30,199 nt of DNA from a virus, in the IMG/VR virus record IMGVR_UViG_3300035660_001478, positions 1 to 30,199 of that record. One strand, 5' to 3'. Below are positions 1 through 30,199 of this stretch, piece by piece (the first letter of the stretch is position 1; each line of letters starts with the position of its first letter). The notes under the pieces were generated by a model, which ran no database searches, was not told the origin of the DNA, and saw only the letters and a list, made by a program, of their open reading frames with translations. The position numbers and the translations under genes are program-made.

Positions 1-405
1 ATGGTCAGTCCAATTTTCATCACTTCGCCAAAAAACAGATATAAGGTCGTTATTGGATGGTTCGACGACCTCAAGAGGGAGGCGAGGTTTAGGATCACCG
101 AGAAGCGGTTTTTCCAGAAGGCCAACGCCTTCGGGATAGACGAGTCAGTCTTTAGGAGAAAGTCGATTCAGTGGTGCAGGATGTTTCAGTTTGAGCTGTG
201 GGACAAGAGGGTCTTCAGGATCAAAAAGGAGGACTTTATGGCGAACTGCTGGATCTATCCGGGGAAGTCCGACGGCGTGGCGAACGGCGAGGTCTTCGAC
301 CCTAAGCTGGTGATCACAATCGAAAAGGCCGAAAAATTAAAAGAAAAGCCAAAGACCGAGGAAGAAAAGCTGAAAGAGCTGGCTTTCGACGGAACCTTTG
401 GCTAA
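1..405 (+). CDS. Hypothetical protein, possibly cut at its 5' end
   Basis: The reading frame is open from the first base of the window, which is an ATG, so the true start could lie further left. The 134-residue product is rich in Lys, Arg and aromatic residues in its first 85 residues and has a charged Lys/Glu stretch near residues 105-128. I recognise no domain, signal peptide or membrane segment. It is followed closely by another small gene and then the lysis genes, so it is probably co-transcribed with them. Codon use resembles the GC-richer phage genes rather than the AT-rich nuclease genes. Function unknown. Confidence 0.6.
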   Translation: MVSPIFITSPKNRYKVVIGWFDDLKREARFRITEKRFFQKANAFGIDESVFRRKSIQWCRMFQFELWDKRVFRIKKEDFMANCWIYPGKSDGVANGEVFDPKLVITIEKAEKLKEKPKTEEEKLKELAFDGTFG

Positions 406-409
406 AAAA

Positions 410-634
410 ATGAGAAAAAAAATAAAAGTAAAAAAATTTAAAGAGTTCGTAAGTTTTTCTTCGTTGATCGATCCTTTTCAGGAATGGGGTAGGGAATTTA
501 CTGACGAAAAAGAAATGAAAGATTTTAAGAAATCTCCTTCTTTTAATTCATTATTTTTTGGGATATTAGTGAAAATTTGGAAGGAATTGAAAAACATCAG
601 AGAAGAATTAAAACGCGAAAGACTAATTAAATAA
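410..634 (+). CDS. Small basic hypothetical protein
   Basis: This encodes about 74 residues beginning with a Lys-rich stretch. An in-frame TTG at 398 would overlap the upstream gene, but the ATG at 410 lies just after the upstream TAA in an A-rich context, which is the usual start style in this window, so I chose it. There is no clear Shine-Dalgarno sequence. The protein is charged and probably soluble, with no domain I recognise. It sits 6 bases before the endolysin gene, which suggests one operon. Function unknown. Confidence 0.55.
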   Translation: MRKKIKVKKFKEFVSFSSLIDPFQEWGREFTDEKEMKDFKKSPSFNSLFFGILVKIWKELKNIREELKRERLIK

Positions 635-640
635 AAAACC

Positions 641-1720
641 ATGAAAAATCGAGGAGTAATTATAAAAAAGCCGTTGCCTACCGATTATTTTTTTGGAGGC
701 GAGACGGGAATTCTATTTGAGGAAATCAACCCGTCGGGTGATTGGTTGGGATATCTGCCCACTGGCGAGTATCAACTGGGAGTATTTTTTGACACCATGG
801 CCTGCGTTACTTTCTCGGCTCTGAACTGTGTGGAAACGCAGATAAACTTTTTAATTAAAAACGGGAAATTAAACAATGATAAGATTCGATCGCTCAGGGA
901 CTGGGGCTTTTTAGATGAGAGCGGAAACTTCAACTGCTCCGATCGGTTCACGGCAAAGATGTCGGGGACCACGCATCAGGGAAATACCTTAACTAATGTC
1001 TGGGATTCCATCAGGAAGGATGGATTGGTTCCGGAGAAGATGTGGGCTTATCCGAGACTTCAGAGAGAGCCGGTTTTTAGCTGGGATGATTACTATCAGG
1101 AAATTCCGCAGAACATAAAGGATTTTGCGAAAAACATTTTGACTATTTTCGATTTCAAATACGAATGGCTTTACTGGGGGCAGTGCGGGGATCCGAATTT
1201 AGAACTGATTAAGAAAGGATTGAAGCAGTGCCCGATACAGATTGCGGCGCCCGTCTGCCCGAAGTGGAACGAGTCGCCGGTGTCTCCTTGCGGAACTTGC
1301 ACTGCTGGACATGCGACGATGGTCTTCAGGGTGGACAATTACATCAGGGACTTCGACCACTATGAGCCGTTTCAAAAGGCGCTGAATTTGAATTACACGA
1401 TTCCTTACTGCCTGAAGGGAATTGTCTCGGTCAAAGCGGAAGTTCCGATCCCGGCTCCTGTCATGCATTACTTTGCAGTCGACATGGTTTTCGGCGAGAG
1501 GAGCGAGGAGGTGAGGTGGCTACAGAAGGCATTAAAGCAGTATGGCTTCTTCCCGGCGAATGTCTTGGAGACCGGGTATTACGGGACCATCACCCAGAAG
1601 GCGGTGAAAGATTTCCAGTATTTCTACAAGGTTGCGAGTTCGATCGAGCTTCTGATAGTCAACGGGAAACGGGTCGGGGTCAAGACGCGGACAAAATTAA
1701 ACGAGTTAACAAACTGTTAA
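641..1720 (+). CDS. Endolysin: papain-like cysteine peptidase with C-terminal peptidoglycan-binding domain
   Basis: The 359-residue protein probably cuts peptidoglycan cross-bridges at lysis. The N-terminal two thirds looks like a papain-fold (C1-like) peptidase: Cys55 in a MACVTFSALN context is the likely nucleophile, His224 lies in a GHA motif typical of the family, and Asp239 in FDHYEPF occupies the third catalytic position. Residues about 279-356 match a PG_binding_1 domain, with a WLQKALKQYG helix, a YYG turn, and AVKDFQ. There is no signal peptide, so export would need the holin gene encoded next. Several extra cysteines (182, 197, 206, 217, 220) could form disulfides or bind metal. The peptidase fold is inferred from motifs and is less certain than the binding domain. 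Confidence 0.75.
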   Translation: MKNRGVIIKKPLPTDYFFGGETGILFEEINPSGDWLGYLPTGEYQLGVFFDTMACVTFSALNCVETQINFLIKNGKLNNDKIRSLRDWGFLDESGNFNCSDRFTAKMSGTTHQGNTLTNVWDSIRKDGLVPEKMWAYPRLQREPVFSWDDYYQEIPQNIKDFAKNILTIFDFKYEWLYWGQCGDPNLELIKKGLKQCPIQIAAPVCPKWNESPVSPCGTCTAGHATMVFRVDNYIRDFDHYEPFQKALNLNYTIPYCLKGIVSVKAEVPIPAPVMHYFAVDMVFGERSEEVRWLQKALKQYGFFPANVLETGYYGTITQKAVKDFQYFYKVASSIELLIVNGKRVGVKTRTKLNELTNC

Positions 1721-1759
1721 AGGTCGAATATAGGAAATAAAATCGCTCGAGGAAATTCT

Positions 1760-2044
1760 ATGGATTTACTAATTCCAGTGGTGATCACGACTTCTGCCTC
1801 GACTTTTTTCACCGAGGTCCTGAAGTTCTTTCCAATTTTCGGGAAGACAGATCTGAGAAAGAAGATTTTGGCGGCCATAGTTTCGGTTTTGGCCACGGTG
1901 CTGTATATCTTCAGGAGTCCAGAATTTGCCGGATACGATTTTGTGCTTCTGTTTTTGCTGACCTTGTTCTTTAGCTATCTGACATTCAAGACAATAGTCC
2001 AACCAGCCGAGGTGAAGGTCATAGAGTTGAAAGCAAATTTTTAA
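1760..2044 (+). CDS. Holin-like small membrane protein
   Basis: This 94-residue protein has three predicted membrane segments (about residues 3-20, 35-52 and 58-78) separated by short charged loops, and a charged C-terminus. Size, topology and position between the endolysin and a lytic transglycosylase fit a holin, though no holin family motif is decisive. The ATG at 1760 is preceded by a good Shine-Dalgarno sequence (GAGG, 7-8 bases away), which is uncommon in this window. The last codons form a possible -1 slippery site (A AAT TTT) directly before the TAA stop. A shift there would fuse this protein to the downstream transglycosylase. Confidence 0.65.
   Translation: MDLLIPVVITTSASTFFTEVLKFFPIFGKTDLRKKILAAIVSVLATVLYIFRSPEFAGYDFVLLFLLTLFFSYLTFKTIVQPAEVKVIELKANF
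2035..2041 (+). other. Candidate -1 ribosomal frameshift site AAATTTT
   Basis: The bases read A AAT TTT in the holin frame, matching the X XXY YYZ slippery pattern, and the stop TAA follows immediately. Slipping back one base enters the lytic transglycosylase frame, which is open from about 1976 and lacks a convincing start codon. I did not identify a stimulatory structure downstream. Confidence 0.35.
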
Positions 2045-2073
2045 AGGGCACCCTACTGTTCACAGCGATAGCT

Positions 2074-2496
2074 TTGGTCCTTGTGCCACTATCGCTTCCT
2101 GCGTGGGCTCATGCCCCCGGAAAAATTGAATATGCGAAGCACGAGATGGCGATGATAGAGGGCAATTCCCTGATAGGGCTTTCCACCCAGTTTAACAGCG
2201 AAGTGGAAAAGGCCATCTGGGAGGCGGCGGAAAAATACGGGGTTGACTATCAGGAAATGTATGACCTGGCGTGGTGCGAAAGCAGATTGAATATAGAGGC
2301 GAAAGGAGACAGCGGCAAGGCCTATGGTTTATACCAATGGCACTTAGACAGCTGGAAAAGCTATGCCGGGCTGTTTCAAAAGGAATCTGGAACTTACTTG
2401 CAGAGGGGACTTTGGCAGGATCAGGTGGAGATGACGGCCTGGGTCATATCGAGAGGAGAAACCGAGAACTGGCGCAACTGTTATCTGAAAATTTGA
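2074..2496 (+). CDS. Secreted lytic transglycosylase-like muramidase
   Basis: The mature part resembles a lysozyme-like SLT domain: Glu69 in a WCESR motif is the likely catalytic acid, followed by GLYQW and a C-terminal helical region. The N-terminus is hydrophobic and ends in an AWAHA signal-peptidase-like site. The listed TTG start is uncertain because it leaves too short a signal sequence. A CTG at 2056 also lacks a basic n-region, while the frame reads a Lys followed by a full hydrophobic core from about 2041. Production by -1 frameshifting from the holin gene, or a non-standard start, would restore a complete signal or membrane anchor. It probably cuts glycan strands outside the membrane. 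Confidence 0.65.
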   Translation: MVLVPLSLPAWAHAPGKIEYAKHEMAMIEGNSLIGLSTQFNSEVEKAIWEAAEKYGVDYQEMYDLAWCESRLNIEAKGDSGKAYGLYQWHLDSWKSYAGLFQKESGTYLQRGLWQDQVEMTAWVISRGETENWRNCYLKI

Positions 2497-2508
2497 TTGA
2501 CTTCTACT

Positions 2509-2535
2509 CTGCTCGGGAGGAGGAATTCCGAGCAG
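2509..2535 (+). other. Perfect 8-bp hairpin with purine-rich loop
   Basis: CTGCTCGG at 2509-2516 is the exact reverse complement of CCGAGCAG at 2528-2535. The 11-base loop carries GAGGAGG, a strong Shine-Dalgarno-like sequence. No T-tract follows, so it is not an ordinary terminator. It may be an mRNA structure ahead of the small membrane protein at 2551. Confidence 0.5.
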
Positions 2536-2550
2536 GAATAAAAACCAATC

Positions 2551-2652
2551 ATGAAATACTACCAAGAGGACAAAATAGATGGAATAACTTTGTTCTGTCT
2601 GTCAGTAATAGTCGGACTGATAGGTTTGGTATTGTATTTGGCTTTTAATTAA
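2551..2652 (+). CDS. Small single-pass membrane protein
   Basis: This short ORF runs from ATG at 2551 to TAA at 2650. The 33-residue product has a polar N-terminus (MKYYQEDKID) followed by about 22 hydrophobic residues forming one membrane helix. It lies in the lysis region, directly after the transglycosylase, so it could be a small lysis helper such as a pinholin or antiholin, but nothing in the sequence proves that. The hairpin 16 bases upstream may affect its translation. I rate it likely real because a clean membrane helix starts and ends within the ORF. Confidence 0.5.
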   Translation: MKYYQEDKIDGITLFCLSVIVGLIGLVLYLAFN

Positions 2653-2663
2653 AACCCTAAAAG

Positions 2664-2852
2664 ATGAAAAATAAAAAAGAGATGAAAAAAGAAGAAATAG
2701 AGAAAATAAAACAAATAATAGACGAAGAAAAAAATCTAATTAGAGAATATGAAAGAAATGAGATTGTTGCAGATGCGGTTGTAAAATCGCTTAATAAAGT
2801 ATGGGAAAAAATAACCTTAATTATTAACTCCTCAACCCAAGATGAAAAATAA
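2664..2852 (+). CDS. Small charged helical hypothetical protein
   Basis: The 62-residue product is dominated by Lys and Glu in a heptad-like pattern, so it is probably helical or coiled-coil. It is AT-rich, like the methylase that follows. Its 3' end overlaps the methylase start by 11 bases. The sequence around its start (AAGATGAAAAATAAAAA) recurs at the methylase start, giving a 17-base direct repeat that suggests a duplicated or co-transferred translation start. No domain recognised. Confidence 0.5.
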   Translation: MKNKKEMKKEEIEKIKQIIDEEKNLIREYERNEIVADAVVKSLNKVWEKITLIINSSTQDEK

Positions 2853-3450
2853 AAAGTATCAAATTATATTGGCTGACCCACCGTGGTTTTTCACAAGTGG
2901 ATTGCGTTCTTCTAAAAAGATTAATAACAAATATCAGTATTACACGCCAGATAAAACAGCTGGAATTGGTAAATATAAGTCGTTAATGAAAGATGAGGAT
3001 ATTTTAAATCTACCAGTTAAAAATATTACCGATAAAGATTGTGTATTGTTTTTATGGACTACCGATGCCCATTTACCATTAGCACTCCAAGTGATGGAAA
3101 AATGGGGAATGCCATATAAAACAATAGGATTTGTGTGGAACAAAAAAGAACGAAGTGGAAAGCAAGTTTGTTATTATGGAAACTGGACAATGAAAGGAAC
3201 AGAGCTTTGTCTTTTGGAGGCAAAAGGGAATGTTAATTCATTGATAAAATCCCACAAAGTAAGACAACTCATTGAAGCTGAAAGAGGAAAACATAGTGAA
3301 AAGCCAGAAATTGTGAGAGATAAAATAGTGGAACTTATGGGCGACTTGCCGAGAATAGAATTATTCGCCCGCAAAGAAAATAAACTATTTGACAATTTTG
3401 AAGGTTGGGATGTCTGGGGCAATGAAGTAAAAAGTGATATTGAATTATAA
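2842..3450 (+). CDS. MT-A70 family DNA adenine N6-methyltransferase
   Basis: The 202-residue protein has the catalytic DPPW motif at residues 12-15 inside IILADPPWFF, and a LFLWTTDAHLP segment followed by MPYKTIGFVWNK, both characteristic of the MT-A70 family of S-adenosylmethionine-dependent adenine methylases. The later EIVRDKIVELMGDLPRIELFARK stretch matches the C-terminal part of phage MT-A70 enzymes. It probably methylates phage or host DNA and could protect against restriction; the recognition sequence cannot be read from the protein. No restriction enzyme partner is visible nearby, so it looks like an orphan methylase. The gene is clearly AT-richer than its RusA neighbour, suggesting separate acquisition. 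Confidence 0.85.
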   Translation: MKNKKYQIILADPPWFFTSGLRSSKKINNKYQYYTPDKTAGIGKYKSLMKDEDILNLPVKNITDKDCVLFLWTTDAHLPLALQVMEKWGMPYKTIGFVWNKKERSGKQVCYYGNWTMKGTELCLLEAKGNVNSLIKSHKVRQLIEAERGKHSEKPEIVRDKIVELMGDLPRIELFARKENKLFDNFEGWDVWGNEVKSDIEL

Positions 3451-3478
3451 ACCAATAGAGATACTAACAAATAAAACT

Positions 3479-3697
3479 ATGAAAGAAAAAAGATTTAGAG
3501 TTTTATTTCATTTTATAGATTTTTACAACATCAATTTTGGCATCAATATCTGTCTGAACAAGCCGAACATTGAGTTGCATGTGCCTTTTGGATTTCTCAG
3601 GATAGGGTGGGATTGGACTGAAAATAACAAATTTTTTGAATTCACCAGCAAAAAGATGATACAGGAAAAAAATAAAAAGAAATTTGAAAGTCTATGA
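3479..3697 (+). CDS. Hypothetical protein
   Basis: The ATG at 3479 gives a 72-residue protein. An earlier ATG at 3434 would overlap the methylase, so I prefer 3479, which has an AAATAAAACT-type leader. The product has an aromatic-rich core ending in a lysine-rich tail. It shares an ATGA stop-start overlap with rusA, so the two are probably translationally coupled. No recognised domain. Confidence 0.5.
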   Translation: MKEKRFRVLFHFIDFYNINFGINICLNKPNIELHVPFGFLRIGWDWTENNKFFEFTSKKMIQEKNKKKFESL

Positions 3698-4059
3698 TCA
3701 CGATCCACGGCTCGATTCCGAGCAAGAAAAATTCAAAAAAGATAATCCAAGTGCGAGGCAGGATTTTGATTGTCCCTTCGACGAAATTTGAAAAGTGGCA
3801 CAAGGAGGCCGTGAAGGAGATGATGAGCCAGCATTATTGTCTGGAAGGAAAGAAGGTGTGCCGAGTTGAGATAAACCTCTATGCGCCGGACAAAAGAAAG
3901 GGGGATCTGACAAACCGGGCAGAAAGTTTGATGGATCTTTTAGTGGACTGCGGAATTATCAAGGATGACAACTGGTTTGAGATCCCGCAGGTAGTATTAG
4001 GTTTTGGTGGAGTCGATCGCCAGAACCCGCGCGTTGAAATCTTTTTAGACGTAGTTTAA
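3694..4059 (+). CDS. rusA: RusA-like Holliday junction resolvase
   Basis: This 121-residue protein has the N-terminal IPSKKNSKK motif of RusA endonucleases and the acidic catalytic region with Asp71 (KGDLTNRAESLMD), Asp81 and Asp91/92 (IIKDDNWF). Its length is usual for the family. RusA-type enzymes resolve recombination junctions and are common in lambdoid and other phages, where they help resolve or debranch DNA before packaging. It overlaps the upstream gene by four bases and lies upstream of the terminase genes, fitting that role. Confidence 0.88.
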   Translation: MITIHGSIPSKKNSKKIIQVRGRILIVPSTKFEKWHKEAVKEMMSQHYCLEGKKVCRVEINLYAPDKRKGDLTNRAESLMDLLVDCGIIKDDNWFEIPQVVLGFGGVDRQNPRVEIFLDVV

Positions 4060-4066
4060 AAATAAA

Positions 4067-4324
4067 ATGAAAACAAGAAAAGAGTTTTTGGAGATCCTCC
4101 ACGATAACCATTTAAGCGACCTTGTCACGGACGAGGTTGTCCTCGGGACTTTGGAAAAGATGGATCCGCAGAAGACGGTGACCCTGTTTTTGCCGACTCA
4201 GTTCGGGATGCCGGAGGAGCGGAAGATCACCGTCGGCCAGAGGATTGCGGCGGTGAAGGAGGACATCGAGGTGCATAAAAAGACGCTCGAGGTCATAGAG
4301 GAAAAATTAAAACAAGAAAAATGA
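4067..4324 (+). CDS. Hypothetical protein
   Basis: The 85-residue product ends in a charged helical segment (from about residue 60, with VKEDIEVHKK and EEKLKQEK). Residues 50-58 read FGMPEERKI. The start follows the recurring A-rich leader AAAATAAAATG with no Shine-Dalgarno sequence. It shares an ATGA overlap with the next gene. Nothing identifies the function; position suggests a small nucleic-acid or packaging accessory protein. Confidence 0.55.
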   Translation: MKTRKEFLEILHDNHLSDLVTDEVVLGTLEKMDPQKTVTLFLPTQFGMPEERKITVGQRIAAVKEDIEVHKKTLEVIEEKLKQEK

Positions 4325-4551
4325 GCGGAAGGCAGGAGAAAAAAATCAGGCGGCTATTCAGGAAAAGATACAGCGACGAGTTCTTCAGGCAGATAGTTCA
4401 GGGCCAGTTTTTCAGGCAGTTCATAAAACCGAGGCCGAAGTGGTGCCCGGAATTCCTGTGGATGTTTTTATTAAAGATCGTAATCAACGTAAATTTTCAA
4501 AATGGAAATAAAGCTGATAAAAATCGGGGAGATAAAAAAACAGATTTGTAG
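4321..4551 (+). CDS. Small basic hypothetical protein, 3' end altered by HNH insertion
   Basis: The 76-residue product is basic and aromatic, with repeated phenylalanines. Its start overlaps the upstream stop (ATGA). The last 17 residues or so are read from DNA that is also the beginning of the HNH gene, and composition becomes AT-rich there. The original C-terminus has therefore probably been replaced when the nuclease gene arrived. No domain recognised. Confidence 0.45.
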   Translation: MSGRQEKKIRRLFRKRYSDEFFRQIVQGQFFRQFIKPRPKWCPEFLWMFLLKIVINVNFQNGNKADKNRGDKKTDL

Positions 4552-5128
4552 AAAGTGTAATAAGATAAAATTATTAAATGATTTTTATTTTAGAAATGAT
4601 AGTAAAAAATATAGAACAATTTGTATTTCCTGTTGGCACAAAATAATTAAAGAATATAGAGAAAACAATAAAGGAAAAATAAGAGAAATGAAATTAAAAT
4701 GGCAAAGAAATAATCCAAAAAAAAGACAAGAAATAAATAAACGATATTTGATTAAAAATAGAGAAAAAATCAATAAATATAATCGGGACTATAAAAGAGA
4801 AAAACAGAGTTTGAATGTCCGTCTTATTGCTAATTGTCGGTCAAGAATATGGAAAGCATTAAAAGGTGTTAATAAATCTATACATACTATTTCTTTTTCT
4901 TTGATAGGTTGTGATATTGAGGAATTAAAAAAACATCTTGAACAACAATTTAAAGATGGAATGAATTGGAATAATTATGGAAAATGGCACATTGACCATA
5001 TTAAGCCTTGTTTAAGTTTTAATTTATTAGACCAAAAACAGATTTTGAAATGTTTTAATTATAAAAACCTTCAACCATTATGGGCGAAAGAAAACAGATT
5101 GAAAAACAACCTGATAAACAGGGGATAA
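4502..5128 (+). CDS. Free-standing HNH homing endonuclease
   Basis: The 208-residue protein starts with a CxxC zinc-ribbon-like region (CRKCNKI and CISCWH), has a very basic middle, and ends in an HNH nuclease domain: WHIDHIKPC, then CFNYKNLQPLWAKENRLKNN. This layout is common in phage HNH nucleases. The gene is strongly AT-rich compared with flanking genes. It overlaps the preceding gene by 50 bases and the following small terminase by 49 bases, so its own active-site end encodes the neighbour's start. It probably spreads by cutting phage genomes lacking it at the terminase junction. Confidence 0.85.
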   Translation: MEIKLIKIGEIKKQICRKCNKIKLLNDFYFRNDSKKYRTICISCWHKIIKEYRENNKGKIREMKLKWQRNNPKKRQEINKRYLIKNREKINKYNRDYKREKQSLNVRLIANCRSRIWKALKGVNKSIHTISFSLIGCDIEELKKHLEQQFKDGMNWNNYGKWHIDHIKPCLSFNLLDQKQILKCFNYKNLQPLWAKENRLKNNLINRG

Positions 5129-5508
5129 CAGGGCGAGATGAACGAGGGAGATGGGTATCGGGAATTTCAGGAAATCCTTATGGGAGACCAAAATTTTCTC
5201 TTGTTTCAATTTTGGGTGAATTATTACAAGAAATTCCAGAAGGAGAAAGAGAAATAAAAGCAAGACAACTAATGAAAAAAGCCATTGATATGGCAATGGG
5301 CGGGGATACTGCTATGTTAAGAGACATAATTAACCGAATTGACGGGATGCCGAAGGAGAAGATCGAGATGGAGGGCGAGATCGAGCACAGGGAAAACAAA
5401 CTAATTGATTTGTTAAAAGATGCAAATAAAGAGACAAGAAAAAAAGTTGTTGACGGCTTTATTGAAATCCTCAGAGAGAGAAGGGGTAGAGGTGGCGTAT
5501 CAAAATAA
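5080..5508 (+). CDS. DUF5681-type protein, probable small terminase subunit
   Basis: Residues about 20-38 read GRDERGRWVSGISGNPYGRP, the signature of DUF5681 proteins, which often stand directly before large terminase genes and are thought to act as small terminase or DNA-recognition subunits. The rest is helical and charged. The first half is AT-rich like the HNH gene just upstream, then the sequence turns GC-rich at about 5341, as if a conversion tract entered the gene. The C-terminus overlaps the large terminase start. Packaging-site binding is inferred, not visible. Confidence 0.7.
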   Translation: MGERKQIEKQPDKQGITGRDERGRWVSGISGNPYGRPKFSLVSILGELLQEIPEGEREIKARQLMKKAIDMAMGGDTAMLRDIINRIDGMPKEKIEMEGEIEHRENKLIDLLKDANKETRKKVVDGFIEILRERRGRGGVSK

Positions 5509-7678
5509 CCTGCCGTTTTTTATCGAGGAGGAGATTTACGAGTATGATTCTGAGGCAAAAAAAGAGGGCTGGAGGCTGGGAGAATTGCATAAAGAGTGGA
5601 ATGATATTTTGGAGTTAAAAAGGATTTGCATCAAGGCGCCGAGGGATCATCTGAAAACATTTTTCTTTTCTGAAAGTTATCCGGCGAGAAGGATGAGATT
5701 TAATCCGGACGACGAGATCCAGATATTCTCAAAGACGGACAAGCTGGCGGTGAGGATTTTGGATAAAATAAAAAAGAGAATTTTTAAGAATCCCAATCTG
5801 GAATATCTGGGGGGGAAGGGCGCGGACTTCTGGTCGAAGACAGAGATTAGGTGCTCCAACGGGGCGACAATCTACGCGCAGGGGTTCTGGTCTGCCATCA
5901 GGGGAGGGCACCCGAGGCTGATCATCATGGACGACGTGATCGATTCGCAGGTGGTTTATTCCGACGAGCAGAATGAGAAGGCGAAGGAGAGGCTGGCCGG
6001 CGAGGTGTTGCCTATGGCCGAACCTGACACGCAGATCATTATGGTCGGGACCCTGCAGAGGGAGGACGACATTTATTCTGCGGTTGACAGAAAGAACTGG
6101 TTTGTCAAAAGTTATGACGCGATTCTGGACGAGGAAAAAAAGATTACTTTGTTTCCGGAAAAATGGGACTGGGAAAAGTTGATGAGAAGGAAGGAGGAGA
6201 TCTCGGCTTTGAAAGGCGAGAAATGGTTCTTAAAAGAGTATCGGAATTTTCCAGTAAAACTTCTTGGCGAAATCATAAAAAAAGATTGGTTGCAGTGGTA
6301 TGACGAATTGCCGGCGGGTCTGAGAATTTACACCGGCTGGGATCTGTCGGTCGGGAAGGAATTAGACAAGGGAGACTACACCGCCTGCATCACTTTCGGG
6401 ATTGATGATAAGGGAAACATTTTTATCATCAGGGTCTGGAGGGAGAGGATTGATTTTCCGACGAGGCTGAAAAAAGTGGTGGAGTTTGCTGGATTTGATA
6501 AATCTTTAAAAATCAGGATCGAGTCAAATACTTTTCAGGCCGATTCGGTCAAGGTCCTGATCGACAACACCGCCCTGCCCATCGAGGGGGTGAAGACAAC
6601 GGAAAACAAAATAAAAAAGTTTTCCGAGATACTGGCGCCTCTTTTTGAAAACAGGAAGGTGTTTCTGAAAAGGGGCGACGAGATGCACCAGATATTTGCG
6701 GACGAGCTGTGCAGTCTGCCGAGGGGAAAATATGATGATATGTGCCTAATAGGAAATACCAAAATTGCTACTTTATTTGGGGACAAAGAAATTAGGAATA
6801 TCAAAAAAGGGGAAATGATAATTACTCCATTTGGTTTACGAAAAGTGTTAGAAGCAAAGGCAACAGGAAAAAAAGAAATAATAGAAAAAATTGGATTAAA
6901 AGGAACAGGCAATCATCCAATTGTTGATATCAAAAATAAAGAATTCTGCCCTCTTGACGCATTTTGTATTGGTGATAATATAGTAAGTAGATTGAAACTT
7001 AAAGAGATAATTTTATGGCAATACCAAAAACTATTATTTTTAATGGGAAAAAATACCAACTCATGGGCGGGAAAAGAAAGTATTATCTTAGTTTCTCAAC
7101 AACAAATAAAGGGCGGAAAAATCCTAAAGGACTTCATGTGGCAGTTTGGGAATTTTATAATAAAAAAACAGTTCCAAAGGGCTATATTATTCACCATAAA
7201 GATGGGGATACTTTTAATAATAACATTAGCAATTTGGAGTATATATCAAGGGAGCAACATTTTAAAATCTCAAAAAGAATTGATATTGAAAAAATTAAAA
7301 GACATTTGGCAAAAATTAGGTTATTGGCTACGAAATGGCATAAGAGTAAAGAGGGAAAGGAATGGCATCGGGAACATGCAAGAAAACAATGGGGTAAATC
7401 AAGAAAAAGCAAAGGAAAATGTAAATTATGCGGAAAAGAATTTTGGTCATATAAAAATAGAGGAAAAGAAAAACTATATTGTAGCCGAAGATGTTATTTT
7501 AAAACAAACAAAAAACGAGATAGAAAAGGAAAATTTATTTGAAGTGTATAATTTGTTAATTGATAAAGATAGAGTTTATTATGCCAATGGAATACTTGTC
7601 GGCAATTGCGATGCCCTTTGCATTGGGTTAAAAGATGTAATGTTTCGCGACTATGATTTAAGAACTATTGGTATTTAA
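5492..7678 (+). CDS. Large terminase subunit containing an intein
   Basis: The ATPase part shows a Walker A-like APRDHLKT and a Walker B LIIMDD; the nuclease part shows TGWDLSVG (motif I), RIESNTF (motif II) and YDDM|CDA (motif III). The intein at 6743-7606 splits motif III, so packaging requires splicing. An in-frame ATG at 5420 would overlap the small terminase by 89 bases; the GTG at 5492 has AAGGGG 5-6 bases upstream and a 17-base overlap, so I chose it. The extein parts before the intein are GC-rich, and the part after it is AT-rich. The enzyme pumps DNA into the prohead through the portal encoded next. Confidence 0.87.
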   Translation: MAYQNNLPFFIEEEIYEYDSEAKKEGWRLGELHKEWNDILELKRICIKAPRDHLKTFFFSESYPARRMRFNPDDEIQIFSKTDKLAVRILDKIKKRIFKNPNLEYLGGKGADFWSKTEIRCSNGATIYAQGFWSAIRGGHPRLIIMDDVIDSQVVYSDEQNEKAKERLAGEVLPMAEPDTQIIMVGTLQREDDIYSAVDRKNWFVKSYDAILDEEKKITLFPEKWDWEKLMRRKEEISALKGEKWFLKEYRNFPVKLLGEIIKKDWLQWYDELPAGLRIYTGWDLSVGKELDKGDYTACITFGIDDKGNIFIIRVWRERIDFPTRLKKVVEFAGFDKSLKIRIESNTFQADSVKVLIDNTALPIEGVKTTENKIKKFSEILAPLFENRKVFLKRGDEMHQIFADELCSLPRGKYDDMCLIGNTKIATLFGDKEIRNIKKGEMIITPFGLRKVLEAKATGKKEIIEKIGLKGTGNHPIVDIKNKEFCPLDAFCIGDNIVSRLKLKEIILWQYQKLLFLMGKNTNSWAGKESIILVSQQQIKGGKILKDFMWQFGNFIIKKQFQRAILFTIKMGILLIITLAIWSIYQGSNILKSQKELILKKLKDIWQKLGYWLRNGIRVKRERNGIGNMQENNGVNQEKAKENVNYAEKNFGHIKIEEKKNYIVAEDVILKQTKNEIEKENLFEVYNLLIDKDRVYYANGILVGNCDALCIGLKDVMFRDYDLRTIGI
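7015..7542 (+). CDS. HNH homing endonuclease nested out of frame inside the intein
   Basis: This 175-residue ORF lies one base back (-1) from the terminase/intein frame. It has an HNH_3-like core (VAVWEFYNKKTVPKGYIIHH with His60/His61, then DGDTFNNNISNLEYISREQH) and a C-terminal zinc finger (Cys136, 139, 156, 160). It begins after the N-terminal Hint segment and ends with TGA at the edge of block F, exactly where in-frame intein endonucleases usually sit. Its own ATG has only a weak purine stretch upstream. A GGGAAAA heptamer at 7045 could also feed it by frameshifting. It probably cuts intein-less terminase genes to drive homing. Confidence 0.85.
   Translation: MAIPKTIIFNGKKYQLMGGKRKYYLSFSTTNKGRKNPKGLHVAVWEFYNKKTVPKGYIIHHKDGDTFNNNISNLEYISREQHFKISKRIDIEKIKRHLAKIRLLATKWHKSKEGKEWHREHARKQWGKSRKSKGKCKLCGKEFWSYKNRGKEKLYCSRRCYFKTNKKRDRKGKFI
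7045..7051 (+). other. Candidate -1 frameshift heptamer GGGAAAA in the intein
   Basis: In the terminase/intein frame the codons are ATG GGA AAA AAT, so G GGA AAA fits the X XXY YYZ rule. A -1 slip enters the HNH frame at about its residue 11, before the HNH core. The product would be terminase N-part plus Hint N-part plus HNH. The codons also encode Gly-Lys-Lys in the HNH protein, so chance is possible. Confidence 0.4.
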
Positions 7679-7679
7679 A

Positions 7680-7886
7680 ATGAATGGTGAAAAAACAAAA
7701 GTTTTAAGGGAAGTGAATTATAAATGGGATCGGGTGATGAAAATTGGGCAAGCAATAAAATATGGGCGGTGTTTTGTTATTTTTGAAGACGGGGAACCAG
7801 TGAGAGTAGAAAGACCCTTGCAAACTTTTGATTTAAAAATACCGGAGAAAGAATTTGAAGAAAGATTGAAAACGATTGGCATTTAA
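7680..7886 (+). CDS. Hypothetical protein after terminase
   Basis: The ATG at 7680 lies just after the terminase TAA; a TTG at 7668 would overlap it and is less likely. The 68-residue product looks like a small beta-rich protein (WDRVMKIGQAIKYGRCFVIFEDGEPVRVE). It and the terminase both end in TIGI followed by TAA, possibly a coincidence. The gene is AT-rich, like the intein. It is the last gene before the promoter and leader of the portal gene. Function unknown. Confidence 0.55.
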   Translation: MNGEKTKVLREVNYKWDRVMKIGQAIKYGRCFVIFEDGEPVRVERPLQTFDLKIPEKEFEERLKTIGI

Positions 7887-7889
7887 CCC

Positions 7890-7917
7890 TTGACAAGCCT
7901 TCTTAGTTTTCTATAAT
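7890..7917 (+). promoter_or_regulatory. Consensus sigma70 promoter upstream of the portal gene
   Basis: TTGACA at 7890-7895 and TATAAT at 7912-7917 are both perfect matches, with a 16-base spacer. Transcription would start near 7924, producing a leader of about 105 nt that ends in a terminator directly before the portal start codon. Confidence 0.8.
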
Positions 7918-7922
7918 TAAAC

Positions 7923-7984
7923 AAGGAGCAAGTATTAAAAATTTATTTTATAGCCCTGAGTTGTTAGTCAATAGGGGCTCATGA
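7923..7984 (+). promoter_or_regulatory. Portal leader: possible leader peptide and antiterminator strand
   Basis: AAGGAG at 7923-7928 is followed, five bases later, by an ATT codon opening a 16-codon frame that stops at TGA 7982-7984 inside the terminator stem. AGCCC at 7952-7956 can pair with GGGCT at 7975-7979, which is also the left arm of the terminator. The two pairings exclude each other. The ATT start is non-standard, so translation of this frame is speculative. Confidence 0.35.
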
Positions 7985-8028
7985 TTGAATCTGATTTTTT
8001 TCAGATCTAATCATGAGCCCTTTTTTTT
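7975..8028 (+). terminator. Strong intrinsic terminator touching the portal start codon
   Basis: GGGCTCATGATT at 7975-7986 pairs perfectly with AATCATGAGCCC at 8009-8020. An inner 6-bp helix (7989-7994 with 8001-8006) closes a T6 loop. Eight Ts follow at 8021-8028, and the portal ATG begins at 8029. There is no room for a Shine-Dalgarno sequence between the hairpin and the start codon. Confidence 0.88.
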
Positions 8029-10194
8029 ATGGCTAAATTAAATTTTTTAGACAAAATATTAGGGACGCTTGGATTGATCAGAAAAAAGGCGGCCGATTTT
8101 CCTTTGGTTTCGGGTGCCGGGATTTCCGATTTCATTATCGGCGGCGGGGTGAGGATACCAAAATCCAAACTTCTGGAGAACAACAAGAACTGGGTTTTCA
8201 GTTGCGTCAGGGCGAGGGCCGAGGCGGTCGGAAACATCAAACTGAAAATGTTCGAGAAGAAAAAAGACGGGACGGTTGCCGAAGTGCCGGAGCACGAGTT
8301 GCTCGATCTCTTGGCGGCGGTCAATCCTTTCATGACGCAGTTCGAGTGCTTTGAAATGCTGGAGAGCCATCTTGACCTGACGGGAAACGCTTATTGGTAT
8401 CTGGACGGGGTGAAAAATTATGGCGACAAGCCTACGGCAATCTATCCTTTGAATCCGAAGTATGTCGAGATTAAAAAAGGCAGGTTGCCGAATTTTATTG
8501 ATGAGTATAGGTATACGGTCAATTCGGTAGTCCAGATCATCAAGCCGGAGCAGATACTCCATTTCAGGGAGGCCAATCCCGATGACCCTTACGAGGGCAG
8601 GGGGATTTTGGAGGCCATTGCCCACTGGGTTGACGCGGACAACTATGCGACGGAATGGAATCGGACTTTCTTTCTGAACGCGGCGAGGCCCGATGCGACT
8701 CTGGAGCACGAGGCGGACCTGAGCGCGGAGCAGATGAACTTTCTGAGGGCTTCGTTTGAGGATACTTACCGGGGCGTTGAGAAAGCTCATAAGGCCCTGA
8801 TACTGCCGAAGGGTGTAAAGTTTTCGCCGGTCGGCTGGAACCAGAAAGAGATGGACTTCGTGGAGATGCAGAGAATGACGAGGGACAAGATTCTGGCCGG
8901 GTTCAGGGTGCCGAAAACCATACTGGGTTTGACTGAGGATGTCAACCGGGCGAACGCAGAGGCGTCTAACTATGTTTTCGCTTTGAGGGTCATTAAACCT
9001 CAAATGGAAAGAATCGTCGGTTATATAAACGAGTTCTTGGTGCCGAGATACGGAGATAATATTTTCTTGGATTTTGAGGATCCGGTGCCGGAGAACAGGG
9101 AACTGGAATTGCTTGAAAACGAGAAGGCTCTGGGAGCTCAGGCTTACGCATCGGTCAACGAGATCAGGGAAAAAGAAGGGTTGCCTCCTATCGAGGACGG
9201 AGATTCAGTGATGACCAATTTTTCTCTATTGCCCCTGGGCAAGCCGATCGAGAAAACAAAAACAAAACCAAATATTAAAAATCAAATGAAACCTTCTGTC
9301 AGGTTCTCGAGGAACCTGAAAAAGAGGAAGGAGATAGGGGAGCTGATCGCCAAGGAGGCGATGAGCATCGTGAGGGAGAGCGCCAAAAAAATCCTCGACA
9401 AGCTGGACGAGGAGAGATGGGAGATTTTGTGGAAGGCGTTCGTGGCCAGGGTGACGCCATACGAGAAGACGCTGGCCGGAAAAATAAAATCATTCAACAA
9501 GGATCAAAAAGAAAAAGTCATTAAAAAACTGGAGGGCAAAATAAAAGCAGTAAAAGCACCTGAGGATTTCGGGGATCTGTTCAATGGCGACGAGGAGGTT
9601 TCGATTCTGATCGACGGCATCACGCCAATCCTGAGAGAGCTTTACCAAAAAGAGGGAAAGGAAACTTTGGACCTGATAGGGATGGGCGAGGCGTTTGAGG
9701 CCTCTTTGGAGAGGGCGAGAAAAAGCCTTGATGATGCGATCTCTCTGATGTCCGAAAGCTACAATGAAACAACTTTGGATCTGCTAAAAGAAAAGTTAAA
9801 AGAAGGCCTGCAAAATGGCGAGAGTCTGCCGGAGCTGACAAACAGGATCAGGGACGTCTATGAGTTCTCTGACCAAGTCAGGGCAGAGAGGGTGGCGAGG
9901 ACTGAGGCTTTCAGAGTGGCCAACTCTGCTACAAGGGAGGCGTGGAGGCAGTCGGGAGTGGTAAAGACTCTGAAATTCTATACCGCGGCTGATGAAAGTG
10001 TTTGCCCTGTTTGCGCCGCTATGAATGGAAAAATCGTAGGAATAGAAGAAGAATTCTTTAAACCGGGAGAGGAAGTTGCGGGAAGTGATGGAAAGAAATA
10101 TCAACTTTCCAGTTATAGTGATGGTATGACGCCCCAAGATTTACATCCAAATTGCAGGTGTTATTTGAGACCTGAGACTATAAATATCGAATGA
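8029..10194 (+). CDS. Portal protein fused to MuF-like head morphogenesis domain
   Basis: The 721-residue protein combines two head genes. Residues about 1-420 resemble HK97-family portals, including NWVFSCVRARAEAVGNI and a long central region with FRVPKTILGLTEDVNRANAEA. Residues about 430-560 are helical and charged. The C-terminal 150 residues match the Mu gpF/SPP1 gp7 family: ERVARTEAFRVANSATREAW, DESVCPVC, and LHPNCRCY, whose Cys/His residues probably bind metal. The portal ring is the DNA entry channel; MuF proteins are minor head proteins. The start follows a terminator's T-tract and has no ribosome-binding site. The 3' end overlaps the convergent nuclease gene by 34 bases and becomes AT-rich there. 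Confidence 0.88.
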   Translation: MAKLNFLDKILGTLGLIRKKAADFPLVSGAGISDFIIGGGVRIPKSKLLENNKNWVFSCVRARAEAVGNIKLKMFEKKKDGTVAEVPEHELLDLLAAVNPFMTQFECFEMLESHLDLTGNAYWYLDGVKNYGDKPTAIYPLNPKYVEIKKGRLPNFIDEYRYTVNSVVQIIKPEQILHFREANPDDPYEGRGILEAIAHWVDADNYATEWNRTFFLNAARPDATLEHEADLSAEQMNFLRASFEDTYRGVEKAHKALILPKGVKFSPVGWNQKEMDFVEMQRMTRDKILAGFRVPKTILGLTEDVNRANAEASNYVFALRVIKPQMERIVGYINEFLVPRYGDNIFLDFEDPVPENRELELLENEKALGAQAYASVNEIREKEGLPPIEDGDSVMTNFSLLPLGKPIEKTKTKPNIKNQMKPSVRFSRNLKKRKEIGELIAKEAMSIVRESAKKILDKLDEERWEILWKAFVARVTPYEKTLAGKIKSFNKDQKEKVIKKLEGKIKAVKAPEDFGDLFNGDEEVSILIDGITPILRELYQKEGKETLDLIGMGEAFEASLERARKSLDDAISLMSESYNETTLDLLKEKLKEGLQNGESLPELTNRIRDVYEFSDQVRAERVARTEAFRVANSATREAWRQSGVVKTLKFYTAADESVCPVCAAMNGKIVGIEEEFFKPGEEVAGSDGKKYQLSSYSDGMTPQDLHPNCRCYLRPETINIE

Positions 10195-10790
10195 AGACAA
10201 TGATTGAGATTTTGTCGAATTTCAGAACCTTTAAATCGTAAAACATTCCAGCCACGCTGTTTGAGCCATTGATCCCGTTTTTCAGCAAGATTTCGTTTCT
10301 GCTTGCCCCAATGATGAGGATTATCAATTTCAATATCAAGTTTCTGTTTCAGAAAAGCAAAATCAAGAATATAAGAACCCAATGGATATTGAAAGATGAA
10401 TTTTAGTCCTTTCTTTTTAAGAGAATCAAAAAGTATTTGTTCTTCTGGAGTAGGATGATTCCGATAGAATTTAGAGACAGTTTTAGCTCGCTTCACACGA
10501 ACAGGAAATCGCCACATTGGATTATTGAGTTTCCTGATATCAGAAAGTCGTTTAATGCTTGGATGGTCAAATTTAGTCAATCCATTATTCCAAGAGGGTT
10601 TACCGCGACGGGAAGGAAGGCCATATTTTTTAATGGCTCTATGGGCAGCAAGGGTAGTTTCAAAAGGATTGCGGAGTTTGTGGGCATATTCAAAAGTTAA
10701 CTGGCATTTAGCCGAACAATAATTAAATGGACGGATTCGATAAGGAAATCTATGGATAGTTTTTCCACAATTAGCACATTTCACCTTCAT
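10161..10790 (-). CDS. DUF559/Vsr-like homing endonuclease with zinc finger
   Basis: The 209-residue protein starts with a zinc ribbon (Cys5, Cys8, Cys25, Cys29), followed by a basic linker with GKPSWNNG, resembling DNA-binding repeats of homing enzymes. Residues about 110-205 match the DUF559/Vsr-like endonuclease fold: PTPEEQILFDSL, YPLGSYILDFAF with Asp143, LDIEIDNPHHW, and GWNVLRFKGSEI. Related EDxHD enzymes are known homing endonucleases linked with split inteins. The gene is opposite to all nearby genes, has its own consensus promoter and overlaps the 3' end of the portal gene, so it is probably an independent mobile gene. Confidence 0.82.
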   Translation of the reverse strand: MKVKCANCGKTIHRFPYRIRPFNYCSAKCQLTFEYAHKLRNPFETTLAAHRAIKKYGLPSRRGKPSWNNGLTKFDHPSIKRLSDIRKLNNPMWRFPVRVKRAKTVSKFYRNHPTPEEQILFDSLKKKGLKFIFQYPLGSYILDFAFLKQKLDIEIDNPHHWGKQKRNLAEKRDQWLKQRGWNVLRFKGSEIRQNLNHCLHSIFIVSGLK

Positions 10791-10798
10791 ATTAAATC

Positions 10799-10828
10799 AT
10801 TATATCACATACTAAATGTCGTTGTCAA
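10799..10828 (-). promoter_or_regulatory. Consensus promoter for the minus-strand endonuclease
   Basis: On the minus strand, TTGACA (10828-10823) and TATAAT (10804-10799) are perfect matches with an 18-base spacer, and TG sits one base before the -10 box (extended -10). The start codon at 10790 is only 8 bases past the -10 box, so the mRNA would be leaderless or nearly so. Confidence 0.78.
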
Positions 10829-10878
10829 TTAAATTAAAAGGTCGATGTCTTATTAAAAAATAATTGGCAGGAAAAAAA

Positions 10879-11058
10879 ATGGAAAATTCTAACAAAAATA
10901 AAAACATTGTCGAGGTTCCCGAAGAAAAATTAAAAGAATTGGGAATCTTAAAGGTCTTAAATATAATCATCTCTGAAGAAGGGGAAGATAACTATAATTG
11001 CGTGATGGAGACGGGAGAAATTAAAACAGTTCCTGCTTCATCGCTAATTAAAGAATAA
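10879..11058 (+). CDS. Small hypothetical protein
   Basis: The ATG at 10879 follows GGCAGG and a run of As, so it is preferred over an in-frame TTG at 10864. The 59-residue product starts Asn/Lys-rich and continues VEVPEEKLKELGILKVLNIIISEE, perhaps a small mixed alpha/beta fold. It is two bases from the next gene, a structural protein. No recognised domain; position suggests a minor head or surface accessory protein. Confidence 0.5.
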   Translation: MENSNKNKNIVEVPEEKLKELGILKVLNIIISEEGEDNYNCVMETGEIKTVPASSLIKE

Positions 11059-11060
11059 CC

Positions 11061-11597
11061 ATGGAAAAGAAAACAACAATTTCATTCGGTTCGGACGGGA
11101 AAAGCAAGATGAGTTTTCGGATTTGGAGAGCAGACAAGCAAAGATGGGAGACGCCGGGATTGTTATGGCAGATTAGACAATTTTTAAGAGAATTGAGAAT
11201 TCAGTCCCTTAACTTGTTTAGAGCAATAAAAGGATATGCCACGGTTTTGGTTCAAGTTGGCGAGGAGTGGATTGTCGACAAGCTGGACGAGACGGTTCAG
11301 ACCACCGGAGATTATGTCGGCTGGGGAACAGGAGCAGGAACAGCGGCCAAGGCCGACACCACTTTGTTTACCGAGGCATCAGAGTCAAGGGTCACGGCTA
11401 CCAGAACTCAAAATGCGGCAGATAAAATCAGATGGGTAGGAACTCTGACTTGCGCTGGATCGGGAAAGACGATCACCAACGCCGGCAACTTCACGGCCGT
11501 GTCTTCCGGGACCTTGATAGTCCACGGGGATTTCACCGGGATTGTTTTGGCGGTCGGGGACAAGATTGAGTTCACTATTGACTTGGAGATTACTTAA
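11061..11597 (+). CDS. Phage surface or fibre protein, beta-rich
   Basis: The 178-residue protein has a basic helical N-terminus (about residues 20-60) and then a beta-rich domain with YVGWGTGAGTAAKADTTLF, a VGTLTCAGSGKTITNAG stretch and VGDKIEFTIDLEIT. The same general pattern (a GTG-type turn, then T.L..E, strands, and a final beta strand) appears in the protein encoded at 26371-26925, so the two probably share a fold. It is the first gene of a surface-protein cassette between portal and protease genes. Likely a head fibre or virion-surface protein; exact role unknown. Confidence 0.55.
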   Translation: MEKKTTISFGSDGKSKMSFRIWRADKQRWETPGLLWQIRQFLRELRIQSLNLFRAIKGYATVLVQVGEEWIVDKLDETVQTTGDYVGWGTGAGTAAKADTTLFTEASESRVTATRTQNAADKIRWVGTLTCAGSGKTITNAGNFTAVSSGTLIVHGDFTGIVLAVGDKIEFTIDLEIT

Positions 11598-11627
11598 TTT
11601 AGTCAAAAATAATAAGGTAAAAATTTT

Positions 11628-12155
11628 ATGTCAAGACAATTTTGGGGAGAATTATTGGCTTGGGCAACTGCCTCTGGGACTGCGGTAGCTAACACAACTA
11701 CAGAGACGATCATATTCCCGAACGTTACGATTCCAGCTAACTTTTTGCAGGACGGCAGGGTTTTGCGTATAAGAGCGCAGGGCGAGCATTCAACCACTAG
11801 CACGCCAACCTTAATCTTTCGGTTAAGATGGGGTGGAGTAGCAGGCACGGTTATAGCATTAACCCCGACATTTACCTGCGGATCAGGAGCCTCAAAGAAA
11901 ATCTGGGACATCGATTTTGTCCTTCAAGTGAGATCAAACGGATCATCCGGAACAGTGGTAGTAATCGGCGAAGCCACAGTCAACGGTGCCACGGTGCCTT
12001 CGCAGGCATTCTGTGTGGGTGGAGATAACACTCCGGCAGCGACCGCGGTTGATTTGACAGCCGATACAGCATTATCAATAACAGCACAATGGAGTGCGGC
12101 GAGTCCTTCAAACACCTTAACGGGGTGGAACTATACCATTGAAGCATTAAATTAG
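11628..12155 (+). CDS. Beta-sandwich virion surface protein
   Basis: The 175-residue protein opens with MSRQFWGELLAWATASGTAV, and has alternating Thr/Val/Ala strands throughout, LRIRAQGEHST, FRLRWGG and a WNYTIEALN C-terminus. This resembles metagenomic phage surface proteins with a jelly-roll-like fold, though I cannot name a family. There is no signal peptide. It lies between two other beta-rich genes with short gaps, indicating one operon and a shared structure such as a head fibre or spike. Confidence 0.5.
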   Translation: MSRQFWGELLAWATASGTAVANTTTETIIFPNVTIPANFLQDGRVLRIRAQGEHSTTSTPTLIFRLRWGGVAGTVIALTPTFTCGSGASKKIWDIDFVLQVRSNGSSGTVVVIGEATVNGATVPSQAFCVGGDNTPAATAVDLTADTALSITAQWSAASPSNTLTGWNYTIEALN

Positions 12156-12164
12156 GATGGCATT

Positions 12165-12824
12165 ATGATTGAATTCGTAGGGGCAAATTCAGCAAACGCT
12201 ACGACCGTAACTATTCCTACGCACAAGATAGGAGATTTAATCATCATATTTGCTTTTAGGGATGGAAGCACTACGAATCCGACAATTGGTTCAGGATTTA
12301 CCACCTTAACAAATACGCTTGATGGGACGTCGTGCTCTGTGTCTGTCGGATACAGAATTGCGACAGCAACCAACACGACTTCAGGAACTTGGACGAACGC
12401 GACAGACCTTATCTGTCTTGTGTATAGGGGACAGTTAAACACTGGAACACCGTTGGGGACATTCACAGGAACGGCAGGGACTGCCGCAAGCGTTACTTAC
12501 GGAGCAGTAACTTTAGTCAACAAAGGGGGTTCTTGGGTCATTGCCTTTGCCGGTCATAGGAGTATTAACACTTCCCTTGAAACACCTCCTGCCAATATGT
12601 CTTTAGTGATAGACCAATTGGATGCCACCATGGAATCAGCGGCATTTCATCAGAATTGCCCTCATATTAACTGGCCGTCAACTGATGTTGCCGTAGGCGG
12701 GACTGCTTCCGGATGGATTACATTTGTTATTGAGATATTCGCACAGGGATTTGTTCTGAATAATTATAAGTTTGCAAAGGCTAATAGTTCAAGCGGCATT
12801 AGCGTAACTGAAAAAATAAAATGA
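12165..12824 (+). CDS. Beta-sandwich surface protein
   Basis: The 219-residue product is Thr/Ser/Gly-rich with repeated strands, beginning IEFVGANSANATTVTIPTH and including GDLIIIFAFRDG and WVIAFAGHRS. Such IPTHKIGDLIIIFAFRDGS modules are common in phage and metagenomic surface proteins that bind ligands. Its C-terminus reads TEKIK; the junction TGAAAAAATAAAATGA at its end is repeated exactly at the end of the next small gene. Probably part of an adhesive surface structure; no enzymatic motifs seen. Confidence 0.5.
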   Translation: MIEFVGANSANATTVTIPTHKIGDLIIIFAFRDGSTTNPTIGSGFTTLTNTLDGTSCSVSVGYRIATATNTTSGTWTNATDLICLVYRGQLNTGTPLGTFTGTAGTAASVTYGAVTLVNKGGSWVIAFAGHRSINTSLETPPANMSLVIDQLDATMESAAFHQNCPHINWPSTDVAVGGTASGWITFVIEIFAQGFVLNNYKFAKANSSSGISVTEKIK

Positions 12825-12955
12825 AGACCATAAAGTTACCAGTGGCAGTGGCTGTGGGCCTCATCGTTGTCGGGGTCCTCACAGTGCCGTTTGGTTATCT
12901 CTTGCTGGTCTTCGGATTCATACTTTTATTAGTTTCGTTTGAAAAAATAAAATGA
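12821..12955 (+). CDS. Small double-pass membrane protein
   Basis: ATG 12821 to TGA 12953 encodes 44 residues: a short basic start (MKTIK), a hydrophobic helix (about 6-22), a PFG turn, and a second hydrophobic helix (about 26-40), ending FEKIK. It overlaps the upstream stop and the downstream start by four bases each (ATGA), strong evidence of translational coupling. It ends with the same EKIK codons as the upstream gene. A membrane protein within a virion surface cassette is unusual; role unknown. Confidence 0.55.
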   Translation: MKTIKLPVAVAVGLIVVGVLTVPFGYLLLVFGFILLLVSFEKIK

Positions 12956-13665
12956 TAGCTTTAGACGCAATATCAAGCAAATTTGAACTTGGTTGGCACG
13001 ATACTCCATTGGTAAGCACTTGGAGTCATACCTGCACAGGTTCAAATTTAATACTTATTGTTGCGGTTCAAATCTTTCAAGATGTATCGGGGACAGGGAC
13101 GGTGACGGCGGCAACATACAACGGCGTGGCGATGACTAAAGTAATTGATAAATTAGTGGCCGGGACAACAATGTATACCGCTATTTACTATCTTTTAAAT
13201 CCTGATGCTGGCGCACATACAATTTCAATGACTGTGACGGGAGTTACTGATGATATTAAATACGAGGCATCGTCTTGGACTGGAGTCGGTGGAATTGATA
13301 ATAGCGCTTCAGCGGGAGGGGTCGATACTCCGGCAAGCGTGACTTTTTCAACCATAGCTGATAATTGCGAAGTCGTTGACTCAATTCTAAAATATGGAAT
13401 AAATGCGATCACTAAAGGAGCAAGCCAGACAGAAATAGCGAAGAATAATGCGACTTATTGTTCTGGAGGTTCAAGCTATTTAACTGCCTTAAAAACGCCC
13501 GCAGGTTCGGTAACGATGACTTGGACTTGGACGAGTGATTCAAATGACTGGTCGATATGCGCGGTTTCTCTATCTCCGTCAGGACCGGTTGTGTGTGATT
13601 TATGTCTTAAACCAAAAAAGGCAGTGACGAGACCTTATTCATTCACTCCTCAAATAGCAAGATAA
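12952..13665 (+). CDS. Adhesin-like beta-sandwich protein
   Basis: The 237-residue product contains a module often seen in metagenomic surface proteins: SWHT-type start (LVSTWSHTCTGSNLILIVAVQI), VTAATYNGVAMTKV, AIYYLLNPDAGAHTISMTV, and SSWTGVGG, ending in WTSDSNDWSICAVSLSPSG. After that come CDLCLKPKKAV and a short tail, possibly a metal-binding CxxC. It overlaps the small membrane-protein gene by four bases. I infer a role in binding host or cell-surface polymers; no catalytic motif is present. Confidence 0.55.
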   Translation: MIALDAISSKFELGWHDTPLVSTWSHTCTGSNLILIVAVQIFQDVSGTGTVTAATYNGVAMTKVIDKLVAGTTMYTAIYYLLNPDAGAHTISMTVTGVTDDIKYEASSWTGVGGIDNSASAGGVDTPASVTFSTIADNCEVVDSILKYGINAITKGASQTEIAKNNATYCSGGSSYLTALKTPAGSVTMTWTWTSDSNDWSICAVSLSPSGPVVCDLCLKPKKAVTRPYSFTPQIAR

Positions 13666-13666
13666 T

Positions 13667-14983
13667 ATGGCATTTCCAGCTTTTAGAAGTAAATCTTGGC
13701 AGATAAGCAGGGTTCAGGTAGTGACGACTTATTACCAGAGTTTGCCGGCGAGCGAAACTGCGGTCTGTTCTTTGTCAATAATAATGATCTGGGCGAAGAT
13801 TCTGGCGGCGACCGAAGCGGCGGTGGCCGGGATTTCAAAAGCGATGAGTTATTTCAGGAGTTTGATTGTGACGGAGGTCTCAAATATAACAATGAGTTTG
13901 GTTAAAACTTTTTATCGGATATTGAGTGTAGCGGAGGCAAGCATAGCCGGTTTGGTAAAAGGATTATTTAAAACCCTTCCGGTGGTAGAGAGTTCAGTCG
14001 TCAATTTAATAGCCGCTCTTTTTAAACAAATTACAATGAGCGTGGCCGAGGTTTCGGTGGCGGTTATTTCAAAAATAACAACTTTTTTCAAAACTTTTGC
14101 GGTCACGGAAGTGTCGGTGATCGCGATGTCTTTAGTCAAGACGTTTTATCGGGTGCTTTCGGTAGTAGAGAGTTCAATTGCTAGCTTGATAAAAGGAATG
14201 TCCAAAACTTTGTCGGTGATAGAGAGTTCGGTTGTCAGTTTGATAAAAGGAATGTTTCGGACTTTGTCAGTGGTGGAAAGTTCGGTGGCGGCGATTTCTA
14301 AAATTATTGGGAAAGTTTTATCAGTCATAGAATCGTCAATTGTTTCTTTAAGTAAGATAGGTTCATTTTTTAAGACTTTGGCGGCAACAGAAATAAGTGC
14401 GCCGAGTCTGGGGGAGATAACGAGTTATTTCAGAAGTCTGGCGGTGGTGGAAAGCAGTATTGCGGAATTAAGCAAAGTAGCATCATTTTTTAAAAATCTA
14501 ATAGTGACTGAGATCTCGGTGCCGGCGATGGATTTGATTAAGACTTTTTACAGGATACTTTCAGCGACAGCAACCGGAGTGGCAAGTCTGATAGCACAAT
14601 TAGTGGGAGTGATAATCCATTATGTCGCTTTGGTGGCGACGGAGATCTCGGTGGCGACGATCGGGCTGGCAAAGACATTTTCTCAGATGTTGAGTGCGGT
14701 TGAGAGTAGTGTCGCTTCCCTGATCAAGGCATTTTCCATAAAGATAGCGATGTCAGTGACGGAAATTTCGGTGGCCGTGATGGGGAGGCTGAAGTTTGTA
14801 GGATACGCGGCCAAGCAGTTCATCCTGAAGCTGGTCTACTACGTCGGGTCAAAGGTTGTGCAGTTGTTCGGAATGAGTTTTGCCATAAAAGACGCAGTGA
14901 AGAATTTCACCCTGAAGGGGTTTGGGACGAGTTATATCTTAAAAAGCAAAATAGAGGATAAAACAATTAAATACAAAATATGA
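13667..14983 (+). CDS. Long repeat protein of about nineteen 18-20-residue units
   Basis: Nearly the whole 438-residue protein is built from units with the pattern [TIVS]L.V.ESSVxSLIKxxFx, for example TLSVVESSVAAISK and VLSVIESSIVSLSK. About nineteen copies cover residues 24-380. The remaining tail (about 380-438) is basic and non-repetitive. The repeats are hydrophobic with a near-invariant Glu, and look distantly like the SxTESxxxSDS repeats of phage and archaeal fibre proteins. The regular spacing suggests a beta-solenoid or long fibre. The internal DNA repetition makes recombination and length change likely. Function unknown, probably a structural fibre. Confidence 0.6.
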   Translation: MAFPAFRSKSWQISRVQVVTTYYQSLPASETAVCSLSIIMIWAKILAATEAAVAGISKAMSYFRSLIVTEVSNITMSLVKTFYRILSVAEASIAGLVKGLFKTLPVVESSVVNLIAALFKQITMSVAEVSVAVISKITTFFKTFAVTEVSVIAMSLVKTFYRVLSVVESSIASLIKGMSKTLSVIESSVVSLIKGMFRTLSVVESSVAAISKIIGKVLSVIESSIVSLSKIGSFFKTLAATEISAPSLGEITSYFRSLAVVESSIAELSKVASFFKNLIVTEISVPAMDLIKTFYRILSATATGVASLIAQLVGVIIHYVALVATEISVATIGLAKTFSQMLSAVESSVASLIKAFSIKIAMSVTEISVAVMGRLKFVGYAAKQFILKLVYYVGSKVVQLFGMSFAIKDAVKNFTLKGFGTSYILKSKIEDKTIKYKI

Positions 14984-15306
14984 CGGAAATAAAAGTTGTA
15001 AAAAGCGATAAGGGATACGATCTCAATTTCACCCTGCAGAAGTCGGACGGGACCGCGCTCGATCTGACCGGGGCGACTCTGCTGTTGAAGGTGCAGAAAT
15101 ACGACGCCAGTGCAGTCAAGTTTTCGGGGTCGATGGCGATTACCAACCCACCGGGGACGGACGGAAAGTGCAAATACACGGTGCAGGCGACGGATTTCGA
15201 TGTGGCCGGGAAGTATAACGGAGAGATCGAGGTCAGTTACGGGACGAGTCAAATACTGACTTTCACTGATATTTTAATTGAAGTTTTAGAGGAATTGCCA
15301 AAATAA
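14980..15306 (+). CDS. BppU-like N-terminal domain protein
   Basis: The 108-residue product matches the N-terminal domain of phage baseplate upper proteins (DUF2479/BppU): GYDLNFTLQKSDGTALDLTGAT, LLLKVQKYD, and AGKYNGEIEVSY, ending in a FTDILIEVLEE strand. This domain usually anchors larger receptor-binding or fibre proteins to the virion. Here it stands alone. It overlaps the repeat protein by four bases (ATGA), suggesting the two are made together and may form one fibre. Confidence 0.7.
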   Translation: MTEIKVVKSDKGYDLNFTLQKSDGTALDLTGATLLLKVQKYDASAVKFSGSMAITNPPGTDGKCKYTVQATDFDVAGKYNGEIEVSYGTSQILTFTDILIEVLEELPK

Positions 15307-15307
15307 A

Positions 15308-15409
15308 ATGAAAAAAGGTCGAAGAAAACAAAGCACGCGGAAGCGTGAAAATCCGCAGGCAAGCAGAGATTCAGGGGCTTTTTGCGTGCAATTAAATAAT
15401 AGCAAATAA
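15308..15409 (+). CDS. Possible very small basic protein
   Basis: ATG 15308 follows the recurring AAAATAAAATG leader and opens 33 codons up to TAA 15407, just before the protease gene. The product starts MKKGRRKQSTRKRENPQ and has no recognisable fold. The DNA also holds hairpins: CACGC(GGAA)GCGTG at about 15335-15348 and GCGGA/TCCGC. These may mean that the segment is a structured RNA rather than a gene. Confidence 0.3.
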   Translation: MKKGRRKQSTRKRENPQASRDSGAFCVQLNNSK

Positions 15410-15412
15410 AAA

Positions 15413-16645
15413 ATGGAATTAAAAACTACTTTTCAAAAATTAAGCGAGGAAATCAAAAGCAAGATTTCAGAGCAACTGAAGACTAAGGAGGTTCAGGAGA
15501 TGGTCGCCAAGATCAAGGACGCCCAGGATTCGGGCAGGTTCGAGGTTGTCATCTCGACCGGCGACGTGGACAGGATGGGAGAGGTTATAAATCCGGCCGG
15601 CTGGGACCTGGAATTTTACAAGATGAACCCGGTTGTCTTGTGGGCGCACGACTACATGTCTCTGCCCATAGGCATAACCGAAAGCATCGAGATAAAGGAT
15701 GGGAAGCTGGTGGCTACGGGCAAGTTTGCTCCGGCAGACGCCAACCTTTTGGCCCAACAGGTCAGGAAACTTTACGATCTGGGGATGCAAAGGGCGACTT
15801 CGGTAGGGTATCTGGAGAAGGAAAGGAAAGACAACAACATCTCAAAGGCGGAATTATTGGAATGGTCTTTTGTGTCGGTGCCGGCTAATCCTTTTGCTCT
15901 ATCAACTTTAAGACAATCAGGAATTGATACTGAAGTTATGATCACAAAAGGAATAATTGTGCCGGTTAAGGCAGAGCCGAAAGAAGGAGATCCCTGCACG
16001 ATGGATGATGGGAGCGATGGAGTGATGAAGCCGAACGACAATGGCGAGCTGGTCTGCACGCCGAAAGAAGGAGCGAAACCTGCGCCGGAGACTGAAGGTG
16101 ATTACATCATTATCAGGGTTAAGGATCCTGACTATTTTGATCCAGATTCTTTCAGGACTATAGAGATTTCGGCCGATGAGGGAATCAAAGCAACCATCGG
16201 ATGTAAGAAAGGGGAATATGAGGACGGAAAATGCCAGATAGGAACCGAAGTGCAGAGGTATCTCTTTGACAAGGAGAAATGGACTCTGGAAAAGGCAGAG
16301 GCCTGGGTCAAGGATCACGAGAAATCAGCAAAGCAGGATGAAGGAGATCTGGCGGCGAAGATCGGGGCCGAGTTGACGCAGATGCAGTCGGAAATCGATG
16401 CGGCGATCATAGCGCACACGAAAAACATAATTGGTTTGTTGAGTCAAAAACAAAATGCCATCTTGGAGGGTAAAAAGCTCCAGGGTGACAAGCCCGGGGA
16501 TGGGGCGAATCTTGGTCGAGAACCTGCAGGGTTGAAAGAACTGGAGGAATTTATAATCCTCCGGACGATCTTGCAGAAAGCAGACATAGCTCTTGAGGAC
16601 GGATTGAAAAGATTAAAGGAAAGAATCCGATCCTCAAGTAATTAA
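15413..16645 (+). CDS. HK97-type prohead protease with scaffold-like C-terminus
   Basis: Residues about 40-170 match prohead protease family U35/S78: GRFEVVISTGDVDRMGEVI, WAHD with catalytic His79, ATSVGY with Ser130, and LLEWSFVSVPANP with Glu150. The protein (410 residues) is roughly twice the usual length. The middle has a TMDDGSDGVM segment, and the C-terminal 100 residues form charged helices (LTQMQSEIDAAIIAH, LKELEEFIILRTI) that could act as an internal scaffold, as the protease-scaffold fusions of other phages do. It matures the capsid encoded next. Confidence 0.88.
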   Translation: MELKTTFQKLSEEIKSKISEQLKTKEVQEMVAKIKDAQDSGRFEVVISTGDVDRMGEVINPAGWDLEFYKMNPVVLWAHDYMSLPIGITESIEIKDGKLVATGKFAPADANLLAQQVRKLYDLGMQRATSVGYLEKERKDNNISKAELLEWSFVSVPANPFALSTLRQSGIDTEVMITKGIIVPVKAEPKEGDPCTMDDGSDGVMKPNDNGELVCTPKEGAKPAPETEGDYIIIRVKDPDYFDPDSFRTIEISADEGIKATIGCKKGEYEDGKCQIGTEVQRYLFDKEKWTLEKAEAWVKDHEKSAKQDEGDLAAKIGAELTQMQSEIDAAIIAHTKNIIGLLSQKQNAILEGKKLQGDKPGDGANLGREPAGLKELEEFIILRTILQKADIALEDGLKRLKERIRSSSN

Positions 16646-16654
16646 GTAATTAAA

Positions 16655-17842
16655 ATGGACGAAAAAACTTTAGAAGAGTTGGAAAAAAGATTCACCAATG
16701 TTGTTGATAAGGTTTTCGAGGAAAAGATGAAAGTTGTTGTTGGAGAGGTGGCCGCCCAGGAGACCAGAAAAATCGTTGAGCAGATGAGGGTCGAAAGGCT
16801 CTTGTTTGGCCAGGACAGATCCGGTCTTTCTGAGGAGCAGAAGTTGAAGTTTGTCGACACGGTCAAGGCCGCTTTGGGAGCGAGAACCAAGGCCAACGAG
16901 GCCCTGATCGAGGAGCAGGACAACCGAGGAGGTTATCTTGTAGCCAAAGAAGTGGCTGATGCCATTTTGAGGATAGCAGCTTCAGTGGGTCTGGTTCTGA
17001 GTCAGTGCCAGAAATGGCCGATGAAGACAGACGAGCTTGGAATTCCGGCTTACACCGGTTCCTTCTTGGAAGGCGAATACCTTAGCGTTGATGCGGCTGG
17101 TTCCGTCACTGGAGTCACCTTCACGCAGGCGAGACTGATTGTCAAGAAATGGCAGTTGGCCTTTGCGGTCGGGAACGACCTCTTGGCTGATGCCGGAGTT
17201 AACTTGGCTGACTGGTTGCTGGCTTTGGGAGCTGAGGCTCTGGCTAACAGAATTGATAAGGAAGGTTTGGCTGGGACTGGTGCGCCTTTTGTCGGGGTAA
17301 TCAACGAAAGCGGTTGCACCACTTTCACGATGCCCTCGGGAGAAACAGGGTTTGATAAGTTCAGTCCTGTGGCTGATGCGGCCGATGTGATTGGTAATGT
17401 GGAGGAATCTATTTTGGATGGATGTGGATGGATGTTCAACCGAACTGTCTGGGCGAAAATCAGGCAGGCGAAGGACGCGGCCAATGCTTACATCTTAGCC
17501 GGGGCTGGCGCGATCACCAACGATATTTTGGCGGCTTTTGCCGGGAAGATTGGAGGCGCTAAGCCTGTCGGTGCGATGGCCGGATACCCGGTCTTCACTT
17601 GTAAGCACTTACCTGGGATGACTGCTTCGGCAGTTAGCACGATCTTCGGCATCTTCGGGAACCTGAAGGCTTTGAATTACGGAGACAAGGGTGAACTGAG
17701 GGTTGGCCAGTATCAGTCTGGCAGCTTTGGCGGAAAGGAAATCGCCTTGGCTGATCAGACCGGATTGGTCTACAAGCACAGACACGCTTTGGTGATTGGT
17801 TTGCCAGCGGCTTTTGTCAACATCAAGACCGCGGCTTCCTAA
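16655..17842 (+). CDS. HK97-fold major capsid protein
   Basis: The 395-residue protein has a coiled, charged N-terminal region of about 90 residues (a delta-domain, probably removed by the upstream protease), then the HK97 capsid fold: ADAILRIAASVGLVLSQC, GIPAYTGSFLEGEYLSVDA, FAVGNDLLADAGVNLADWLL, then GYPVFTCKHLP and FGIFGNLKALNYGDKGEL. Its length and position right after the protease fit. It forms the head shell. A hairpin follows the gene. Confidence 0.9.
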   Translation: MDEKTLEELEKRFTNVVDKVFEEKMKVVVGEVAAQETRKIVEQMRVERLLFGQDRSGLSEEQKLKFVDTVKAALGARTKANEALIEEQDNRGGYLVAKEVADAILRIAASVGLVLSQCQKWPMKTDELGIPAYTGSFLEGEYLSVDAAGSVTGVTFTQARLIVKKWQLAFAVGNDLLADAGVNLADWLLALGAEALANRIDKEGLAGTGAPFVGVINESGCTTFTMPSGETGFDKFSPVADAADVIGNVEESILDGCGWMFNRTVWAKIRQAKDAANAYILAGAGAITNDILAAFAGKIGGAKPVGAMAGYPVFTCKHLPGMTASAVSTIFGIFGNLKALNYGDKGELRVGQYQSGSFGGKEIALADQTGLVYKHRHALVIGLPAAFVNIKTAAS

Positions 17843-17865
17843 AGCTGAATGAGTAAAGATTTTTG

Positions 17866-17896
17866 AACTGAGGATCGCTCCCCCGATTTCTCAGTT
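17866..17896 (+). other. Hairpin after the capsid gene
   Basis: AACTGAG at 17866-17872 pairs with CTCAGTT at 17890-17896, and an inner ATCG/CGAT pairing extends it around a CTCCCC loop. T-rich sequence follows only about 14 bases later, so a true terminator is uncertain. It may stabilise capsid mRNA or reduce transcription into downstream genes. Confidence 0.5.
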
Positions 17897-17943
17897 TCAA
17901 GGTCGAGCAGTTTAATTTTTGAAAGGTAATTTTTATCAATCAA

Positions 17944-18156
17944 ATGGAAAAGAAAAAATTCAAAGTGTTAAAACCTATCGGATATTACGGAAGAAAGGAA
18001 GCGGGAGAAATTGTTGAAATGTTTGACGATGAGTTTAAAGCTTTTGGCACTGAGTATTTGGAGCCAGTTATCGAGTCTGCGACCGCAGGCGAGAAAAAGG
18101 TCGAGGCTGGTTCGGCTGTCAAGCCCCAAAAGCGAGGAAGGAAACCTAAGAAATAA
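17944..18156 (+). CDS. Small hypothetical head protein
   Basis: The 70-residue product has a compact N-terminal part (KFKVLKPIGYYGRKEAGEIVEM) resembling a small SH3-like fold, an alanine/glutamate linker and a basic AT-hook-like tail (KRGRKPKK). Similar small proteins often follow major capsid genes in siphoviruses. The ATG is preceded by GAAAGG 16-22 bases upstream, too distant to be a typical Shine-Dalgarno sequence. A role in DNA contact or head decoration is possible but not shown. Confidence 0.5.
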   Translation: MEKKKFKVLKPIGYYGRKEAGEIVEMFDDEFKAFGTEYLEPVIESATAGEKKVEAGSAVKPQKRGRKPKK

Positions 18157-18168
18157 ATAATTAGGTTT
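18142..18168 (+). other. Hairpin spanning the stop codon of the preceding gene
   Basis: AAACCTAA at 18142-18149 is the exact reverse complement of TTAGGTTT at 18161-18168. The 11-base loop contains the TAA stop of the small head protein. The next gene starts 12 bases later in the AAAATAAAATG context. It may limit coupled translation or be incidental. Confidence 0.35.
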
Positions 18169-18179
18169 CTAAAAATAAA

Positions 18180-18593
18180 ATGAGAAGCGTTTATGATGCG
18201 ATTTTAAACAAAATCGCTTTAGACCCTGTCGCGGCAAGTTCTGTGCAGACAGGAGGTGCGATTGATACGAAGGGATACAACTCTTGTGTCTTTGTGATTC
18301 AGAATGGTGTGGCGACTGGGACGCCGACGAGCTACACCGTCGATGCGAAGCTTCAGGAGAGCGACGCCTCGGGTTCAGGTTTTGCTGATGTCACCGGATA
18401 CACCATCACTCAGATCACCGCTGACAGCAAAATAGCGACTCTGAGAGTCGAGGGTTTGGGAACTTCAAGAAAGAGATATTTGAAAGTGCTTGTGACCCCT
18501 GCTATGACAGGAGGTTCGTCTCCCAAGGCCCTGATCGGTTCTGTCTGCTGCTTAGGTAGAGCTTATAAGTTGCCGGTTGGAAACACACCATAA
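18180..18593 (+). CDS. Probable head decoration protein
   Basis: The 137-residue protein is beta-rich, with VYDAILNKIALDPVAAS at the start, YNSCVFVIQNGVATGTP, SYTVDAKLQESDASG, and RYLKVLVTPAMTGG. This pattern is common for small proteins encoded after major capsid genes, some of which decorate or stabilise the head. I base the call mainly on position and fold type, not on a diagnostic motif. Confidence 0.55.
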   Translation: MRSVYDAILNKIALDPVAASSVQTGGAIDTKGYNSCVFVIQNGVATGTPTSYTVDAKLQESDASGSGFADVTGYTITQITADSKIATLRVEGLGTSRKRYLKVLVTPAMTGGSSPKALIGSVCCLGRAYKLPVGNTP

Positions 18594-18725
18594 TTCTTTG
18601 ACTGATGCCCTCCTTGCTTGTGGCTTGCGGGGGCAAAGCCAGAGAGGTATCAATCATTGGCTCTGGGGTCGAAAGCTGTCCCACGGGGCAACCCGCGGGT
18701 CAAATTAAGGGTAAAAAGTTGAATT
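18594..18725 (+). other. GC-rich structured intergenic segment with GNRA-capped hairpin
   Basis: The segment holds two strong stems. GGCTTGC (18622-18628) pairs with GCAAAGCC (18633-18640), leaving one bulged A, flanked by CCTC/GAGG. CCCACGGG (18680-18687) and CCCGCGGG (18692-18699) pair at seven of eight positions around a GCAA tetraloop. An overlapping ORF from 18605 gives a protein-unlike product and overlaps the connector gene, so I read this as structured RNA or mRNA leader. Confidence 0.45.
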
Positions 18726-19358
18726 ATGACAAAAACTGTTGGCTGGGCATTAACAACCCTGGAAAGGGTGAAGGCTCGCCTGGGCATAAAGGAGACTGGT
18801 TTTGACATCCTGATCGAGCAGTTGATAAATAGTATTACCGATTGGATTGAGGGACAATGCGGAGGAAGAAGATTCAAAAAAACGACCTACACCAACGAGA
18901 TCCACGACGGCTCGCAGCCTGCGGCAATAGGAGAAGGCAAAAAAAGGTTTCTGTTGCTGAAGCATGCGCCTATCACGGCCCTGACTTCTTTCCAATATAA
19001 CGGCGGAACGATCGGCTCGCCATCTTGGACGAATTTCAGCACGGAAGAATATCAATTACTTGATAAGGAGGGAATGATTTATATTCTGGGAACTTTGCCG
19101 AGGGGTTTCAGAAACATCAGGGCTACTTATGACGCTGGATTTCTTATTGATTTCGCGAACGAGACGGACACGGTAAAACACAATCTGCCTTTTGATCTCT
19201 CCAACCTGGCCGAAAGATTGGTTGTTAAGGAGTTCAAGAGAAGGGAGGAGATTGGAAAATCGGGAGAGTCGCAGGGCGACGCGACTGTCAGCTTCTTTGA
19301 TCATCTCGAGGAGGAGGACAAGGCGGTGCTGGCGAGATATAACAGAATCATTTTTTAA
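18726..19358 (+). CDS. HK97 gp6-like head-tail connector
   Basis: The 210-residue protein resembles HK97 gp6-family adaptors: the N-terminal helices (LTTLERVKARLGIKE, ILIEQLINSITDWIEGQCG) are followed by a strand region (KKTTYTNEIHDG, RFLLLKHAPITALTSF) and C-terminal helices (LSNLAERLVVKEFKRREEIG). Such proteins form a ring between the portal and the tail. Its place after the capsid genes and before the gp10-like protein matches the standard siphovirus order. Confidence 0.75.
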   Translation: MTKTVGWALTTLERVKARLGIKETGFDILIEQLINSITDWIEGQCGGRRFKKTTYTNEIHDGSQPAAIGEGKKRFLLLKHAPITALTSFQYNGGTIGSPSWTNFSTEEYQLLDKEGMIYILGTLPRGFRNIRATYDAGFLIDFANETDTVKHNLPFDLSNLAERLVVKEFKRREEIGKSGESQGDATVSFFDHLEEEDKAVLARYNRIIF

Positions 19359-19362
19359 AAGC

Positions 19363-19914
19363 ATGCCGACGGGAATTTATTTACATAGATCTGGCTGGCG
19401 ACATTCTGAAGAAACAAAGAAAAGAATGAGCGAAGCCCATATAGGGAAAATTGGTGTTCTTTCGATGTTAGGTAAAAAACATTCGGAAGAGACAAAAAGA
19501 AAAATGAGTGAAATTCATAAAAGAATTGGATCTCCTTGGTTAATAGGACGGCATCTTTCCGAAGAACAAAAAAAGAAAATAAGTGAAGGAGCGAAAAGAG
19601 TCGGGAATGGAAAATGGATGTTAGGAAGAACATTACCAGAAGAAGTCAAATTAAAAATAAAGGAATCACTGCCGAAAGGAGAAGAACATCATTACTGGAT
19701 GGGAGAAAAAGTAAGTTATCGGGCATTACATAGTTGGGTTCATAGATGGCTTGGTTCGCCTAAAAAATGTATTTTTTGCGGGAAAGAAAAAACAACTCCC
19801 AAAAGCATTCATTGGGCGAATAAAAGTGGTGAATATAAAAGAAGTTTAGATGATTGGATTCAGCTTTGCGCAAAATGTCATAAAGAATATGATTTAAATT
19901 TATGTCAAATATAG
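19363..19914 (+). CDS. NUMOD3-containing homing endonuclease
   Basis: The 183-residue product begins with repeated NUMOD3 DNA-binding units (HSEETKKRMSEAH, HSEETKRKMSEIH, LSEEQKKKISEG, LPEEVKLKIKES), each a short helix-turn. The C-terminal part has two CxxC pairs (CIFCGKEK, CAKCHKEY) with conserved His/Trp residues of an HNH-like nuclease (ALHSWVHRWLG, SIHWANKSG). The gene is AT-rich, starts four bases after the connector gene and overlaps the gp10-like gene by 13 bases. It is a mobile gene lodged at the connector junction. Confidence 0.82.
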   Translation: MPTGIYLHRSGWRHSEETKKRMSEAHIGKIGVLSMLGKKHSEETKRKMSEIHKRIGSPWLIGRHLSEEQKKKISEGAKRVGNGKWMLGRTLPEEVKLKIKESLPKGEEHHYWMGEKVSYRALHSWVHRWLGSPKKCIFCGKEKTTPKSIHWANKSGEYKRSLDDWIQLCAKCHKEYDLNLCQI

Positions 19915-20357
19915 TTGAAGTCGAAATACCTAATCTTCGGGAGTTGCTTTTCAACCTGAGAAGGTATCCGGCGATAGCCGAGAAGTGGTTGCAAAAAGCA
20001 ATCGTGGCTTCGGGGGCTGAGTTGCACAAGGCGGCTAACAGAGGAAACGTGCCCTGGAGGACCGGCAGACTGGTGCAGAGTTTCCAGGTGGCGATTGGAA
20101 GACTGTTCGCGAGGGTTTGGCCGACAGCCAATTATGCGATCTATGTCGAAGAAGGAACGAAGCCGCACCTCATATTTCCCAGAATAAAAAGGGCTCTCTA
20201 CTGGGAAGGAGCCGAACATCCGGTGATGAGGGTTCAGCATCCGGGGACTAAGGCGAACAGGTTTTTGGAGAGGATGGTGCAGGCCAGTCAGCCCGGAATA
20301 GAGAAGCACTTCAAGGATGCCGGAGACGAGATAACAAAAGAAATAGCAAAAATATGA
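19902..20357 (+). CDS. HK97 gp10-like head-tail or tail completion protein
   Basis: The 151-residue protein matches the HK97-gp10_like family: VPWRTGRLVQSFQV, YAIYVEEGTKPH, and HPGTKANRFLERMVQASQPGIEKHF, where the P.RTG.L and Y...E.GT motifs are typical. It functions at the head-tail or tail completion stage. It shares 13 bases with the upstream mobile gene and has an ATGA overlap with the next gene. Confidence 0.82.
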   Translation: MSNIVEVEIPNLRELLFNLRRYPAIAEKWLQKAIVASGAELHKAANRGNVPWRTGRLVQSFQVAIGRLFARVWPTANYAIYVEEGTKPHLIFPRIKRALYWEGAEHPVMRVQHPGTKANRFLERMVQASQPGIEKHFKDAGDEITKEIAKI

Positions 20358-20794
20358 GCGATGTATTTAATTCAATTCACGATGCGATAGAGGACAAATT
20401 AGGAACATTGAAGACCGATACTTTGAAAGAAGTTTACGGCTACAAACTGGATCCTTTGGAATTCGAGTTTGCCGACTTTCCGGTTGCGGTGATGGTGGAA
20501 TCGGGAAACGATTCTGATTATTTGTCAACGAAAGAAAATATGCGCGTCTATCCTTTTGAGATCTACATTTTTCAGGAAGTCGAGAAGGCAGGGGGAATGA
20601 AGGAGGCCTATGAGATCTTAAGGAGCACGGTCATCGCGATCTTGGATACTTTTGATAATTATCAGGACTTAGGGGGAGCGGCCGACTGGGTCGAGCCGGC
20701 CATGAGCGGATTCTTGGACTTTCCGAGAAAAAACAAAACGATGGCCACGGCCATCATCACCCTGAAAGTTCACAAGGTAAAAACCTTGCAGTAA
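20354..20794 (+). CDS. Probable tail terminator protein
   Basis: The 146-residue product has a helix-strand pattern (FNSIHDAIEDKLG; FPVAVMVESGNDSDYLST; MRVYPFEIYIFQEVE; EAYEILRSTVIAILD) close to tail terminator proteins of the gpU/HK97 gp11 type. Position between the gp10-like gene and the tail tube gene fits. The call rests on order and secondary-structure pattern rather than a named motif. ATGA coupling ties it to the previous gene. Confidence 0.6.
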   Translation: MSDVFNSIHDAIEDKLGTLKTDTLKEVYGYKLDPLEFEFADFPVAVMVESGNDSDYLSTKENMRVYPFEIYIFQEVEKAGGMKEAYEILRSTVIAILDTFDNYQDLGGAADWVEPAMSGFLDFPRKNKTMATAIITLKVHKVKTLQ

Positions 20795-20801
20795 TAAATT
20801 T

Positions 20802-21290
20802 ATGGGACGAAATAAAGGATATCATCATTCAGAAGAAACTAAAAAGAAAATAAGTGAGGCATTAAAGGGAAGAATTTTTACAATGGAACATAAAAGAAAA
20901 ATTGGTGAAGCTAACAAAGGTAAAAAATATCCGCATTCTGAAATAACAAAATTAAAAATGAGTCAAGCCCACATAGGAAAACGATTATCCGAAGAATGGA
21001 AAAAAAAGATTAGTAAAGCACTTGAAGGGAAGAAATCTTATTTATGGAAAGGAGGAAGAATAAGAAGAAAAGGATATATTTTATGTTTAAAAAAAGAGCA
21101 TCCATTTAGTTGGAAACAAGGGTATATTTTTGAACACCGCTTAGTGATGGAAGCGGAATTAGGTCGCTACCTTTTGCCCCGTGAGGTAATCCATCATATC
21201 GACGGGGATAGGTCGAATAATGAAATAGATAATTTAATGCTTTTTGGCTCTTGGAAAGAGCACAGAAAATATCATTGTTATGCAAACTAA
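20802..21290 (+). CDS. NUMOD3-HNH homing endonuclease
   Basis: The 162-residue protein starts with three to four NUMOD3 units (HHSEETKKKISEALKG, MEHKRKIGEANKG, HSEITKLKMSQAHIG, LSEEWKKKISKALEG) and ends with an HNH_3-like domain: IFEHRLVMEAELGRYLLP, EVIHHIDGDRSNNEIDNL and HRKYHC. It is AT-rich and lies in a seven-base gap after the tail terminator gene. Its NUMOD3 region is similar to that of the enzyme at 19363, suggesting shared origin. Confidence 0.87.
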   Translation: MGRNKGYHHSEETKKKISEALKGRIFTMEHKRKIGEANKGKKYPHSEITKLKMSQAHIGKRLSEEWKKKISKALEGKKSYLWKGGRIRRKGYILCLKKEHPFSWKQGYIFEHRLVMEAELGRYLLPREVIHHIDGDRSNNEIDNLMLFGSWKEHRKYHCYAN

Positions 21291-21303
21291 TTACAAAAAT
21301 AAA

Positions 21304-21453
21304 ATGCAAAAAGAAGAAGAAAACAAAACATCAAAGGTCGAAGAAAATTACTTTTTCCCGCCACAGGACGGGTTTCCTGAATTCTCATGTCAGGCCGCGT
21401 CTCTGGAGGAGGCCGGGGAAAAGTATAAAGCATTCAAAGAAAATAAGAAATAA
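21304..21453 (+). CDS. Small hypothetical tail-region protein
   Basis: The ATG at 21304 follows AAAAATAAA and gives 49 residues; an ATG at 21244 extends the frame into the preceding nuclease gene and is unlikely. The product is acidic, with a central FFPPQDGFPEFSCQA and a helical KYKAFKENKK tail. It lies 5 bases before the tail tube gene. No family recognised. Confidence 0.45.
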   Translation: MQKEEENKTSKVEENYFFPPQDGFPEFSCQAASLEEAGEKYKAFKENKK

Positions 21454-21458
21454 ATTTT

Positions 21459-22436
21459 ATGGTAAAAGCAATTGGACGTTTAGTGAATCTCGGAATCGGT
21501 AAGGAAACCACCAGGGGCACGGCGGTTGCGCCGACTTACTGGCTTTTTAAATCTGATCTCAACTACCAGGAGAAAATCGAGCAGGCGATAGAGGAGGCAT
21601 CAACAGGAGTAATAGCCGATTCTATCGACTCGCAGATAGTCAAGAAATGGGCGGAGGGTTCTTTTGGCGGAAGCATCAACGACAAAAGCATAGGTTTGAT
21701 ACTTCTGTCTTTGTTTGGTTCGGTCAGTTCGGCTCTAAAAGGAGGCGAGACTGTAGTCTACCAGCACACTTTCAGTTTGGGAAATACTGCCCAGCACCCA
21801 TCTTTAACTTTGGGAATCGACGACCAGTGGCAGGACTACCAGTTCGCTCTGGCGATGATCGAGAGTCTGGAGATCAGATACGAGAGGGGAAAATTCATCA
21901 GTTACACTGCCAACTTCAAATCCAAAAAGGGAGCAACAGCTACCTTAACCGCATCTTATTCAGCCGAGAACTCTTTCAGGCCGCATGATTTCGTTTTCAA
22001 GATGGCGGCTAACCTGGCCGGATTAGCGGCGGCGGCGGCAACTGTCATTAAGTCAGCCACCCTGAAGTTTGAAAAGAATCTGGAAGTAGACGATGTTCTT
22101 GGATCAATAGATCCGGTCGATTTTCTCAATAAGCAGTTTGTCTGCACCGGGACGATCGAGGCCCTGTTTGATGACGAGGCGACTTTCAAGACTATTGTTT
22201 TGGGAGACACGGCGAAGGCAGTGAGATTCGATTTGATCAATGCAGCCGTGACAATCGGAACCAGCTCGAATCCGGAACTGCAGCTTGACTTGGCAAAGGT
22301 AAAATTCTCTGAGATAACGAGGGCGACGCCTCTGAACGATCTGGTAAAGCAGACGCTCGGATTCAAAGCATACTACTCCCTGTCTGACAGCAAGCTTTTT
22401 CAATGCGTCTTAACTAACTTAGCGGTGAGCTATTAA
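21459..22436 (+). CDS. Tail tube (major tail) protein
   Basis: The 325-residue protein resembles major tail proteins: ETTRGTAVAPTYWL near the N-terminus, IDSQIVKKWAEGSFGGSI, SLEIRYERGKFISYTANFKSKKG, and a second half with SATLKFEKNLEVDDVLGS and FVCTGTIEALFDDEATF. Its location directly before the tail chaperone pair is standard. It polymerises around the tape measure to form the tail shaft. There is an alanine run near residues 183-193. Confidence 0.75.
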   Translation: MVKAIGRLVNLGIGKETTRGTAVAPTYWLFKSDLNYQEKIEQAIEEASTGVIADSIDSQIVKKWAEGSFGGSINDKSIGLILLSLFGSVSSALKGGETVVYQHTFSLGNTAQHPSLTLGIDDQWQDYQFALAMIESLEIRYERGKFISYTANFKSKKGATATLTASYSAENSFRPHDFVFKMAANLAGLAAAAATVIKSATLKFEKNLEVDDVLGSIDPVDFLNKQFVCTGTIEALFDDEATFKTIVLGDTAKAVRFDLINAAVTIGTSSNPELQLDLAKVKFSEITRATPLNDLVKQTLGFKAYYSLSDSKLFQCVLTNLAVSY

Positions 22437-22440
22437 AAAT

Positions 22441-22773
22441 ATGGACAGAGAAACAAAAAAAATCACCACTCCCTCTGGGAAAGTGGTGGAATTAAAAACC
22501 TATCTGACGGCCGGAGAAAATAGGAAGGTTACGGAGGCCTACATCGGCTCTGTCAGGCCGGAGACCGACGAGAAGGGAAGGACGACAAAGATGACTGTCG
22601 ACGGCGAGGGCATAAGCAGGGCCGAGGACAGATTGATAGAAGTGGCCGTGGTTTCCTTTGACGGAAGCGGAGAGAACATCCTGCAGAGGATTTTGGACGG
22701 GAGTCCCGATGACTACCAGTTCTTGATGCAGGAGATCAACCAGTTGAAGAAGGGTTTTCCGACGGCGAAATAG
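22441..22773 (+). CDS. Tail assembly chaperone, short form (gpG-like)
   Basis: This 110-residue protein starts with KKITTPSGKVVELKTYLT and ends in LKKGFPTAK. It holds the place of lambda gpG between the tail tube and the tape measure. It is acidic to mixed and has no catalytic motifs. The last codons carry a GGGTTTT slippery heptamer, allowing some ribosomes to make a longer product. Chaperones of this class bind the tape measure and tail tube during assembly and are not in the virion. Confidence 0.8.
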   Translation: MDRETKKITTPSGKVVELKTYLTAGENRKVTEAYIGSVRPETDEKGRTTKMTVDGEGISRAEDRLIEVAVVSFDGSGENILQRILDGSPDDYQFLMQEINQLKKGFPTAK

Positions 22774-22964
22774 CTTATAACTGGCAGCGTTATTTCGCCT
22801 TGGGTCAGGCCGAATTGAAGGAGGAGCAGATAGCGGCTTTGATATGCCGGGAGTTTAGCTGGACTTGGCAGGAATACGAAAACCAGCCAAGTTGGTTCAT
22901 TGAAATTATTTTAGAGATGTTGAAAGCGGAGGCAGAGGAAATGAAAAAGAAAACTACAGGTTAG
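22441..22964 (+). CDS. Tail assembly chaperone, frameshifted long form (gpGT-like)
   Basis: After a -1 shift at 22752-22758 the reading frame continues to TAG 22962-22964, adding about 68 residues: YNWQRYFALGQAELKEEQ, SWTWQEYENQPSWF, and a helical end MLKAEAEEMKKK. This T-type extension has no start codon of its own. Its position and the helix-rich, Trp-containing content match GT-type products. Its stop overlaps the stop of the minus-strand gene by two bases. Confidence 0.82.
22752..22758 (+). other. Programmed -1 frameshift site GGGTTTT
   Basis: In the zero frame the codons are AAG GGT TTT CCG, so G GGT TTT fits X XXY YYZ. The shift opens the T extension, while unshifted ribosomes stop at TAG five codons after the heptamer (22771-22773). 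Confidence 0.82.
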
Positions 22965-23428
22965 AAATTGCAATTGCGGAGAATAATGTTGCCGATCAGT
23001 TCACCAGAAACCTTGCCAGTGATAGTAATTGATTGGTCCTTCACCAGTTTCGCTAATTTATCCTCTTGGGATTTGTCGAACATACATTGGACGCCAAAAA
23101 TAGAAAATTCTCGTCCTTTCAAAGTAACATAGGGGGTATCGAGAATGTCTTTACCGATTGAATCAATTGTGCCGGAAACTTCAAGAATCTTATCTTCATA
23201 TTTCTGATCAGCGGCAACTTTATTTGCATTATATTCTTCGCTAAGTTGAAGTGCAGAAATCTTCAAAGGAGGGGGTAAATTTTCTGGCTGTTGTGGAGAA
23301 GAAGGAGGAGGAACGGGTTTCGAGGGTGTGGTGAGACTAATAATGAATAAAAATAAAAAGAACATTAACACCCAGAACCACCACCTTTTATAAAGTTTTT
23401 TCTTCGGTTTTATTTCCTGATTTTCCAT
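22961..23428 (-). CDS. Membrane-anchored OB-fold (tRNA_anti-like) protein, moron
   Basis: The 155-residue protein has a basic N-terminus, one membrane helix (about 15-33: WWFWVLMFFLFLFIISL), a proline-rich linker (about 35-55) and a tRNA_anti-like OB-fold domain: YNANKVAADQKYEDKILEV, GTIDSIGKDILDTPYVTL, SITITGKVSGELIGNIILRNC. Despite the family name, such secreted forms are not known to bind tRNA. It lies opposite the tail genes between the tail chaperone and the tape measure, a typical moron position, so it may be expressed in the lysogen. Superinfection exclusion is a guess. Only weak promoter-like sequence is visible upstream. Confidence 0.72.
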   Translation of the reverse strand: MENQEIKPKKKLYKRWWFWVLMFFLFLFIISLTTPSKPVPPPSSPQQPENLPPPLKISALQLSEEYNANKVAADQKYEDKILEVSGTIDSIGKDILDTPYVTLKGREFSIFGVQCMFDKSQEDKLAKLVKDQSITITGKVSGELIGNIILRNCNF

Positions 23429-23496
23429 AGAGATTTAGTGAAAATTAGATATAGATGACCTTTATTAAAGCATAATAAAATTCATTAAAAAAGTAA

Positions 23497-24903
23497 ATGG
23501 CAACAGCTTTATTAGAGATATTAGTAAAAATAAGGGACGAGGCGACTCAGTCTATTTCTCGGCTGACTGACGACTTTAAAAACGCCGATATTTCATTAAA
23601 AGGCTTTAGCACTACGGCCGGAATGGCGGCCGGGGCTTTGGCGGCCATCGGAGGCTTGACTTTTGGAATGGCGATCAAGGCGGCTGAGGACGCGGCTGTC
23701 AGTTGGGCAAAAGTCAAGAGAGTTTTAACAGACACTGGAGTTTCTTTTGACGATCTTAGGGCAAGAGCCGAGGAAATGGCCCAGAAAAGCACCTTTCAGG
23801 CTCATGAGATTGGAGAGGCTTACGCAAGAAACATTTCGCTCTACGGAGACACACAGGAAGCATTAGACAAAACAAAGATGGCGATGGATATCGCCGCTTT
23901 CTCCGGGCAGAATTTGGAGTATGTCCAGAAGATTATCTCGAGGGCAAGCGATGAAAATATAAGATGTTTGAGATTGTTGGCCGAACAGTTGGGAATTTAT
24001 ATCGGCGACATAGACGAACACGCGGACAAGGGCGAGCAGTTCGCCATTTTGCTCAGCCGGATTGCGGCGAAGGCAAAAGGTTTTGACGAGGAGTTGCTGG
24101 GAATGAGCGGCTTGAAGGAAACAAAAAAACAATGGAACGAGCTTTTGGAGCTTATCGGATCCGCTGTTTTGCCAGCTTTAAATAGTCTTCTTAAAGATCG
24201 CATTATCCCGTTGATTCAAAAGGTTAAAGAATGGGCACAGGCTCATCCAGAGTTGTTCAAAAATATAACTATAACGACTGCGGCAATCACAGCATTGTTG
24301 ATGGTATTAGCACCCTTACTTTTAGCATTGCCAGGTTTGATTATTCTTTTGCAAGGCGCGGCGGTGATGTTTGGGGCTTTAACTTCGCCGATCGGATTAG
24401 TGATATTAGCTCTTGGGGCTTTGATAACGGCGGCAATAGTATTCAGGAAACAATTCATGGAAATTATCGGCCAAGTGGTGAGCTGGCTTAAGACTGTCTG
24501 GAGTGAAGCTTGTGACGCTGTCGCTAATATCTGGCAGAACTGGGTCAATAGAATTACGAGTTATGTCGACTTTATAATAGACAAAATCAATTGGATTAGA
24601 CAGGAAGTGAGGAATGCCTGGTCAGAGGCACAAAATGTTATTAGTAATGTCGGCCAGAAGGTAAGCAGCGCAGTCGGCACGGTCAAAAACGTTCTGGGCT
24701 TTCAGGAGGGAGGGATTGTCACCCGGCCGACTCTGGCGATGGTCGGAGAGGCCGGACCCGAGGCAATCATTCCTTTGGGCCGGGGAGGAATCGGAGGGAA
24801 TATAATCATCAATCTTTCAGGCACTTTCTACACCGAAGAAGAAGTGGCGGAGAAATTCGCCAATCAGATTGCCAAACTCATTAAATATCAAATAAGGGTC
24901 TAA
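23497..24903 (+). CDS. Tape measure protein
   Basis: The 468-residue protein has a charged helical start (LEILVKIRDEATQSISRLT), a TMP-like stretch (MAQKSTFQAHEIGEAYA), a large hydrophobic region (about 253-312: ALLMVLAPLLLALPG and later IGLVILALGALITAAIVF), then helices and the C-terminal GGIVTRPTLAMVGEAGPEAIIPLGRGG motif of tape measure proteins. By the usual 0.15 nm per residue, the tail would be about 70 nm, short for a siphovirus. Confidence 0.87.
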   Translation: MATALLEILVKIRDEATQSISRLTDDFKNADISLKGFSTTAGMAAGALAAIGGLTFGMAIKAAEDAAVSWAKVKRVLTDTGVSFDDLRARAEEMAQKSTFQAHEIGEAYARNISLYGDTQEALDKTKMAMDIAAFSGQNLEYVQKIISRASDENIRCLRLLAEQLGIYIGDIDEHADKGEQFAILLSRIAAKAKGFDEELLGMSGLKETKKQWNELLELIGSAVLPALNSLLKDRIIPLIQKVKEWAQAHPELFKNITITTAAITALLMVLAPLLLALPGLIILLQGAAVMFGALTSPIGLVILALGALITAAIVFRKQFMEIIGQVVSWLKTVWSEACDAVANIWQNWVNRITSYVDFIIDKINWIRQEVRNAWSEAQNVISNVGQKVSSAVGTVKNVLGFQEGGIVTRPTLAMVGEAGPEAIIPLGRGGIGGNIIINLSGTFYTEEEVAEKFANQIAKLIKYQIRV

Positions 24904-24904
24904 T

Positions 24905-26368
24905 ATGTCACTTGTCTTAAAAATCAATGACGTCGACAGGTCAAGTTGGATAGATTGGAAGACCATAGAAAAGGTTGAGGTCCTGACAAAGGAGGTTGAT
25001 AGGTTTCAGTTTGATATCAGGAAGACCGGAAGCCGGACGGCGCCGGCTCTGGGAGACAAGATAACCATTCTTTACGGAGGCACAAAGACGTTCGAAGGAG
25101 TGGCGGTCGAGATCTCGGAGAAGATAAAAGGAGGGGTCTTGATTGGATACCAGATCAAGTGCAAGGATTGGACGCATACCTTGGATAAAAAACTGGTGGT
25201 GAAAAGCTATTCCAGCCAGACGGCGGCGGCGATCGTGCAGAACATCATCACCACTTATTGCCCGGGGTTTACGACCAATAATGTTGTGGCGCCGGTGACG
25301 GTTGGTTCTATTAAATTCAATTACGAGCAGGTTTCAAAATGCCTTCAGCAGTTGGCGGATCTGGTGAACTACGACTGGTATGTCGACTATGACAAGGACA
25401 TCCATTTCTTTTCAGAGGAGGCTTACACTGCGCCCTTCAATCTGGACGACACTTCGGGGAATTACAAGTTCGGCTCTCTGGAGATAAACAAAAACATCCT
25501 GCAGGTTAAAAATGCGATCTATGTCAGGGGCGGAGAAAAAAAAGAGACCAGCGCGCATAGTTATCCCTTTTTAGCAGATGGCCAGCAGACAACTTTCACT
25601 CTGCCTTATCAGTTGGACGAACTGATTGTAAAAAAGGGCGGAACGTCGCAGACTATCGGCACTGATTTTCAGACCGATCCGGCGACGGTTGATTGTCTTT
25701 ATAATTTCAATGAGGGAATGGTCAAGTTCAGGGAAGATAACAAGCCGGCAAGCGGAGTGACGGTGGAGTTCACAGGAAAGGCTTGGATCCCGATCATTAA
25801 ATTAGTCAGGGATAATGATAGTATCGCCACTTACGGGGAATACCAGTTTGCGGTCATTGATAAATCAATAGAAACAGATCAGGAGGCTATTGACAGGGGG
25901 AGGGCGGCTCTGAGGAAATTTAACGAGTCGGTCTATGAAGCTTCTTTCAGGACAAATAAGGACGGGCTGAAGACCGGCCAGAAAATCAGGGTGCAGTCAA
26001 CTATCAGGGGGACTGATAAGTGGTTCAAAATCAACCGGATCATTTCAAGGATGAGGAGTTCGCAGGAGTTTGAATATGAGGTGTTTTTACTCGCTTCAGG
26101 AGATGTCACTTTTATCGATATGATGACGGGGTTGTTGGAAGGTGACAAGAAAAACATCGATATCAAGCTGAACGAGGTTCTGGATAAAATTGAAACTCTG
26201 GAATCTACGGTCAGCATCGCCGAATCGATTGCCGGGACGACTCCAAGATCAACTTCGGAGACGGTCAGCATCGGAGAAAGCATAACTGGAACTAAAAAGA
26301 ATCCACCTTTTAAGTGGATGCCGGACGCGGTCAACCCGGCAAAGTGGAATTTATTTCAATGGAATTAA
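24905..26368 (+). CDS. Tail hub/baseplate protein (gp27/Tal-like)
   Basis: The 487-residue protein begins VLKINDVDRSSWIDWKTIEK, with alternating strands and DKITILYGGTKTFEGVAVEI, WTHTLDKKLVVKSY, and AAIVQNIITTYCPGFT. This layout is seen in phage hub proteins of the gp27/gpD fold. The last 70 residues carry two related repeats, ESTVSIAESIAGT and SETVSIGESITGT, then a WMPDAVNPAKWNLFQWN tail. Position after the tape measure agrees with a hub at the tail tip. Confidence 0.7.
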   Translation: MSLVLKINDVDRSSWIDWKTIEKVEVLTKEVDRFQFDIRKTGSRTAPALGDKITILYGGTKTFEGVAVEISEKIKGGVLIGYQIKCKDWTHTLDKKLVVKSYSSQTAAAIVQNIITTYCPGFTTNNVVAPVTVGSIKFNYEQVSKCLQQLADLVNYDWYVDYDKDIHFFSEEAYTAPFNLDDTSGNYKFGSLEINKNILQVKNAIYVRGGEKKETSAHSYPFLADGQQTTFTLPYQLDELIVKKGGTSQTIGTDFQTDPATVDCLYNFNEGMVKFREDNKPASGVTVEFTGKAWIPIIKLVRDNDSIATYGEYQFAVIDKSIETDQEAIDRGRAALRKFNESVYEASFRTNKDGLKTGQKIRVQSTIRGTDKWFKINRIISRMRSSQEFEYEVFLLASGDVTFIDMMTGLLEGDKKNIDIKLNEVLDKIETLESTVSIAESIAGTTPRSTSETVSIGESITGTKKNPPFKWMPDAVNPAKWNLFQWN

Positions 26369-26370
26369 AA

Positions 26371-26925
26371 ATGAGCAAAATCAAACAAAAAATTAAATAT
26401 AGAAAAGACGATATTATTTATAGAGGAAAAAAGTGCAAGGTTGTTTTAGGTCCTATCATTTGCGAAATAAAGGAAAAGCCAATTAAGATTATCGGAATAA
26501 TAACTGCCACAATCAGGGATGGTAAGACCGGAAAGATTAAAAGGGTTTATAGGCAGAAGAACTTGATCGCCACGATAGGGCGGGCGGTTTTGGCCCAGAG
26601 GCTGGCCAACATCACGACCTACACCGGGGTCATCAATTACGGGGCTCTGGGGACTTCTGTGACGCCTCCGGCCAATGGCGACACCCAGCTGGGAGCTGAG
26701 GTCTATCGAAAGACGGTCGCCTCTAATTCGGCGGTGGACAACGTGGCGACGATCGCCTTCTTTTACAACACCACCGAGACTTCGGGGAGTTACAAGGAGT
26801 TTGGGACTTTTATTGACGGGACAGCATCGGCTAATTCAGGGAAGTTATTTTCCCACGTGGCGGTTGATTGGTCAAAGACAACAAGCGAAACGCTTACCGT
26901 AGAATGCCAGTATACTGTAGCGTAA
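26371..26925 (+). CDS. Tail-tip or fibre protein
   Basis: The ATG at 26371 directly follows the hub stop codon; an earlier ATG at 26314 would overlap the hub gene. The 184-residue product has a basic N-terminal region, RVYRQKNLIATIGRAVLAQRLA, and a beta-rich remainder with YGALGTSVTPPANGDTQLGAE, SGSYKEFGTF and TLTVECQYTV. Such proteins commonly follow hub genes. It shares a general pattern with the product of 11061-11597. Confidence 0.55.
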   Translation: MSKIKQKIKYRKDDIIYRGKKCKVVLGPIICEIKEKPIKIIGIITATIRDGKTGKIKRVYRQKNLIATIGRAVLAQRLANITTYTGVINYGALGTSVTPPANGDTQLGAEVYRKTVASNSAVDNVATIAFFYNTTETSGSYKEFGTFIDGTASANSGKLFSHVAVDWSKTTSETLTVECQYTVA

Positions 26926-26937
26926 AATTATTGACTA

Positions 26938-26966
26938 TTGATACAAGATATAGAATAGTATATAAT
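26938..26966 (+). promoter_or_regulatory. Promoter for the HNH gene
   Basis: TTGATA at 26938-26943 (five of six) and TATAAT at 26961-26966 (six of six) are separated by 17 bases. Transcription would start near 26973, giving a leader of about 22 nt. The -10 box lies inside an inverted repeat. Confidence 0.68.
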
Positions 26967-26996
26967 TAAGGAATATTATTAAATCCTTAATTATAT
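26960..26996. promoter_or_regulatory. 13-bp inverted repeat overlapping the -10 box and start codon
   Basis: TATAATTAAGGA at 26961-26972 is the exact reverse complement of TCCTTAATTATA at 26984-26995, and a further A/T pair (26960, 26996) extends it. The left arm contains the -10 box and an AAGGA ribosome-binding-like sequence; the right arm runs into the ATG. It could be a repressor operator or an RNA hairpin hiding the start region. Confidence 0.6.
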
Positions 26997-27534
26997 GAAA
27001 AAAGGAACAAAACACACATCAAAATCAATCCAAAAAATAAGAAAAGCAAAATTAAAAAATCCTACAAGATACTGGCTTGGAAAGAAAAGAAACAAAAAGA
27101 CGATTGAGAAAATAAGAAAAATAAAATTAGAATATTATGGGAAAGGGAATGCTCCATGGAATAAAGGAAAAAGATGCCCCTGGGCGAAGAATAACCCTCA
27201 GATATTTAAAAAAGGACATATCAATTCGTTAAAACAAAAAGAAATTGCTCGACAGATGTGGTTAGGAGATAAAAATCCAAGATGGAAACCGATAGGGAGC
27301 AAGAGAATGAATCACGGATATATTTTAGTCAAAATAGATGAGCATAAATGGGTGAAGGAGGAGTGGATTATCGCTGAGAAAATGCTGGGAAGAAAACTTT
27401 ACAGAGACGAAGTTGTCCATCATATCAATGGAAACAAAAATGATAACCGCCCAGAAAATCTGCGAGTTATGACGAAAGACGAACACAAAAAACTTCATTT
27501 AAAAGATAACTTATTATGGCAAATGAAATTTTAA
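26995..27534 (+). CDS. HNH homing endonuclease with its own promoter
   Basis: The 179-residue protein has basic NUMOD-like helices (KSIQKIRKAKL, KKTIEKIRKIKLEYYG) followed by WNKGKRCPW, and an HNH_3 core: WVKEEWIIAEKMLGRKLY, EVVHHINGNKNDNRPENL, DEHKKLHLKD. It is AT-rich. It overlaps the following gene by 19 bases, so its last residues (LLWQMKF) and the neighbour's start share DNA. The promoter and palindrome just upstream suggest control separate from the tail operon. Confidence 0.87.
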   Translation: MKKGTKHTSKSIQKIRKAKLKNPTRYWLGKKRNKKTIEKIRKIKLEYYGKGNAPWNKGKRCPWAKNNPQIFKKGHINSLKQKEIARQMWLGDKNPRWKPIGSKRMNHGYILVKIDEHKWVKEEWIIAEKMLGRKLYRDEVVHHINGNKNDNRPENLRVMTKDEHKKLHLKDNLLWQMKF

Positions 27535-27731
27535 CAATCGATATTGAGGTGAAAGACGACCTGGACGCCTACAGGGTTTTGAATAGGACAAACTTTGAGC
27601 ACAACGTTTTGGGTTCAAAATACAAAGGTCAGAGTTATAAATTTGATAAGGATAATCTGCCAAAGCATTTCCTCAAAAAGAAGGGGGAGTATTTGACAGA
27701 TGATCAACTAAAAAATGGCTCAATCGAGTAA
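27516..27731 (+). CDS. Hypothetical protein between nuclease and fibre genes
   Basis: The 71-residue product begins MANEILTIDIEVKDDLDAYRV and has DKDNLPKHFLKKKGEY in its second half. No domain recognised. Its start lies inside the end of the nuclease gene and its end overlaps the fibre gene start by 17 bases. It is probably a small tail-tip component or assembly helper. Confidence 0.5.
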   Translation: MANEILTIDIEVKDDLDAYRVLNRTNFEHNVLGSKYKGQSYKFDKDNLPKHFLKKKGEYLTDDQLKNGSIE

Positions 27732-28476
27732 TGTGTCGGCGGGGGGAGATGCCACTGCCGTGCAATATAATAATCTGAGGGCTGATGTTTTCGGGGCGCA
27801 CCATTCGGATGCCTTGGGGACTTTGCTAGTTAATGCCGATATTAGCCCCACTGCGGCGATCGCCTTGTCCAAGCTGGCGGCTCTGACTATCAACAGGGCT
27901 CTGGTGACGAATGGGTCGGGGGTGATCGTGGTTTCGGCTGTGACTGCGACAGAATTGGGCTACCTGGCGGGCATCGTCTCAAAGCCGGTCTGCAACTCGG
28001 GGGACGAGACGATAGCTGGGGTCAAGACCTTCAGTTCTATTCCTCTTTTACCTGCTTCTGACCCGACGAGTGATAATCAGGCAGTGAGAAGAAAGTTTAT
28101 TCAAGATTATTTAGTAAAATTAACTGCTTCTGATAATCTACAAAAAAGTAATGATGGAGAGGTTTCAACTGGAAGCGATGTTTATGTGTTGATAAAAGAA
28201 ATACAGGTGTTCAGACCGGGAACAGTAAGGGCAAAATGGGATATGAGAACGACAGGAGGAGGAGGGTCACAGTATGTATATGGAAAAATTTATGTTGATG
28301 GGGTGGCGGTAGGGACAGAACACTCTCAGCAGGGGGATACTTATAATACCTATACTCAAAGTAGTGTAGGAATTGCCGCTGGTAGTAGAGTTCAATTGTG
28401 GGGAAAAATCAATCTAACAACTGGTTGGTATAGAAATTTCCGTATTTATTATGATAAAGCATTTGAAACTGATTAA
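27715..28476 (+). CDS. Tail fibre protein
   Basis: The 253-residue protein begins SNVSAGGDATAVQYNNLRADV, an N-terminal pattern common in phage fibres, followed by INRALVTNGSGVIVVSAVTA and TELGYLAGIVSKPV, typical of fibre shaft regions. The C-terminal 120 residues form a beta-rich domain (VYGKIYVDGVAVGTEHSQQG; GWYRNFRIYYDKAF) that may bind a receptor. From about 28070 the DNA is AT-richer than the first half, suggesting the tip domain was swapped in. Confidence 0.75.
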   Translation: MAQSSNVSAGGDATAVQYNNLRADVFGAHHSDALGTLLVNADISPTAAIALSKLAALTINRALVTNGSGVIVVSAVTATELGYLAGIVSKPVCNSGDETIAGVKTFSSIPLLPASDPTSDNQAVRRKFIQDYLVKLTASDNLQKSNDGEVSTGSDVYVLIKEIQVFRPGTVRAKWDMRTTGGGGSQYVYGKIYVDGVAVGTEHSQQGDTYNTYTQSSVGIAAGSRVQLWGKINLTTGWYRNFRIYYDKAFETD

Positions 28477-28487
28477 AATTTAAATCT

Positions 28488-28709
28488 ATGCCAGAAGATA
28501 AAGTAGAAAACCAAAAAATCGAGAATAGGCTGACCACCTTGGAGGTCTTGATGAAGGACACGAGGGACGACATAGGAGAAATTAAAAAACAGGTTTTCAA
28601 CGAAATTCCGCACCAGATAGATTCAATCAAAGATAGAATATTTTGGGGATTCCTGATTGGGATTGCCGGGATGATAATCGCTCAAATCCTGCTTCGGTTT
28701 TTGAAATAA
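28488..28709 (+). CDS. XhlA-like coiled-coil membrane protein
   Basis: The 73-residue product has a helical coiled-coil region (IENRLTTLEVLMKDTRDDIGEIKKQV) and a C-terminal membrane helix (IFWGFLIGIAGMIIAQILL). This arrangement resembles the haemolysin XhlA family, which works with holins at host lysis. It is far from the endolysin and holin at the left end, so the phage may carry two lysis-related sets, unless the genome is circular and the two sets lie closer. Confidence 0.65.
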   Translation: MPEDKVENQKIENRLTTLEVLMKDTRDDIGEIKKQVFNEIPHQIDSIKDRIFWGFLIGIAGMIIAQILLRFLK

Positions 28710-28732
28710 TTTTGAGTTCTTTTAAGGCAAAA

Positions 28733-28801
28733 GGGCAGGCCTCTCCGGGCGGTCGTAATGACCAAATTTTAACTCCTTTCTCCTGCGGGGACGACCTGCC
28801 C
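28733..28801 (+). other. Long-range stem in the 3' part of the late region
   Basis: GGGCA (28733-28737) pairs with TGCCC (28797-28801), and GGTCGT (28751-28756) pairs with ACGACC (28791-28796). Together these give 11 pairs with a bulge of about 13 bases on the left. No T-tract follows. It could be an mRNA end structure or a protein-binding site. Confidence 0.35.
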
Positions 28802-28811
28802 TGCCATTTCA

Positions 28812-28940
28812 ATGCGGAAAAAAGAATTGATTAAAAAATTGAAAAGGATTGGCAAGATTAAATTTTACATCCCCAAACCGAGAAGTAAGGGGAACGGGGT
28901 TTGGAAAAGGATAAAAAAGAAATTGACAAAATCGGTGTAA
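28812..28940 (+). CDS. Small very basic hypothetical protein
   Basis: ATG 28812 to TAA 28938 encodes 42 residues with many Lys/Arg (for example MRKKELIKKLKRIGKIKFY and VWKRIKKKLTK). The composition could suit nucleic acid binding. It is too short and biased to be sure it is translated. It fills part of the otherwise gene-free stretch between 28710 and 29266; the rest holds the stem at 28733, the terminator, promoter, operator and integrase leader. Confidence 0.35.
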   Translation: MRKKELIKKLKRIGKIKFYIPKPRSKGNGVWKRIKKKLTKSV

Positions 28941-28991
28941 TATTTTCTGGTTTTTTCCGTCTTATAAATAAAGACTAAAGTGAGAGATCTC

Positions 28992-29020
28992 AGCCAGCCG
29001 TAAGGCTGGTTCTTTTGTTT
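28992..29020 (+). terminator. Intrinsic terminator of the late operon
   Basis: CCAGCC at 28994-28999 pairs with GGCTGG at 29004-29009 around a GTAA tetraloop, with an extra A-T and G-T pair below. A T-rich tract (TTCTTTTGTTTT) follows. It separates the late genes from the integrase promoter five bases further on. Confidence 0.75.
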
Positions 29021-29024
29021 TGGT

Positions 29025-29053
29025 TTGACAAAGTTATTGGGTTGTTTTAGTAT
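29025..29053 (+). promoter_or_regulatory. Promoter for integrase leader
   Basis: TTGACA at 29025-29030 is a perfect -35 match; TAGTAT at 29048-29053 matches four of six -10 bases with an ideal 17-base spacer. Transcription would begin near 29060. Confidence 0.65.
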
Positions 29054-29063
29054 TTGAATACTA
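29048..29063. promoter_or_regulatory. Palindromic operator overlapping the integrase -10 box
   Basis: TAGTATTTGAATACTA is a perfect inverted repeat of 7-bp arms with a 2-base centre. It covers the -10 hexamer, so a bound dimeric repressor would block the promoter. No repressor gene is in the window. Confidence 0.6.
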
Positions 29064-29071
29064 AATCCGTT

Positions 29072-29183
29072 ACCCCTTTTCAGGGGTTTCAGTGGTGCAA
29101 CGGGTGGGAGTTATGGTAAAATACAAATGCCATAATAGAAGTTCGAAACTTTTATTATGCGCGGCCGCCTCTTAGCACCACTG
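29072..29183 (+). ncRNA. Structured integrase leader RNA
   Basis: Several perfect or near-perfect helices can form: ACCCC/GGGGT (29072-29076 with 29083-29087); TTATGGTA/TGCCATAA (29111-29118 with 29128-29135, one G-T pair); a 12-bp hairpin at 29132-29158 with a CGA loop; and a long-range 9-bp helix CAGTGGTGC/GCACCACTG (29090-29098 with 29175-29183). The last arm is the loop of the terminator hairpin. The second and third helices share bases and exclude each other. No known RNA family is recognised. Confidence 0.55.
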
Positions 29184-29200
29184 AGAGGCGGTTTTAGTTT
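29165..29200 (+). terminator. Intrinsic terminator before the integrase gene
   Basis: CCGCCTCT (29165-29172) pairs perfectly with AGAGGCGG (29184-29191), and TTTTAGTTT follows. Nine of the loop's eleven bases can pair with an upstream strand, giving a pseudoknot or an antiterminator. Confidence 0.75.
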
Positions 29201-29266
29201 GGAGGAATGAAAGGTCGATGGTTAAAAAAAAGGTTTGTCGCTTTGGGAGGGAGCGAAAGGAAAAAT

Positions 29267-30199
29267 ATGAAATTTATAGAAGCTCTTAATAAGTTCAACG
29301 AGTGGAGGGGACTCAAGGTCGGCAAGGGGACGGTGATGGGATATGATATGTCCCTCCGGTATTTCTGCATCTTCGTGAGAAACGCCGAGATAGAAGAAAT
29401 AAAATTGGGGGACTGCGTGGAGTGGCTGAAGTGGATTAGGGATCTGGGGTTTGATATAACCACTTTGGAAAAGAAAGCCATTGCTCTTAAAAAGTTCTTT
29501 GAGTTCTGGTGGCAGCAGGGAAAATCAGTGATCAATCCTTGTTTGATTCCTTTGCCACCCAAGCAATTCAAATTTCCGAGAGTGGCAAGCGAGGAAGATT
29601 ATAGAAAGGTGCTGGGTGTCATTCCAGAAAATTCAGGATACTACTGGCACATAAGAAACCGGGCCCTGATCACTTTGCTGTGGGACAGCGCGGCCCGGAT
29701 CGGAGAGGCGCTTTCTTTGAATATCAAAGATACTGATATGGTGAATAAAAAAGCTGAAATTCACACCGAGAAAACAAAAGGATTTACTCCTTTTCGCCGA
29801 ATTTTTTGGACTGAAGATACCAATAATAATTTGATCAGATGGATTGAAAGAAGAAAAAGAGAACTGACGATGTGGAATCTGAAAGAGATCAAAGACCCGG
29901 ACGCGCTTTTTATCAGCATCCACGGCGGAAGGGGGAGCTGTATGGGTAGGTCAAACAGAATGGAGAGGGCGGCCGTTACGGAAATGATAAGGAAGTATTC
30001 AAATAAAGCCGGATTGGAAAGGCCATTGAATCCCCACTCTATGAGGCATCATCGCGGCAGGGAACTGGCAATGCAAGGGGCGAATAATTCCGTGATCTCT
30101 TCCATTTTGGGCCACGCCAATTTAGCCAGTTCCTATCCCTACACGGCGCTTGCCGGTAAAGACTTGGAAAGCCAATTTAGGAATTATGTCGGGAAATAG
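29267..30199 (+). CDS. int: Tyrosine recombinase (phage integrase)
   Basis: The 310-residue protein has an N-terminal core-binding domain (FIEALNKFNEW to about residue 95) and a catalytic domain with Arg144 (SAARIGEALSL), a Lys in EKTKG (169 or 171), His257 and Arg260 (HSMRHH), His283 (LGHAN) and Tyr292 (SSYPYT, nine residues after His283 as in XerD). All active-site positions are present. The frame is open from 29207, but GGAGG there is one base from the ATG, while the ATG at 29267 has AAAGG six bases away, so I chose 29267. It integrates and excises the phage DNA. No attachment-site repeat is visible. Confidence 0.9.
   Translation: MKFIEALNKFNEWRGLKVGKGTVMGYDMSLRYFCIFVRNAEIEEIKLGDCVEWLKWIRDLGFDITTLEKKAIALKKFFEFWWQQGKSVINPCLIPLPPKQFKFPRVASEEDYRKVLGVIPENSGYYWHIRNRALITLLWDSAARIGEALSLNIKDTDMVNKKAEIHTEKTKGFTPFRRIFWTEDTNNNLIRWIERRKRELTMWNLKEIKDPDALFISIHGGRGSCMGRSNRMERAAVTEMIRKYSNKAGLERPLNPHSMRHHRGRELAMQGANNSVISSILGHANLASSYPYTALAGKDLESQFRNYVGK

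Follow-up and report, generated by a model that had tools for sequence, protein, structure and literature searches.

A conserved structured RNA upstream of the integrase gene in phages of Patescibacteria, probably a two-state switch

The analysed viral DNA, referred to as the window (30,199 nt in total), closes with a gene for a tyrosine recombinase, the integrase (int), and a leader of about 210 nt lies between a promoter-like box and this gene (Table 1). A conserved N-terminal extension of the integrase starting at 29207 was rejected, since the ATG at 29267 is the one start that the two closest relatives, L002 and L003, have in common with the window. The -35 box of promoter 1 occurs in both at the same position, and shuffled sequences contain matches of the TTGACA-17-TAGTAT type no less often. 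Its -10 box is covered by a palindrome that could serve as an operator, and -10-box palindromes of different sequence are also found in L037 and L039-L042. The record ends exactly at the int stop codon, as do those of L062, L066 and L068, which is probably due to the trimming of predicted proviruses and not to biology.

The leader is predicted to be highly structured. Its segment 29060-29206 folds with -58.9 kcal/mol (z = -5.4), and none of 200 shuffles reached an equally low value. Directly before int, a hairpin at 29163-29193 is followed by the tract TTTTAGTTT, the arrangement of an intrinsic terminator. The initial annotation had described two inner helices with common bases, and these are present: TTATGGTA/TGCCATAA and CATAATAGAAGTT/AACTTTTATTATG overlap at 29131-29135. 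It had also reported a terminator loop complementary over 9 bases to a strand 77 bases upstream. The match is perfect, but it comprises 10 bp, with TCAGTGGTGC (strand A, 29089-29098) and GCACCACTGA (A', 29175-29184) lying 76 nt apart. An equally long distant inverted repeat was obtained in 15 of 3000 dinucleotide shuffles of 29060-29206. A scan of terminator-like hairpins in four phage records showed a 10-bp upstream partner solely for those in the int leaders of the window and its two close relatives. The pairing had been proposed as either a loop pseudoknot or an antiterminator. Since A' overlaps the upper part of the terminator stem, the full 10-bp pairing competes with the hairpin and does not merely add to it.

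Table 1. Features of the integrase leader and of the portal leader in the window
Feature	Position	Strand	Basis or remark
Portal leader	7891-8029		Strong promoter, very stable terminator directly before the portal gene; short competing AGCCC/GGGCT pairing
Promoter 1 (promoter-like), TTGACA-17-TAGTAT	29025-29053	+	Same -35, same position, in L002 and L003
Palindrome TTTAGTATTTGAATACTAAA over the -10 box, candidate operator	29046-29065	.	Inverted-repeat listing
P1 5' strand CCGTT (strand 1)	29067-29071	+	Pairs with 29099-29103; compensatory CCATT/AGTGG in L002
P1a hairpin CCCC-TTTTCA-GGGG	29073-29086	+	ATCC/GGAT in L002; CCCGAAAGGG in most relatives
Strand A, TCAGTGGTGC	29089-29098	+	Displayed inside P1, 3' side
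P1 3' strand AACGG and flank (strand 2)	29099-29107	+	Can lengthen A:A' via 29165-29174
Hairpin TTATGGTA/TGCCATAA	29111-29135	+	From sequence; shares bases with the next hairpin; L002 counterpart folds
Extended -10-like box TATGGTAAAAT, possible internal promoter downstream of A	29112-29122	+	TG.TA...T enrichment
13-bp hairpin CATAATAGAAGTT/AACTTTTATTATG	29131-29159	+	Inverted repeat and fold
Terminator 5' strand B (strand 3)	29163-29175	+	TCT/AGA to CG/CG in L002
A', GCACCACTGA, apex of the terminator hairpin	29175-29184	+	Complementary to A
Terminator 3' strand B' (strand 4) and U-rich tail TTTTAGTTT	29181-29200	+	Terminator scan
GGAGG after the terminator, then stretch up to the int start	29201-29266	+	Sequence kept in L002 and L003
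Integrase (tyrosine recombinase)	29267-30199	+	Pfam PF00589, 1.9e-23; start at ATGAAATTT, not 29207

A search with the integrase of the window alone yielded two relatives, and an alignment including L010, a relative with 42% identity, opened the family. This search returned about 35 more loci from IMG/VR and from genomes of Kerfeldbacteria, Taylorbacteria, Nomurabacteria and other Patescibacteria. Relatives with integrase identities of 32-93% have the same leader plan in other sequences: a P1 stem, a P1a hairpin (often CCCGAAAGGG), sometimes a P1b, then A and the P1 3' strand, and, after a spacer, a hairpin that adjoins the int start codon and carries A' in its loop. In L002 (integrase 92%), A and A' are kept, while both sides have changed in P1 (CCGTT/AACGG to CCATT/AGTGG), in P1a (CCCC/GGGG to ATCC/GGAT) and in the terminator stem (CCGCCTCT/AGAGGCGG to CCGCCCG/CGGGCGG). 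The leader of L003 (integrase 87%) has an almost wholly different sequence, and its A (CAGCGGCGAG) is still complementary to the terminator interior over 10 bp. Further A/A' pairs are GATGCTAA/TTAGCATC (L041), GATGCTAC/GTAGCATC (L037), GATGCTAG/CTAGCATC (L042), GAGGCAAA/TTTGCCTC (L024) and GTGCGACC/GGTCGCAC (L068), and the distance from A to A' ranges from about 40 to 190 nt across leaders. Four to five loci depart from the plan; L029 and L034 have short leaders that lack A, and L022 and L026 do not clearly fit. Searching other genomes with a covariance model of the P1 domain (R1) brought up int leaders, some of them from a second integrase subfamily (L079, L080) that has its own matched A:A'. 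The initial annotation had recognised no riboswitch or ncRNA class, and a search of the window and 20 relatives against Rfam 15 agrees with it, as one tRNA, among the relatives, was the only match at gathering score. In INPHARED, there was no DNA match to the leader, and the integrases of known phages reached only about 26% identity among the matches listed. The leader is an uncatalogued, strongly conserved RNA structure in phages and prophages of Patescibacteria.

A and A' were assigned in 35 leaders, partly by eye and by complementarity, so that their 100% pairing arises by construction. For this reason, swaps between loci are the tests that count and provide independent evidence. With automatic detection, the terminator loop matched its own upstream region over a mean of 7.64 nt, compared to 5.42 ± 0.18 nt for swapped loci. 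The extension helix, in which the 22 nt following A pair with the 24 nt preceding A', involves stretches that played no part in defining A; it reached -11.4 kcal/mol against -8.4 ± 0.55 kcal/mol for swapped loci, a difference not attained in any of 20,000 permutations (25 representatives). Strand 1 with strand 4 gave a weaker signal in the swap test (p about 0.01). The covariation in homologues that had been suggested as a check is found: in 16 divergent leaders, all 12 pairs (7/7 in A:A' and 5/5 in P1) changed on both sides, with a covariation score of 1.20 compared to 0.25 in shuffles. Kinship between the phages inflates some of the counts in this analysis. An alternative helix that excludes the terminator is therefore conserved by covariation, as in an antiterminator, and together with the swap tests of A:A' and of the extension helix this supports the earlier proposal that mutually exclusive pairings form a switch. 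The fold z-scores of the leaders lie between -3.9 and -7.0. Hairpins with GNRA or UNCG tetraloops number 34 on the sense strand and one on the antisense strand, compared to 1.2 in shuffles. This restriction to one strand indicates that selection acts on the sense RNA and not on a DNA palindrome.

The helix of A, the P1 3' strand and its flank with the hairpin 5' strand and A' is incompatible with P1 and with the terminator. Between the two states, the gap in computed energy has a median of 1.4 kcal/mol and does not exceed 6 kcal/mol in 27 of 35 leaders, the totals ranging from about -22 to -114; pseudoknots and co-transcriptional folding are left out of account in these values. Folding to minimum free energy gives the antiterminator for the window, L041 and L028, and the terminator for L002 and L024. 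Helices that exclude each other at nearly equal computed energies are characteristic of a switch, and a switch between antiterminator and terminator is the reading with the best support. As a structure, it is well supported by the pairings, their conservation, the covariation and the near-equal computed energies; the outcome as termination or read-through, the direction and the trigger are what we infer. It is likely that the leader acts as a bistable RNA switch controlling integrase expression, and this RNA structure probably decides whether the phage makes integrase.

In the OFF state, strand 1 would pair with strand 2, forming P1 and leaving A exposed, and strand 3 with strand 4, forming the hairpin at int, which is the U-tailed terminator in the window. 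In the ON state, A, the P1 3' strand and the flank would pair with A' and the terminator 5' strand. This helix would open both P1 and the terminator, and RNA polymerase could read into int. The order of synthesis would favour A:A' as a toehold, with A free in the P1 junction and able to catch A' before the terminator 3' strand exists. The hairpin of L030 has no U-tract, and many relatives have a short one inside a longer stem adjoining the start codon, which suggests that the hairpin may block translation instead of ending transcription.

Attenuators of the trp type and riboswitch expression platforms likewise consist of four strands with two exclusive pairings and a U-tailed hairpin before the gene. 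In contrast to these, strands 2 and 3 of the leader are separated by a structured spacer of 40-190 nt with an internal promoter-like box, the nucleus is the pairing of a strand with the terminator loop, there is no leader peptide or known aptamer, and the controlled gene is a phage integrase. With the candidate structures STAXI and Lacto-int (Weinberg et al. 2010, PMC2864571), the leader shares its occurrence in phages or close to integrase genes. STAXI, however, is a tandem pseudoknot thought to function perhaps as single-stranded DNA (PMC2864571), and the leaders match no Rfam 15 family. Fully complementary loops of 7-8 nt, as in L030, L032 and L068, recall the kissing control of pT181 and ColE1, but the pairing RNAs of those systems come from opposite strands of the same DNA, whereas A and A' are located on one strand.

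The spacer itself contains further features. The pattern TG.TA...T occurs directly after P1 in 14 of 34 leaders, compared to 3.5 ± 1.6 in shuffles and one on the other strand, and the extended -10-like box may be a promoter on this basis. Transcripts starting there would lack A and hence could only terminate. Perfect palindromes (e.g. CCCTAGCTAGGG, CCGCCACGTGGCGG, AAGTCCGATCGGACTT) are present in the spacers of 17 of 35 leaders against 1.9 in shuffles, among them L021, L024, L027, L037, L041, L049, L050, L062 and L068. An RNA dimerisation site or a DNA operator are candidate readings for them.

Strand A is also found at early operons in several phages (L028, L030, L023 and the Taylorbacteria group). 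The phage of L028 has a 13-nt copy of A before its first early gene, and that of L023 has a 10-nt copy, GGATGCGACA, near the early genes. In the phage of L030, an early hairpin carries the 7-nt loop UACGACC, which is complementary to the int hairpin loop GGUCGUAC, and the start codon of an early gene of about 100 AA is covered by the complete P1+A domain in the Taylorbacteria group. One possible, though doubtful, explanation is antisense control of the type known from phage P4, in which an RNA with the A' loop, made from an internal promoter or by processing, would act in trans by pairing both with the A of the int leader and with the second A at the early operon, and would keep both off in the prophage. 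CI RNA of P4 pairs with seqA and seqC, upstream and downstream of the CI RNA (PMC4825925), and the order A - A' - int - A resembles seqA - CI - seqC (PMC4825925). Same-strand complementarity is common to both systems, and so, probably, is a part in lysogeny control; in L028, L030, L023 and the Taylorbacteria group, one pairing segment would likewise lie between an upstream and a downstream target. In P4, however, the targets are replication genes and a processed RNA is required, whereas the leader has a cis antiterminator and its trans RNA is hypothetical. Consistent with such control, the internal -10 box is enriched, the P1+A copy at the early gene has the same variable base as the int leader of its genome in 5/5 cases, and a genome's own A recurs over 10.0 nt compared to 8.86 ± 0.22 nt for swapped genomes (21 records), a result driven mainly by a few phages. 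Against it, related phages have both A sites by descent, and L002, the closest relative of the window with an early region, has no second A of at least 8 nt there; the window stops before its own early region. The recurrence of A at early operons suggests a link like that of the P4 CI RNA. A wider version, which is rather unlikely, would be an A/A' code linking the int leader, the terminator loop and the early operon into an RNA network for lysogeny versus lysis, P4-like, within the bistable integrase switch and with an RNA 'immunity' specificity for each phage.

The R1 covariance model also finds further copies of the P1 domain in the same phages. In the manner of ribosomal proteins acting on their own mRNAs, a phage protein might bind P1+A, repressing at its own start codon in the early gene and keeping P1 closed in the int leader. 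This would agree with the P1+A domain over the start codon of the early gene of about 100 AA in seven loci, with its presence in the int leader of the same genomes, and with the conservation of the P1a sequence itself (CCCGAAAGGG). It is nevertheless improbable, since the early gene is missing from most phages with the leader, including that of L030, whose second copy keeps A and not P1, and since the protein has no Pfam or PDB match and only a poor structure model (pLDDT 55). Either an RNA network or a shared binding protein would explain the second copies. The early protein (VTYRR.GIPA.ILEGKWLT...) with the P1+A domain over its start codon is encoded in L065 (5161-5511), L081, L082, L087, L098, L099 and L100. 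A SymE/AbrB-like appearance was noticed by eye and not relied on, given the model quality (pLDDT 55).

A promoter, a compact fold and a terminator would also yield a stable small RNA of about 140 nt whose gene merely ends at the terminator and has no control over int. We consider this improbable as well, because the antiterminator helix engages the 5' strand of the terminator itself, which a plain small RNA would not need, and because the leader nearly always lies directly before int. That the leader is a DNA site adjoining int, either attP or a set of arm sites for the integrase in which A and A' would be bound by protein as inverted repeats, is very improbable in view of the strand-specific GNRA/UNCG loops, the variable spacing between A and A' (about 40 to 190 nt) and the prophages G003, G009 and G785, which start at the 3' end of the host gene gap, with a copy of this gap end downstream of int in G003.

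The attP reading of the leader was rejected, since the repeated host sequence of G003, the gap 3' end, is found downstream of int and not in the leader, which places attP elsewhere. Prophages at the 3' end of gap, the host GAPDH gene, are seen in L019 (1200-1292), L010 (4080-4160), L098 and L087. The attachment site of this prophage group thus appears to lie within the glycolysis gene gap. As to tRNA-directed integration, L034 alone among 36 loci has a tRNA next to int, on its upstream side.

Temperate phages are reported to be dominant in groundwater Patescibacteriota (PMC12911398), and no description of the control of lysogeny in phages of Patescibacteria was found in the literature in the open part of PubMed Central. 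With the leader, a new structured RNA of wide conservation comes to light at the gene on which the temperate state of a phage depends, and in phages whose hosts can hardly be cultivated. As the leader RNA can be tested outside the host, in vitro and with E. coli reporters, the question becomes approachable.

The initial annotation had drawn a parallel to the leader of the portal gene. This parallel is weak: the portal leader likewise has a strong promoter, and its terminator is very stable (z = -5.2), but no strand complementary to the loop was seen. Upstream of the int leader, a second structured stretch is located at 28722-28812 (z = -2.2 and -4.2); it is retained in L002, with its stem changed from GGGCAGG/CCTGCCC to GGGCGG/CCGCCC. 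In the window, it is followed at 28813-28941 by a short, very basic ORF of about 42 AA (MRKKELIKKLKRIGKIKFYIPKPRSKGNGVWKRIKKKLTKSV), which is kept in L002 and possibly encodes a nucleic-acid binding protein. By eye, the ORF at the terminase position (5420-7678) contains an intein-like stretch (CLIGNTKI...HPIVD... YYANGILVGNC), and an ORF in another frame (7015-7542) has the look of an HNH-type endonuclease. Further ORFs resembling, likewise by eye, free-standing HNH homing endonucleases are scattered in the late region at 4502-5128, 19192-19914, 20802-21290 and 26995-27534.
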